A stretch of 64,000 bases of DNA from Larsenimonas rhizosphaerae (lineage in GTDB: Bacteria; Pseudomonadota; Gammaproteobacteria; Pseudomonadales; Halomonadaceae). Numbering within the stretch: position 1 is the first letter of the stretch; each line of letters opens with the position of its first letter. The notes under the pieces are model-generated. The model did no database searches and was not told the DNA's origin. It worked only from the letters and a program-made list of their open reading frames with translations. A program made the translations under genes and the position numbers. The stretch is from assembly GCF_023700005.1 (NCBI RefSeq), contig NZ_JAMLJK010000001.1, positions 1 through 64,000 on the forward strand, given 5' to 3'. Below, piece by piece: positions 1 through 64,000 of the stretch.

Positions 1-157
1 TGCCGACCTGTCAATGTTTTTCTTTTCGATCAATCCTGAAAATCAAAACCAAATCAGTAGGTTGCGCTACTTCAGCTGCCTGGCCGTTTGCGACGTCCCC
101 GGCAGCGGATGCGTACTTTACGCTCGCACTGCCTCGAACACAACCCCTCGAATGAAA
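1..157. other. Intergenic end of window, no gene seen
   Basis: This stretch lies downstream of the lactate dehydrogenase gene, which ends at 158. I see no convincing coding frame, tRNA or strong hairpin followed by a T-run. The window begins here, so any neighbouring gene is outside view. Confidence 0.5.
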
Positions 158-2986
158 TTAGTTTGAAACCGGTTTTCGAGCACCGTTTCGGCTGGCTCGT
201 TCTACCAGTGACAGGATGGAATAGTAGGGTATACCGCTGTGCTGACTCAGCCCGATCTCGCAGGTACGAGAATTGGAATACCCTCGCTCGCAGCCGGCCA
301 CCGCCTGTTCAAGCCCTTCAAGTGCCGAGGCATTGAGCTCGGGTACCTGAAACCCCTTGTCTCCGGCAAAGCCGCAGCATTCCATGCCTGCCGGCATGAC
401 CACCTCACGCGCACAGGCCTGTGCAACTGCCTTGAAGGTATCAGTCAGTCCCATGCGTCGACTTGAACAGGTCACGTGCAGAGCGATGCTTTCATCTACA
501 GGTTCGATGGAGAGGTAGTCCAGTACATGGGCATGAATGAAGACAACAGGTTCGAACAGGGATAACTTGCCATCCAGACGCTCATTCATGCGCGAGACAC
601 AGGGCGAGGTATCACACACTACCGGCCAGCGTCCGTTTTCGGTGGCGACCAGCAGCGCCTTGTTGACCTCATCAGCCTTGGCGTTGGCTTCATCAAGATG
701 GCCCTTTGACTGAAAGGCCATACCACAGCACAGCTGATTGAAAGGCTCAGGAACAATCACCTCCATCCCGGCACGTTCAAGCACCTTGAGCGTCAACGCC
801 ATGACCGATAATTCCTGCTGCCCTTCTGCCGGGCCAAACATGCGTGTGGCACAGGAAGGAAGATAAACCACCCGCCGCATCCTGCCCGACGACGCTGACG
901 GCAATGTGGTCTCAGCCGGTCGTGGCATGGCCGGAGTCCACAGGGGGAGCTGTTCATGACTCAGATGGCGAGCCTTGAAAGCCAGTCTACTCATGCGTGG
1001 AGTACCAATCAGGCGGTGTACACCGTTTACTGCTCCCAGCCCCCAGCGCGCCATGCGCGTGGCCGCGCCAAAATGGCGGCTTAGCGGTGCACTCAGGCGT
1101 TGATCTGCACCGTGCTGCTCATGACGCCATGCCCGGATCAGATCTCCGGTATTAATGCCTACCGGACAGCGCGTCTGACACATGCCATCCGCCGCGCAGG
1201 TATCAAGGCCGTCGTACTGCCAGCCTTTATCAAGAGCATTTCGCTCTTCGTGGCGCCCCTCCTGCTCCAGCCGTGCCATTTCGCGCCGAACCACAATGCG
1301 CTGCCGTGGCGTTAACGTCAGATGGCGTGAAGGACATACCGGCTCACAGAACCCGCATTCTATGCAATGGTCAATCAGGTTGTCTGCTGCCGGCAACGGC
1401 TTGAGGTTTTCAAGATGGAGCGTCGCCTTCCGGGTCAGAATCACGTCCGGGTTCAGCAAATTACGCGGATCAAGAAGCGCCTTGATTTCCCACATCAGCT
1501 GATAGGCGTCGGCACCCCACTCCCGTTCGACAAAAGGCGCCATGTTACGCCCCGTACCGTGCTCGGCTTTCAGCGAGCCGTCATAACGTTCGCCAACCAG
1601 CTGAACCACGTCCTCCATCAGAGCCTCATAGCGCTCGATCTCTCCTGCACGCTCGAAGCCCTGGGGGAAGACAAAATGCAGATTGCCTTCCAGTGCATGC
1701 CCAAACAGGATGGCATCCTGATACCCGTGGCGTGCAAAAACATCGGTCAACTGCCGCACACCTTCCTCAAGGTGCTCGATCGGGAAAGCCACATCCTCGA
1801 TCACCACCGTTGTGCCCTTGTCACGCACGGCACCTACCGCAGGAAACATCCCCTTGCGGATCTTCCAGTACATGCTGTAAGTGGACACATCCCGGGTAAA
1901 CTCAATGGGCTCGCAGGTCGGCAGACCTTCCAGAGCTGCCATTGCGTCACCCAGCCGCTTATCAAGCTCGACCTCATCGTTGCCACGTACATCAACAAGA
2001 AGTGCTGCGGCCCCCTCAGGGAGGCGTTTGAGGCTTTCCGGCAATCCCGGCTGATCCTCGACGCTGCGCAAGGCGGCGCGATCCATCAGCTCCACTGCGG
2101 ATACAGCCGTAGACTTCAACGCCAGCGTTGCCCGACAGGTAGTAGCCATATCGGGAAAGAAAGCCAATGCTGCTGCCTTCAAGGGCTCATCAACGATCGT
2201 TCGATAAGTAATACTGCTTATAAAGCCCAGCGTACCTTCCGAGCCGACCATAAGGTGTTTGAGGATACTGATGCCGTCACTGAAATCCACAAGACTGTTC
2301 AGGCTGTAACCCATGGTGTTCTTGAGCCGGTACTTGTGCCGAATACGGTCAGCCAGTGCCGTATTGGCTCGAGTACGCTCCCCCAGCGCTTCCAGTCTGG
2401 CAAGAAGCGGGCCATGGCGGCGTCGAAAATCAGCAACGCTGGCGCTGTCGGCAGTATCCAGCACAGTGCCATCGGCCAGCACCATCCGCATATCCTGAAC
2501 GGTCTGGTAGGTATTATTGGCCGTACCGCAACACATGCCGGAGGCATTGTTGGCAGCAATACCGCCAATCATGCAACTGTCGATCGAAGCCGGATCCGGG
2601 CCGATCTTGCGCTGGAAAGGCAACAGCAACTGATTGGCACGTGCACCGATCACCCCTGGCTGCAACGTAATGGCTCGGCCATCATCCAGAATACGGTGTT
2701 GCTGCCACGCCCTGCCCAGCTGGATCAGCACGCTATCAGTGATCGCTTGGCCGGAAAGAGAAGTACCCGCCGCACGAAAGGTTACCGAAACCTCATGCGT
2801 CGTACAGGCTGCCAATACCGCCTGCAGCTCCCGTTCATTATCCACCCGCACGACCAGCTGCGGAATCAGCCGATAAAAGCTGGCATCCGTGCCATAGGCC
2901 AGACGCCGTAGCGGATCGGTAATCAGCCGGGATGAATCAATGACTCCGGACAGGGCTTCAATAACGGCATCGACAGCATGAGCCAT
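158..2986 (-). CDS. dld: FAD/Fe-S D-lactate dehydrogenase (Dld-II type)
   Basis: Predicted quinone-linked D-lactate dehydrogenase of 942 residues, acting at the inner face of the cytoplasmic membrane. An FAD_binding_4 domain covers about residues 35-260, with the VGSEGTLGF segment near 245, followed by an FAD-oxidase C-terminal domain to about 540. Two ferredoxin-like cysteine clusters follow (CIECGFCEPVCPSR, then CAADGMCQTRCPVGI), and then two CCG-type cysteine-rich segments (CCGMAF and CCGFAG). This multidomain layout and length match Dld-II of Shewanella and Pseudomonas lactate operons. The gene starts 16 bases after the lldP stop, so the two should be co-transcribed from the lldP side under LldR. 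Related glycolate or 2-hydroxyglutarate dehydrogenases share the layout; the lactate call rests on the lldP and lldR neighbours. Confidence 0.88.
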   Translation of the reverse strand: MAHAVDAVIEALSGVIDSSRLITDPLRRLAYGTDASFYRLIPQLVVRVDNERELQAVLAACTTHEVSVTFRAAGTSLSGQAITDSVLIQLGRAWQQHRILDDGRAITLQPGVIGARANQLLLPFQRKIGPDPASIDSCMIGGIAANNASGMCCGTANNTYQTVQDMRMVLADGTVLDTADSASVADFRRRHGPLLARLEALGERTRANTALADRIRHKYRLKNTMGYSLNSLVDFSDGISILKHLMVGSEGTLGFISSITYRTIVDEPLKAAALAFFPDMATTCRATLALKSTAVSAVELMDRAALRSVEDQPGLPESLKRLPEGAAALLVDVRGNDEVELDKRLGDAMAALEGLPTCEPIEFTRDVSTYSMYWKIRKGMFPAVGAVRDKGTTVVIEDVAFPIEHLEEGVRQLTDVFARHGYQDAILFGHALEGNLHFVFPQGFERAGEIERYEALMEDVVQLVGERYDGSLKAEHGTGRNMAPFVEREWGADAYQLMWEIKALLDPRNLLNPDVILTRKATLHLENLKPLPAADNLIDHCIECGFCEPVCPSRHLTLTPRQRIVVRREMARLEQEGRHEERNALDKGWQYDGLDTCAADGMCQTRCPVGINTGDLIRAWRHEQHGADQRLSAPLSRHFGAATRMARWGLGAVNGVHRLIGTPRMSRLAFKARHLSHEQLPLWTPAMPRPAETTLPSASSGRMRRVVYLPSCATRMFGPAEGQQELSVMALTLKVLERAGMEVIVPEPFNQLCCGMAFQSKGHLDEANAKADEVNKALLVATENGRWPVVCDTSPCVSRMNERLDGKLSLFEPVVFIHAHVLDYLSIEPVDESIALHVTCSSRRMGLTDTFKAVAQACAREVVMPAGMECCGFAGDKGFQVPELNASALEGLEQAVAGCERGYSNSRTCEIGLSQHSGIPYYSILSLVERASRNGARKPVSN

Positions 2987-3002
2987 GATGAAAGATCACT
3001 CC

Positions 3003-4706
3003 TCAGGACAAATGGGTTACCAGTGGATCCCAGCGCATGGCCAGGCCTGTAAAGACCATTGCCAGCACACCGGATGCCACCAGGTAGTAAAGGGTAGGTA
3101 TAATGGTCTTGCGTAGAATCTGGCCTTCGCGGTCCAGCAATCCCACCGTGGCCGCGGCAGCCACCACATTGTGAATGGCGATCATGTTGCCTGCAGCAGC
3201 ACCCACTGCCTGCATTACGATGGTCAACAGCCCAGAGACGCCCAACAGCTCACCGATGCTGAACTGGAACTGGGACAGCATCAGGTTGGATACCGTATTG
3301 GACCCGGCAATAAAGGCCCCAAGAGCGCCGACGGACGAAGCAAAGAACGGATAGATTTCTCCCACCCCACCCGCAACCAGATCTGCCATGGCCACCGGCA
3401 TCGATACCATGTCCGCCGCATTGACGCCGGAGTTGATCAGGATACGCACCATCGGCACCGTAAAGATCAGCACAAATCCCGCGCCCAGCAACGTACTGGA
3501 AGACTCCGCCAGTGCAGCCCTGCACTGGTGCCAGCGCATTCGGTGCAATCCCAGCGTTGCCAGTACGACCAGCACCATCACTCCGCCGGGCAGATAGAGA
3601 GGAGAAATGGTACTGGAGATACCTTCGACGCCCAGAATATTGGTCCAGCCCATCGACAGCGTACTGACAAACCAGGCCTTGATGTCGGGAAACACGCGCG
3701 TCACGACGAGCGCCATCGCCAGCAGCAGGTACGGCAGCCAGGCCAGCCACAGAGGCATGGGACGACTGGCCACATCGTCATAGCGAATCTCGATGTTGCC
3801 CTGCCAGGCCGTGGGCCAGTCCGCCATCGCTGGAAACTGCCAGGTCGTCTTTGGCATCAACATGCCGCGTCTGGCGGCCGCAACGCTGATGACCAGACCG
3901 ACCAGTGAACCAATCAGCGTCGGAAATTCAGGCCCGAGAAATACTCCGGCCAGCGCGTAGGGAATCACAAAGCTGGCGCCGGCAAACAGTGCAAAGGGAG
4001 CCACCTCAAGTCCTTCACGCCAACGACGGTTTTTTCCGAAGAATCGGGTCAGCATCATGCTCATCAGAAGTGGCATGAACAAACCGACCACGGCATGGGT
4101 CAGGGCAACGCCTGAAGTGATGAGGTGATAAAACACCTCCCAGCTGGACCCTTGCGCTTCAAGCCGGGCACTGATGGCCACCTGATCCAGCCCGCCACTG
4201 ACACCCACCACGATGGGCGTACCCACGGCACCAAAGGAAACCGGGGTCGACTGAATCATCATGCCCATGACCACGGCAGCCATTCCCGGAAAACCAAGCG
4301 CGACCAGCAAGGGAGCAGCGACGGCAGCGGTCGTCCCGAAGCCGGAAGCACCTTCAATGAAACAGCCAAACAGCCAGGCCACGATGATGACCTGAATACG
4401 CGGGTCCGGTGAAATGGTGGAGAAGCCGCCGCGAATGGCAGCAATGGCACCGGAATGCTTGAGGGTGTTCAACAGTAGAATGGCGCCGAAAATAATCCAG
4501 AGAATCGACGCCGTCAGCAGCAGCCCCTGTATCACGGATGCAGCTATTCGTAATGCACTCATCTGCCAGATGAACAAGGCAATGGCGATGGTGACGGCCA
4601 GTACCAGCGGCATGGCACGTCGTGCCGGCCAGTTGAGCCCCAGCAACAGTACGCCCGCCAGCAGCAATGGCGTAAATGCAATGGCATGAATAAAACCATT
4701 CCCCAT
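3003..4706 (-). CDS. lldP: L-lactate permease (LctP family)
   Basis: Integral membrane lactate:proton symporter of 567 residues with about a dozen hydrophobic segments. Family hallmarks include the [19 protein letters not shown] stretch, the [12 protein letters not shown] segment and the [12 protein letters not shown] segment. The open frame extends nine codons further upstream to 4733. I prefer the ATG at 4706 because an AAGGG ribosome-binding site lies just upstream and the protein then begins with the usual short polar stretch before the first membrane segment. It is followed 16 bases later by the dehydrogenase gene, and its upstream region carries two LldR-type operators, so uptake and oxidation of lactate are likely induced together. 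Confidence 0.93.
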
Positions 4707-4884
4707 GAGGATGATCCCTTGTCGAAGGCGCATTCAAGCGCTCAAGTTGTCGTTGTTGACGCAGTCGAGATGGGTAGTCGGCAATCCGGCATTTATTGTT
4801 GTCATTGATGCATACGACGCTTGTAGTGCCGCAGTACGGTCAAAGCCCTGATCACGACGAACGCTTGTTTGCATTCGCCGATAA

Positions 4885-4901
4885 TATTGGTATTACCAAT
4901 T
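4885..4901. promoter_or_regulatory. LldR/PdhR-type operator 1
   Basis: TTGGT-ATT-ACCAA is a perfect dyad at 4887-4899 and extends weakly outward. It fits the TTGGT-N3-ACCAA core known for PdhR and LldR of the FadR branch of GntR regulators. It lies about 180 bases upstream of the lldP start. The assignment to LldR is inferred from the neighbouring gene. Confidence 0.8.
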
Positions 4902-5040
4902 TACTTAACAGGATTGCCCACAGTAGGGCGATTTACCGCAGAGGGTCAATGCCGGCAGATTCATTCTTTAGTATCGGCTAAATACGGTATTCGAGGTGTT
5001 TTAAACATCCTGAAGATGGAAGGTATTGATAACAGGAAAT

Positions 5041-5071
5041 AAATATAAATTGGTTTTACCAATTTATATTT
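5041..5071. promoter_or_regulatory. LldR/PdhR-type operator 2 (31-bp perfect palindrome)
   Basis: The left arm AAATATAAATTGGT (5041-5054) is the exact reverse complement of the right arm at 5058-5071, with a three-base centre. The core is again TTGGT-N3-ACCAA. It lies 70 bases upstream of the lldR ATG and probably mediates autoregulation together with control of lldP-dld. Confidence 0.87.
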
Positions 5072-5140
5072 CCCGGGAAAGAGGGTATTTGACACAATAG
5101 CGTTCCTGACTTCCCATTGCGCTGCGCTCGAGAGGCCCCC

Positions 5141-5926
5141 ATGGAGTATCGCCCCGTACGTCAGCCTCGGCTGGCGGATGTCATTACCGAACGACTGGAA
5201 GCCATGATGCTCGAGGGCAGCCTGAGTCCCGGCCAGAAACTGCCCCCTGAACGAGAGCTGGCGGAGCAGTTCGGGGTCTCCAGACCATCGCTGAGGGAAG
5301 CCATCCAGAAGCTGGCAGCCCGAGGCCTGCTGACCAGCCGCCAGGGGGGAGGCACCTATGTCAGCGACCGGTTGAACAGCCGCTACGATGATCCCCTTCT
5401 CGAGATGCTGTCACGTCATGAGGAATTTCATCTGGACCTGCTGGAATTTCGTGACGCCATGGAAGGTATCTCAGCGTACTACGCCGCCCTGCGCTCTACT
5501 CCCGCTGACCGTGACAAGCTCAGGGCGTGTTTCGAGGCACTGGAGCACAGCTACCATCACCCGGCGCCGGAAGGCTCCCAGGAAGAAGCGCGCGCGGATG
5601 CCTCCTTCCACCTAGCCATCGCGGAAGCCGCCCACAATGTGCTGGTGTTGCATAACATTCGGGGCATCTTTCACCTGCTGGAAAAAAGCATCACCGCCAA
5701 TCTGGCATACCTGTTTGACAAGCCTGGCAACCGAGACTTTTTAATCAGACAACACAAGCAACTGCTGGATGCCATTCTGGAGGGCCGCGCCGAGGATGCT
5801 CGGACCTGCGCCCATGAGCATCTGGTATTTGTGGAGGAAAACCTGCTGGAAATGGAGCGGGCGGACACCCGCGCTCAGCGCGCCATGCGACGCGCCCAGG
5901 GCGGTATATCGCGACCTAAAGGCTGA
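5141..5926 (+). CDS. lldR: GntR/FadR-family lactate regulator LldR
   Basis: Transcriptional regulator of 261 residues. A winged helix-turn-helix of the GntR type spans about residues 5-75 (PPERELAEQFGVSRPSLREA, then the RQGGGTYV wing), followed by an all-helical FCD ligand-binding domain to about 235, with the D/H-rich positions that bind metal and a carboxylate effector in this family. The open frame could start at a TTG at 5117, but the ATG at 5141 has AGAGG just upstream and fits the family N-terminus. It is divergent from lldP-dld and has a perfect palindrome in front of it. It most likely represses the lactate genes until lactate is present; PdhR is the nearest alternative. Confidence 0.85.
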   Translation: MEYRPVRQPRLADVITERLEAMMLEGSLSPGQKLPPERELAEQFGVSRPSLREAIQKLAARGLLTSRQGGGTYVSDRLNSRYDDPLLEMLSRHEEFHLDLLEFRDAMEGISAYYAALRSTPADRDKLRACFEALEHSYHHPAPEGSQEEARADASFHLAIAEAAHNVLVLHNIRGIFHLLEKSITANLAYLFDKPGNRDFLIRQHKQLLDAILEGRAEDARTCAHEHLVFVEENLLEMERADTRAQRAMRRAQGGISRPKG

Positions 5927-6581
5927 TGGTGTGCTGAACCAGTGCAAGAAGAGCCTGCCAGGGAGGCAGCCAGGGTACAAGGGCAGCAAAGGCCAGTAGC
6001 ATCAGTACGGCCGATGCCGGCTTGGAATAGTCAAACAGCTTGAAGGCTGTACCAAAAGACCGCTTCACGCGGCTGCCTACCAGGTCGATGCTGTAGCACT
6101 CATCCAGCAGAAGGTGCACGCACACGCCGATAAACAGGGCCAGACCATAACACCAGGATTGAGCTGGCGGCTGGGCAAAAAGCTGAAAACTCAGCGCGGC
6201 CACACTGCAACCGCTGACGCCACCGGCAAGCAATGAGTGCCAGATCCCGCGATGTACCGAAAAGCGCTTGAAGACACGGCTTGCCAGATAGCGTACTCCG
6301 ACAAAGGTCAGCACGGCAGCGCCGAGCAGCCACGATGTTTGCAGGTGGGGCTGATACATCACCACCATGATTACCACACACAGAATGGCCAGCACAGTGA
6401 ACATCAACCTCACCGCATGGGAATTATCGGCGTCAATGTCCGGCAGAATGCCACCCAACGCCACCAGACCTGCCACGGTAAAGGCGCTGGTCCAGGGCCA
6501 CAGGGCGGCCTGATAACCGAGTCCCGCTGTCACGACACCGGCTACCGTTGCTACTCCGAGATGCGTATTGAAATTGGCCAT
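5916..6581 (-). CDS. YdjM-like inner-membrane metal-dependent hydrolase
   Basis: Membrane protein of 221 residues with about five hydrophobic segments. It resembles the YdjM/DUF457 family of putative membrane metal-dependent hydrolases: an early NFNTHLG, then GGILPDIDADNSHAVR, HRGIWHS and VHLLLDE, which supply the conserved His and Asp residues expected for metal binding. The ATG at 6581 (MANFNTHLG) is preferred over the longer frame from 6638 because the conserved N-terminus begins there and the longer frame would run into the neighbouring terminator hairpin. It overlaps the convergent lldR end by 11 bases. The substrate is unknown. Confidence 0.75.
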   Translation of the reverse strand: MANFNTHLGVATVAGVVTAGLGYQAALWPWTSAFTVAGLVALGGILPDIDADNSHAVRLMFTVLAILCVVIMVVMYQPHLQTSWLLGAAVLTFVGVRYLASRVFKRFSVHRGIWHSLLAGGVSGCSVAALSFQLFAQPPAQSWCYGLALFIGVCVHLLLDECYSIDLVGSRVKRSFGTAFKLFDYSKPASAVLMLLAFAALVPWLPPWQALLALVQHTISL

Positions 6582-6616
6582 GCCGTCGCCATACTGGATA
6601 AAAACACAAGTATGAC

Positions 6617-6654
6617 GCAAAAAATGCAGTGCCAACAATAGGTTGGCACTGCAT
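6617..6654 (-). terminator. Rho-independent terminator after the gamma-CA gene
   Basis: A 13-bp perfect stem (6624-6636 with 6642-6654) and an AATAG loop, followed on the minus strand by a run of T. It lies just past the stop of the carbonic-anhydrase-like gene. Confidence 0.88.
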
Positions 6655-6662
6655 TTGACGGG

Positions 6663-7202
6663 TTAGTGATCCGTTTCGGCGAGGAAATCATCCTTGAGCC
6701 TGACATAATTGCCGGCGGAGTAGTCAAAGAAGGCATATTCAGCCTCCTTCAGAGGTCTCAATGCCTTGACCGGATTGCCGGCATAGACATAACCGCTTTC
6801 CAGACGCTTGCCGGGAGGAACCATTGCTCCCGCTGCAATCAGTACATCGCTTTCAACCACCACGCCGTCGAGCACAACAGCCCCCATGCCGACCAGTACC
6901 CGGTCATGAATGGTGCAGCCATGCAGCACGGCCCGATGCCCGACAGTCACGTCACTGCCGATCAACAGAGGATAACCGTCCGGGTTGTAATCGCTGGCAT
7001 GGGTAATATGCAGCACGGCGCCATCCTGAATACTGGTGCGCGCTCCGATACGAATATGATGCATGTCGCCACGAATCACGGCTGTCGGCCAGACCGATGT
7101 ATCATCGCCCAGCGTTACATCACCAATCACGACGCTGGCCTCGTCGATGAATACGCGTTCACCGCATACCGGCGTTGTGCCCTTGAAACTGCGTATGGTC
7201 AT
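6663..7202 (-). CDS. yrdA: Gamma-class carbonic anhydrase-like protein (YrdA/CaiE type)
   Basis: Left-handed beta-helix protein of 179 residues, with hexapeptide repeats from about residue 15 to 140 (VVIGDVTLGDDTSVWP, GARTSIQDGAVLH, IGSDVTVGHRAVLHGCTI). The histidines expected for the metal site of gamma carbonic anhydrases are present (VLHITH, GHRAVLHGC). Enzyme activity is often unproven in this subfamily. I start at the second methionine (7202) because GGGAGAG precedes it directly; the first would add only six residues. It stands alone between two terminating or divergent units and is distinct from the beta-class carbonic anhydrase at 51.6 kb. Confidence 0.85.
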   Translation of the reverse strand: MTIRSFKGTTPVCGERVFIDEASVVIGDVTLGDDTSVWPTAVIRGDMHHIRIGARTSIQDGAVLHITHASDYNPDGYPLLIGSDVTVGHRAVLHGCTIHDRVLVGMGAVVLDGVVVESDVLIAAGAMVPPGKRLESGYVYAGNPVKALRPLKEAEYAFFDYSAGNYVRLKDDFLAETDH

Positions 7203-7232
7203 ACCACTCTCCCTGTTCATGTTCAGACAGCA

Positions 7233-8582
7233 TCACCCCTGATGCCACAAGGAACTGATCAACACGATGATCACCAGGGGAATGGAAATCCATCGCGTCA
7301 CCCAAAGCCACCCGCGGCACAGTGTAGTACTCGCCCCCAGAGCATCAAAGGCTCGCTGCCGATCCATGATCCAGGTCGCAAAGATGGCAATCAGCACACC
7401 GCCCAACGGCAGGAAGATATCCGTCGGGATCGATGTCACCAGATCAAAAAACGTCTTGCCTTCAAGAGGCGTCCAGTCGGCCAGGCTTGAAAAGGACAGT
7501 GCCGAAGGCAGACCCATCAGCCAGACGCCGACCCCGATCAGCAGGGCTGCCACCCCACGCTTGAGCCCGGCGGACTGAAGCATCGCAACCATCGGTTCGG
7601 CCAGATTGATCGAGGATGTCCAGGTTGCCATGGCCAGCAGCAGAAAGAAGCCACCCAGCCAGATATTGCCCCCCGGTAAATCCGCCAGCGCAATAGGCAG
7701 GGTAACGAACATCAGGCCCGGACCCGAGGCTGGATCCATTCCCTGGGAAAACACGATGGAAAAAATGGCAATTCCCGACAGCAATGCCACCAGAATATCC
7801 AGACATGCAACAGCGATGACTGCCGTCGGCAGACTCTGACGGTCCGGCATGTAGGCGCCATACGCCATCAGTGCACACGCCCCGATAGCCAGAGTGAAAA
7901 ACGCATGCCCCATGGCATTGAGAACCACGGTTATATCGATCGCGGCAGGGTTGGGCGTAAACAGCCAGGCCAGTGCCGTGGTAAAGCCACTCGTGGTAGC
8001 CCCGTAGCCCACCAGAACGAACAGCAACAGATACAACAGCGGCATCAACAGGTTATTGAGCTTTTCAAGCCCGCTGCCGATGCCCGCAGCGACCACGGAC
8101 ATGGTCAGAAGCATGAACAGCGTATGATTGAAAATGACCTTGAACGGGTCTGCCAGGAAGGTATTGAAGGATCCGCCAATCTCTGCCGGTGACATACCGG
8201 TGAAATTCCCGCCAAGCGCATCAAACATGTACTCGAAGGACCACCCGGAGACCACCGAATAAAAGGACAGAATGAAGAAGACGGTGGCCGCGCCCATCAG
8301 ACCTATCAACCGCCAGTGCCTGGAGTGGCCATTCTCCAGGGCCAGATGGCTCAGCGCCTGCATCGGTGTACGCCGACCGGCGCGCCCGACAAGAATTTCA
8401 GCCATCATGACCGGCAATCCCAACAGCAGTACAAATATCACGTACAGCATCAGAAAGGCCGAGCCGCCGTTCTCACCGGTCATGTATGGAAACCGCCAGA
8501 TATTACCAAGCCCTACAGCCGCCCCGGTCATGGCCATGATAAAGGCGCGCCGTGATCCCCAGCGTTCAGCCACTTCACTCAT
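7233..8582 (-). CDS. Sodium:neurotransmitter symporter (NSS/SNF) family transporter
   Basis: Twelve-segment-type membrane transporter of 449 residues. The signature of the family's first helix is clear near residue 20 (GAAVGLGNIWRFPY), where LeuT-like proteins coordinate sodium and substrate, and further conserved segments follow (SFYSVVSGW, FFTLAIGACALMAYGAY, ATWTSSINLAEP). It should couple sodium entry to uptake of an amino acid or related solute; the sequence does not reveal the substrate. An AAGGAAG site precedes the ATG. It is transcribed divergently from prlC across 122 bases. Confidence 0.88.
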   Translation of the reverse strand: MSEVAERWGSRRAFIMAMTGAAVGLGNIWRFPYMTGENGGSAFLMLYVIFVLLLGLPVMMAEILVGRAGRRTPMQALSHLALENGHSRHWRLIGLMGAATVFFILSFYSVVSGWSFEYMFDALGGNFTGMSPAEIGGSFNTFLADPFKVIFNHTLFMLLTMSVVAAGIGSGLEKLNNLLMPLLYLLLFVLVGYGATTSGFTTALAWLFTPNPAAIDITVVLNAMGHAFFTLAIGACALMAYGAYMPDRQSLPTAVIAVACLDILVALLSGIAIFSIVFSQGMDPASGPGLMFVTLPIALADLPGGNIWLGGFFLLLAMATWTSSINLAEPMVAMLQSAGLKRGVAALLIGVGVWLMGLPSALSFSSLADWTPLEGKTFFDLVTSIPTDIFLPLGGVLIAIFATWIMDRQRAFDALGASTTLCRGWLWVTRWISIPLVIIVLISSLWHQG

Positions 8583-8704
8583 TGAATATCTTCCTTGCCT
8601 GCCGCGCGGTCGGCGCAGGTATTAAATTCCGGCAGCGATTGAAACCATCACCCGCTACCCTCATTGTCTATCAGTATATCTTTTCGCAGGCAACGAGGTC
8701 TTTC

Positions 8705-10756
8705 ATGTCCGACAATCCATTGCTGGAACCCCATGTCCTTCCGCCGTTCAAATCGATCGAGCCGGAACATATCGAACCCGCCGTGGATACATTGATCCAG
8801 GAGAACAAGGCAGAGATCGAACGGCTGGTCGAACAGGGCGATTACAGCTGGGACGGGCTGGCGCAACCACTTGAGGCACTGGGTGACCGACTGTCTCAGG
8901 CCTGGTCACCGGTATCGCACCTGAATGCCACGATGAACTCTACTGCACTGCGCGAGGCCTACCAGGGCTGCCTGTCAAAACTATCGGCATACGGCACCTG
9001 GATCGGCCAGCATGAAGGGCTGTTCAAGGCCTATCAAGCCCTGAAGGACAGCGACGAATTTACCCGGCTAAGCCAGGCACAACAGACAGCCATCAATCAT
9101 ACGCTGCGCGACTTCAGACTGGCCGGTGTTGATCTTCCTTCCGCTGAAAAACAGCGCTTTGGCGATATTCAGGCACGACTCGCCGAACTGGCCAACACCT
9201 TTTCCAACCACGTGCTTGATGCCACTCAGGCCTGGTCGATGGACCTTGAAGATGCATCAAGGCTTTCCGGTATACCGGAAAGCGGACTGGATGCACTTCG
9301 AGCCAATGCTGAAGCCAAGGAAAGAACCGGTTACCGAATCACTCTGGATTTTCCGAGCTTTTACCCGGTCATTACCTACGCTGATGACCGGGACCTGCGC
9401 GAAACCGTATATACCGCATTCACTACACGTGCCTCCGAGCTTGGCCCGAATGCCGGCGAGTTCGATAACTCGGCCATCATGAGCGATATCGTCCGCCTGC
9501 GTCAGGAGCTGGCTGGCATGCTCGGGTTTGATACCTACGCAGATTATTCCCTCTACACCAAGATGGCTGACTCCCCACGCCAGGTAATGGATTTCCTGCT
9601 GGATCTGGCCGAGAAGGCAATCCCCCAGGCCCAGGAAGACATGGCCACGCTGCGTCAGTACGCTCTGGATGAATTGAATATCGAACATCTACAACCCTGG
9701 GATGTCGGGTATGTCAGTGAAAAGCTGCGCCAGGACCGGTATGCCATTTCCCAGGAAGAGCTTCGCCCTTACTTCCCGGCCCCCCAGGCGGTAGCGGGCC
9801 TTTTCAGGGTCACGGAAAAACTGTACGGGCTGAGTTTCAGCGAGCGCGACGATGTTCCCATCTGGCACCCCGATGTACGGTATTTCGACATTCTGGAAAA
9901 CGACCAGCCGATTGCCGGTTTCTATCTGGACCTTTACGCCCGGGAAGGCAAGCGTGGTGGCGCCTGGATGGGTGAATGCCGTGTACGACGCACCCTGGCT
10001 GATGGCAGCCTGCAATTGCCCGTGGCCTATCTGACCTGCAACTTTACCCGGCCGGTAGGCAGCAAACCGGCCCTGCTGACCCATGACGAAGTACTGACCC
10101 TGTTCCATGAGTTTGGCCATGGGTTACATCACATGCTGACTCGCCAGAATGTGGCCGATGTGTCAGGCATCAACGGTGTGGCCTGGGATGCTGTCGAACT
10201 TCCCAGTCAGTTCATGGAAAACTTCTGCTGGGAACGTGAAGGGCTGGACATGATTGCCTCTCATGTCGATACCGGCGAACCGCTTCCAGACGATCTGTTC
10301 GATAAGCTGCAGGCCGCTCGCAACTTCCAGTCAGCCATGCAAATGGCTCGCCAGCTGGAATTTTCGTTGTTTGATCTGCAACTGCATCATGAGCACGATG
10401 CACCGTCTGCCGAGGGCATCCAGGCACTGCTTGATCATGTTCGCGATCAGGTCAGCGTAACGCCACGGGTGGACTTCAATCGCTTCCAGCACAGCTTCAG
10501 CCATATCTTCGCTGGCGGCTATGCGGCCGGTTACTACAGCTATAAATGGGCCGAAGTGCTGTCGGCAGATGCATTTGCCGCATTTGAAGAAGCCGGCATC
10601 TTTGATGCGGACACCGGCCGTCGTTTCAAGGAAAATATTCTGGAAATGGGTGGTTCACGTGATGCAGCCGAGCTGTTTGAGGCATTCCGGGGTCGGCCAC
10701 CCAGCATAGACGCACTGCTGCGTCATACGGGTATTACCCCGCGCGACGCGGCATGA
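8705..10756 (+). CDS. prlC: Oligopeptidase A (M3 zinc metallopeptidase)
   Basis: Cytosolic zinc oligopeptidase of 683 residues that degrades short peptides, including released signal peptides in enteric bacteria. The M3 signature HEFGHGLHHML lies near residue 468, with the distal glutamate about 28 residues later in the conserved VELPSQFMENF segment. The terminal region contains FSHIFAGGYAAGYYSYKWAEVL, typical of the family. The open frame extends upstream to 8552, but the ATG at 8705 has a GAGG site and fits the family start. yheV follows 53 bases downstream, as in many gammaproteobacteria. Confidence 0.94.
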   Translation: MSDNPLLEPHVLPPFKSIEPEHIEPAVDTLIQENKAEIERLVEQGDYSWDGLAQPLEALGDRLSQAWSPVSHLNATMNSTALREAYQGCLSKLSAYGTWIGQHEGLFKAYQALKDSDEFTRLSQAQQTAINHTLRDFRLAGVDLPSAEKQRFGDIQARLAELANTFSNHVLDATQAWSMDLEDASRLSGIPESGLDALRANAEAKERTGYRITLDFPSFYPVITYADDRDLRETVYTAFTTRASELGPNAGEFDNSAIMSDIVRLRQELAGMLGFDTYADYSLYTKMADSPRQVMDFLLDLAEKAIPQAQEDMATLRQYALDELNIEHLQPWDVGYVSEKLRQDRYAISQEELRPYFPAPQAVAGLFRVTEKLYGLSFSERDDVPIWHPDVRYFDILENDQPIAGFYLDLYAREGKRGGAWMGECRVRRTLADGSLQLPVAYLTCNFTRPVGSKPALLTHDEVLTLFHEFGHGLHHMLTRQNVADVSGINGVAWDAVELPSQFMENFCWEREGLDMIASHVDTGEPLPDDLFDKLQAARNFQSAMQMARQLEFSLFDLQLHHEHDAPSAEGIQALLDHVRDQVSVTPRVDFNRFQHSFSHIFAGGYAAGYYSYKWAEVLSADAFAAFEEAGIFDADTGRRFKENILEMGGSRDAAELFEAFRGRPPSIDALLRHTGITPRDAA

Positions 10757-10809
10757 CACCTTGCACGGGCCGACCTGTCAGGCCCGCTTGCTGACTTTCT
10801 GGAGACCGT

Positions 10810-11058
10810 ATGACTGCAACGCCCAAACGGTTCATTGCCGGCGCCATCTGCCCTCGCTGCGCCGCAATGGATCGAATACGCAGCTGGGAAAATGAGGGTG
10901 TGCTATATCGGGAATGCGTCAGCTGCGACTTCTTCGAGCAACTGCCTGTGGAAGATACCAGTAGCCCGGAAATAGAGACACGCGTCAATCAGCCCCGGGA
11001 AACGCCGGCTGATGACACGATCCAGACAGTCAGGATCATCACCCCGCCCGACCGCTGA
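10810..11058 (+). CDS. yheV: YheV-family zinc-ribbon protein
   Basis: Small protein of 82 residues. Its N-terminal half has two CxxC pairs (CPRC near residue 15 and CVSC near residue 37), which should form one zinc ribbon. The C-terminal half is acidic and rich in Thr and Pro and looks disordered. The YheV family has no established function but is typically found just downstream of prlC, as here. The ATG follows a GGAG site at about ten bases. It is probably co-transcribed with prlC and ends before the bidirectional terminator. Confidence 0.85.
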   Translation: MTATPKRFIAGAICPRCAAMDRIRSWENEGVLYRECVSCDFFEQLPVEDTSSPEIETRVNQPRETPADDTIQTVRIITPPDR

Positions 11059-11091
11059 ACAACCGGGTGTGGACAAGTTCAGCCGGTGAAT

Positions 11092-11131
11092 AAAAAACGG
11101 CGCCCGGATCAATTCCGAGGCGCCGTTTTTT
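11092..11131. terminator. Bidirectional terminator between yheV and sodC
   Basis: A GC-rich stem with ACGGCGCC and GGCGCCGT arms is flanked by an A-run on the left and a T-run on the right, so it can stop transcription from both convergent genes. Confidence 0.92.
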
Positions 11132-11147
11132 CAAGGGGCATCATGGG

Positions 11148-11669
11148 TCATCTGACGACACCACATGCCCAGCGGGCTCCCCCGCCCCCAAGCTTTGGTG
11201 GCTCACCGTAGGTATCTCCCCCTTCATGAATGATGAGGGCGTGTCCCGACAGATCACTTTCCCTTAGCCGCGGCGCCAGCACAGGCGTTGCTGCATTGCC
11301 CCTGGCATCTGCCATCAGTACCGGCAGATCCCCAAGATGACTTTCCTTCACATAAGGTCCGGCGTGAAGCCCATTACCTGCCGGATCAAAGTGCCCCCCT
11401 GCGGCACCGCCCGGGGTGGTCTTGCCTTCCGAGACCGATGGCTGGCAACTGGAGTTCTGATGTAGATGAAAGCCGTGCATCGAGCCTGCAGGAAGCCCGT
11501 GAATATCAGGAGTGATCAGAAGCCCATAGTCAGTATCCTTGAACGTGACCGCTCCGACCGCCTCTGAAGTGCCCTGATCCGTTAGTCTGTTCATGTCAAC
11601 GCTGACGTCAGCCAGCGCCGGCAGGCTACCCAGCGCCAGCGCAAGACCCAGCCATTTTGCCCTGTTCAT
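11148..11669 (-). CDS. sodC: Periplasmic Cu/Zn superoxide dismutase
   Basis: Dismutes superoxide in the periplasm. The 173-residue precursor has a cleavable signal peptide (hydrophobic core LGLALALGSLPALA, predicted cut after ALA near residue 20). The metal ligands are visible: GFHLH for copper, GGHFDP, a later GLHAGP and SHLGDLP for zinc, and ALIIHEGG for the last copper histidine. Two cysteines, in SSCQPS and WACGVV, can form the usual disulfide. The ATG at 11669 follows AGGAGAAG, so I reject the longer frame from 11687. It is a single gene between metF and a terminator. Confidence 0.94.
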   Translation of the reverse strand: MNRAKWLGLALALGSLPALADVSVDMNRLTDQGTSEAVGAVTFKDTDYGLLITPDIHGLPAGSMHGFHLHQNSSCQPSVSEGKTTPGGAAGGHFDPAGNGLHAGPYVKESHLGDLPVLMADARGNAATPVLAPRLRESDLSGHALIIHEGGDTYGEPPKLGGGGARWACGVVR

Positions 11670-11736
11670 GTTCTTCTCCTGTATCACGTCGTACGCTAAC
11701 GCTAGTCAGAAGAAGCAAAAAACGCGAGCACAGGAC

Positions 11737-12582
11737 TCAGGACTCAAGACGCAATTCATCAATGATGTTCAGGCTGGGTTCGGCCTGGTTAAGCGTATAG
11801 AAATGAAGCCCTGGTGCACCGCCATCGATCAACTGCTGGCACAGGCCTGTAACGACCTCATGGCCGAACGCCTGCAGGCTGGCGCTATCATCACCATAGG
11901 AGGCCAGCTGCCGGCGCATCCAGCGCGGGATATCCGCGCCGCACATTTCCGAAAAACGAGCCAGTTTGGAGTAGTTGGTAATAGGCATGATGCCAGGCAC
12001 GATTGGAATATCTACCCCGTGGGCCCGCACTCGATCAACGAAATGAAAATAGGCATCGGCATTGAAGAAATACTGGGTAATGGCCATATCGGCCCCGGCC
12101 TTGACCTTGTCGACAAAATGACCGATGTCACGCTCAAGATGTTCAGCCTGCGGATGACACTCTGGGTAGGCTGCCACCGAAAGCTTGAAATGATCGCCGG
12201 TTTCCTCACGGATGAAGGAAATCAGATCGGAGGCATACCGAAATTCTCCGCCGCCCATCGACCCGGAAGGCATGTCACCTCGCAGGGCCACGATGCGCTC
12301 GACGCCCTCTTCACGATACAGATGCAGCATATCGCGCACGGCGCTGCGATCACTCAGAACGCAGGACAGATGCGGTGCAGTGTCAATGCCGCTTTGACGC
12401 ACAGAAGCCACTGTATTGAAGGTCTTGTCTCGTGTAGAGCCGCCGGCACCGAAGGTCACGGAGAAGAAGTGCGGTGAACGAGCGGCCAGCTTGTCCCGCA
12501 CCAGCTGCAGTTTCTGATCACCCGATTCCGTACGCGGGGGAAAGAATTCAAAGCTGATACTGTGAGAGGAGGCAGTCGTCAT
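11737..12582 (-). CDS. metF: 5,10-methylenetetrahydrofolate reductase
   Basis: FAD-dependent enzyme of 281 residues that reduces methylene-THF to methyl-THF, the methyl donor for methionine synthesis. The N-terminal SFEFFPPRTESG, the VTFGAGGSTRD segment near residue 43, the RGDMP segment near 100 and AVAAYPECHP near 135 are family hallmarks. It has its own unit here, unlike the common ahcY-metF arrangement; ahcY and metK lie 3 and 7 kb away. Its 5' region is 139 bases long and I see no riboswitch there. Confidence 0.94.
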   Translation of the reverse strand: MTTASSHSISFEFFPPRTESGDQKLQLVRDKLAARSPHFFSVTFGAGGSTRDKTFNTVASVRQSGIDTAPHLSCVLSDRSAVRDMLHLYREEGVERIVALRGDMPSGSMGGGEFRYASDLISFIREETGDHFKLSVAAYPECHPQAEHLERDIGHFVDKVKAGADMAITQYFFNADAYFHFVDRVRAHGVDIPIVPGIMPITNYSKLARFSEMCGADIPRWMRRQLASYGDDSASLQAFGHEVVTGLCQQLIDGGAPGLHFYTLNQAEPSLNIIDELRLES

Positions 12583-12721
12583 GGCACGGTCTCTTGAAAC
12601 AGGGATGGCGACACAAGTGTCGAGTCAGTCAGCGTAGTGTGCCTAACTCCTTGCCAGGAAACGAATGAATGTTTCTGGGCACCAACATTAATTCGATTCA
12701 TACAGATACCTGAACAATGTC

Positions 12722-13516
12722 TCAGACCGCTTTACTGCCCGAGAAGACAGGCGCAGTCGCGAGTATATTCAACTCGTAATCAATCAAGTGAAGTTCACCA
12801 TCATGCGTTTCAACCAGCCCCGTGCAGTGTTCAACCCAGTCACCACAGTTCGCATAAAGGTACCCTTCATGCTCACGCAGGCTGGGAAGGTGGATATGAC
12901 CGCCCATGTAGCCGAACGTTTTCTCGCTTCGGGCTCGCTCAAGCGCCGCCGTTTCAAATACATTGATATAGCGTTTGGTACGCTCGGAACGTCGCTTGAT
13001 CGCCGCCGAGAGTGACCAGTAGGGCAGATTGAACCGCTCACGGGTTTGCGTAATCCAGCGATTGATCACGCGAAGCCCGTTCAGCATCCTGCTGCCCAGT
13101 TGGTGCAGCCAGGGGGCTACGGCCTCATGCATCTGATCATCAAACTCATCGCCATGAGCGATCAAAAGAGGCCGACCGTCTTTCAGGGTATGGAAGTACT
13201 CCTGCTCGATACGGATATTGAAGATTTCAGTGCCGCATAAACGTCGGAAGGACGCGTCATGGTTGCCTGGAATATAAATGACCTGACAGTCCCCCCCGGC
13301 AATATCAATAATGCGAGAGATCAGCGACTGCTGGGCAGTGGTCAGTACTGCCCGCCGGCGCATCGCGATCAGATCAAACACATCGCCTACCAGAAAGAGC
13401 CGCGTCGGCGTCACGATATCCAGCAATGACAACAGTCGAGAGGCCTGACAATCCGGCGTTCCCAGATGCAAATCGGAAATGAACAGGGTCTCGACGCATT
13501 CGGTATTCAACGTCAT
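12722..13516 (-). CDS. LpxH-like UDP-2,3-diacylglucosamine diphosphatase / metallophosphoesterase
   Basis: Calcineurin-type metallophosphoesterase of 264 residues. The metal-binding motifs appear in order: FISDLHLG (residue 12), VGDVFDLI (about 43), PGNHDASF (about 82), AHGDEFD (about 120) and GHIHLP (about 204). The spacing resembles LpxH and LpxH2-type enzymes, which cleave UDP-2,3-diacylglucosamine during lipid A synthesis at the membrane. The best-known LpxH is shorter (about 240 residues), so a paralogue acting on another substrate is possible. AAGGA precedes the ATG. It is divergent from gldA. Confidence 0.78.
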   Translation of the reverse strand: MTLNTECVETLFISDLHLGTPDCQASRLLSLLDIVTPTRLFLVGDVFDLIAMRRRAVLTTAQQSLISRIIDIAGGDCQVIYIPGNHDASFRRLCGTEIFNIRIEQEYFHTLKDGRPLLIAHGDEFDDQMHEAVAPWLHQLGSRMLNGLRVINRWITQTRERFNLPYWSLSAAIKRRSERTKRYINVFETAALERARSEKTFGYMGGHIHLPSLREHEGYLYANCGDWVEHCTGLVETHDGELHLIDYELNILATAPVFSGSKAV

Positions 13517-13709
13517 TAATGCTTGTCCTTTGTTTCAACTTCAAAGAGCAAAAAACAACCTCTGAGCCACAGGTTGTTCTCGTTGTTTCCTGTTCAATGT
13601 AGCTGCGTCAATTTTACACGGCGACATGATGATTCTGCCTGTTACGAGCATCTATGCTCTGAAGACAACGTCCCACTACGGCATCCGACGTTCAAACCCA
13701 GGAGGCACC

Positions 13710-14837
13710 ATGTCACCGAGCAAGCCGATACCCCGCGTTTTCATCAGCCCTTCACGCTATGTACAGGGCCCAGGCATTCTCCTCGACAGCGCTGACCACC
13801 TCAAGAAAATAGGGCAGCGTCACCTCATCATTGCCGATGAGTTTGTCTGGAACATGACCGGTAACGCTCTGATGAGACACCTTGATCAGGCCGATATTCA
13901 TGCCCACCACGAAATATTCAATGGTGAGGCTTCCGCTGGAGAAATCACGCGACTGGGCAAGCTGGCCGAACGGTTTGATGCCGATGTCATTGTCGGGCTG
14001 GGCGGCGGAAAGACACTCGATACCGCCAAGGCAGTGGCCGATGATATCGGCAGTGCCTGTGCCATCTTTCCGACTACCGCATCCACTGATGCACCCACCA
14101 GTGCATTGTCAGTGATCTATGACGATCAAGGGCAATTCGACCGCTACCGTTTCTATGACAAGAACCCCGATCTTGTACTGGTCGATACCGGGATCATTGC
14201 CAAGGCGCCTCCTCGCTTTTTGGCCTCCGGCATTGCCGATGCCATGGCTACCTGGGTTGAAGCACGATCCGCCATCGCTGCCAATGCCATTACCATGGCT
14301 GGCGGTCACTCCACTTTACTCGGTGCCGCCATCGGCGAAACCTGTGAAAAGACCTTGTTTACCTATGCACGTCAGGCTTATCAGGCCAATCAGGCGGGCA
14401 TTGTGACCCCTGCCTTCGAGGCCGTTGTCGAAGCCAATACCCTATTAAGCGGCCTCGGCTTTGAAAGCGGCGGCCTGGCCTGCGCACATGCCATTCATAA
14501 CGGCTTCACGGCGCTCAAGGGCGACATTCACCACCTGACACATGGCGAAAAGGTGGCCTACGGCACCTTGTCCCAGCTCATGCTGCTGGGCACACCGGAC
14601 AGCGAGTTTGAACGATATCTCGCACTTTATATCGAGTTGGGGCTGCCGGTGACCCTGGATGCGCTGTCGCTCAGTGCCGACGATACCGAGTCGCTGACCG
14701 CTGTTGCTACTGCTGCGCTCAAGGAAGGCGAGACCAGCCACAACCTCGCGTTCGAGCCCACCCCTGACATGGTGGTCAGCGCCATGATTGCTGTCGATCA
14801 GTACACTCGACACTACAAGGCACGCCATCACCTGTAG
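13710..14837 (+). CDS. gldA: Glycerol dehydrogenase, iron-containing ADH family
   Basis: NAD-dependent oxidation of glycerol to dihydroxyacetone. The protein has 375 residues, with a nucleotide-binding segment VIVGLGGGKTLDTAKAVAD near residue 91 followed by the PTTASTDAPTSALSVIY segment. The zinc ligands fit the family: Asp in ASGIADAMATW, His in AHAIHNGF and His in LTHGEKVAYG. The frame is open from 13626, but the ATG at 13710 follows GGAGG at proper spacing. It stands alone, with no glycerol uptake or dihydroxyacetone kinase gene nearby, and is followed by a hairpin whose T-run faces the opposite gene. Confidence 0.9.
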   Translation: MSPSKPIPRVFISPSRYVQGPGILLDSADHLKKIGQRHLIIADEFVWNMTGNALMRHLDQADIHAHHEIFNGEASAGEITRLGKLAERFDADVIVGLGGGKTLDTAKAVADDIGSACAIFPTTASTDAPTSALSVIYDDQGQFDRYRFYDKNPDLVLVDTGIIAKAPPRFLASGIADAMATWVEARSAIAANAITMAGGHSTLLGAAIGETCEKTLFTYARQAYQANQAGIVTPAFEAVVEANTLLSGLGFESGGLACAHAIHNGFTALKGDIHHLTHGEKVAYGTLSQLMLLGTPDSEFERYLALYIELGLPVTLDALSLSADDTESLTAVATAALKEGETSHNLAFEPTPDMVVSAMIAVDQYTRHYKARHHL

Positions 14838-14845
14838 CCCAAAAC

Positions 14846-14872
14846 GAAAAATGCCGCCCCGAAGGGCGGCAT
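14846..14872 (-). terminator. Terminator of ahcY
   Basis: A nine-base-pair stem (ATGCCGCCC with GGGCGGCAT) and a CGAA loop, followed on the minus strand by a T-run. There is no T-run on the plus side, so it mainly serves ahcY. Confidence 0.85.
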
Positions 14873-14916
14873 TGTCATCATGCTGTTTGTGGTTCAGACA
14901 TCATGAAAGGCAGATA

Positions 14917-16329
14917 TCAATAACGATACTCATCGGGCTTGAACGGGCCTTCCTGCGGCACGCCAAGATAATCTGCCTGTTTGGAGGTCATTTTAGTCAG
15001 CACACCACCAAAACCTTCCACCATATAGCGTGCCACTTCCTCATCAAGCTGCTTGGGAAGTACTTCAACCGTGATGCGCTCAGCACGCGCTCCCTGCTCG
15101 AGATCAGCAAACTTACGCTCGAACAGATGAATCTGTGCCAGTACCTGGTCAGCAAAGGAGCCATCCATGACACGAGACGGATGACCTGTCGCGTTGCCCA
15201 GGTTGACCAGACGCCCTTCGGAAAGCAGCAACAGGTAGTCGCTACTGGTCGGATCAAAGTTATCCTGTGAGCCATCACGATAAATCTTGTGGACCTGTGG
15301 CTTCACTTCTTCCCAGCCCCAGTTGGCGCGCATGAAGGCCGTATCGATTTCGTTGTCGAAGTGGCCGATGTTGCAGACTACGGCTCCTTTCTTCAGCGCT
15401 TTCAGCATGCCGGCATCACAGACATTGACGTTGCCGGTCGTTGTGACCACCAGATCAATCCTGCCCATCAGTGCCTTGTCGACAGACTCGCCATTCTCAT
15501 CGTTGTTGCCGTCAACATAAGGAGAGACAACTTCGTAGCCGTCCATGCAGGCCTGCATGGCACAGATCGGGTCGATCTCGGAGACCTTGACGATCATGCC
15601 TTCGTTACGAAGCCCTGCCGCAGAGCCCTTGCCTACATCACCGTAGCCGATCACCAGCGCCTGCTTGCCGGAGAGCAGATGGTCCAGCGCACGTTTGATC
15701 GCATCGCTCAGGGAATGACGGCAGCCGTACTTGTTATCGTTCTTGGACTTGGTGACCGAGTCATTGACGTTGATGGCCGGCACCTTGAGCGTGCCTTTTT
15801 TCATCATATCGATCAGACGGTGAACGCCCGTGGTGGTTTCTTCACTGATGCCGTGAATATCGTCGAGCAGCTGCGGGTACTTGTCATGCAGAAGCTCTGT
15901 CAGATCGCCCCCGTCGTCCAGCACCATGTTGGGCTTCCAGCCATCCGGGCCTTCCACGGTCTGTTCGATGCACCACCAGAATTCGTCCTCGGTTTCGCCT
16001 TTCCAGGCAAAGACAGGAATGCCTGCCGCGGCAATGGCTGCCGCCGCCTGATCCTGAGTCGAAAAGATGTTGCAGGAAGACCAGCGTACGCTGGCACCCA
16101 ACTCGATCAGGGTTTCAATCAGTACGGCTGTCTGGATGGTCATATGGATACAGCCGGCGATCCGGGCATCCTTGAGCGGTTGTTCGGCACGGTATTTTTC
16201 GCGAATCTTCATCAACGCCGGCATTTCGGTTTCGGCGATGCGAATCTCGCGACGTCCCCAGTCCGCCAGCGACATGTCAGCAACCTTGAAGTCACCCTGT
16301 GATGCCGTGTCATACGCCATTGCGCACAT
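14917..16329 (-). CDS. ahcY: S-adenosylhomocysteine hydrolase
   Basis: Hydrolyses S-adenosylhomocysteine to adenosine and homocysteine, removing product inhibition of methyltransferases. The 470-residue protein shows [18 protein letters not shown] near residue 58, the NAD-binding [17 protein letters not shown] segment and the C-terminal KPDEYRY. The frame opens at 16341, but I prefer the ATG at 16329: a GGAGA site lies right before it, while the first ATG has no ribosome-binding site between itself and the riboswitch. An SAH riboswitch directly upstream should switch expression on when the substrate accumulates. Confidence 0.96.
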
Positions 16330-16351
16330 ACTTGTCTCCATTCATATCGAA

Positions 16352-16426
16352 TGGGCGCCGTTGACAGTGGTAGACGAACCTCTCGAGCCTCGCGGTTTGA
16401 CCGCTGCAGCGCCCCTCGAGCGGTAC
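16352..16426 (-). ncRNA. SAH riboswitch in the ahcY leader
   Basis: On the minus strand the leader has the conserved GAGGGGCGCUGC core, a small hairpin (GCGGUCAAACCGC) and then GAGGCUCGAG, which closes P1 with CUCGAG. The 3' strand AACGGCGCCC follows about 20 bases later and can form the pseudoknot with GGGCGC in the core. Compared with the well-studied Ralstonia aptamer, the A in GAGCGC is G here and its partner is changed to C, which keeps the pairing. The aptamer ends about 13 bases before the GGAGA site of ahcY. Confidence 0.95.
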
Positions 16427-16479
16427 AGAAAAAATCGTCCATTAATCAGGCATCTACTACCCGAACGGAACGAGATAAC

Positions 16480-16508
16480 AGTATAACGAAGATCAATGAT
16501 TTACCGAA
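16480..16508 (-). promoter_or_regulatory. Possible ahcY promoter
   Basis: A TATACT hexamer at 16485-16480 lies about 55 bases before the riboswitch. The hexamer 17 bases upstream (TTCGGT) matches the -35 consensus poorly, so only the -10 element is convincing. Confidence 0.4.
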
Positions 16509-16603
16509 CCTTCCTGTACTTCTTCGGCCCGGACGGCAAGAAGTTTACGACACAAGGAAAGTACCGGGCAGCGGCGCTGTCACCACGCCGCATATCCTTG
16601 CAC

Positions 16604-17881
16604 CTAGGAGTGATGTCTGGTGGTACCTGATGATTTGACTGAACCATCCTCTGGTAGAACAGCACTTACCAGCTTACCGATGGTAAGCCCCTGTACCAGT
16701 ATCGAAAACAGGACAATGATATAGGTAATCACCACCAGCGATTCTCGGTAGGGGGTATCCGGCAGGCCCAGTGCCAGCGCTACGGAAATACCGCCACGCA
16801 GCCCGCCCCAGGTCAGCACACGTGTTGTCCCGGTACGAAAGGAATACCACTTCCGAAGAAGGGTAATCGGTACACCGATCGTGATGAAGCGAAACATCAA
16901 AATCAACAGGATCAACGGCATTGCGATCCAGATGTAATAACTGTTGAAAGGGATGATCAGCAGCTCAAGCCCGATCAATACAAACAGCACGGCATTAAGA
17001 ATTTCATCGATCAATTCCCAGAACCCATCAACATAGCGGCGCGTGTTATCCGACATCGCCCCCACACGTGCCATGTTGCCGATGATCAGACCGGCAACCA
17101 CCATTGCAATGGGGCCGGAGACGTGCAGAGTGGAAGCAAGTGCATACCCGCCAATGACCAGTGCCAGACTGAGCATGACCTCCACCTGATACTGATCGAT
17201 GCTTTTCATCAGAAAATACACCAGCGCCCCCAGCGCTCCTCCCAGAACGACACCACCACCGGCCTCTTCCAGAAACAGAAGGCCAACGTGTGAGGGTGTC
17301 AGCGTATGAACACCGGCGGATGCTGCCCCCACCAGGGCTGTGAACACCACGACTGCGACACCATCGTTGAACAGGGACTCACCAACAATCTTGATCTCCA
17401 TATCCTTCGGAGCGCCGGCATTTTGCATGATACCCAGCACTGCAATGGGATCCGTCGGAGCAATCAGGGCACCAAAGATCAGGCAATAGATATAAGGCAC
17501 ATCCATGCCGAACCAGCCAAACAGCCACCATGCGGCGCTGCCTACGGCGACAGTGGATAATACAACGCCGAACGTCGCCAGAAACCCGATGGAATAGCGA
17601 TAACTCTTGAGCTCGTGGATATCCACGTGCAGTGCGCCTGCAAACAACAGAAAGGACAGCATGCCGTCCATCAACAGGGTGTTGAAGTTGATCTGCTCCA
17701 GCCAGTACTGGGCATGATCGGTCAATACGGTAACCCCCAGATGATTCAGGCCCACCAGCGTCAGCGACAGCACCAGCCCGATCACCATGACGCCAATCGT
17801 GGGTGGCAATCGTATAACCTTGTGGTTGAACCACAGGAACAACGCCGTAATCGTGATGAACAAGGCTGCAATATTAAGCAT
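16604..17881 (-). CDS. CPA1-family Na+/H+ antiporter (NhaP type)
   Basis: Cation:proton antiporter of 425 residues with about twelve membrane segments. The family's ion-binding residues are visible in FGALIAPTDPIAVLGI (TDP motif, about residue 145) and GESLFNDGVAVVVF (ND motif, about 173). A conserved arginine follows in TWGGLRGGISVALALGLP. It should expel sodium or potassium in exchange for protons, in keeping with a salt-tolerant host. It begins six bases after the upstream EIIC-like gene and is probably co-transcribed with it. No RCK or TrkA_C regulatory domain is seen. Confidence 0.87.
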   Translation of the reverse strand: MLNIAALFITITALFLWFNHKVIRLPPTIGVMVIGLVLSLTLVGLNHLGVTVLTDHAQYWLEQINFNTLLMDGMLSFLLFAGALHVDIHELKSYRYSIGFLATFGVVLSTVAVGSAAWWLFGWFGMDVPYIYCLIFGALIAPTDPIAVLGIMQNAGAPKDMEIKIVGESLFNDGVAVVVFTALVGAASAGVHTLTPSHVGLLFLEEAGGGVVLGGALGALVYFLMKSIDQYQVEVMLSLALVIGGYALASTLHVSGPIAMVVAGLIIGNMARVGAMSDNTRRYVDGFWELIDEILNAVLFVLIGLELLIIPFNSYYIWIAMPLILLILMFRFITIGVPITLLRKWYSFRTGTTRVLTWGGLRGGISVALALGLPDTPYRESLVVITYIIVLFSILVQGLTIGKLVSAVLPEDGSVKSSGTTRHHS

Positions 17882-17886
17882 GTACG

Positions 17887-18903
17887 TTACTCGACGGACA
17901 GACGCAGATCACCGGGCTGGATCAACCCGCCGCGCTGCATGAAATGATGAATAATCCACGCCAGTATGGCCGGTGCCAGAATACACAGCACCGCAGTACC
18001 TGCCATCGATGTTGCGGAAAGCCCCATGGTCTGAAGCACCATGACAGGGCCGACCAGCCCACTGGTGCCCATTCCTGCGCCAGCAGCGTTACTGGTCAGT
18101 ACCAGTACAGCAGTGGCCAAAGGAGCCAGAAGCGCTCCGGCAACGGTGGGCGGCACTAAAATCCAGGGGTTGCGAGCAATGTTGCCGATCAACAGCATGG
18201 AGGTACCAAGGCCGATGGCGATTGATGGACCAATGCCATTGTCCCGGTAGCCGGCGGCTGCAAATCCCATCATCTGGGCAGCACAGCCAACCGTCGCCGC
18301 TCCGGCGGCCAGACCGTTCAAATCCAGCATGATGGCGATGGCAGCACTCGAAATGGGAGCCGTGAGTGCCAGTCCCATGACCGTGGCGACCACTACCCCC
18401 ATGATGATGGGGCGCAACTCCGTGGCCCAGCTGATGGTCTGCCCCAGTCCGGTCAGAGCGGCAGCCAGGGGGGGAGCAATGAGCTGAGCCACCAGATAAC
18501 CGGTGCCGATAGTGACCAGAGGAGTCACCACGATATCCAGTGCTGTTTCCTTCGATATCAGCTTGCCGATTTCAACCGATACCAGCGTAGCCGCCAGTGC
18601 GCCTGCCGGCCCGCCGAGGCTTGCCCCTACCGTTCCCGATACCAGCGCGCTGTACAGCACCAGCGGTGGTGCCTTCAGCGCATTGGCCACGGCTACTCCG
18701 ATGGCCGCGCCCATCAGGGACATGGCGGTCTGTCCCATATCGACCAGGGGAGCAACTCCCAGGGAGTTCCCCAGGGTTTTCAGTATCAAACCAATGATCA
18801 GTGAGGCAAAGAGCCCCAGCGCCATGTGGCTCAGGCAGGTAACGCCATAAAGTGACAGACTCGGGACGACCTGCTTGCGTCGGGCAAATTCCACCAGCGA
18901 CAC
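17887..18903 (-). CDS. Orphan EIIC-like membrane protein (PTS_EIIC_2/PfoR type)
   Basis: Very hydrophobic protein of 338 residues, with about nine membrane segments rich in Gly and Ala. It resembles the PTS_EIIC_2 (PfoR) family, which looks like sugar-PTS permeases, but no EIIA, EIIB, HPr or EI genes are nearby. The open frame reaches 18963, but that start lies upstream of the metK terminator hairpin. The GTG at 18903 has AGAGG eight bases before it and lies after the hairpin, so I choose it. It is followed immediately by an antiporter gene. True substrate unknown. Confidence 0.75.
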   Translation of the reverse strand: MSLVEFARRKQVVPSLSLYGVTCLSHMALGLFASLIIGLILKTLGNSLGVAPLVDMGQTAMSLMGAAIGVAVANALKAPPLVLYSALVSGTVGASLGGPAGALAATLVSVEIGKLISKETALDIVVTPLVTIGTGYLVAQLIAPPLAAALTGLGQTISWATELRPIIMGVVVATVMGLALTAPISSAAIAIMLDLNGLAAGAATVGCAAQMMGFAAAGYRDNGIGPSIAIGLGTSMLLIGNIARNPWILVPPTVAGALLAPLATAVLVLTSNAAGAGMGTSGLVGPVMVLQTMGLSATSMAGTAVLCILAPAILAWIIHHFMQRGGLIQPGDLRLSVE

Positions 18904-18931
18904 ATCGCTATCCTCTTGTAGGTATAAACGC

Positions 18932-18957
18932 AAAAGAACCCGGCCGTGGCCGGGTTC
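18932..18957 (-). terminator. Terminator of metK
   Basis: GAACCCGGCC and GGCCGGGTTC form a ten-base-pair arm set, followed on the minus strand by a T-rich tract. It lies between metK and the EIIC-like gene. Confidence 0.85.
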
Positions 18958-18977
18958 CATCAAACTGACTGACAGGC

Positions 18978-20198
18978 TTACAGCCCGGCAGCAGCCTTGA
19001 GGTCATCCGCTCTATCGATCCTTTCCCAGGGGAAGGCCGTAAAGGTTTCTGTCTGCTGCTGCCCGTTGACGTCTGTCCAGGTATAGCTGTGTTCAAACGG
19101 CTCACGCCCGAAATGGCCATAGGATGCCGTCAGCTGATACATGGGATGCAGCAGGTCCAGCATGGTGGTAATGGCATAGGGACGCAGATCAAAATGCTCG
19201 CGTACCAGCTCAACGATACGAGCATCGCTGACCAGGCCGGTACCAAAGGTATTGATTGATACAGACGTTGGTTCAGCTACGCCGATGGCATAGGACACCT
19301 GAATTTCGCAGCGATCTGCCAGGCCGGCGGCCACAATGTTCTTGGCCACGTAGCGTCCCGCGTAAGCCGCGCTGCGGTCTACCTTCGATGGATCCTTGCC
19401 GGAAAATGCTCCGCCACCATGACGCGCCATGCCGCCGTAGGTATCTACAATGATCTTGCGGCCGGTAAGACCACAATCCCCTACCGGACCACCAATAACG
19501 AACTGCCCGGTCGGGTTGATGTGAAACTCGGTACTGTCGGTGATCCAGTCAGCCGGCAGCACTTCACGGATGATCAACTCTTCCACCGCCTGACGCAGCT
19601 CGTCCTGAGAAACATTTTCGTCATGCTGTGTCGACAGAACAATGGCATCTATAGCAACAGGCTTGCCATCATCACCATAGCGGAACGTAACCTGGCTTTT
19701 GGCATCCGGGCGCAACCATGGCAGGGTGCCATTCTTGCGAAGCTCCGACTGACGCTCGACCAGGCGATGCGCATAATGGATTGGCGCGGGCATATAGGAG
19801 GGGGTTTCATTGGTAGCATAACCAAACATCAACCCCTGATCTCCTGCGCCCTGGTCTTCTGGACGAGTACGGTCCACGCCCTGAGCAATATCTACGCTCT
19901 GCTTGCCGATCAGGTTCAGTACACCACAGGTCGCACCATCAAAACCTACAGCCGATGACGTATAACCGATCTCGGAAATCACCCGGCGTACCAGATCTTC
20001 CAGATCAACCCAGGCATTCGTTGTAATTTCACCCGCCACGATGGCAACACCGGTTTTCACCAGTGTTTCACAAGCCACGCGGGCCTGCTTGTCACGCGCA
20101 ATCAGTGCGTCCAGCACGGCATCCGAGATTTGATCGGCGATCTTGTCAGGGTGGCCTTCGGACACCGACTCAGAAGTAAACAGTGAGTATTCGCTCAT
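18978..20198 (-). CDS. metK: S-adenosylmethionine synthetase
   Basis: Makes SAM from methionine and ATP. The 406-residue protein has the N-terminal [21 protein letters not shown] segment (methionine and ATP contacts), the [20 protein letters not shown] segment near residue 122 and the glycine-rich [19 protein letters not shown] loop near 265. An AAGGACG site precedes the ATG. It ends before a terminator, so it forms its own unit. With metF and ahcY it completes much of the SAM cycle in this window; I see no riboswitch in its 110-base leader. Confidence 0.97.
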
Positions 20199-20311
20199 GA
20201 AACGTCCTTGATCCTCACATCAATGCAATAACAGACCGCTGCGTCCGAAGACGGCACGGAACAGGCGGGGTGTAGAATGGCAAAAAGTGTACACGCTGAC
20301 TGTAAGACTGC

Positions 20312-22570
20312 CTAGCTCGCCGACTGACTATCGTGCCAGTCGTGGTACCACTGCTCGAATGCCGGAACAGGCATGGGGGTGGCATACAAAAAGCCCTGAA
20401 TATAATCAACACCAAGACTGCACAGCATATCGGCCTGTGCCTGGGTTTCTACACCTTCACCTACCACATCAATGCCCAGCCCCATGGCAAGGTTGACGAT
20501 GGCGCCAACAATGGCCTGATCTCGCTCGTCATGGGCAATATCGTTGATAAAGGATCGATCGATCTTGATGGCATCCGTCGGGAAGTGCTTGAGGTAGGCC
20601 ATGGAAGAATAGCCAGTACCGAAGTCATCAATGGAGAGATAAGTACCCAGTGCACGAAGCCGAGCCAAGGTATGGGCGGCACTGGCCGGGTCACGCATCA
20701 TGACGGTTTCCGTCACTTCAAAGCCAAACCGTATTTCACGAGGATCAAAGGACAGCTGGTCGAGAATGCGCTCGATATGATCCAGAAGATTGGCTTGCGC
20801 CAGCTGACGTCCTGACAGGTTGACAGACAATGTCATTGGACTGTCCTGATCACCCAGCGATGACCAGAGACGCGCCTGACGGCAGGCCTGTTCGAGGACC
20901 CAGCTGCCAATAGGCACGATCAATCCGGATTCCTCGGCAACCGGAATAAAATCCTCCGGCATGATCAGCCCCTGTACAGGATGATTCCATCGCAGCAGGG
21001 CCTCGACAGATACAACTCTCCGACTGCCACAGGCGATCAATGGCTGATAGTAAAGCTCCAGCTGTCCCTGGGAAATCGCCTCGTGAAGATCACGCTCCAT
21101 CATCATGCGCCGAGCCAGCCGGGAATTCATGTGATCATTGAATACTTCGAACGTGCCACGGCCCTTGCCCTTGGCTTCGTACATGGCCATGTCCGCCCAT
21201 TTGAGCAAACCAACGGAAGTGCTTTCACACGTTGACAGCGCTACGCCAATGCTGCCCGAGACGAAAACATGGTCGTCGCCAAGATCCACCGGACTGTCAA
21301 AGCTCTTGAGAAGCTGCATCGCAAGATAGGAAGCTTCCCGCTCGCAGGTAAGCTCTGGACAGAGAACCACGAATTCGTCGCCGGAAAGACGGGCTACCAG
21401 GTTATCCGACCCTGCATTATTCTGAAGCCGTTCTGCCATGGTGCACAAAACAGTGTCACCGGCTTCATGCCCAAAGGTATCGTTGATGCGTTTAAAGCGA
21501 TCAAGGTCAATAAACATCAGCCCTATGGGTGTGGACTGGGGGTCCTGTAGCACCTGATCCAGTAATTTAAGCAGCAGCCCCCGTCGTGGCAATCCTGTCA
21601 GTTCATCATAATCCGCACGTCGTTCAAGCTCGCTCTGGCGCTGCTTGCGTCCTGAAATATCGCGAATAAAGGCGTAGAACTCCCACTGCTGGTTATCCTG
21701 CAATGACCAGAGTGTCATCTCCAGCTGCAGTGTTCTGCCATCACGGTGCAGGCCGGGCATTTCCAGTTGCTTACCCAGCACAAGGCTTTTCCCCGTGCGT
21801 AAAAACCGTGCCATCCCGGCGTCGTGAGCCTCCCGATAGCTTGGCGGTACAATCAGCTCACTGACCGGGTGATGCATGGCTTCTTCTCGAGACCAGCCAA
21901 ATAATGTCGCAGCAGCAATATTCCATGCGGTGACACAGCCCTCGCTGTCCATACCTATAAATCCGTCACCCGCGCTATCCAGAATCCGTTTGAGCTTTTG
22001 CTCACTTCGGGTGCGCTGCTGTTCATTCTCGCGGCACTCCAGGATGAAACCCAGCTGAATGCCAAACTGCTTCAGGAAAAAGGAATAATCCGACTCGGGC
22101 AGAACGGGATTGGCCCAGAAAAACTCCAGTATCAGTCGAACCTTGCGTCGGACAAGCACCGGCAGACAGGTGACATGATGGATACCATACTCGTTCAGGA
22201 CATGATTTCGCTGGGCCAGTGCTTCTTTTTCAGAAAGGTCATTTTCTACCGGATACCGGTAGTACAGGGCTTCGTTAGGCGCACTATGCGGATCTGCCAG
22301 AGCACTTTCGACCGCATGTTTACAAAATTTTTCGAATTGCCCGGGCACCATTTCAACAGTACTGAACCACTGATCGCTGGAAACGAGCGCTTCACCGTTA
22401 TCTTCAACCTTCCAGACATGACCGATGCCACGACCGGCCATGGTAATAAGGCGTGTCAGGACATCTTCCATGAAGGCATCTGTGCAGGGTGTATCTACTG
22501 CATCGTCAAGAAGTCGTGCAAGACAGGACTCCTCTGAAAAATCAGCGCTGTACGTTTCGACAATCGACAT
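20312..22570 (-). CDS. GAF/PAS/GGDEF/EAL cyclic di-GMP protein
   Basis: Soluble signalling protein of 752 residues. An N-terminal GAF-like region (about 1-190) is followed by a PAS domain (about 195-310), a GGDEF domain (about 325-480) and an EAL domain (about 500-745). The diguanylate cyclase signature reads SGDEF (in RLSGDEFVVL), and no RxxD inhibitory site precedes it. The phosphodiesterase residues are all present: EALLRW, SVNLSGRQ, FEVTETV, DDFGTGYSS, IKIDRSF and GEGVET. Phosphodiesterase activity is therefore likely and cyclase activity less certain. It stands alone, and its sensory input is unknown. Confidence 0.9.
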   Translation of the reverse strand: MSIVETYSADFSEESCLARLLDDAVDTPCTDAFMEDVLTRLITMAGRGIGHVWKVEDNGEALVSSDQWFSTVEMVPGQFEKFCKHAVESALADPHSAPNEALYYRYPVENDLSEKEALAQRNHVLNEYGIHHVTCLPVLVRRKVRLILEFFWANPVLPESDYSFFLKQFGIQLGFILECRENEQQRTRSEQKLKRILDSAGDGFIGMDSEGCVTAWNIAAATLFGWSREEAMHHPVSELIVPPSYREAHDAGMARFLRTGKSLVLGKQLEMPGLHRDGRTLQLEMTLWSLQDNQQWEFYAFIRDISGRKQRQSELERRADYDELTGLPRRGLLLKLLDQVLQDPQSTPIGLMFIDLDRFKRINDTFGHEAGDTVLCTMAERLQNNAGSDNLVARLSGDEFVVLCPELTCEREASYLAMQLLKSFDSPVDLGDDHVFVSGSIGVALSTCESTSVGLLKWADMAMYEAKGKGRGTFEVFNDHMNSRLARRMMMERDLHEAISQGQLELYYQPLIACGSRRVVSVEALLRWNHPVQGLIMPEDFIPVAEESGLIVPIGSWVLEQACRQARLWSSLGDQDSPMTLSVNLSGRQLAQANLLDHIERILDQLSFDPREIRFGFEVTETVMMRDPASAAHTLARLRALGTYLSIDDFGTGYSSMAYLKHFPTDAIKIDRSFINDIAHDERDQAIVGAIVNLAMGLGIDVVGEGVETQAQADMLCSLGVDYIQGFLYATPMPVPAFEQWYHDWHDSQSAS

Positions 22571-22880
22571 CGCTGGCCTCCCGTTCTAAACCCATTGCCT
22601 GGTCATGTATCTGGAACAACGCTGTCTGACCCGTTAAATGTATGCCCCAATCCTACAGGGTTTACTAATCCATATTAATAAAAATTAATTTCGGTTCGTG
22701 TAAGAAGGCCGGGTACGCTTTTACACAATACTGATCGCTGCCCACCCTGACGTGCACCGCATTGTAGCAATGACCTATCTCCACACCGTATGAGACGCTA
22801 TTCTGTTGATCCAGCACGATTCATCCGAAAGCGGGAAGACACGTTTCCCTCGTTCTATCTTCTGCAGGAGCATTACCGAT
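22571..22880. other. Intergenic region upstream of tkt
   Basis: About 310 bases between the divergent GGDEF/EAL gene and transketolase. It has a short AT-rich patch at 22670-22695 and should hold both promoters. I see no strong operator palindrome or RNA. An AGGAG site at its end serves tkt. Confidence 0.5.
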
Positions 22881-24872
22881 ATGCCATCTCGCCGTCACCT
22901 AGCCAACGCCCTCCGTGCGCTGTCCATGGACGCCGTGCAGCAGGCCAATTCCGGTCACCCCGGCATGCCCATGGGCATGGCTGATATTGCCGAGGTACTC
23001 TGGAGAGATCACCTGAAGCACAACCCGGCCAACCCTGACTGGGAAGATCGGGATCGCTTTATTCTTTCCAATGGCCATGGCTCCATGCTGCACTACGCCC
23101 TGCTGCATTTGAGCGGTTATGACCTCCCCCTCGAGGAGATCAAGAACTTCCGCCAACTGGGTTCCAAAACGCCAGGCCACCCGGAACACGGGTATACACC
23201 AGGCATCGAGACGACCACGGGTCCGCTGGGACAGGGACTGGCCAACGGTATTGGCATGGCCATCGCCGAAAAAACCCTGGCTGCTCAGTTCAACCGCGAT
23301 GATTTCAATGTCATCGACCACCGTGTCTGGGTATTTGCCGGTGATGGCTGCCTGATGGAAGGGATCAGCCATGAAGCCTGCTCGTTGGCGGGCACGCTGG
23401 GTCTGGGCAATCTGGTCGTATTTTACGACGACAACGGTATTTCGATCGATGGCGAGGTTGAAGGCTGGTTTACCGACGATACCGCCGGGCGCTTCCGCGC
23501 CTATGGATGGCATGTCATTGATACTATCGACGGACATGATCGCGACCAGATCAATCAGGCCATCGAAGATGCCAAGCAGGTTACTGACAAACCCACTCTG
23601 GTCATCTGCAAGACCGTGATCGGTTTCGGCTCGCCCAACAAGGCCGGCAAGGAAGAGTCTCACGGTGCTGCCCTTGGTGATGATGAAGTAGCTGCTACCC
23701 GCAAACAACTCGGCTGGGAATACGGCCCATTTGAAATTCCTGATGACATCTACACCGCGTGGGATGCAAGGGAGCAGGGCAAGGCGCTTGAGCAGGCGCA
23801 CAAGGAACAGATGGCTGCCTATGAAAAGGCACATCCGGAACTTGCTGCAGAACTTTCCCGTCGACAGAGTGGTCGCCTGCCGGATGACTTTGATGGTGAT
23901 GCTCTGGTCAAGTCTGCTCAGGAAAAGCAGGAAAAAACTGCCTCGCGCAAGGCTTCTCAGGCAGTACTGAACGATCTGGGCCCGGGCCTTCCCGAGCTGC
24001 TGGGCGGCAGTGCGGACCTGGCACCATCCAACCTCACGCTATGGAGCGGTTCAAAGGCCATCACCCGCGACGACTTCAGCGGCAACTACCTGCACTATGG
24101 TGTTCGTGAGTTCGGAATGGGTGCCATTGCCAACGGCATTGCTACCCATGGCGGCTTTATTCCCTATGATGCTACCTTCCTGGTGTTCATGGAGTACATG
24201 CACAACGCTGTCCGCATGTCTGCGCTGTCTCATACACGTATTCTCCATGTGTTCACACACGACTCGATTGGCCTGGGTGAAGATGGTCCGACGCACCAGC
24301 CTGTCGAGCAACTGGCTGATCTGCGCAACCTGCCGGGCCTCCATACCTGGCGCCCCTGCGATGCCACCGAAACAGCAGCAGCCTGGGTAGAAGGGCTCAA
24401 GCGTGAAAAAGGCCCTACAGCACTTATTTTCTCACGTCAGAACCTGAATCCGCAGGCACGCAACGATGAACAGCTGGCCAACCTCCGTCGTGGTGGCTAC
24501 ATCCTCAAGGATGCAGACAATGGCAAGCCGGAATTGATCCTGATCTCTACAGGTTCGGAAGTCGGCATCACCATGGATGCAGCACAGGTTCTTGAAGACA
24601 AGGGCCATAAGGTACGTGTTGTTTCCATGCCCTGCACAACACTGTTTGATGAGCAGGACAATGCCTATCGCGACAGCGTCCTGCCAAGGAATGTGCGTGC
24701 ACGTCTGGCGGTAGAAGCAGCCATCCCGTCGACTTGGTACAAGTATGTCGGTCTCGATGGCGATGTCATCGGCATGACGACCTATGGTGAATCAGGCAAG
24801 GCTGAAGATCTGTTCAAACACTTCGGCTTTACTGCAGAAAAGATCGTTGAACGGGCTGAAGCACTGCTTTGA
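22881..24872 (+). CDS. tkt: Transketolase
   Basis: Thiamine-diphosphate enzyme of the pentose phosphate pathway, 663 residues. The N-terminal domain holds GHPGMPMG and the cofactor motif [18 protein letters not shown] with its distal asparagine (DDNGISIDG). The middle domain has [13 protein letters not shown] and the [15 protein letters not shown] segment, and the C-terminal domain covers the last 130 residues. The frame is open from 22806, but the ATG at 22881 follows AGGAG and matches the family start. It is followed by a terminator, then epd and pgk 1.4 kb on, a cluster seen in many proteobacteria. Confidence 0.95.
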
Positions 24873-24885
24873 TTCCTGCTCACGA

Positions 24886-24916
24886 AAAAGCCCGGCCAAT
24901 GGCCGGGCTTTTTTAT
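24886..24916. terminator. Bidirectional terminator between tkt and the class I aldolase
   Basis: The arms AGCCCGGCC and GGCCGGGCT are flanked by A5 and T6, so the hairpin works in both directions for the two convergent genes. Confidence 0.93.
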
Positions 24917-24929
24917 CACTCGTTACCCA

Positions 24930-25982
24930 TCAGGCAATCGTGACATCCTTCGACAGATAGACGTCCTGAATGGAGTTCAGCAATTGCACTCCTTCAGCAA
25001 ACGGCTTCTGGAAGGCCTTGCGACCCGAGATAAGGCCCATGCCACCAGCACGCTTGTTGATGACCGCAGTGCGTACGGCTTCAGCCAGATCCGATTCGCC
25101 CTTGGAACCACCACCGGAATTGATCAATCCCGCACGCCCCATATAGGCATTGGCAACCTGATAGCGCGCAAGGTCAATCGGATGATCGGATGTCAGCTCG
25201 CTGTATACCTTGTCATGGGTATGGCCAAAACCGATCGCCTTGTAGCCACCATTGTTTTCAGGCAGCTTCTGCTTGACGATATCCGCCTTGATGGTCGCGG
25301 CAAGGTGTACTGCCTGGCTGGAAAGATCGGATGACACATGATAGTCCGTTCCGTCTTTCTTGAATGCCGGGTTACGCAGATAGGACCACAGCACCGTGAC
25401 CATACCCAGCTGATGCGCACGCTCGAAGGCTTCGCTGATTTCGGTAATCTGACGACGACTTTCCGGCGAGCCGTAATAGATGGTGGCTCCCACCGCGACG
25501 CACCCCATGCGATGCGCCTGCTCTACCTGTGCAAACAGGGTCTGGTCATAAATGGCCGGATACGTCAGGGTCTCGTTGTGATTGAGCTTGACCATCATCG
25601 GAATACGATGCGCATAACGTCGAGCCACACTTGAAAGCACGCCCAGCGTGGAAGCTACGCAACTGCAGCCACCTTCAATAGCCAGCTCAACAATGTTCTT
25701 GGGATCAAAGTACATCGGATTCGGTGCAAAGGAAGCGCCACCCGAGTGTTCGATACCCTGATCAATCGGCAGCATGCTGACATAGCCGGTACCGCCCAGA
25801 CGCCCGTTATCAAACAGCGCCTGCATATTACGCAGTACAAGCGGACTACGATCACTGTCGGTCATGACACGATCAACATAATCGCTGCCCGGCAGATACA
25901 GATCCTCTTTTTTGAACCCGGTGCAGGTATGGCTCAGCAAATGATCTGCTTCGTCACCCAACAGCTTCGCAATATCCGTCAT
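24930..25982 (-). CDS. fbaB: Class I fructose-bisphosphate aldolase (DhnA/FbaB family)
   Basis: Schiff-base aldolase of 350 residues that cleaves fructose 1,6-bisphosphate to two triose phosphates. It has the DhnA-type segments [14 protein letters not shown] (residue 69), [15 protein letters not shown] (about 127) and [17 protein letters not shown] (about 288). It belongs to the archaeal-type class I family, not the zinc class II family that usually sits next to pgk. An AAGGAG site precedes the ATG. It lies between tkt and epd on the opposite strand, so the cluster still holds the triose-phosphate steps, but under a separate promoter. Confidence 0.9.
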
Positions 25983-26310
25983 TTATGCTACTCCTTGGCG
26001 TTTATGACAGGGAACATGTGACATGTGAAAAATCACGTTGTGACATGACCAACAGATCCGTGGGATCTGCCTCTTCTCTCGTTAATAGTTTTTTGATCCA
26101 GCAACGTCCATGCATTCCAGCATGGCGCATACCTTATAGGGTATCGGTGGCACCCTATCATGCCGGAGTGACCAATGGACGTGTCAGCCGTTTCAGTTTA
26201 TACAAAAGTAGCATAAGGCTGACATCAATATCAGTAATTCCTCATGACAGTGGAGATGGTTTCTACGCTACCATGGGCCCCTGAACACATGACCTTTAAC
26301 TGTAGAGTCC
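25983..26310. promoter_or_regulatory. fbaB-epd divergent region with inverted repeats
   Basis: These 328 bases hold no gene. Three dyads lie close together: CCATGC/GCATGG (26108-26125), ATACC/GGTAT (26129-26144) and ATAGGGT/ACCCTAT (26136-26158). The last two overlap and could be alternative RNA or protein-binding structures. TGACATG occurs twice nearby, at about 26018 and 26041. No known regulator site is recognised. Confidence 0.45.
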
Positions 26311-27327
26311 ATGAGCTATCGAATTGCCATCAATGGGTATGGTCGTATCGGGCGCTGTGTATTGCGCGCCATCACCGAGCGTCGATTGAATGACGAGCTA
26401 CAGGTCGTGGCCATCAATGACCTTGCTGCGCCAGATACGCTGGCCTACCTGACACGACTGGATTCTACTCATGGCCGTTTCCCGGGCAACGTGCATCTCG
26501 AGGGAGATCAATTGCTGATCGATGATAACCCTCCCATCACGCTGTTGCGTGAGCCCTCTGTCACGCTACTCCCATGGTCCAGTCTGGGGATTGATATGGT
26601 GTTCGATTGTTCGGGTCATTCCGGCACACGTGCCTATGCCGAACAGCACCTGCAGGCAGGCGCCTCACGGTTTCTGTTTTCTCATCCGGCTCGAGACGAT
26701 GTGGATGCCACCATCATTGATGGTGTCAACCATGACGCTCTGAATCCCAGGTACACCATCATTTCGGCAGGCTCCTGTACTACCAATGCACTGGTACCAG
26801 TGTTGACCGAGCTGGATAACGCATTCGGCGTAACCTACGGCGTTACTACCACCCTGCACTCGGCCATGAACGATCAACCCGTAATTGATGCGGCCCATCC
26901 GGACGACCTTCGCCTGGCTCGCTCTGCCATGAGCTCGATGATTCCCGTGACCACCAGCCTCAAGACCGGTATTTCAAGATTGATGCCCCATCTTGAAGAC
27001 CGCTTTGAATGTCTGCACGTTCGCGTTCCCACCATTAATGTATCAATGATGGATATTTCACTGACACTGAATACCCCGGTTACCGTGGATCAGGTCAATC
27101 ACCGTCTGGCAGAGGCGGCTCGCACCCACCTTGATGGAAAACTAGGCTTTACTGCTGATCCCATGGTATCCATTGATTTCAATCATGACTCTCGTTCATC
27201 CATTCTGGATGCCACCCAGACACGTGTTGCAGGTCGGCATCTCGTGAAACTGGTGTGCTGGTTTGATAATGAATGGGGCTATACCAATCGTATGATCGAT
27301 GTGGCCAGGCGCTGGCTATCGGCTTGA
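26311..27327 (+). CDS. epd: Erythrose-4-phosphate dehydrogenase (GAPDH family)
   Basis: NAD-dependent dehydrogenase of 338 residues. The Rossmann motif INGYGRIGR opens the protein, and the catalytic cysteine lies in AGSCTTN near residue 153. The segment [17 protein letters not shown] is closer to Epd than to GapA, and the position between tkt and pgk is the classical epd site. Epd makes 4-phosphoerythronate for pyridoxal phosphate synthesis. A gap-type role in glycolysis cannot be excluded from sequence alone. It is likely co-transcribed with pgk, which starts 49 bases after its stop. Confidence 0.85.
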
Positions 27328-27376
27328 TAACCTCGAAGTCATCCGACTTCATGCAATTTACAAGGAGCATGCTGTT

Positions 27377-28543
27377 ATGAACGTTCGTACCATGTCAGAA
27401 CTGGACCTGGCCGATAAGCGAGTACTTGTACGCCAGGACCTTAACGTTCCTGTCAAGGATGGCAGAGTAACCTCGGATGCCAGGATCAGGGCATGCCTGC
27501 CAACCATCAAGGCGGCACTTGAACAAAAGGCCCGTCTGATGCTGATGAGCCATCTGGGTCGTCCTGTCGAGGGTGAACCGGACGATGAATTTTCGATGGC
27601 GCCAGTAGCCAACCGCTTGAGTGAACTGCTGGGGATTACCGTTCGGGTAGAGAAGGACTATCTGGACGGTCGCATGCTGGAGATCGAGCCCGGCGAAGTG
27701 GTGCTGCTCGAAAATGTTCGTTTCAACAAGGGTGAAAAGAAAGACGACGAGTCCCTATCCAGGGCATACGCTTCCTTGTGCGATATTTATGTCATGGATG
27801 CCTTCGGTACGGCTCACCGGGCTCAGGCATCAACCCATGGAGTGGCTCGCTATGCTGAAACGGCCTGCGCAGGGCCGCTGCTGGCCGGCGAACTGGATGC
27901 ATTGGAGAAGGCGCTTTCCAAACCTGATCGCCCTCTGGTGGCCATCGTAGGTGGCTCCAAGGTCTCTACCAAGCTGGAAGTGCTCAACGCCCTGTCAGAA
28001 AAGTGTGACCAGTTGATCGTCGGTGGCGGAATTGCCAATACGTTCATCGCCGCCGCGGGTTACAACGTAGGCAAGTCATTGTATGAGGCAGACCTGGTTG
28101 ATCAGGCCAAAACCCTGATGGAAAAGGTTAATGTCCCTCTTCCGGAAGATGTGGTGGTAGCTACTGAATTTTCGGAAAATGCCGAGGCGACAGTCAAGTC
28201 ACTCAAAGACATCAATTCAGATGACATGATCCTTGATGTGGGCCCTAAAACAGCCGCCAGCTTTGCTGCAAGCCTCAAACAGGCCGGAACCATTTTGTGG
28301 AACGGACCGGTGGGTGTTTTCGAAATCGATCAATTTGGTAATGGCACCAAGGCAATGGCACACGCAATCGCCGAAAGTGATGCATTCTCCATCGCTGGAG
28401 GCGGTGATACCCTGGCAGCCATCGACAAGTACGATGTTGCCCATGATATTTCCTATATCTCTACTGGCGGGGGAGCATTTCTGGAATACGTAGAAGGCAA
28501 GACGCTTCCGGCCGTTCAGGCGCTCAGGGACGCTTCATGCTGA
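27377..28543 (+). CDS. pgk: Phosphoglycerate kinase
   Basis: Transfers phosphate between 1,3-bisphosphoglycerate and ADP; monomer of 388 residues. The substrate-binding N-terminal half shows [21 protein letters not shown] and [15 protein letters not shown], and the nucleotide-binding half shows [23 protein letters not shown] and the C-terminal [11 protein letters not shown] plus [14 protein letters not shown]. The frame is open from 27299, but the ATG at 27377 follows AAGGAG. It lies downstream of epd and is closed by a strong terminator. Confidence 0.96.
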
Positions 28544-28555
28544 AAGCCGTTCATG

Positions 28556-28582
28556 AAAAACGGGCCGATTGGCCCGTTTTTT
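28556..28582 (+). terminator. Terminator of pgk
   Basis: ACGGGCC and GGCCCGT arms with a GATT loop, then T6. An A-run on the other side also lets it act for the minus-strand small gene that ends at 28601. Confidence 0.93.
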
Positions 28583-28600
28583 ATATTCAGCTCCACAGAA

Positions 28601-28780
28601 TCAGGCAGCATCGCGATGGTTCGGGAACTGGAATTCATTTGCACTGCCATCCTGTGACGTCGTAAAGGCATATGCCAATTTTTCTTCGCGCTCACTGGCT
28701 CGGCCGGAGACCATCATGGCACCTGCCATGAAGAGGATGAGAAGGGCGTAAAGGGCGCCGCCAACGATCAATAATGTCAT
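28601..28780 (-). CDS. Small single-pass membrane protein, unknown
   Basis: Protein of 59 residues with a long hydrophobic N-terminal helix (residues 3-25, LLIVGGALYALLILFMAGAMM) and a polar C-terminal tail that should be cytoplasmic. I do not recognise a family. The ATG at 28780 has a good GAGGAGA site; the longer frame from 28843 would add 21 residues without one. It sits alone between pgk and a gene-poor, AT-rich stretch. The strong ribosome-binding site and proper membrane helix support it being real. Confidence 0.65.
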   Translation of the reverse strand: MTLLIVGGALYALLILFMAGAMMVSGRASEREEKLAYAFTTSQDGSANEFQFPNHRDAA

Positions 28781-29264
28781 AGTATTTCTCCTCAGCCAGC
28801 TAGTTTGGCTATTGAATAGGGGAGCCACCGCTTTCTCGATCAAAGTTGCCAGTCACTCGGTTCACATGAACCAGTTACTTGCTGAACAACCCCGCCTGAG
28901 GAGATCCTCATTGCCTGATCCAGGAGCAAGCTGTCACACAGGAATAACGGCATTCTTGCCAAAGGGTTTAACGACCCTTGTTACCTGCTTATGGCTCTAT
29001 CATGGCAAAAGCATGACTACATACCGCCCTACTTTAGTCTCCGGATACATAAAAATACATTGTACGTTAGTATGGTAAAAGTACTAACTTAAAGTAACAT
29101 TGTACCATACCCCTCATGACACTAGCTTAGAACACTCCATAAAACCATTAAAATCAATGCCTTGAAAACAAAAAAATCCCAATAAACAAGGATGAGCCAC
29201 CAGAAAAAAGCTTTGACCAGGGATATTTACACTGAAGTCTGAAAACGTACTGTAACAAAAAACC
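28781..29264. other. AT-rich intergenic stretch with short repeats
   Basis: About 480 bases without a convincing gene. AT content rises towards 29150-29260. ACATTGTAC occurs twice (29057-29065 and 29097-29105), and GTTAGTA/TACTAAC form an inverted repeat between the copies (29066-29088). It should contain the promoter of the small membrane protein gene at its left end. No tRNA or known RNA is seen. Confidence 0.5.
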
Positions 29265-30893
<1,629 letters not shown>

Positions 30894-30962
30894 TCAGTCT
30901 TCAAGGAATTTTCTGACTTATCGGCGCATCATGATTTAATTGAATATCAAAGGAGCACAGGG

Positions 30963-31268
30963 ATGTCTGCACGCCAGATTCAATGGGATACCCCCCAGCA
31001 GGAAAGCGTTCGTGAACACTACGACGATTTATATTTTTTGAAGAAGGCACCGGAAGCAGGAAGCATCATCACGACTCGCTACAAGGGCCATGACGTACGT
31101 TTGAAAGTACTGGAGCGCGCCGATGGTAAAACCTCCATCGCCGAGGTAATCGGTATCGGTGCCAGCGGTCCCGATGAACAGACCCTAGATCTTGGCAAGG
31201 GTGATACCGTTCTGGTACCTGATGATAAACGGGCATTTGTCGTCAATGATGATGAAGATGATGATTAA
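30963..31268 (+). CDS. Conserved-looking acidic small protein, unknown
   Basis: Protein of 101 residues that I do not recognise. A short helix-prone N-terminus (about 1-30) is followed by a region of alternating hydrophobic and charged residues that could form a small beta barrel (about 35-95, ending in GDTVLVPDDKRAFVV), and the tail is almost purely acidic (NDDEDDD). The ATG at 30963 follows AAGGAG; the open frame from 30813 lacks a site and overlaps the ligB start. It is divergent from ligB by 72 bases and ends at a terminator. Confidence 0.75.
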   Translation: MSARQIQWDTPQQESVREHYDDLYFLKKAPEAGSIITTRYKGHDVRLKVLERADGKTSIAEVIGIGASGPDEQTLDLGKGDTVLVPDDKRAFVVNDDEDDD

Positions 31269-31280
31269 TCATCCCATACG

Positions 31281-31313
31281 AAAAAACGGCTTCCCAAGGG
31301 AAGCCGTTTTAGT
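31281..31313. terminator. Bidirectional terminator between the acidic protein gene and atpC
   Basis: AACGGCTTCCC and GGGAAGCCGTT arms are flanked by an A-run and a T-run. It ends both the plus-strand gene and the minus-strand atp operon. Confidence 0.93.
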
Positions 31314-31337
31314 TTGTGTGCCACACTACTGCTGTTA

Positions 31338-31757
31338 CTAGCGACGACGTTTGAGCTGATGAAGCGTTCTGAGCCGCGCACTAGCCTCGGCAAACTGCGC
31401 CAGGGCAATGGAGTGCTGCTCGGCCGATTCATGCTGCTCCAGCTCACGCTGAGCTTCCTGACGTGCCTGCTCGGCTTCAGCTTCATCAATATCACGAGCG
31501 CGCTGAGCAGTGTCTGCCAGCAGGGACACAATATCCGGCTGAATTTCGAGAAAGCCTCCGGAGACATAAAAAATGTCTTCATGGCCTTCTTCAGTGACGA
31601 TACGTACAGGACCCGGCGCCAGTGCGGTCAACAGTGGCGCGTGACCCGCACGAATGCCGAGATCGCCTTCAGTACCCGCCGCTACAACCAGCTCGACCTC
31701 ACCGGAAAAGATACTTTTCTCGGCGCTAACGATATCGCAGTGGATCTTCGATGCCAT
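31338..31757 (-). CDS. atpC: F1 ATP synthase epsilon subunit
   Basis: Central-stalk subunit of 139 residues that couples rotation and inhibits ATP hydrolysis. The N-terminal beta-sandwich begins KIHCDIVSAEKSIFSGEVELV, with GDLGIRAGHAPLLTAL near residue 32, and is followed by a two-helix C-terminal hairpin (about 90-139). It is the last gene of the atp operon and is followed by a strong terminator. Confidence 0.95.
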   Translation of the reverse strand: MASKIHCDIVSAEKSIFSGEVELVVAAGTEGDLGIRAGHAPLLTALAPGPVRIVTEEGHEDIFYVSGGFLEIQPDIVSLLADTAQRARDIDEAEAEQARQEAQRELEQHESAEQHSIALAQFAEASARLRTLHQLKRRR

Positions 31758-31785
31758 GGTGATGTCCTCTCCGCCAGGCGCTGGC

Positions 31786-33195
<1,410 letters not shown>

Positions 33196-33207
33196 TCACT
33201 CAACCTG

Positions 33208-34092
33208 TTAAACGGCAGCTGCTCCGCTGACGATCTCGGAAATTTCCTGAGTAATAGCCGCCTGACGGGCCTTGTTATACTCAAGTTGCAGCTCGTCGAT
33301 CATATTGCCGGCATTATCCGTCGCATTTTTCATTGCAATCATGCGTGCGGCCTGCTCACAGGCAATGTTTTCGACCACGGCCTGGTAGACCTGAGATTCG
33401 ACATAGCGTACGAGCAGTGTATCGAGCAACGCTTTCGCGTCCGGCTCGTAGAGGTAATCCCACGGAGCACTGCTCGACGGATCGGTGGTCTGATCCTTCG
33501 CGGGCTCGTCCACCGTAAGAGGCAACAACTGACGGACGATCGGTGTTTGAGTCATTGTGTTGACAAACTCGTTGCACACCACGTTAAGGCGGTCGAGTTC
33601 ACCATTATCAAATGCATCCAGCATGACCTTCACGCTGCCGATCAGATCCTGGGTTACAGGCGCATCGCCAATTCCGGACTTGGCAGCCAGCAGCTCGCTG
33701 GAACCGTATTTACGGAAGAAAACGCTGCCCTTGGAACCGATAGCACAAAAACGAACCTCGGCCCCCTGATCACGCCACTGCTTCGCGTCACGCATGACAC
33801 TTTTGAACAGATTGACGTTCAAGCCACCGCACAGTCCACGATCGGACGTGACGACAATATAGCCCACACGCTTTACGTCACGCGGTTGCATATAAGGATG
33901 GCGATACTCGGGGTTGGCCTTGGATACGTGTCCGACTACCTTGCGAATCTGACGAGCATAAGGCTGGCTGGCTGCCATGCGGTCCTGCGCCCGACGCATC
34001 TTGGATGCAGCCACCATTTCCATGGCGCTGGTAATCTTCTGCGTGTTCTTGACGCTCCCGATCTGGGACTTAATCTCTTTTCCGGCTGCCAT
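33208..34092 (-). CDS. atpG: F1 ATP synthase gamma subunit
   Basis: Rotor shaft of 294 residues made of long N- and C-terminal coiled-coil helices. Family segments are [32 protein letters not shown] at the start, [13 protein letters not shown] near residue 82 and the C-terminal [28 protein letters not shown]. The frame opens at 34113, but the ATG at 34092 has AGGAT upstream and fits the family start. Confidence 0.96.
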
Positions 34093-34151
34093 AGCGATAT
34101 CCTGTTCGAGCAACTCAAGGTAGAGCCTGCGGAGCAGGCTCTACCACGGCA

Positions 34152-35696
34152 TCAATAGCTTTGAGTCGACTTGAAGGTTTCGACACCTGATTTCAGGCCC
34201 TGCTGGATTCCGTCATCGTAGCCGCCTTTCTCGTCAATGCGCGCCAGCAGTTCAGACTGCTCGGAGTGCATGTACTCGATGAGGGCACGTTCGAAATCCA
34301 GAACCTTATCGACCGGAACGTCGTTCAGGTAGCCTTCGTTAGCCGCATAAAGGGAAACAGCCATCTCTGATACGGACATCGGAGAGTATTGTTTCTGCTT
34401 CATCAGTTCGGTAACGCGCTGCCCGTGTTCAAGCTGTTTACGGGTTGCTTCATCAAGGTCGGATGCAAACTGGGAGAAGGCTGCCAGTTCACGATACTGT
34501 GCCAGGGCAAGACGAACACCGCCGCCCAGCTTCTTGATGATCTTGGTCTGCGCAGAACCACCTACACGTGAAACCGACAGACCAGCATTGATGGCAGGAC
34601 GGATACCGGAGTTGAAGAGGTTGGTTTCCAGAAAGATCTGACCGTCAGTGATAGAGATCACGTTGGTAGGAACAAATGCGGAAACGTCACCACCTTGTGT
34701 TTCAATGATCGGCAGTGCCGTCAGTGAACCGGTTTTACCCTTCACTTCACCATTGGTGAACTTCTCGACATAGTCTTCGTTGACACGTGCAGCACGCTCA
34801 AGCAGACGGGAGTGGAGATAGAACACGTCACCCGGATAGGCTTCACGGCCAGGCGGACGCTTGAGAAGCAGGGAAATCTGACGATATGCCCAGGCCTGCT
34901 TGGTCAGGTCATCGTAAACGATCAGGCTGTCTTCACCGCGGTCGCGAAAATATTCGCCCATGGTGCAACCGGCATACGGTGCCAGAAACTGCATGGCAGC
35001 AGGATCGGCAGCACCAGCTACAACCACGATGGTATGTTCCATCGCACCATGCTCTTCGAGCTTGCGAACGATGTTGGCAATAGTGGACTGTTTCTGGCCT
35101 ATGGCGACATAGACACAGGTAATGCCCTTGCCTTTCTGGTTGATAATGGCATCGATGGCGATCGCGGACTTGCCGATCTGACGGTCACCGATGATCAGCT
35201 CACGCTGACCACGACCGATAGGCACCATCGCATCGATCGCCTTGAGCCCGGTCTGTACCGGCTGGTCAACGCCCTGACGGGTGATAACACCCGGAGCAAC
35301 CTTTTCAACCGCATCGGTTTCAGTCGTTTTAAGGTCACCCTTGCCATCGACCGGATTACCCAGGGCATCCACAACGCGCCCCACCAGTTCCTTGCCGACC
35401 GGGACTTCAAGAATACGGCCGGTGCACTTGCCGGTCATGCCTTCCTGAAGGCTCAGATAGTTCCCCAGAACCACGACACCTACGCTGTCGCGTTCAAGGT
35501 TAAGCGCCATGCCAAAAACATCGCCCGGGAATTCAATCATTTCCCCGAACATGACGTCGTTGAGGCCGTGCATCTGAATGATGCCGTCGGCCACACTGAC
35601 GATGGTGCCCTCGTTACGTGCTTCAGCATCAACATCAAGTTTTTCAATACGATTCTTGATGACGTCGCTGATTTCAGAAGGATTCAGTTGCTGCAT
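34152..35696 (-). CDS. atpA: F1 ATP synthase alpha subunit
   Basis: Non-catalytic nucleotide-binding subunit of 514 residues. The P-loop GDRQIGKSA is near residue 170, and the conserved [17 protein letters not shown] segment is near 365 with the crucial arginine of the catalytic interface. Length and order are standard for the family. It lies between atpH and atpG. Confidence 0.97.
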
Positions 35697-35712
35697 GCCA
35701 TGTCCCTCGGTC

Positions 35713-36249
35713 TCAGATATTCAAGGCGCTGGCCAGCTTTGCCAGTCGACCACGCAGGGAACCATCGATCACGGTATCTCCTGCATGAATCACGGCACCG
35801 GCCAGCAGCGACTTGTCCACCCGAGTAGTAATAGAGATTTCGCGGTCAAGACGCTTTTTAAGTGCGTCTGCCAGCGTGTTCTGTTGCTCGTCGTCCAGCG
35901 GATAGGCCGAAACAATAACGACGTCCGTACGTTTCTCGAACCCGGCGCGTTCTTCCTCGAACAGCTCAGCCACTTCCGGCAGCAGGAGCAGACGATTCTG
36001 ATCTCCCAGTACACGGATAAAGTTCTGACCATGCTTGTCCAGGGCGTCGCCGCAGACGTCGATCAGAAGGGTGGCCTTGTCCTTGCGAGACCTGCGCGGG
36101 TCGGAAAGCACCTCACGCATCCGCTTGTCCAGAGACACACGGGCCGCAGTGGCCAGCATGGCTGACCACTGATCAAGCTGTGAGGATTCCCGCGCCAGAT
36201 CAAAGGAGGCCTTGGCATAGGGACGAGCAAGTTGTGACGTATCAGCCAT
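35713..36249 (-). CDS. atpH: F1 ATP synthase delta subunit
   Basis: Peripheral-stalk protein of 178 residues that joins the b dimer to the top of F1. The N-terminal helical domain begins [12 protein letters not shown], and the C-terminal segment contains [31 protein letters not shown], which is the conserved family signature. It starts 11 bases after the atpF stop and ends 16 bases before atpA. Confidence 0.95.
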
Positions 36250-36260
36250 GGGGCTTCCCC

Positions 36261-36731
36261 TCAGAGTTCAGCCGCGAGCTTGTCCAGCAATTCGCGATGC
36301 GCCTGTTCGTCGACAGAAGCCTCAAGAACACGCTCTGCACCGACAATCGCCAGTGTAGAGACCTGTGCACGCAGTTGTTCCTTGGCACGATTGACTTCCT
36401 GCTCGATCTCGGTGCGAGCATTGGCAATCATCCGCTCGCCTTCAGCACGCGCATCATCACGTGCTTCCTCAATCATCTGATTGGAACGGCTGCGCGCCTG
36501 TTCCAGAAGCCGGGCAGACTCATCGCGACTTTCACGCAATGTTTTTTCAGCCTGCCGGCTGGCCTCGTCCAGCTCCTGCTGAGCGCGGCTGGCTGCATCC
36601 AGGCCATCGGCAATTTTCTTCTGACGCTCATGAAGGGCTTGAATGACCGGAGGCCAAACGTACTTCATGCAGAACCAGACGAAAACGGCGAAGGCGATGG
36701 ACTGACCAATAATGGTTAGGTTCAGATTCAC
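36261..36731 (-). CDS. atpF: F0 ATP synthase subunit b
   Basis: Peripheral-stalk protein of 156 residues. A single membrane helix (about 5-27, with [16 protein letters not shown]) is followed by a long charged coiled coil (about 30-140) that dimerises. There is a single b-type gene, as in other proton-type gammaproteobacterial operons, with no b' partner. It lies between atpE and atpH. Confidence 0.95.
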
Positions 36732-36795
36732 GCCAGTACCTCTCGCTTCGTTTTGGGGGTGGTTAACATTCCGATGGCCTCAGGCCTCGGCGACA

Positions 36796-37077
<282 letters not shown>

Positions 37078-37114
37078 TTAGGGTTGGTTAAGGGTCAAGG
37101 GTATCCGATCAGCA

Positions 37115-38396
<1,282 letters not shown>

Positions 38397-38464
38397 GTTA
38401 CCAGTCGCACGTCCCAGGTTACTTGCATCTGTCGGGCTGTTGCCCGGCAGACAAAGCTCGGCGG

Positions 38465-38493
38465 ATTATAAGAGAGCACTGCATGTGCTTCAA
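38465..38493 (-). promoter_or_regulatory. atp operon promoter (sigma70 type)
   Basis: On the minus strand TTGAAG (38493-38488) and a perfect TATAAT (38470-38465) are exactly 17 bases apart. Transcription would start near 38457, leaving a leader of about 60 bases before atpI. Confidence 0.78.
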
Positions 38494-38605
38494 TGTAAAA
38501 GCAGTCAAATATCGTGATTTTTCACCTGATTGCCACTAAAGTGCCGACATTACGCAGCAATTTACAGCCAACGCGTAATGTCAATTAAACCGCACTTAAT
38601 CCGCA

Positions 38606-39550
38606 TCATTTTATGTGCGACAAAATGCCATCCAGCTCATCCAGACTGGTATAGCGAATGGTCAGCCTTCCCTTGCCGGCCTTGCCGTGTGCAATCTTGA
38701 CGGCGGCTCCCAACAATTCGCCCAGTTGAGTCTCCAGATGGGCAACATCGGTATTTTCAGAATGTCTTGATGACTTGCTGCTTTCGGCCTGCCCTGCCTG
38801 TACACGCTTGACCAGCTCCTCGGTTTGCCGAACGGTCAGTTCACGGGATACCACATCTCGTGCGGTATGACGCTGCTTCAAGCCTTTAAGCGCCAGCAGC
38901 GCACGCGCATGCCCCATATCGAGATCACCACGCTCCAGCAGGGTTTGCACTTCATCATCAAGCGCCAGCAGACGAAGCAGATTGGCGACCTGCGCTCTGG
39001 AGCGCCCCACCGCGTTGGCGGCCTGTTGCTGTGTCAGGTCAAATTCATCAATCAAGCGTTTCAATGCCAGTGCCTCTTCAATGACGCTAAGATTTTCACG
39101 CTGAATATTTTCGATCAACGACATCGCCAGTGCCGTCTCATCATCCATGGTGCGGACGATGGCAGGAATGGTCGTCAGCTCCGCCAGCTGGGCAGCGCGC
39201 CAACGGCGCTCGCCAGCAATGATTTCATAGGAAACCGGACCGCGGTCGCTGACCGGCCGGACGACGATTGGCTGCATGACTCCCTGAGCACGGATCGAAC
39301 CAGCCAGTTCCTCAAGACGCTCAGGTTGCATATCGCGACGAGGCTGGTACTTGCCGCGTCGCAACTGATGCAGTGGCAATGCCAGCAGCGCTTCATCGAC
39401 TGACTCGGGTTGCTCACATGACTCAACGGGATCGAGCGTCGAAATATCACTTTCTGCAGGTGACAAGGGTGCCTGAAGCTGTGAACGCTGCCTGGCGCCA
39501 GCTCCGATCAATGCATCCAATCCTCGTCCTAAAGCACGCTTGCGCGTCAT
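38606..39550 (-). CDS. parB: Chromosome partitioning protein ParB
   Basis: CTP-dependent DNA clamp of 314 residues that loads at parS. The ParB/Srx domain (about 55-150) includes ELAGSIRAQGVMQPIVVRP, the GERRWRAAQ CTP-binding box and ENIQRENLS. A helix-turn-helix follows (QQAANAVGRSRAQVANLLRLL, about 180-200), then a linker and a C-terminal dimerisation domain. It overlaps no neighbour and follows parA by 14 bases. No clear parS was seen by eye. Confidence 0.95.
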   Translation of the reverse strand: MTRKRALGRGLDALIGAGARQRSQLQAPLSPAESDISTLDPVESCEQPESVDEALLALPLHQLRRGKYQPRRDMQPERLEELAGSIRAQGVMQPIVVRPVSDRGPVSYEIIAGERRWRAAQLAELTTIPAIVRTMDDETALAMSLIENIQRENLSVIEEALALKRLIDEFDLTQQQAANAVGRSRAQVANLLRLLALDDEVQTLLERGDLDMGHARALLALKGLKQRHTARDVVSRELTVRQTEELVKRVQAGQAESSKSSRHSENTDVAHLETQLGELLGAAVKIAHGKAGKGRLTIRYTSLDELDGILSHIK

Positions 39551-39564
39551 GGTATTTCCTCACA

Positions 39565-40335
39565 TTACAGCGACAGACGGCGGCTCAATTCCTTGGCCAA
39601 AACTCTGTAGGCATGACTTCCCCGAGACAGTCTGGCGTAGCTTGTAACCGGCAGACCATGGCTTGGGGCTTCAGCAACGCGGACATTGCGTGGAATCACG
39701 GTTTTCAGCAGCACATCGCCAAAATAATCGGACAGCTGCTTACTGACATCACGCGTCAGACTGTTGCGATTATCAAACATGGTACGAACAATGCCGTAGA
39801 CCTCAAGGTCCGGATTCACACTGTCACGGATCTGTTCCACCGTATCCAGCAGCGCTGACAGCCCTTCCAACGCATAGAACTCGCACTGCAGGGGGATAAG
39901 CACGCCATGGGAAGCGGTAAGCGCATTGACGGTCAGCATGTTCAATGATGGCGGGCAGTCAATCAATATGACATCAAACTGGTCTGCAACGGCACCAAGG
40001 GCAGTATCAAGGCAACGCTCACGACCATCTCGCTCGAGCAGGTCAACTTCGGCCGCGGTAAGATCACCATTGCCAGGCAGTACGGTATAGCCTGCCGCCT
40101 GCGCGAAGACCATGACCTCTTCTGCGCGCCGTTCACCAAGCAGGACGTCCAGTACACTGCCCTGTTCAAGAGTATGCTTATCGATGCCGCTGCCCATGGT
40201 GGCATGGCCCTGAGGGTCAAGATCCACCAGCAATACGCGTTTTTTCAGGCCCGCCAGGCCTGCTGCCAGATTGACAGCGGTGGTAGTCTTGCCAACACCG
40301 CCTTTCTGGTTGGTCAGGGCGATAATCCGGGTCAC
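39565..40335 (-). CDS. parA: Chromosome partitioning ATPase ParA
   Basis: Deviant-Walker ATPase of 256 residues (Soj type). The P-loop KGGVGKTTTAVNLA begins at residue 10, the switch with VLLVDLDPQGHATMG follows near 35, and VILIDCPPSLN near 120 is Walker B. It lacks the long N-terminal DNA-binding extension of plasmid P1-type ParA, as expected for the chromosomal class. The gene order rsmG-parA-parB is typical near the origin. Confidence 0.96.
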   Translation of the reverse strand: MTRIIALTNQKGGVGKTTTAVNLAAGLAGLKKRVLLVDLDPQGHATMGSGIDKHTLEQGSVLDVLLGERRAEEVMVFAQAAGYTVLPGNGDLTAAEVDLLERDGRERCLDTALGAVADQFDVILIDCPPSLNMLTVNALTASHGVLIPLQCEFYALEGLSALLDTVEQIRDSVNPDLEVYGIVRTMFDNRNSLTRDVSKQLSDYFGDVLLKTVIPRNVRVAEAPSHGLPVTSYARLSRGSHAYRVLAKELSRRLSL

Positions 40336-40368
40336 GATTACATTCCTTTAGCCAAACATGTCATGGCA

Positions 40369-41001
40369 CTAGAGAGCTGTTTTCCGAACACGCACCAAAT
40401 GGCGTTGCCCGGTTTCCCCCGGCACATTCAGGGGCACACTGTCGTGCGCCTGAACCCCTGAAGGCAGAGTGGTGTCTTCTGTATCAAGCCGCCCCTTCAT
40501 GGCCAGCCATTCGCCCCCCTGAGCCAGAAATGGCTGACTCAGCTCTACAAAATCCGTCAGGGAGGAAAAGGCACGGCTTACAATCTGTTCAAACGGCCGT
40601 GGCGGATTGAAGGCCTCGATGCGGGTGTGCACCGGCACGGCGTTGTCGATACCCAGCGCCAGGCAGGCATGCTGCTGAAAGCGGACCTTCTTGCCATTGC
40701 TGTCCACCAGAGTTACCTGAAGCTCCGGGTTTACCATGGCCAGCACCAGTCCAGGCAAGCCGGCGCCAGCTCCGATATCAAGCAGGCAAGGGCCAGTCAC
40801 CCAGGGCATGATACTTAAACTGTCCAGCACGTGCCGCGAAACCATCTGTTCCGGGTCGCGAACGGCGGTGAGGTTATAAGCCTTGTTCCACTTGTGCAAC
40901 AAGGCGACATAATCCAGTAATCGCTGTTGCGTCGTACTGGAAAGTGGCAGCGCCATGGCTGCCAGTCCGTTTTCAAGAATTTGTTCGCAACGCGGTGTCA
41001 T
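40369..41001 (-). CDS. rsmG: 16S rRNA (guanine527-N7)-methyltransferase
   Basis: SAM-dependent rRNA methyltransferase of 210 residues. The SAM motif [16 protein letters not shown] is near residue 70, and [12 protein letters not shown] with the later IVSRAFSSL segments are typical of the GidB family. It overlaps the mnmG stop by four bases (an ATGA-type junction), so translation is likely coupled. Confidence 0.95.
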
Positions 41002-42893
41002 GCCGAATCAGCACTCTTCAGGTGAGTGGCAAGACCATGCTTTTTAAGATAAATCAGCAAAAGCGATACTGCTGCCGGGGTAACACCGGAAATTCGTCCG
41101 GCCTGAGCCAGGGTTTCGGGGCGTGCGGCTGCCAGCTTCTGTCGAATTTCATTCGACAGCCCCTCTATACGACTGTAATCAAGTGATGCTGGCAGTGCCA
41201 TTGCTTCGTGGCGACGTAGCTTGTCAATATCCTGCTGCTGCCGCTCGATATAGCCCTGATACTTGGCCTGGATCTGTACCTGTTCAATGACGTCTGGATT
41301 ATCAATCCCGCCTTCTGCAAGAGGCGCTATATCGTCATAAGTCAGTTCCGGGCGTCGCAGCAGGTCAAGCAAACGATATTCCCGTCCGAGCGGGCCGGTC
41401 TTGTCCTTGAGCCGATCAGCCTCTGGTGATCCCGGTTGTATCCAGGTAGATGCCAGCCGCTGACTTTCCTGCTCCATCATCGTGCGTTTTTCATCGAATG
41501 CCTTGAAGCGAGCGTCATCCACTACGCCAAGTTCGCGCCCTACAGGAGTCAGCCTCAGATCAGCATTGTCTTCCCTCAGCAGCAACCGATATTCCGCGCG
41601 CGAGGTAAACATTCGATAGGGTTCCTGCGTTCCCATTCGGATCAGATCATCCACCATAACGCCGATGTAGGCTTCATCGCGCCGTGGGCACCAGCTCTCG
41701 AGCGATTTGGCACGACGAGCAGCGTTAAGTCCGGCAAGCAGCCCCTGGGCTCCGGCTTCTTCGTACCCTGTTGTGCCATTGATCTGTCCGGCAAAAAACA
41801 GGTTATGAATGAACCTGGTTTCCAGTGAGTGCTTCAGATCTCGGGGATCGAAGAAATCATACTCAATGGCATAACCCGGCCGGGTTATGTGCGCCTTCTC
41901 AAGGCCCTTGATGGAACGAACCAGGGAGAGCTGGATATCAAACGGCAATGATGTGGAAATGCCGTTGGGATAGAGCTCATGAGTATCAAGCCCTTCGGGC
42001 TCGAGAAATATCTGGTGGCTGTTCTTGTCGGCAAAACGATGAATCTTGTCTTCGATGGAAGGGCAGTATCGTGGCCCTATACCATCGATTACGCCTGAAT
42101 ACATCGGGGAACGATCAAGGTTATTGCGGATGATGTCATGCGTTTGTTCATTGGTATGCGCGATATGGCAGCTCACCTGAGCAGGATGCATGTTGCGGTG
42201 TCCCAGATAGGACATGACCGGCAGTGGTGTATCGCCAGGCTGTTCCGTCAATTCCGAGAAATCAACGCTTCTGGCATCGATTCTGGGAGGTGTCCCTGTC
42301 TTGAGACGACCGACATGGAAAGGTAGCTCACGTAACCGTTGTGCCAGCGCATTGGCCGGAGGATCTCCTGCCCTGCCACCGGTCTGTTTTTCAAGGCCGA
42401 TATGAATGATTCCGCCCAGAAACGTACCGGTACACAGCACGACTGTCTCGCCGAAAAACCGAATACCGCTGCTTGTGACAACACCACGAACCGTATCGTT
42501 ATCGACGATCAAATCGTCCGCGGCCTGCTGGAACAACGTCAGATTGGGCTGGTTTTCAAGAATGGATCGAATGGCTGCCTTGTAGCGTACCCGATCAGCC
42601 TGTGCCCGTGTTGCCCGTACAGCAGGTCCCTTGCGAGCGTTGAGTACTCGAAACTGAATACCACCCTGGTCCGTTGCCAGTGCCATGGCGCCACCCAGTG
42701 CGTCAATTTCCTTGACAAGGTGACTCTTGCCGATCCCGCCAATGGCAGGATTACACGACATCTGACCAAGTGTCTCGATGTTGTGTGTCAGCAGCAGGGT
42801 TTGGCATCCCATGCGAGCGGCGGCAAGTGCGGCTTCGGTTCCAGCATGGCCACCGCCGATGATGATGACATCAAAGCGGTCCGGATAATTCAC
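40998..42893 (-). CDS. mnmG: tRNA U34 carboxymethylaminomethyl-modifying enzyme MnmG
   Basis: FAD-dependent partner of MnmE that modifies the wobble uridine of several tRNAs. The 631-residue protein starts with the dinucleotide-binding motif [20 protein letters not shown], followed by the conserved [24 protein letters not shown] segment, and has the C-terminal helical domain that binds MnmE. It starts beside the putative origin, as gidA does in E. coli. Its partner mnmE is in the window but about 19 kb away. Confidence 0.97.
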
Positions 42894-43373
42894 GGCGTGA
42901 CCTCGTTACGTCAGGAGGTGAAGAAGTGATCTTTGAATTCCGCGCAGTATAACGTGCCTGTGAGTAACCGTCAGTGTTTTCCACACCTTGGTCTTTTCAG
43001 GTCTTTAATTAAATATAAAGAATTTATTTAAAGAATTTTTGTAGTGGTTGTGATTATTGTGTACGCCACTTTCTGTGGATAAGCCATTTTTCCCGCTTTA
43101 GAACAAAACAGTGTCGTGTTTACAATTACAGTGGCATACGGTTGAAAAGCTGGGTGGGGAGGTCTGACAGTATGTGGATAACATGAGCATTCATCCACAG
43201 AGCGGATTATCCCTGATTTATCAACGCCCGCATACCGTAGCTGTAAGCCTGGTTATCAATAGGTGAAATGGCATGCAGCTATCCTCTGCATGCCCTGCTG
43301 TGACAGGCTGGAAGGGCAAATGAAGGAAAAATGTTATCCACAGGCACAAAAAATCAATTTTGGGTGTGTATAA
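42894..43373. other. oriC: Putative chromosomal replication origin (oriC)
   Basis: This gene-free 480-base region between mnmG and erpA has four perfect DnaA boxes (TTATNCACA on either strand) at 43074-43082, 43173-43181, 43334-43342 and 43365-43373. Near-perfect boxes lie at 42977-42985 and 43191-43199. An AT-rich stretch at about 43000-43040 could be the unwinding element. Three GATC sites cluster at 43408-43424 next to it. Location beside mnmG-rsmG-parAB supports the call. dnaA is not in this window. Confidence 0.85.
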
Positions 43374-43400
43374 CAAAAAAATACCGCCTGACGGCGGTAA
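43374..43400 (-). terminator. Terminator of erpA
   Basis: TACCGCC and GGCGGTA arms with a TGAC loop, followed on the minus strand by T7. It separates erpA from the origin region. Confidence 0.9.
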
Positions 43401-43422
43401 AATGAGAGATCTGATCAGTTGA

Positions 43423-43776
43423 TCAGACCATGAAGGATGCACCACAGCCACAGGTTGTGGTGGCGTTCGGGTTCTGAATCAGGAATCGAGCACCTGCCAG
43501 ACCCTCTTCAAAATCGACGGTCGAGCCGACCAGATACTGGTAACTCAATGGATCGATAGCCATGGTAACGTTACCGTTTTCAATCAGCGTATCGTCTTCC
43601 TGCAGCTCGTCGACAAGATCAAATCCATACTGGAACCCCGAACAGCCACCGCCGGTTACGTAAACTCTCAGCTTGAGTTCGTCATTGCCCTGTTCATCGG
43701 TCAGCATTCTAACGCGAGAAGCCGCACGATCTGTCAGTATCAAAGGGGTGGGTACAAAGGAAGTAACCCCGCTCAT
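43423..43776 (-). CDS. erpA: Iron-sulfur cluster insertion protein ErpA
   Basis: A-type carrier of 117 residues that delivers Fe-S clusters to apoproteins. The three cluster cysteines are present in GGGCSGFQY and the C-terminal TCGCGASF. The ATG at 43776 follows an AGGAG site; the longer frame from 43797 lacks one. Its run towards the origin ends in a strong terminator. ErpA rather than IscA is suggested by length and by isolation from any isc operon. Confidence 0.9.
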
Positions 43777-43914
43777 TGCAGACTCCTGCTTTCGCATGGA
43801 AGGAAGATATCATTATCGTTGGCTACATTGTGTCGGGTCAAACATGGGCACATAAAGGTGCATTGTGTCTTGCCCGGCAATGCCGAACCTTAACTTCAAT
43901 GAAGCGAGAAATGC

Positions 43915-45672
43915 GTGCGCTACCGTCGCTCCAGCGTCACCCGATTTTCACTGGATAATTTCAGACGTCAACTGGCCAGTATCGATGCGCTTCCACAGTT
44001 GTGCCTGCTGGGGTTTCTGTCCGGTACGCTGACGGGAGGCATTCTGATCGGCTTTCGTGAGCTGATTGATCTTGGTGCCATGATGCTGATGCCGGATCAG
44101 CGCTCGGAAGACTTCGAGCATCTATTACCCTGGGTGCGCTCGGTGCTGCCGATCACGGCATCGGTGCTCATCATGAGCGCTCTGGCCCTGCAGTCACAAA
44201 AGCACACCAAAATGGGGGTGGGTCATGTGATCGAACGCCTGAGCTACCATCAGGGACAGATGCCACTGCTCAACTGGATAAACCAGTGGTGGGTGGGCAT
44301 CCTGTCCGTAATGGGTGGGCTATCGGCGGGTCGTGAAGGGCCTGCGATTCATCTAGGCGCTGGTGCATCAAGCTGGATGGGAGAACGGCTTCGGTTGCCG
44401 CACAACAGTTTGAGGGTGCTTGTGGGGTGCGGAACGGCTGCCGGAATTTCAGCTTCGTTCAATACGCCCATCACGGGTGTGATCTTTGCCATGGAAGTGG
44501 TGATGATGGAATACACCATTACCGGATTCATGCCGATCATTCTGGCTTCCACCATGGGCGCTGTGGTTTCACAGCTTATGTATGGTGTAGAACCGGCCTT
44601 CACGATTCCTGATGACATTACCGGTCAACTGACGGACCTTCCCTGGATCAGCATGATGGCGCTGGTACTTGGTTTGATGGCCGGTGCATTTATTCGGCTG
44701 GTGCGTCTTGCCCAGACTCAAAATCATATTGGCTGGTGGTGGCGGGCACTGATTATCGGCGGCATGACGGGGGCGATAGCGTGGTTTTATCCTGAAGTGC
44801 AGGGCATTGGCTACGATACGGTCGATTACACGTTGAACCAGTCTCCCAGCCTGATCATGCTGCTTGTCGTGGCGGGGGGCAAGCTGATCCTGACGGCCCT
44901 GACCTTTGCCTGGGGAATTCCCATCGGCATGATCGGGCCCATCATGGTGATCGGTGCCACGGCAGGCGCGTTGTGTGGTATAGCGGGAGAGGCCTTGTTG
45001 CCGGCCATTGCTTCCAATCATGATCTTTATACCATGCTTGGCATGGCAGCAATGCTGGGAGCCGTACTTCAGGCACCGCTGGCGGCCATAATGGTGTTGA
45101 TAGAGCTGACTCATAATACCAGCATCATCATCTATGGCATGCTGGCCGTAGTGGTTTCCGGGTTGGCCAGCCGACAGTGCTGGCACTGTCAGGGATTTTT
45201 TGTGTCCACGCTGTCCTCTCAGGGGCTTCACCCGCTTCAGCAGCCTCTGATGCAGGCGTTATCCCGTATTGCCGTCCCGGCAGTGATGGACCGTGCCATT
45301 GTGCGGTCACCCGAAAGGCTGGAGCGCGCCAGGGCACAGCGTTTTCTCGAGGCCAAGCCGGTGTGGGTTGTCATTGATCGTGATGACAAGGATCAGCGGC
45401 CACTGGCCATGAGTGCGGCAGATCTTGCTCGTGTTCTTCTGGATGACGAGTGGGAAGGCATCGATACCATCAATCTAATGGATATACCCGCGAAGCGGAT
45501 TGAGCTGGCCCCAATCGATCTTCAGGCCACATTGTCGGAAGCCTTTGATCAGCTGACGGAATATGGTGTTGATGCCCTGTACGTTGAACATACGACTGCG
45601 CCCCTGATCAAAAAAATTTCCGGTATTATTACCCGTGATTCAATCGAAAATTATTATCGCTATCGTCGATAG
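43915..45672 (+). CDS. ClC-family chloride channel/antiporter with CBS-type tail
   Basis: Membrane protein of 585 residues. The ClC signature GREGPAIHLGA near residue 142 holds the gating glutamate, and a second glutamate in AMEVVMMEY lies where the proton glutamate of ClC exchangers is found, so exchange of chloride for protons is likely. The last 130 residues form a soluble region resembling a CBS pair. The start is a GTG at 43915; no better ATG is in frame. It is followed 36 bases later by hemJ. Confidence 0.87.
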   Translation: MRYRRSSVTRFSLDNFRRQLASIDALPQLCLLGFLSGTLTGGILIGFRELIDLGAMMLMPDQRSEDFEHLLPWVRSVLPITASVLIMSALALQSQKHTKMGVGHVIERLSYHQGQMPLLNWINQWWVGILSVMGGLSAGREGPAIHLGAGASSWMGERLRLPHNSLRVLVGCGTAAGISASFNTPITGVIFAMEVVMMEYTITGFMPIILASTMGAVVSQLMYGVEPAFTIPDDITGQLTDLPWISMMALVLGLMAGAFIRLVRLAQTQNHIGWWWRALIIGGMTGAIAWFYPEVQGIGYDTVDYTLNQSPSLIMLLVVAGGKLILTALTFAWGIPIGMIGPIMVIGATAGALCGIAGEALLPAIASNHDLYTMLGMAAMLGAVLQAPLAAIMVLIELTHNTSIIIYGMLAVVVSGLASRQCWHCQGFFVSTLSSQGLHPLQQPLMQALSRIAVPAVMDRAIVRSPERLERARAQRFLEAKPVWVVIDRDDKDQRPLAMSAADLARVLLDDEWEGIDTINLMDIPAKRIELAPIDLQATLSEAFDQLTEYGVDALYVEHTTAPLIKKISGIITRDSIENYYRYRR

Positions 45673-45708
45673 CCCGATCCTGCCGTGAGCCTGAGTGAAG
45701 GAGTTGTT

Positions 45709-46140
45709 ATGTATCCGTGGGTGCTGTCTTTTCACCTGATTGCCATCGTGGCCTGGTTTGCCGCGCTGTTTTATCTGCCACGTCTATTTGTATATCACGC
45801 CTACGCTCTGGAAGAGGGCGATGAAACCGGTTGTCAGCGTTTTCAGGTGATGGAGCGCAAGCTTTATCGGGGCATCATGGTTCCAGCCATGGTCTGTGTT
45901 GTGGTGCTTGGGTTGTGGCTTGTGGTGTTGAATCCGTCTGTCCTTCAGCAGGGATGGTTTTATACCAAGGCCGCACTGGTGGTTGTCCTCATTGGCTTTC
46001 ATCACATGTGTCTGGCTCATTTGAAGCGCTTTGCCAATGGCGGCAAGACGCGCCGTCACGTCTTCTACCGGTTTTTCAATGAGGTGCCTACGCTTGTGCT
46101 GGTGGCGGTCGTCATCCTGACGGTGGTCAAGCCGTTTTGA
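45709..46140 (+). CDS. hemJ: Protoporphyrinogen oxidase HemJ
   Basis: Membrane enzyme of 143 residues with four helices that oxidises protoporphyrinogen IX to protoporphyrin IX in bacteria lacking HemG. The first helix carries the conserved histidine (SFHLIAIVAWFAALFYLPRLFVYH), and a lysine in WFYTKAAL lies where the family's essential lysine is expected. The ATG at 45709 has AAGGAG upstream, so I reject the longer frame from 45685. It overlaps the next gene, thiD, by four bases. Confidence 0.88.
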   Translation: MYPWVLSFHLIAIVAWFAALFYLPRLFVYHAYALEEGDETGCQRFQVMERKLYRGIMVPAMVCVVVLGLWLVVLNPSVLQQGWFYTKAALVVVLIGFHHMCLAHLKRFANGGKTRRHVFYRFFNEVPTLVLVAVVILTVVKPF

Positions 46141-46934
46141 CATTGCCGGTCGTGCTGGTCTTCAGCGGTCATGACCCGACTGGAGGGGCAGGCATGGTTG
46201 CTGATGTGGAGGCCATTCGAGCTCAGCAGTGCTGGCCGGTGACCGTGCCCACGGCACTGACAGTACAGGATAGCCGTGACGTGCATGCGGTCTACCCGGT
46301 CGATCCACAGGTCATGGCGGAGCAGGTGCACTGCATTGAACAGGACATGTCGTTTCAGGCCATCAAGGTAGGGCTGGTGTCCAGCCTGGAAGCCATCACC
46401 GTCATTGAGCAGGTCTGCCGTCGCCATCCTGAAGTGCCTGTCGTTATCGATCCGGTACTGAAGGCCGGCGGTGGTCGGGAGCTGTCCTCCGACACTCTCG
46501 TTGATGCCTTTCGTGAGCGGCTATTGCCGCTGGTAACCCTGTTGACGCCAAATCATCTGGAGCTTTTCAGACTGGCGGGCACCCCTGACGTGGATGACGC
46601 GCTTCACCGTATTTATCGTCAGGGTGCTGAACATGTGCTGGTAACCGGAACAGATCACGCGCCGTTGGCGGACAGGGTTGTCAGGCATCAGCTTTATACA
46701 GGGGGTAACCCGGTGGAAAGCTGGGTCTGGTCTCGCTTGCCCGGCCAGTTTCATGGATCGGGTTGCACGCTGGCCGCAAGCTGCGCGGTCTGGCTGGCTC
46801 GTGGCGAAACGGTAGTGTCATCCTGCCTACTGGCACAGCGCTACACATGGCAGACGCTTGATCGATCGCTGCAACAGGGCGGCGGTCAGGCGTTTCCCAA
46901 CCGATGCCCGACCGAACAGGAGTCTGCTTCATGA
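46137..46934 (+). CDS. thiD: Hydroxymethylpyrimidine (phosphate) kinase
   Basis: Ribokinase-fold kinase of 265 residues that makes HMP pyrophosphate for thiamine. The start motif FSGHDPTGGAG is at residues 9-19 and the catalytic GSGCT near residue 206. No ATG precedes that motif in frame, so translation must begin at a TTG (46137, overlapping the hemJ stop) or at the TTG or GTG a few codons on. Coupling to hemJ would explain the weak start. It overlaps thiE by four bases, forming a thiD-thiE pair. Confidence 0.88.
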   Translation: MTLPVVLVFSGHDPTGGAGMVADVEAIRAQQCWPVTVPTALTVQDSRDVHAVYPVDPQVMAEQVHCIEQDMSFQAIKVGLVSSLEAITVIEQVCRRHPEVPVVIDPVLKAGGGRELSSDTLVDAFRERLLPLVTLLTPNHLELFRLAGTPDVDDALHRIYRQGAEHVLVTGTDHAPLADRVVRHQLYTGGNPVESWVWSRLPGQFHGSGCTLAASCAVWLARGETVVSSCLLAQRYTWQTLDRSLQQGGGQAFPNRCPTEQESAS

Positions 46935-47599
46935 CGGCTGCCTTTACTGACGCGCGCGACTCTGCAAAAGCCTGGCAGTCCGGGCTATATGTCATCACCG
47001 ACGCAGATCTGCTTGCAGATGAAGATACATTCATGTCTGCGATAAGGGCAGTACTCCGCGAGGGAGTGGCGCTGCTTCAGTACCGTAATAAATCCACGGA
47101 AGATGCCTTTCGGTATCGTCAGGCCCACTGGCTGGCCGAGCAGTGTCAGGCATCAAATACCCCTCTGATCATCAACGATGACGTCATGCTGGCCAGCGCA
47201 GTGGGAGCTGGAGTACACGTAGGCACCGATGATGCTGATGTGGCCTGGGCGCGCAGCATGCTGGGTACAGACGCCATTATCGGTGCTACCTGTCATGGTG
47301 ATCTGGCATTGGCTCGCAAGGCGCTGGACAATGGCGCCAGCTACGTGGCGTTCGGTCGCTTTTATCCTTCCCGTACCAAGCCCGGCGCAGTGGCTGCGCC
47401 ATTATCGGTTTTGAGCGAGGCTCGACAACTTGGCTGCCCTGTCGCCGCGATTGGTGGTATTGACAGCGATACTGCGCCGGAGGTAGCCGCCGCCGGAGCT
47501 GACCTGATTGCTGTTGTGGGTGCCGTGTTCCGGTACCCTGATCCTGGGCAACGTGTGCGACAGCTGAAGGCCGGATTGCCTCAGGCAATTTTCCGGTAG
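46931..47599 (+). CDS. thiE: Thiamine phosphate synthase
   Basis: TIM-barrel enzyme of 222 residues that joins HMP-PP and thiazole phosphate. It has LYVITDADLL at the start, LLQYRNKSTE (pyrophosphate binding), LIINDDVMLA and VHVGTDDADV, and the GRFYPSRTKPGA segment. The ATG at 46931 follows an AGGAG site and overlaps the thiD stop. Together with ThiD it gives the late pyrimidine and coupling steps; thiazole genes are not in view. Confidence 0.94.
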   Translation: MTAAFTDARDSAKAWQSGLYVITDADLLADEDTFMSAIRAVLREGVALLQYRNKSTEDAFRYRQAHWLAEQCQASNTPLIINDDVMLASAVGAGVHVGTDDADVAWARSMLGTDAIIGATCHGDLALARKALDNGASYVAFGRFYPSRTKPGAVAAPLSVLSEARQLGCPVAAIGGIDSDTAPEVAAAGADLIAVVGAVFRYPDPGQRVRQLKAGLPQAIFR

Positions 47600-47635
47600 T
47601 AACCCTTTTTACCCATTGCTATTCAGGACACTGTC

Positions 47636-48922
47636 ATGGCGACTTCCGAAGAACTCTTTTCCCGTGCACAACGCCATATTCCCGGTGGCGTCAATTCGCC
47701 AGTGCGAGCCTTCAAGGGGCTTGATCAGGCGCCGGTATTCATCGAGCGGGCCAAGGGGGCCTACCTGTTTGATGTCGAAGGCAAGCGTTATATTGACTAT
47801 GTCGGCTCATGGGGCCCGATGATTACCGGGCATGCCGATGACGATGTACTTTCTGCCGTACGTGATCGACTCGATAATGGCCTGTCCTTTGGCACGCCGA
47901 CCGCGATTGAAACGGACATGGCGGACCTTATCTGCGAGATCATGCCTTCCATGGACATGGTAAGAATGGTCAACTCGGGCACCGAGGCCACCATGTCTGC
48001 CATTCGTCTGGCCCGTGGCTTTACCGGGCGTGACAAGATCGTCAAGTTTGAAGGCAACTATCACGGCCATGTTGACTCCCTGCTCGTCAAGGCCGGGTCC
48101 GGTGCACTGACCCACGGTGAGCCCAGCTCGCCTGGCGTGCCTGCATCGCTTGCCGAGCACACCATCACGCTTGGCTATAACGACAGTGATGGCGTGCGTG
48201 ATTTCTTTGCCGCCGAAGGTGACCAGGTCGCAGCGATCATTGTCGAGCCGGTTGCAGGCAACATGAACTGCATCCCTCCGGCCCCAGGATTTCTGGAAAC
48301 CCTTCGCGAAGTCTGTGATGCTCACGGCAGCGTTCTGATTCTCGATGAAGTCATGACCGGATTTCGGGTAGCGCTTGGCGGTGCTCAAGCGCATTACGGT
48401 GTTACGCCTGATCTGACCTGCCTGGGCAAGATTGTCGGCGGCGGCATGCCGGTCGGCGCCTTTGGTGGAAAGCGTCATATCATGGAGTACATTTCACCGC
48501 TGGGCCCGGTGTATCAAGCCGGCACGCTGGCCGGAAATCCGCTGGCCATGGCCGCAGGCATTACGCTGTTGAACAAGATTCGCACCCCCGGTTTTCATGA
48601 TGAGCTGACACAACGTGTCAATACACTATGTGATGGGCTTGAGGCTCGTGCTCGCGCGGCAGGTATTCCCCTGATCACCCAGCGTGCCGGCGGCATGTTC
48701 GGCATTTTCTTTACTACCGCTACCGACGTCAGTGACTTTGATGCTGCGACACATTGCAACGTAGAAGCGTTTCGGCAGTTCTTTACCGGCATGCTGGCCC
48801 GCGGTATTTACATGGCGCCTTCAAATTATGAAGCCGGGTTCATGTCGAGTGCCCACAGCGAACAAGACCTTCAGGATACCCTGGACGCGGCCGAACATGT
48901 CTTCGCCGAGATGACATCCTGA
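47636..48922 (+). CDS. hemL: Glutamate-1-semialdehyde 2,1-aminomutase
   Basis: PLP enzyme of 428 residues that makes 5-aminolevulinate, the first haem precursor in the C5 pathway. It has [14 protein letters not shown] at the start, [18 protein letters not shown] near residue 118, the LDEVMTGFR cofactor aspartate and the PLP lysine in [12 protein letters not shown] near residue 273. It follows thiE by 36 bases. With hemJ and hemW it is the third haem-related gene here. Confidence 0.97.
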
Positions 48923-49009
48923 ATTCCATTATTCTGCCGTCAGGTCTTTCTGACACAGGTCTGGCGGACTGATTGACATGACGATGACATCGTCATGGGA
49001 GGCACGATT

Positions 49010-50581
49010 TTGAGTCAGACGTTGATTAACGCATTGCAGGACGCAGCCTGCTATCACCATGATGTAGATGCTTTTGATGTGCGTGAGACGCATATTTCAT
49101 GGATCATCATGACCGGAAGATATGCCTACAAGATCAAGAAGCCACTTGATTTCGGCTTTCTGGATTTTTCGACACTGGAAAAGAGGCGGCATTTCTGCGA
49201 AGAGGAAGTACGACTGAATAAACGCCTCGCAGGCGATCTTTACCTGCGCGTTGTGCCAATTACGGGAACACCGGAGCGTCCTGAACTGGATGGTGAGGGT
49301 GAGCCGTTCGAATATGCCGTCTGTATGCAGCAATTCGATAATGAAGGACTGTTCAGTACCCTGCAGGCCACCGGACAGCTGACACAGACTCTCATGGATG
49401 ATCTGGTGGATCAGCTGGTGGCCTTTCACGCAGGCACCGAACAGGCGGATGTCGACAGCAAGTTCGGCACGGCCGCAGCGGTATATGCACCGGCTCGCGA
49501 AAACTTTGATCAGCTGGAACCCCTGTTAAGTGATGCCTCTGATCTCGAGCGTCTGGTGGCGTTGAAGGCATGGACGGATAACGCCTTCGAGCGCTTTCAT
49601 GATGAATTTCAGCGTCGGCATGATGAAGGTTTTATCCGCAATAATCATGGTGATGTTCACCTGGCCAACGCCGTGCTGCACAACGGTCGGGCGCTGATCT
49701 TTGACTGTATCGAATTCAACGATCAGTTCCGCTGGAATGATGTCGGGTGCGAGCTGGCCTTTCTGGTCATGGATCTGGAAGTGCGTGGTGAGCAGGAGCT
49801 TGCCAATCGGGTACTGGATCGCTATCTCGAACGCAGTGGCGACTATGGTCTGGTACGCCTTTTGCCCTTCTACAAGGCCTATCGTGCCATGGTGCGCGCC
49901 AAGATCGCCATGTTCCGGTTTCAGCAGCCGGATCTGCATCCTGCCGACAGGGATGCTGTACTGGCTGATTTTCGGCGTTATCTGGCGCTGGCTGAGCGCT
50001 ATAGCGAGTTCTCCATGCCGTATCTGATTATTTCGGTAGGAGTTTCAGGCAGCGGGAAAAGCCGGTTTACCGAGCAGGCAGTACGTCAACTGGGTGGAAT
50101 TCGGGTGCGATCGGATGTGGAGCGCAAGCGTCTCCATGGCATGAACCCATTCGGCCCATCCCGACAGGTTGATATCGAATCCGGCCTTTACACGGCGGTG
50201 GCCACTGAAAGGACCTATGCAAGATTGGCCGAGCTGTCGGGCATGATGCTGCAGGCGGGGCACAGTGTCTGTGTCGATGGTACGTGCCTGCGAGAAGCGC
50301 AGCGAACCCTGCTGAGGCATGAGGCCGAATGCCGGGGATTACCAGTGCTGCTGGTCAGCTTCGAAGCTGACCATGCGACGCTGGTACGGCGAATTACCAA
50401 GCGGAGTCGGTCGCGTGACAACGTTTCCGATGCAGGTCTGGAGGTACTGGAGCACCAGCTGGCCAACCTTGAACCATTTACATCCGATGAGCAGGCCCAT
50501 CTGGTTCATCTGGATACCACCGCAGAAGATGCCAATATCACGCTGGTGTCTCTGATCAAGGAACACCTGCACCTCGTCTGA
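49010..50581 (+). CDS. Fusion of aminoglycoside-phosphotransferase-like and P-loop kinase domains
   Basis: Two-domain protein of 523 residues. The N-terminal half (about 20-320) is a protein-kinase-like APH fold with YKIKKPLDFGFLDFS, the catalytic NNHGDVHLANAVL and the metal-binding FDCIEFNDQFRW. The C-terminal half (about 340-520) has a P-loop, VGVSGSGKSRF, as in gluconate or zeta-toxin-like kinases. This fusion is known in proteobacteria, but its substrate is unknown; drug resistance is not implied. A TTG at 49010 is preferred because GGAGG lies seven bases before it; the ATG at 48995 precedes that site. Confidence 0.82.
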   Translation: MSQTLINALQDAACYHHDVDAFDVRETHISWIIMTGRYAYKIKKPLDFGFLDFSTLEKRRHFCEEEVRLNKRLAGDLYLRVVPITGTPERPELDGEGEPFEYAVCMQQFDNEGLFSTLQATGQLTQTLMDDLVDQLVAFHAGTEQADVDSKFGTAAAVYAPARENFDQLEPLLSDASDLERLVALKAWTDNAFERFHDEFQRRHDEGFIRNNHGDVHLANAVLHNGRALIFDCIEFNDQFRWNDVGCELAFLVMDLEVRGEQELANRVLDRYLERSGDYGLVRLLPFYKAYRAMVRAKIAMFRFQQPDLHPADRDAVLADFRRYLALAERYSEFSMPYLIISVGVSGSGKSRFTEQAVRQLGGIRVRSDVERKRLHGMNPFGPSRQVDIESGLYTAVATERTYARLAELSGMMLQAGHSVCVDGTCLREAQRTLLRHEAECRGLPVLLVSFEADHATLVRRITKRSRSRDNVSDAGLEVLEHQLANLEPFTSDEQAHLVHLDTTAEDANITLVSLIKEHLHLV

Positions 50582-50583
50582 CC

Positions 50584-50620
50584 AAAAAGGACGTGGCCTT
50601 CTGTCTAGAAGGCTGCGTCC
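50584..50620 (-). terminator. Terminator of the first LuxR regulator gene
   Basis: On the minus strand GGACG..GCCTTCT pairs with AGAAGGC..CGTCC, with a small internal loop, and T5 follows. The left arm overlaps the end of the coding region. Confidence 0.75.
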
Positions 50621-51252
50621 AGCTGCTCCCTCAGCAGATTAAGAGCCTGAGCGCGGTTTCTGACCTTCAGCTTTCTGAAGATATGGTAAAGATGTGACTT
50701 GACAGTGTGCTCACTGATGGCCAGTTGCTGAGCAATGTCATGATTACTTGCTCCTGTCTTCAATAATTGAAGAATTTCCATCTCGCGCCGTGTCAGCGAT
50801 TTAAATGGTGCAGACTCGCTGCGCTGGCGATACCAGTAAGCTGAAAGCAGTTTTTCCATCAGGGCGCGGGATAGCCACATCTCGCCGGTAAATAAAATAT
50901 TTACCCCCTTGCTGATCATCTTCAGGGGGTCGCGTCGATAGAAAACACCCTGAAGTGGGAAGCGCATCATTAACTTGACGGCATCTTCCTCGGTGTCGAG
51001 ATTAAATCCCGCCATAATAAACTGCTCGTTCTGCTGAGCATGCTGCGACCACTGTCGAGCTATATCGTCATCTACATAGTCCTGATCAAGCAACACCAGT
51101 ACAGGTGTATCACTCACCGATTCCAGGTCCAGTTGACCTGGCTCCATGGAATACGCGCTGCAATCCAACTCTGTTCTCAAATATTCGAGGAAGAGTTCAT
51201 TCTGTGGATTGTCGAGCGTTACCATAATAATCGTTTTCACAGCGCTATCCAT
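50605..51252 (-). CDS. CsgD/VpsT-type LuxR regulator A
   Basis: DNA-binding regulator of 215 residues. An N-terminal receiver-like domain (about 7-125) lacks the usual acidic pair at its first strand. The linker helix has WLSR near residue 125, matching the W-[FLM]-[TS]-R motif by which VpsT of Vibrio cholerae binds cyclic di-GMP. A LuxR helix-turn-helix follows (LTRREMEILQLL to SHLYHIFRKLKVRNRAQAL, about 152-210). It is paralogous to the regulator at 53.9 kb, sharing GVFYRRD and TGASN. It is transcribed away from the carbonic anhydrase gene and probably controls it. Confidence 0.85.
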   Translation of the reverse strand: MDSAVKTIIMVTLDNPQNELFLEYLRTELDCSAYSMEPGQLDLESVSDTPVLVLLDQDYVDDDIARQWSQHAQQNEQFIMAGFNLDTEEDAVKLMMRFPLQGVFYRRDPLKMISKGVNILFTGEMWLSRALMEKLLSAYWYRQRSESAPFKSLTRREMEILQLLKTGASNHDIAQQLAISEHTVKSHLYHIFRKLKVRNRAQALNLLREQLDAAF

Positions 51253-51641
51253 GGGGTGATGCCTAAGTTTAATGAGATAAAGTGCAGCTTCCTTTCAGGA
51301 TAAAACAAAATATAACGTTTATTAATAAAATTTAAAATATTAATTTTGTCTGATCACCCGGCGTGCCGGGTTTAAACCCTGTTTAAGTTGTTTGCTATAC
51401 GGTGACCTAGCACTAAAGCGGGGTTTATATGTGCATTTAAATATATCTTTTTTTCATATCCTGAATTTGGGTCAAATTATACGAGAAAAACGTTACATTT
51501 CGCAGTTTTTAACAATTCTCTAAACCGAAATGGCACAACGAGCACAAAAAAGGCGCTTTGGCCTAATGAAAAGGTGGTGAACTTGTTTTTTGGCTAAGAA
51601 GAAAAGATGACTCATTTTCATGGTGTGGTTGGAGAAAGGTG
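51253..51641. promoter_or_regulatory. AT-rich divergent control region of regulator A and carbonic anhydrase
   Basis: These 389 bases are much richer in A and T than their surroundings. They contain the dyad ATTAATA/TATTAAT (51321-51344), a hairpin ACCCGGC/GCCGGGT (51356-51371) and the perfect palindrome GGGTTTAAACCC (51368-51379). These overlap or lie close together and are candidate regulator sites. No tRNA, small gene or assured promoter was seen. Confidence 0.6.
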
Positions 51642-52271
51642 ATGGACTTTAATAAGAGAATTCTTCTTGAAAATCAGGCATGGGCAAGCAGAAAGGTGGA
51701 AGAGGACCCCGGCTTTTTTGAACGTTTGGCCATCAAACAGGTTCCTTACGCCCTCTGGATAGGATGCGCAGATAGTCGTGTACCTGCAGAATTATTATGT
51801 AACGCTGATCCAGGCGAATTATTTATTTTCCGCAATGTCGCAAATATTGTTTCACTTGATCAGCCGGGGTGTGCCAGCGCCATTGAATATGCTGTTCATG
51901 CCCTTGGTATTAAACATATTGTTGTCTGCGGCCATCATCTTTGTGGTGGTGTAAAAGCTGCCATGGAAGAAGAGAAAACAAATCTTTTCCATGTTGATAA
52001 TCACCTTGTTGAAATAAAGGAAACCAGAGATAAAAACAAAAAGGAACTCGAAGAGCTTCCCGATGACAATAGTCGGGTAAATCGTCTGGTCGAACTTAAT
52101 GTAATAAGCCAGATAGAAAAACTATCCGGCTTCGAAGCAATAAAACAGGCAGCAACCGGTACGGAAAGGGGGATACGGCTCCATGGAATGGTTTATGCAC
52201 TGGAAGAAGGGCTGCTGCGTGAAATCGCAGCCTACGATGTGGGGCCGGACCGATGGGTTACACCGGACTGA
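51642..52271 (+). CDS. can: Beta-class carbonic anhydrase
   Basis: Zinc enzyme of 209 residues that interconverts CO2 and bicarbonate in the cytosol. The metal ligands are in CADSRVP (residue 43 onwards) and the distal CGHHLCGG near residue 100; the conserved Asp-Arg pair of the active site is in the first motif. The ATG at 51642 has GGAGAAAG before it. The following SulP gene starts 35 bases on, so both are likely one operon. The gene is visibly AT-richer than its neighbours. Confidence 0.94.
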   Translation: MDFNKRILLENQAWASRKVEEDPGFFERLAIKQVPYALWIGCADSRVPAELLCNADPGELFIFRNVANIVSLDQPGCASAIEYAVHALGIKHIVVCGHHLCGGVKAAMEEEKTNLFHVDNHLVEIKETRDKNKKELEELPDDNSRVNRLVELNVISQIEKLSGFEAIKQAATGTERGIRLHGMVYALEEGLLREIAAYDVGPDRWVTPD

Positions 52272-52306
52272 TATTCAGCATCAACCTATTTTGAAAGGAG
52301 TTCAGA

Positions 52307-53845
52307 ATGTCATTTCCCTTTACGCTTAAATACAGTGCTCAGGATTTTCCGGCAGGGCTGGTAGTATTTCTGGTGGCTATTCCATTGTGCCTTGGTATTG
52401 CCATTGCCTCTGGCGCTCCCCCGGTATCGGGGTTGATTGCGGGGATCGTGGGAGGACTGGTAGTCGCCAGCTTGAGTGGCTCGGCATTGAGTGTCAGTGG
52501 CCCTGCCGCTGGTCTGACTGTCATTGTCCTTGGTGCCATCAATGCGCTCGGTTTTGAAAAAATGATGATGGCCACAGTACTGGCCGGCGTAATACAGCTG
52601 GTATTTGGCTATCTCAAACTTGGAAAGATTGGATCATATGTTCCCGCTTCAGTTATCAAGGGAATGCTGGCGGCAATTGGTTTGATCCTGATTTTGAATC
52701 AATTGCCGACGGCATTCGGTATACCGGACGGTGCATTACCGGAAAGTCTGTCTCCGGCGGCATGGGTTCAGGCGATTTCTCCTCTGGCAATGGTCATTAC
52801 GCTGGTATCTCTGGGGATTCTTTGGCTGTGGGACAGTCCGGCCGGGCAGCGGCTGGGGTATCTTCGACGTATTCCTGCGGCCTTGATGGCGGTTGTGGTG
52901 GCGATCGGTATCGATCGACTGTCCGTGCTTGTGCAAGCGCCTTCGGTTCTGAACAGTGAGCAATATGTACAGTTGCCCGGTCTGGATGGTCCCGCCGCCT
53001 TTCTGGGGCAGTTGCAGGGCCCTGCCTTGAGTGGCCTCTTGGATCCGGCTGTATACATGACGGCACTGACGATTGCTCTGATAGCCAGTCTGGAGACACT
53101 GCTTAGCCTGGAGGCCGTTGACAAGATTGACCCCTACAAGCGCCACTCACCGCCTCACCGAGAACTGAAGGCACAAGGGGTTGGCAACCTGGTGTGCGGG
53201 ATGATTGGCGGTTTGCCACTGACGGCCGTGATCGTTCGAAGCTCTGCCAACGTGCAGGCAGGTGGGCGTACCCGACTGGCCGGTTTTATTCATGGGGCAC
53301 TGCTGCTGGTCAGTGTGATGTTTTTTGCCTTCATGCTTGAGTGGATTCCACTGGCGTGTCTGGCGGCGATTCTGCTCCATACCGGTTTCAAGCTGGCAAG
53401 GCCGGGAATGATGGTGTCCCTGTACAGGTCTGGCCTGAAACGCTTCGCCCCCTTTGCCACGACCGTAGTGGTCATCATGATGACGGATCTGCTCAAGGGA
53501 GTAGCGGTCGGTGTGCTGTGCGGCCTGTTCTTCATGCTGCGTTCCAACCATCGTTCGGTCATGTCCTTCAACAAAAGCGGGCATCACTGTCTGTTACGGA
53601 TTCACAAGGATATTTCGTTTCTGAGTCGTGAGCGGTTGCGACAGTATCTTGATCTGGTACCTGAAAACAGCTATCTGATCATCGATGCGGGCAGTGCCGG
53701 ATACATTGACCCGGATATTTTCGAGGATATCGATAACTTCATGGCTTCCTCTCGAGAGCGCAATATTACGGTCGAACTGAAAGCCTTCAATGGCGTCACC
53801 GCTACCTTTGCCCCCGTTGCAGAAAAGCCACTGAAAGCTGCCTGA
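52307..53845 (+). CDS. SulP-family anion transporter with STAS domain
   Basis: Membrane transporter of 512 residues. The first helix region FPAGLVVFLVAIPLCLGIAIASG and GLIAGIVGGLVVASLSGSALSVSGPAAG are typical of SulP carriers, which move bicarbonate, sulfate or other anions, often with sodium. A short STAS-like domain covers about residues 420-505. Its pairing with a carbonic anhydrase suggests bicarbonate as the substrate, as in other CA-SulP operons (inference). GGAG precedes the ATG. It is followed by a strong terminator. Confidence 0.9.
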   Translation: MSFPFTLKYSAQDFPAGLVVFLVAIPLCLGIAIASGAPPVSGLIAGIVGGLVVASLSGSALSVSGPAAGLTVIVLGAINALGFEKMMMATVLAGVIQLVFGYLKLGKIGSYVPASVIKGMLAAIGLILILNQLPTAFGIPDGALPESLSPAAWVQAISPLAMVITLVSLGILWLWDSPAGQRLGYLRRIPAALMAVVVAIGIDRLSVLVQAPSVLNSEQYVQLPGLDGPAAFLGQLQGPALSGLLDPAVYMTALTIALIASLETLLSLEAVDKIDPYKRHSPPHRELKAQGVGNLVCGMIGGLPLTAVIVRSSANVQAGGRTRLAGFIHGALLLVSVMFFAFMLEWIPLACLAAILLHTGFKLARPGMMVSLYRSGLKRFAPFATTVVVIMMTDLLKGVAVGVLCGLFFMLRSNHRSVMSFNKSGHHCLLRIHKDISFLSRERLRQYLDLVPENSYLIIDAGSAGYIDPDIFEDIDNFMASSRERNITVELKAFNGVTATFAPVAEKPLKAA

Positions 53846-53861
53846 TTAGGCATCGACAGAC

Positions 53862-53897
53862 AAAAAAAGACCGCCGTACACTGCCGGCGGTCTTTTT
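53862..53897. terminator. Bidirectional terminator between SulP and regulator B
   Basis: Arms AAGACCGCCG and CGGCGGTCTT flanked by an A-run and T5. It ends both convergent genes. Confidence 0.93.
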
Positions 53898-53916
53898 CGT
53901 TTTGATACACAGGTAT

Positions 53917-54597
53917 CTAGTCGGCCTGTCTTGACTGGCCTTGTGTCATGGACGGCGTGCCCAGATTCTGACGAACCCAGTTCATGGCCTGTATCCGGTT
54001 TTTGACCTTGAGCTTGCGAAAGATATTATAGAGATGAGACTTGACAGTATGTTCGCTGACGAACAGCTGGTTTGCGATCTCGGTATTTGATGCGCCGGTA
54101 CCCAGCAAACGCAGAATCTCAAGCTCGCGGTGTGTCAATCCACAGGCCGGGCGGTAGGCGTTGACCTGTTGGCGCCGGTAGAACTTGATAAGTCGCGTCA
54201 TCAGGGTTCTGGACATCCAGAGCTCGCTGTTGATGAGCTTGGCAATGCCCTTGCAGATCAGTGCCAGGCTGTCTCGACGATAAAATACGCCCTGGAGGCG
54301 AAATGTTGTTGCCAGTGTGATTGCCTGATTCTCGTCAGCCAGGTTGAACGCTGCCATGGTCATGTTGTTTTGATCACTGGCGGCGCACTCCTCCCACTGA
54401 TGCATATCCTTTTCATTGACATGGTCAGCATCAAGCAAGACAACAAAGTGCCTGTCATTATCATCGGGCACGTTGTCTCTGGGCCCCAGAGCTTCAACCT
54501 CGCAGCTGAGCTTGTCTCTGACGTACTGTACGAACAGCTCGCTTTGAGGATTTATTTCAGTCACGAGTACGACCGTGACACTGGTTTCAATTTCCAC
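53917..54597 (-). CDS. CsgD/VpsT-type LuxR regulator B
   Basis: Paralogue of regulator A, 226 residues. It has the same order: a receiver-like domain without the usual phosphorylation set, a WMSR motif near residue 129 that fits the VpsT cyclic di-GMP site, and a LuxR helix-turn-helix ([12 protein letters not shown] to [19 protein letters not shown], about 157-210). Shared segments with A include [15 protein letters not shown] and TGASN. The start is a GTG at 54597 with GGAGG four to eight bases upstream. It points towards the carbonic anhydrase-SulP operon from the other side. Confidence 0.85.
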
Positions 54598-54968
54598 ACA
54601 GCCTCCTGGATGCTGTAGGCGCTAGGGAGTCGTCAGGTGGTTCGGTAGAAAACCAGCGACAAGCCTGAGTAACTATACGCCCTTTTTGTAACTTAAGGTA
54701 ACGGTTTTCACATGTGAGCATATTTTTACCGGCCTGTATTTTCGGCCCTGATATCCTTAACGCTAATGCTGGATGCAGCCTTCGATGTCGGGTCTGCCTC
54801 GTGCTTCATCCTGGTATTACGGCATATTCAGCCGTTAGCTAAAGGATGAATCAAGTAACAAATGGCACCAGGCGCCATCTTGTGACGTCAATGGCGCTCT
54901 TCAGGCTCATGGTGGCGTGATGCCAACCGGATTACACTTGCCCCCTATTCCACCAAGGTGATTACTCC
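54598..54968. promoter_or_regulatory. Region between regulator B and rdgB
   Basis: About 370 bases without a gene. It should contain the regulator B promoter and the rdgB promoter. A ten-base palindrome, TCACATGTGA, lies at 54708-54717. The rest shows no RNA gene or clear terminator. An AAGGTG stretch precedes rdgB. Confidence 0.5.
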
Positions 54969-55562
54969 ATGCCCTCACTGGTACTGGCAAGTGGCAACGC
55001 AGGCAAGCTCGCTGAGTTCAGCCAGCTGCTGTTGCCGCTGGGACTGACGATTTGCTCTCAGTCTGAATTTGGCGTGTCAGGCGCTGAAGAAACCGGCCTG
55101 ACATTCGTTGAAAACGCTCTGCTCAAGGCTCGACACGCATCCCGACAGACGGGTCTTCCTGCGATTGCCGACGACTCGGGTCTGGCTGTTGATGCATTAT
55201 CCGGCACGCCCGGTATCTACTCCGCACGCTATGCAGGCCCCGATTCAACGGATACCGATAATAATACCCGGCTATTGCAGGCCCTCGAAGATGTGCCCTC
55301 CGGTCACCGTCAGGCCCGCTACTGGTGTGTGCTGGTGTATCTGACCCATGCCGACGATCCGGTGCCTCTGATTGTTCAACGAGACTGGCAGGGAGAAATA
55401 CTGACGTCGCCTCGGGGAGCAGGCGGGTTCGGCTATGACCCGCTTTTTTATCTACCTGATCATCGGTGCACGGCAGCCGAGCTGTCAAAGGAAGACAAGA
55501 ATCACAACAGCCATCGGGGCCGTGCCGTGCGAGATTTGATCGGCCTTTTGTCCAGAACATGA
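54969..55562 (+). CDS. rdgB: XTP/dITP diphosphatase (RdgB)
   Basis: Removes non-canonical purine triphosphates such as dITP and XTP to protect DNA. The 197-residue protein has the start motif LASGNAGKLAEF, the catalytic ADDSGLAVDAL near residue 67, YSARYAG, and the C-terminal GAGGFGYDPLF and SHRGRAVRDL segments. Length fits the Ham1 family. It overlaps hemW by four bases, so translation is probably coupled. Confidence 0.95.
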   Translation: MPSLVLASGNAGKLAEFSQLLLPLGLTICSQSEFGVSGAEETGLTFVENALLKARHASRQTGLPAIADDSGLAVDALSGTPGIYSARYAGPDSTDTDNNTRLLQALEDVPSGHRQARYWCVLVYLTHADDPVPLIVQRDWQGEILTSPRGAGGFGYDPLFYLPDHRCTAAELSKEDKNHNSHRGRAVRDLIGLLSRT

Positions 55563-56725
55563 TCCTACCTTCAATTGCACTCTATATACATGTGCCGTGG
55601 TGTATCAAAAAGTGTCCCTACTGTGATTTCAATTCACATCAGGCAGATGCTGGCGCGGGCATGGATGAAGCGGCATATATCGATGCTTTGATCGATGATT
55701 TCAAGGCAGATGCTCCGATGCTTCAGGGCCGAGCCATCAGTGCTGTCTTCATCGGTGGCGGAACTCCCAGCCTGTTCTCCGATCGTGGTTATGCTCGTCT
55801 TTTCGAGGCGCTGCGCGCCAATGCTGCCTTTGACGATCATGCGGAAATCACGATGGAAGCCAACCCCGGGACAGCCGAGCGTCGCTATCTTGAAGGATAC
55901 CGTGAGGCAGGTATCAACCGATTATCTCTGGGGGTACAAAGTCTTGATGAAACGGCGCTGAGGATTCTGGGCCGCATTCATGGTCGTGAAGAGGCCCTTT
56001 CTGCCTTTGCCCATGCGCGATCAGCAGGCTTTGACAACATCAATATCGATTTGATGCATGGCCTGCCGGGCCAGACGGTCGCCTCTGCCATGGATGATCT
56101 GAAAACGGCAGAGGCACTGGGCCCGGAGCATTTGTCCTGGTATCAGTTGACCCTTGAGCCGAATACGGCCTTTTATTCCCGGCCACCTGATCTGCCAGAC
56201 GAAGATACGCTGGTGGATATTCAGGAATCCGGGCATCGGTGGCTGGAGTCTGTCGGGTATGCGCGTTATGAAATCTCGGCCTATGCACGTGGCGGCCGTC
56301 AATCACGCCATAACCTGAATTACTGGACTTTTGGAGACTACCTCGGCATCGGGGCCGGAGCGCACGGAAAGATAACCCATCGAGGGCATGACGGAGAGCT
56401 GACGGTTTCACGCTACTGGAAAACGCGCCAGCCTGAGGCGTATCTGCGACGGCGGGTCGACCCCAGAGGTTTTCTGGCCGGGCAACGAACCATCGACGCC
56501 GAAGAGTTGCCGCTCGAATTCTTGATGAACGCGTTGCGCCTTGTTGAAGGCGTGCCATCCTCGTTATGGTATGAACGTACCGGGCTGTCATCGGAGCAAC
56601 TTCAAGCGCATCTTTTGCCTGCCCGACAGCGCGGCTTACTGAGTAGTGAGGGCTCCCGTATTCAGGTGAATGACAAGGGATTGCTGTTTCTAAATGATGT
56701 TCTGGCGTTATGTGATATCGCCTGA
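55559..56725 (+). CDS. hemW: Radical SAM haem chaperone HemW
   Basis: Radical SAM protein of 388 residues that binds and delivers haem; formerly called a coproporphyrinogen oxidase homologue. The cluster motif CIKKCPYCDFN (C-x3-C-x2-C) is near residue 15, followed by IGGGTPSLF and EANPGT. The C-terminal HemN_C domain lies at about 300-380. The frame is open from 55466, but the conserved N-terminus begins at the ATG at 55559, which overlaps the rdgB stop. Confidence 0.92.
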   Translation: MILPSIALYIHVPWCIKKCPYCDFNSHQADAGAGMDEAAYIDALIDDFKADAPMLQGRAISAVFIGGGTPSLFSDRGYARLFEALRANAAFDDHAEITMEANPGTAERRYLEGYREAGINRLSLGVQSLDETALRILGRIHGREEALSAFAHARSAGFDNINIDLMHGLPGQTVASAMDDLKTAEALGPEHLSWYQLTLEPNTAFYSRPPDLPDEDTLVDIQESGHRWLESVGYARYEISAYARGGRQSRHNLNYWTFGDYLGIGAGAHGKITHRGHDGELTVSRYWKTRQPEAYLRRRVDPRGFLAGQRTIDAEELPLEFLMNALRLVEGVPSSLWYERTGLSSEQLQAHLLPARQRGLLSSEGSRIQVNDKGLLFLNDVLALCDIA

Positions 56726-56753
56726 GCAGCGTCAAGGATTTGATGGAGTGACT

Positions 56754-57416
56754 ATGAAAAAGACAATGTGGATGGTGCTGCCGCTGAGTGCCGCTATTGC
56801 GCTGGCAGGGTGTTCTACCTATAACCCGTATACCAACGAACAGCAGACATCCAGTCTGGCCAAGGGGGCAGGAATTGGCGCGGCCGTCGGGGCTGTTGCC
56901 GGCGCCACCAAAAGCGGACATCACCGTACCGACAAGGCACTGATCGGCGCCGCTCTGGGCGCTGCAGCTGGCGGCGGCATTGGCTACTACATGGACCGTC
57001 AGGAAGCCCAGTTGCGTCAAAAAATGCAGGGTACCGGCGTCAGCGTCTCGCGTGTCGGCGATCAGATCGTTCTGAACATGCCGGGCAGCATCACCTTTGC
57101 ATCGGATTCGACTCAGTTGACGCCTCAGATCAACAATGCCTTGAGCGGTGTCTCGCAAGTACTCAAGGAATATGGCGATACCAATATCAACATTATTGGT
57201 TATACCGACTCCACTGGTGCTGAATCCTACAATCAGCGTTTGTCACAGCAACGTGCCCAGGCAGTGGGCAATTATCTGGCTCAGGATGGTGTGGCGTATA
57301 ACCGCCTGAATATTCAGGGAGGGGGCGAGCAAAATCCGGTGGCCAGCAATGCTACCGAATCCGGCCGTGCTCAGAATCGTCGCGTGGAAATAACGCTTGT
57401 ACCCAATCAGGGCTGA
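56754..57416 (+). CDS. OmpA-family outer-membrane lipoprotein (YiaD-like)
   Basis: Lipoprotein precursor of 220 residues. The signal peptide ends in the lipobox LAGC near residue 19. A glycine-rich region (about 35-80, repeats of GAALGAAAGGGIGYYM type) fits the Gly-zipper of YiaD-like proteins, and an OmpA C-terminal domain (about 100-218) should bind peptidoglycan; its ligand residues lie in GYTDSTGAESYNQRLSQQRA. The ATG at 56754 follows GGAG. The frame reaches into hemW at 56694, but that start is less likely. Confidence 0.9.
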   Translation: MKKTMWMVLPLSAAIALAGCSTYNPYTNEQQTSSLAKGAGIGAAVGAVAGATKSGHHRTDKALIGAALGAAAGGGIGYYMDRQEAQLRQKMQGTGVSVSRVGDQIVLNMPGSITFASDSTQLTPQINNALSGVSQVLKEYGDTNINIIGYTDSTGAESYNQRLSQQRAQAVGNYLAQDGVAYNRLNIQGGGEQNPVASNATESGRAQNRRVEITLVPNQG

Positions 57417-57436
57417 GTCAGTCAGTCTGTATTCCA

Positions 57437-57462
57437 GGGCGCCCGCCGAGGCGCCTTTTTTC
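57437..57462 (+). terminator. Terminator of the OmpA-like lipoprotein gene
   Basis: GGCGCC and GGCGCC arms with a six-base loop, followed by T6. It lies 20 bases after the stop. Confidence 0.88.
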
Positions 57463-57478
57463 TGTCCAGGAGACCCCG

Positions 57479-58315
57479 GTGCTTTCCTATCAGCATGCCT
57501 ATCACGCCGGCAACATTGCCGATGTGCATAAACATCTGGCCCTTCATGGGGTCATTGACCACTTATTACGTAAGGATTCAGGTATTACGTATATAGATAC
57601 GCATGCCGGTCGAGGCGCGTACTCCGTGACAGCTCCCGAGATGGCACGAGGCCTTGAATACGAAGACGGCGTGGCGCCGCTGATGCGCATGACGCCGCAT
57701 CATCCGTTGCTGTCTGAATGGTTGTTGCGGCTGGGGCAACAACAGGACAATCCTCAAAAGCTGATGTTCTATCCCGGCTCTCCCTGGTGGCTGGCAGACA
57801 GGTTGCGAGCTCAGGACAGGCTGGAGTTATTCGAGCTTCATCCCGGTGAGTTTACCCATCTTGAGCATCAGACTTTTCTTGCTCGTGCTCAGTGTCGTCA
57901 AACAGATGGTCTGGCTGGGGTGGTGGCCAGGTTGCCGTCATCAACGCCTCGCACCATGGTGATCATTGATCCGTCCTTCGAACTCAAGCAGGAATACAGT
58001 GACGTTGCCGAGACGGTCAGCCGTATTCAGCAGATGGCGCGCCATGCCATCGTGCTGATCTGGTATCCGCTGTTGCCTGCGGCGCGTCACCAGGAACTGC
58101 TTGATCAGATAAGTGCTCTGGGAGTCAGAAAGGTGTGGCGCAGTGAGCTGGTGCGTCGTGATCCTGGAGCTCAGCGCGGCATGTATGGCTCCGGGCTATT
58201 GATCGTTAATCCGCCCTGGCAGGTGCCTGAACAGCTCGATGATGCTCTGGCAGAAGTCGCTGGCTGCTGGGGAGAACAGGCAGGGCACACCAGCAGCTGG
58301 TGGTGCCCTGAATGA
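57479..58315 (+). CDS. rlmJ: 23S rRNA (adenine2030-N6)-methyltransferase RlmJ
   Basis: SAM-dependent rRNA methyltransferase of 278 residues. The start MLSYQHAYHAGNIADVHKH is typical of the RlmJ (YhiR) family, and YIDTHAGRGAYSV is the SAM-binding motif I near residue 38. The catalytic motif reads DPSFE near residue 164. Translation starts at a GTG with AGGAG at normal distance. The gene is convergent with pqiC, only ten bases apart, and no terminator was seen between them. Confidence 0.93.
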   Translation: MLSYQHAYHAGNIADVHKHLALHGVIDHLLRKDSGITYIDTHAGRGAYSVTAPEMARGLEYEDGVAPLMRMTPHHPLLSEWLLRLGQQQDNPQKLMFYPGSPWWLADRLRAQDRLELFELHPGEFTHLEHQTFLARAQCRQTDGLAGVVARLPSSTPRTMVIIDPSFELKQEYSDVAETVSRIQQMARHAIVLIWYPLLPAARHQELLDQISALGVRKVWRSELVRRDPGAQRGMYGSGLLIVNPPWQVPEQLDDALAEVAGCWGEQAGHTSSWWCPE

Positions 58316-58325
58316 TGGATGAGTC

Positions 58326-58946
58326 TTACGGAGCAGGGGAGGCCATGGGGCGTGAATGCGCGACAATGGCTTGCGTCATTTGGCCTGCGACCTGCTGCCA
58401 TCCGGCAGCCAGTGCACGTACCAGGGCGGGGTAACCATCATTTTGCAGCGGCTTGGTAACATGAAAGTCCTGCTTGAGAATGATGTTGTCGCCGCCATCA
58501 CGCAATTCATAGCTGCCGCCGACAACTGCCTGGCCATCATGGCGCCCCTGAAACTGATCCAGCTGTACAGACAGGGTATCGCTGCCGCCTGAAGGGCGAT
58601 CCAGCACCTTTGCTGATCCCAGACCCGACGCAAGCTGTCGGCGCAGCTGGCGAGTCAACTGGCGTGCCAGATTGCCTGCCCACAGGTGCCCCTGAGCCTG
58701 CTGCACTTCGATATCGCTGGTCTGCATGACGATGCCATCTCCCGACAGATAATCGGCAAGTCTCACCAGCGGTACCGCAACCGGCTGCAGCTGCTCCTGT
58801 GAGGAAGTGCTCACATTGGCTGAGAGGCTTTCATCAGGAAGGGTGTAGCGATGAAACTGTGTACTGCTGCTGCCGGCACAACCTGCCAGTAACAGGCTGG
58901 CCGCCAGTGTGCTGGTACCGACAATGCTGCGAAATACTGAAACCAT
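58326..58946 (-). CDS. pqiC: PqiC-type lipoprotein (ABC-type transport auxiliary)
   Basis: Outer-membrane lipoprotein of 206 residues with a lipobox LAGC near residue 22. The C-terminal part matches the PqiC/DUF330 family, which pairs with PqiB to span the periplasm for lipid traffic. Its ATG at 58946 lies one base after the pqiB stop, so coupling is expected; the longer frame is not needed. It is the third gene of pqiABC. Confidence 0.88.
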   Translation of the reverse strand: MVSVFRSIVGTSTLAASLLLAGCAGSSSTQFHRYTLPDESLSANVSTSSQEQLQPVAVPLVRLADYLSGDGIVMQTSDIEVQQAQGHLWAGNLARQLTRQLRRQLASGLGSAKVLDRPSGGSDTLSVQLDQFQGRHDGQAVVGGSYELRDGGDNIILKQDFHVTKPLQNDGYPALVRALAAGWQQVAGQMTQAIVAHSRPMASPAP

Positions 58947-58947
58947 G

Positions 58948-60594
58948 TCAGGGGGCCGCCTTGGGTTGTGGGTCCATGATTGCCTCGCGGTTAAACAGCA
59001 GGGCATTGGGTTTTTCGCTGAGCGTACGGGCCACTGGCTGAAGGTTGTTCAGTAGTTCCTGCAGCGATTTCAGCGTATCGGTCAGCTCGCCATAGGCCGG
59101 CGTATCTTCACTGTAGCTGTCCAGTGTTCCCTGGATGGAATCCAGTGTTTTCTGCATGCCGTCAGGCAGAGCCTTTGTCGCCGGGTCCTTCAGCAGGGTA
59201 TTCAGTTCCTGTGTCGTGGCATTCAGCGAGGTAAGCAGCTTGTCCGAACTGACCAGCGTCTTGTCCAGATGGTTCAGGGCCGGCTCGATATTGAGACCGT
59301 TCAGCTTGTCGAGCAGTGCCGATACCTTCTGTTCGATCTGTGCAAAGCTGCCCGGCTGGCTTGGAATAACGTCCACGCCTGCAAATTTGGGCAATGGGCC
59401 CTTGGGGCCGGCTTCGTCGGTGAAATTCAGATCAACGAACAGCGCACCCGTGAACAGGTTACCGGCCTTGAGTGAGGCTCTCAGGCCGCGATGGATCAGA
59501 CGGTTGATTCGCGCATGCCATTGCTCGATGCTTTCTTCATCTATCTGGCTTTGAAGTCGCTGAGGCTCGATACGTACAAGTACCGGAATCTTGAAGTTGG
59601 TCAGCGACTGTTTTTCTACCTGGGATATTCGATAGGGCACGGTATCCACCGTACCGACCCGAACACCGCGGTATTCGACAGGCGCGCCCTTGTGCAGGCC
59701 ACGCACCGTATCATCTATCAGCACCACATATTTAAGGTAATGGCTAAAGCTTCCCTGCAGCGCTGCTTCCTCATCACTGTAAAGCTCGAAGGTGCTCTCG
59801 GAGGGGCCAACGGCCTGACCGGGCGCAATATCCTCGGGAACGCCAAAGGTCACTCCACCACTGACAAGTGACTCGATGGAAGCAAGATTCAGGCTGAATC
59901 CCTCGGTACTCAGATCGAACCGCACGCCCGAGGCCGACCAGAATCGCGTATTGGTGGTCACCAGTGTCTGATAGGAATCAAAGATGAACAGGCGATAGTG
60001 CATCAGACGGTCGGAAGCATCGAAATTGGACGCTTCAACCCGGCCGACGGTATACCCCTGAAATACGACCGGGTCGCCCACGCTCAGGGCGTTGGCATTA
60101 TTGCTGGTCAGGTTGATGCGTAGACCTGCTGCATCCGGAGGTGCGACCGGAGGCTTGTCGAGCATCTCGAACGATCTTTTTTCCTCTTCAGAGCTGCCGG
60201 GCTGTAGCTGAATATATGGTCCTGACAGCACGGTGTTCAGACCGCTGATGCCTTCACGGCCTACCCGGGGCTTGACGACCCAGAAGCGTGTTCCCTTGTT
60301 CAGCAGCTCATCGGTATTGTTGTGCATTCGGGCTTTTACTACGGCATGCGTCGTGTCGTCGGAAAGCGCCACCGAATTGACGCGTCCTACCTCGACATTG
60401 CGGGCCTTGATCAGGGTCTTGTCAGCTTCAATGCCTTCTGCATTATCCATGATCAACGTGATTTCGGGCCCCCTGGATGAAAAGGTGTGGTAAATCATCC
60501 AGCCACCGATCAGTACGGCAAGCAGCGGCACCAGCCACACCGGTGACAGGGACTTTTGGCGTTTACGCTTCGCCTGAGGAGGAGACTTGCTCAT
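58948..60594 (-). CDS. pqiB: PqiB, MCE-domain lipid-transport protein
   Basis: Inner-membrane-anchored periplasmic protein of 548 residues. One membrane helix (about 18-36) is followed by three MCE domains (about 45-140, 155-270 and 280-390) and a long helical coiled region (about 420-540). In E. coli PqiB it forms a hexameric tube between the membranes. Its start overlaps the pqiA end by 32 bases, consistent with one operon. Confidence 0.93.
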   Translation of the reverse strand: MSKSPPQAKRKRQKSLSPVWLVPLLAVLIGGWMIYHTFSSRGPEITLIMDNAEGIEADKTLIKARNVEVGRVNSVALSDDTTHAVVKARMHNNTDELLNKGTRFWVVKPRVGREGISGLNTVLSGPYIQLQPGSSEEEKRSFEMLDKPPVAPPDAAGLRINLTSNNANALSVGDPVVFQGYTVGRVEASNFDASDRLMHYRLFIFDSYQTLVTTNTRFWSASGVRFDLSTEGFSLNLASIESLVSGGVTFGVPEDIAPGQAVGPSESTFELYSDEEAALQGSFSHYLKYVVLIDDTVRGLHKGAPVEYRGVRVGTVDTVPYRISQVEKQSLTNFKIPVLVRIEPQRLQSQIDEESIEQWHARINRLIHRGLRASLKAGNLFTGALFVDLNFTDEAGPKGPLPKFAGVDVIPSQPGSFAQIEQKVSALLDKLNGLNIEPALNHLDKTLVSSDKLLTSLNATTQELNTLLKDPATKALPDGMQKTLDSIQGTLDSYSEDTPAYGELTDTLKSLQELLNNLQPVARTLSEKPNALLFNREAIMDPQPKAAP

Positions 60595-61870
60595 GGGATG
60601 GGTCCTGTTGATAACTCAATTCGTCCCACAGCAGGCGGGGATCGAAACGCATGGCTGCCATCATGGTAATCACGACAACACTGGCAAACGCGATAACGCC
60701 TGCTCCGGGATACACTTCCATGATCGCACCGAGCTGCACCAGTGCGACCAGAAGAGCAACGACAAATACATCGATCATGGACCATCGGCCGATGACCTCG
60801 GTCATGAAGTACAACCGGTGACGTACATGTGGGCGCCAGGGTCTTGGGCGATATACCTTCCAGCATAACCAGGTCAGCGCCATGATCTTGGCGATGGGAA
60901 TCACGACACTGGCGACAAAAATGATCAGGGCGATAGGCCAGTCACCACTGCCGATCAAATGAAGCACACCGGCAATCACGGTCTGTGGGGAGCGATCTCC
61001 CAGCGTTGAAACAGTCATGATGGGCAACAACATGGCTGGTATATAAAGCAGTACGGCGGTCAGCAGCAAGGCCATGGTGGCCTGAATACTGTGAGGCCTC
61101 CGCATGTGCAGGCGCTCATCACAGCGACGACAACGGGGCTTTTTCCCGGTACCAAGGTCATTGATAGCGTGGCATACCGTGCAGCCGGTCATGCCCTGGG
61201 ATGCTCCGGTTTGACCGGCAATGGCATGACGTATCGGGCGATCAGGTCCGGCGATAAAGGTCCAAAGCCAGTCATGATCCATTACGTTGGAGGTCTTGAG
61301 CATTAATACCACAAAGGCGACGTAGGCCCAGAATGACGTGCCAAAGCCGATGCTTGCCAGTGCCAGTACCTTGACCATGCTCACCAGTACGCCAATCAGA
61401 AACACGTCGGCCATCATCCACGGTTGCATTCGCTTCAAAAGCCGCCCCAGCCAGCGCCTTGCCAGTGGGGTATAGCCCCATAGAGGACCGAGGTGCAGAT
61501 AAATGCTGATGAGCAGATAAAGGCCGGGCAATACAATGATGGTCGACCAGATCAGAAGCGACAGCAGCTCATAATGTTCTGCCAGCAGGGTAGTGGCGGC
61601 TTCGGTCAACCCCATCTGACGCAGTACGCCATTGGCTTCGAAGGAGATGAACGTAAAGGGCAGTGAAATACCCAGTGCCACTAGAGCCGCTAAAGCATAC
61701 GCCACCACGTGAGTCGCCGGCTTGTTATGGCGTTGGGCCATGACATGATTGCAGCGCGGGCAATGAGCGGCTTCTCCCGGTGATAGCCGAGGGATCTCGC
61801 TGATCAGGTCACATTCTGTGCATGCTCGCAGAGGAAGCTGAGGAGAAGTGATCGTCAAGGAACCCGACAT
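60563..61870 (-). CDS. pqiA: PqiA membrane protein
   Basis: Inner-membrane partner of PqiB, 435 residues, with two PqiA domains of four helices each. Each domain begins with a zinc-ribbon-like four-cysteine set: CTEC..CPRC near residue 17 and CTVC..CRRC near residue 236. Both domains have a conserved IPAMLLPIMT-type helix or its counterpart. First gene of the lipid-transport operon pqiABC. Its promoter must be in the 290 bases after mnmE. Confidence 0.93.
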   Translation of the reverse strand: MSGSLTITSPQLPLRACTECDLISEIPRLSPGEAAHCPRCNHVMAQRHNKPATHVVAYALAALVALGISLPFTFISFEANGVLRQMGLTEAATTLLAEHYELLSLLIWSTIIVLPGLYLLISIYLHLGPLWGYTPLARRWLGRLLKRMQPWMMADVFLIGVLVSMVKVLALASIGFGTSFWAYVAFVVLMLKTSNVMDHDWLWTFIAGPDRPIRHAIAGQTGASQGMTGCTVCHAINDLGTGKKPRCRRCDERLHMRRPHSIQATMALLLTAVLLYIPAMLLPIMTVSTLGDRSPQTVIAGVLHLIGSGDWPIALIIFVASVVIPIAKIMALTWLCWKVYRPRPWRPHVRHRLYFMTEVIGRWSMIDVFVVALLVALVQLGAIMEVYPGAGVIAFASVVVITMMAAMRFDPRLLWDELSYQQDPSHEQVSSSGEA

Positions 61871-62162
61871 AAATGATCCGGTTGATGGCCTGAGCCATTA
61901 GTATGGCGTTACCCGGGCGGCTTTGCATCCTGCAAGAAGCCGGGAGCGCTGAAAAAATCCTGAAGTAGGAGAAGGGGACCACGGTGGCAAGTCCATCGAG
62001 GATCGACAGGCCGTCGAACAGCGTTACCGGCCCTGTGTCATGGGTATCCAGATCTCGATAATTCATTAAGCCCAATCATAGTGGGCACTCACTTTTATAT
62101 TTTCTGTCCTTCCCTTGTCAGTGCCATGCTGCTGACAGCGTCGTGCGTTTTGTGCACAGGAT

Positions 62163-63524
62163 TTATTTGCCGATACAAAAGTTGCCGAATATTTCTCCGA
62201 GAAGGTCATCGGCAGTAAATTCACCGGTAATCTCACCCAGGGCTTCCTGAGCTGCCCGCAGGTCTTCGGCCAGAAGTTCACCGGCAGAGGCGCCATGCAG
62301 TTGATCAATGCCACTGTCCAGCGCTCGTCCCGCTCGATCAAGCGCATCCAGGTGGCGCCGACGGGCCGAAAACCGGCCTTCGGTAGTTGATGAAAAGCCC
62401 ATGACATCCTTCAGGTGAGCCTTCAGGTGCTCCACGCCATCGCCATTCTGGGCGGAGATCCGCACTACAGGAGGCGTAGAGTGCAAGTCAGCACTTACTT
62501 CTTCACCGGTTGTGTCTACCTTGTTGCGCACCAGTGTCAGCCGCGCCGGATCCGGCAATCGGGAAACAAATTCCGGCCAGATGACCATTGGGTCCAGTGC
62601 CTCGGTCTCAGCGGCATCTACCATCAGCAACACTCGATCTGCCTTTTCGATCTCCTCCCAGGCCCGCTGTACGCCGATACGTTCGACAGCATCCGGAGTG
62701 TCTCTAAGCCCGGCCGTATCCACAACATGCAGCGGCATACCGTCGAGGTGAATGTACTCACGCAAGACGTCTCGCGTCGTGCCGGCGATGTCGGTCACGA
62801 TGGCAGTGTCCTGTTCGGTGAGCCGGTTCAGCAGGCTGGACTTGCCCGCGTTGGGTCGCCCAGCAATGACGACGGTCATGCCTTCGCGCATCAGTGTGCC
62901 CTGTCCTGCGGCCTTTCTTACCGAAGTGAGTACTTGCTTTACTTCGGAAAGCCTGTTGGCGACATGGCCGTCACTCAGAAAATCGATTTCCTCTTCCGGA
63001 AAATCCATGGCGGCTTCAACATAGACACGCAGTTCGATCAGCTGCTGTACCAGTGCCGAAACACGCCTGGAAAAGTCACCCTGAAGCGAACGCAGGGCAT
63101 TTTCAGCGGCCTGGCGCGAGCTGGCATCAATCAGGTCGGCAATGGCTTCGGCCTGGGCAAGGTCGAGCTTGTCATTCAGGAAGGCGCGTTCAGAGAACTC
63201 GCCGGGTCTGGCGAGTCGGGCGCCCAGTTCGATGGCGCGCTCCAGGAGCCAGTCCATGATGACTGGGCCGCCGTGGCCCTGAAGCTCCAGGACATCTTCG
63301 CCGGTGAAGGAGTTGGGCCCCGGAAAGTAAAGCGCCAGCCCCTCGTCCAGTACCTGCCCTGTTGCGCCCATGAATGGGCCGTAATGAGCATGCCGAGGGG
63401 CAGGTTCGAACCCGAGCAGTGCATTGGCAAGCGAGGGAACCCTGGGGCCGGAGAAACGGATGATACCTACACCGCCCCGCCCCGGAGGGGTGGCCAGTGC
63501 ACAGATGGTGTCCTGATCGAGCAT
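62163..63524 (-). CDS. mnmE: tRNA-modification GTPase MnmE
   Basis: GTPase of 453 residues that works with MnmG on wobble uridines. The N-terminal folate-binding domain begins [22 protein letters not shown]; the G domain has [12 protein letters not shown] near residue 224, [17 protein letters not shown] and NKVD; and the C-terminus ends in the catalytic-cysteine motif CIGK. The ATG at 63524 follows AGGAC and matches the family start; the frame from 63602 is longer than usual. yidC and rnpA, its usual neighbours, are absent. Confidence 0.96.
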
Positions 63525-63694
63525 GAAATGTCCTGAGTCATGAAAGGCGAGCGGGTATGGCCGCAGTGGATGTATTGTCGATGCTCTCCAGGTGTCTCGC
63601 AAGGCCGGGTCATCGGGCCGCTGCTATAGTGCCTGCATGGTTTGCCGGTTGCTGCAGCGGCCGGCAGAGAGTCAACGATACGTCAGGAGACCGT

Positions 63695-64000
63695 ATGTCC
63701 CGTTCCTTCCATTTTTATGAACCACGTCATGGGCATGAGTTGCCGCATGACCCCTTCAATGCCATCGTGGCACCCCGCCCCATCGGGTGGATTTCATCTC
63801 ATGACGCCGAGGGGAGGCTCAACCTGGCGCCATACAGTTTTTTCAATGCCTTCAATTACACGCCGCCGTTGATCGGGTTTTCAAGCATCGGCTGGAAGGA
63901 CAGTGTGCGTAATATCGAGGCGACCGGGGAGTTCTGCTGGAATCTGGCCACACGTACCCTGGCCGAGCCCATGAACACCAGTTGTGACAGCGTCGATGCC
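63695..64000 (+). CDS. Flavin-reductase-like protein, N-terminal part
   Basis: The first 102 codons of a gene that runs off the window. The protein resembles the FMN-binding flavin reductase-like (PF01613, DIM6/NTAB) family: HDPFNAIVAPRPIGWISS, LAPYSFFNAFNYTPPLIGFS and the NIEATGEFCWNLAT segment. Such proteins bind FMN and act as reductases or oxygenase partners, but the exact role cannot be told. The ATG follows CAGGAG at seven bases. It is divergent from mnmE across 170 bases. Confidence 0.85.
   Translation, partial: MSRSFHFYEPRHGHELPHDPFNAIVAPRPIGWISSHDAEGRLNLAPYSFFNAFNYTPPLIGFSSIGWKDSVRNIEATGEFCWNLATRTLAEPMNTSCDSVDA

Follow-up and report, generated by a model that had tools for sequence, protein, structure and literature searches.

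The window analysed here, a stretch of 64,000 nucleotides from Larsenimonas rhizosphaerae, carries the adenosylhomocysteinase gene ahcY behind a leader in which the pseudoknot of an SAH aptamer appears to be changed on both sides, with its pairing kept. The leader raises the question of whether this change sets the RNA apart from other SAH riboswitches, and of how such an RNA might act on the gene that follows it. According to comparative work, several lineages of beta- and gamma-proteobacteria have SAH riboswitches ahead of ahcY (PMC4239095, in the part of the text available), and a modelling paper that cites Wang et al. 2008 describes the sensing of SAH by this riboswitch class as raising ahcY (PMC7057144, in the portion accessible).

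The aptamer and its place before ahcY

An Rfam covariance search of the window returned a match to the SAH riboswitch (RF01057) on the reverse strand at 16346-16423, which spans the model from 1 to 78 of its 78 positions and scores 54.4 bits, with a gathering score of 37 and an E value of 2.9e-07 for the whole window. A sequence-only reading had proposed an SAH riboswitch at 16352-16426, which is about the same stretch, and the full-length match above gathering confirms that identity. The 3.29-Mb genome contains no other copy of RF01057, and none of 14 well-known control genomes gave a match when searched in this way. A second SAH aptamer was sought by covariance search before metF (11737-12582), and none was found. 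Weak Rfam matches to Phe_leader, RsmY, istR and ryfA nearby, each scoring far under gathering, were discounted as chance hits.

In the Rfam alignment, P1 is formed on the reverse strand by a 5' arm at 16416-16422 and a 3' arm at 16386-16380, with six of seven pairs made and one G.A mismatch, while P2 consists of four pairs between 16400-16403 and 16396-16393 around a 3-base loop. The pseudoknot joins GGGCGC in the core (16409-16414, model 10-15) to GCGCCC in the 3' strand (16353-16358, model 66-71), with all six pairs kept; among these, G16413 (model 11) pairs with C16354 (model 70), a pair at which covariation is seen. The RNA shares with RF01057 its P1, P2, pseudoknot, core and the ahcY gene downstream, and differs from it by a G-C instead of an A-U at model pair 11-70 and by the one mismatch in P1. 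Given its membership in this family, SAH would be the ligand that the aptamer binds. The SAM/SAH riboswitch (RF01727) is similar in its SAH sensing, its pseudoknot and its action on translation (PMC7367207 and PMC10516623, in the text available), but that class is placed before metK in Rhodobacterales, according to the accessible part of PMC2864571. The covariance search found no RF01727 at gathering score in the window, and none up to an E value of 1 between 11000 and 21000.

The gene itself, ahcY (14917-16329, reverse strand), matches TIGR00936 at 513.1 bits (cut-off 497.6), and a Shine-Dalgarno sequence, GGAG, lies at 16336-16339 on the same strand, is conserved in relatives and is separated by six bases from the ATG at 16329. 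The aptamer thus precedes the ahcY ribosome-binding site, as had been claimed, and the start at 16329 that the earlier reading favoured also stands. Besides the spacing of GGAG, the beginning MCAMAYD is common to AhcY here and at L158, L159 and L026. An alternative in-frame ATG exists at 16341, within GAAUGGAG; the GAAUGGAG hairpin occurs in 35 family leaders, and its ATG is out of frame in 29 of them, which favours 16329.

Upstream of the aptamer, a candidate -10 element of the leader promoter (TATACT, 16480-16485, reverse strand) lies in a block, ATCTTCGTTATACTG, that is conserved in L158 and L159, which belong to the same genus; a strict sigma-70 promoter scan returned no promoter, this candidate included. 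A long imperfect inverted repeat at 16504-16564 separates the ahcY leader from an antiporter gene, and a search of the genome for copies of the repeat found only itself. On the same strand as ahcY and upstream of it (16604-20198) are metK, an unnamed hydrophobic open frame of 358 residues and the Na+/H+ antiporter-like gene. An intrinsic terminator with a 10-pair stem and a T-run lies just 3' of ahcY (14850-14873, reverse strand). About 2.3 kb past ahcY, behind this terminator and a gene on the opposite strand, is metF, which therefore falls outside the ahcY operon here, unlike in most lineages of PMC4239095 (as far as its available text goes), where metF is part of that operon.

Variation at model pair 11-70 and elsewhere in the aptamer

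The Rfam consensus is GAGCGc/GCGCUC where the ahcY leader has GGGCGC/GCGCCC, and the two-sided departure at model pair 11-70 (A to G and U to C, with pairing kept) is real when judged against that consensus. How unusual it is was assessed in three sets of leaders. The family sample comprised 201 same-family genomes, 59 of which match RF01057, and 62 matches were taken from it; the class sample comprised 369 genomes, 154 of which match. The class census used the best 130 of at least 150 listed places, with the 18 weakest listed left out and two of 150 (G000 and G015) counted in the family set instead, so that class counts are tilted to the better matches. Pooling of family and class gave 192 hits, or 188 distinct aptamers, and a start and Shine-Dalgarno sequence were located in 179 of these 188 leaders. 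The third set consisted of 80 named loci, of which 50 fit the leader pattern, while the other 30 may be without the RNA or may miss the pattern.

The rarity implied by the sequence-only reading was not upheld. G-C is the usual pair in the family, where it occurs in 56 of 59 distinct aptamers (A-U in three), and in the 50 named leaders, mostly from Pseudomonas, where it occurs in 45 (A-U in four and G-U in one). The class sample, with 129 distinct aptamers from the best-scoring matches listed, contains 108 A-U, 15 G-U, 5 G-C and 1 A-C. Overall, the pair covaries among the 188 distinct aptamers of the matches listed (111 AU, 61 GC, 15 GU and 1 AC). On an AhcY tree of 109 protein rows (LG+G4, quick search), the G-C label requires at least five changes, at least three of which are forced by well-supported branches. 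As judged from these counts and the tree, G-C at pair 11-70 is an old and recurrent exchange, with G-U as its natural half-way form; duplex energies of the pseudoknot are -11.7 (G-C), -9.6 (A-U) and -8.7 (G-U) kcal/mol. Since A-U, G-U and G-C are freely exchanged at this position, the change supports the existence of the pseudoknot but is no sign of an altered function, and G-C is a neutral-looking, inherited and recurrent alternative to A-U. The ahcY leader is accordingly a standard SAH riboswitch of a known family, and its paired change, though real, is ordinary. Close parallels are Pseudomonas ahcY leaders (named loci such as L063 and L098), which have the same G-C pair and the CCAUUC...GAAUGGAG element; in many of them the loop is longer and there is one more CG pair.

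Two further observations concern variation among SAH aptamers. A second two-sided change, located deeper in the core, turns the leading G of AGGCU into C and the C of CAACGG into G in seven of the 188 distinct aptamers among the matches listed (L153, L160, L166, L167, L169, L170 and L171, from two same-family genera), the other 181 being G-C. This swap points to a putative long-range core pair. Moreover, in three family genomes (L013, L157 and L164) a second, divergent ahcY (MNAVAE...) is preceded by an additional SAH riboswitch, whose pair 11-70 is A-U. The AhcY of L013 falls outside its own family in the tree, on a long branch, a placement suggesting that gene and switch may have been transferred together.

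A proposed stem shared by the pseudoknot strand and the ribosome-binding site

We consider it likely that this cis-acting SAH riboswitch serves as a translational ON switch of ahcY; the direction of control, and switching itself, are what we infer. When SAH is absent, CCAUUC (16354-16349), which begins within the 3' pseudoknot strand and runs on past its end, would pair with GAAUGG (16343-16338), and the resulting stem would mask half of the Shine-Dalgarno sequence. When SAH is present, the aptamer would lock the 3' strand into the pseudoknot, GGAG would be freed and more SAH hydrolase would be made. The proposed hairpin, CCAUUC-GAUAU-GAAUGG (16338-16354, reverse strand), has an energy of -6.7 kcal/mol when taken alone, and its C16354 and C16353 are also part of the pseudoknot.

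The sequence motif of this hairpin is present in 40 of the 50 named leaders, and GCGCCCATTC...GAATGGAG in 37 of the 39 Pseudomonadaceae leaders. Across 65 families (one row each, among the matches listed), the best stem between the strand and the Shine-Dalgarno sequence or start codon has a mean energy of -10.39 kcal/mol. Controls in which 5' arms were swapped between the 65 families gave -8.07 +- 0.23 kcal/mol, and those with shuffled spacers -8.31 +- 0.32 kcal/mol, with 0 of 500 as low as the observed mean in either case. The arm-swap control within the family was weak (42 of 500), because the arms barely vary there. Stems of -9 or stronger were found in 61 of the 121 class leaders in which a start could be located (among the matches listed), 27 of them touching the Shine-Dalgarno sequence and 38 the start codon, and in 37 of 58 family leaders, where the Shine-Dalgarno sequence was touched in all 37. 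This class-wide excess is consistent with a model in which the SAH-bound pseudoknot and the stem covering the ribosome-binding site would be mutually exclusive. In the accessible parts of the open-access literature beyond the founding studies of Wang et al. (2008) and Edwards et al. (2010), we found no description of such a shared-strand stem.

A more specific version, which we hold only tentatively and regard as doubtful, is that nucleotide 70 of the aptamer may serve both the pseudoknot and the stem covering the ribosome-binding site, that nucleotides 11 and 70 and the opposite Shine-Dalgarno base may coevolve, and that, along with the exchange of A-U for G-C, the stem may have moved from CUC/GAG to CC/GG in its pairing with the Shine-Dalgarno sequence. 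Of 55 family leaders with C70, 42 have G as the opposite base, and of 78 class leaders with U70 (among the matches listed), 49 have A, counts that fit this reading. Such an arrangement may already have been described for Pseudomonas syringae, by Wang et al. in 2008.

Folding predictions and other possible modes of control

Several predictions speak against the switch. The free nested fold of the ahcY leader gives the hairpin a probability of about 0.01 and leaves the Shine-Dalgarno sequence mostly open; forcing P1 and P2 lifts this probability to no more than about 0.54, and reserving the pseudoknot strands leads to a fold in which the Shine-Dalgarno sequence is paired elsewhere. Averaged over all leaders, Shine-Dalgarno accessibility did not rise once these strands were reserved (family, 0.30 to 0.28; class, 0.37 to 0.38), and only two of the four Shine-Dalgarno bases lie within the proposed stem. 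The programs used fold nested structures and are blind to pseudoknots and ligand, so the mechanism remains one that we infer.

An open Shine-Dalgarno sequence in the free fold, together with the mismatch in P1, would also suit a decayed or constitutive leader, which has kept the aptamer sequence and lost the response. Such a leader is very improbable: the RF01057 match is full length with an intact core, the same P1 position is mismatched in L158 and L159, and the aptamer core has stayed the same despite divergence of the leader 5' to the aptamer. It is likewise unlikely that the Shine-Dalgarno sequence is controlled by the linker GUCUACCA pairing with UGGAGAC, and not by the pseudoknot strand. 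This pairing does form in the nested fold with the pseudoknot strands reserved, but the linker is not conserved in L158 and L159, where the CCAUUC and GAAUGG arms are, and it was rejected because these genus mates are without it.

The aptamer could instead act through transcription termination, like some SAH riboswitches; that of Dechloromonas metH is employed as a transcription switch (PMC5621056, in the part available). For ahcY this seems quite unlikely, since a terminator scan of this strand gave no hit from 16423 to 16329, the closest being the one after ahcY (14873-14850), and the pseudoknot strand is only 13 bases from the Shine-Dalgarno sequence.

For the translational ON switch, the sharing of the pseudoknot strand, across the class, with a stem covering the ribosome-binding site would provide a simple test for how most SAH switches act. 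For L. rhizosphaerae, the start of ahcY is fixed and the genome gains a clean regulatory annotation.
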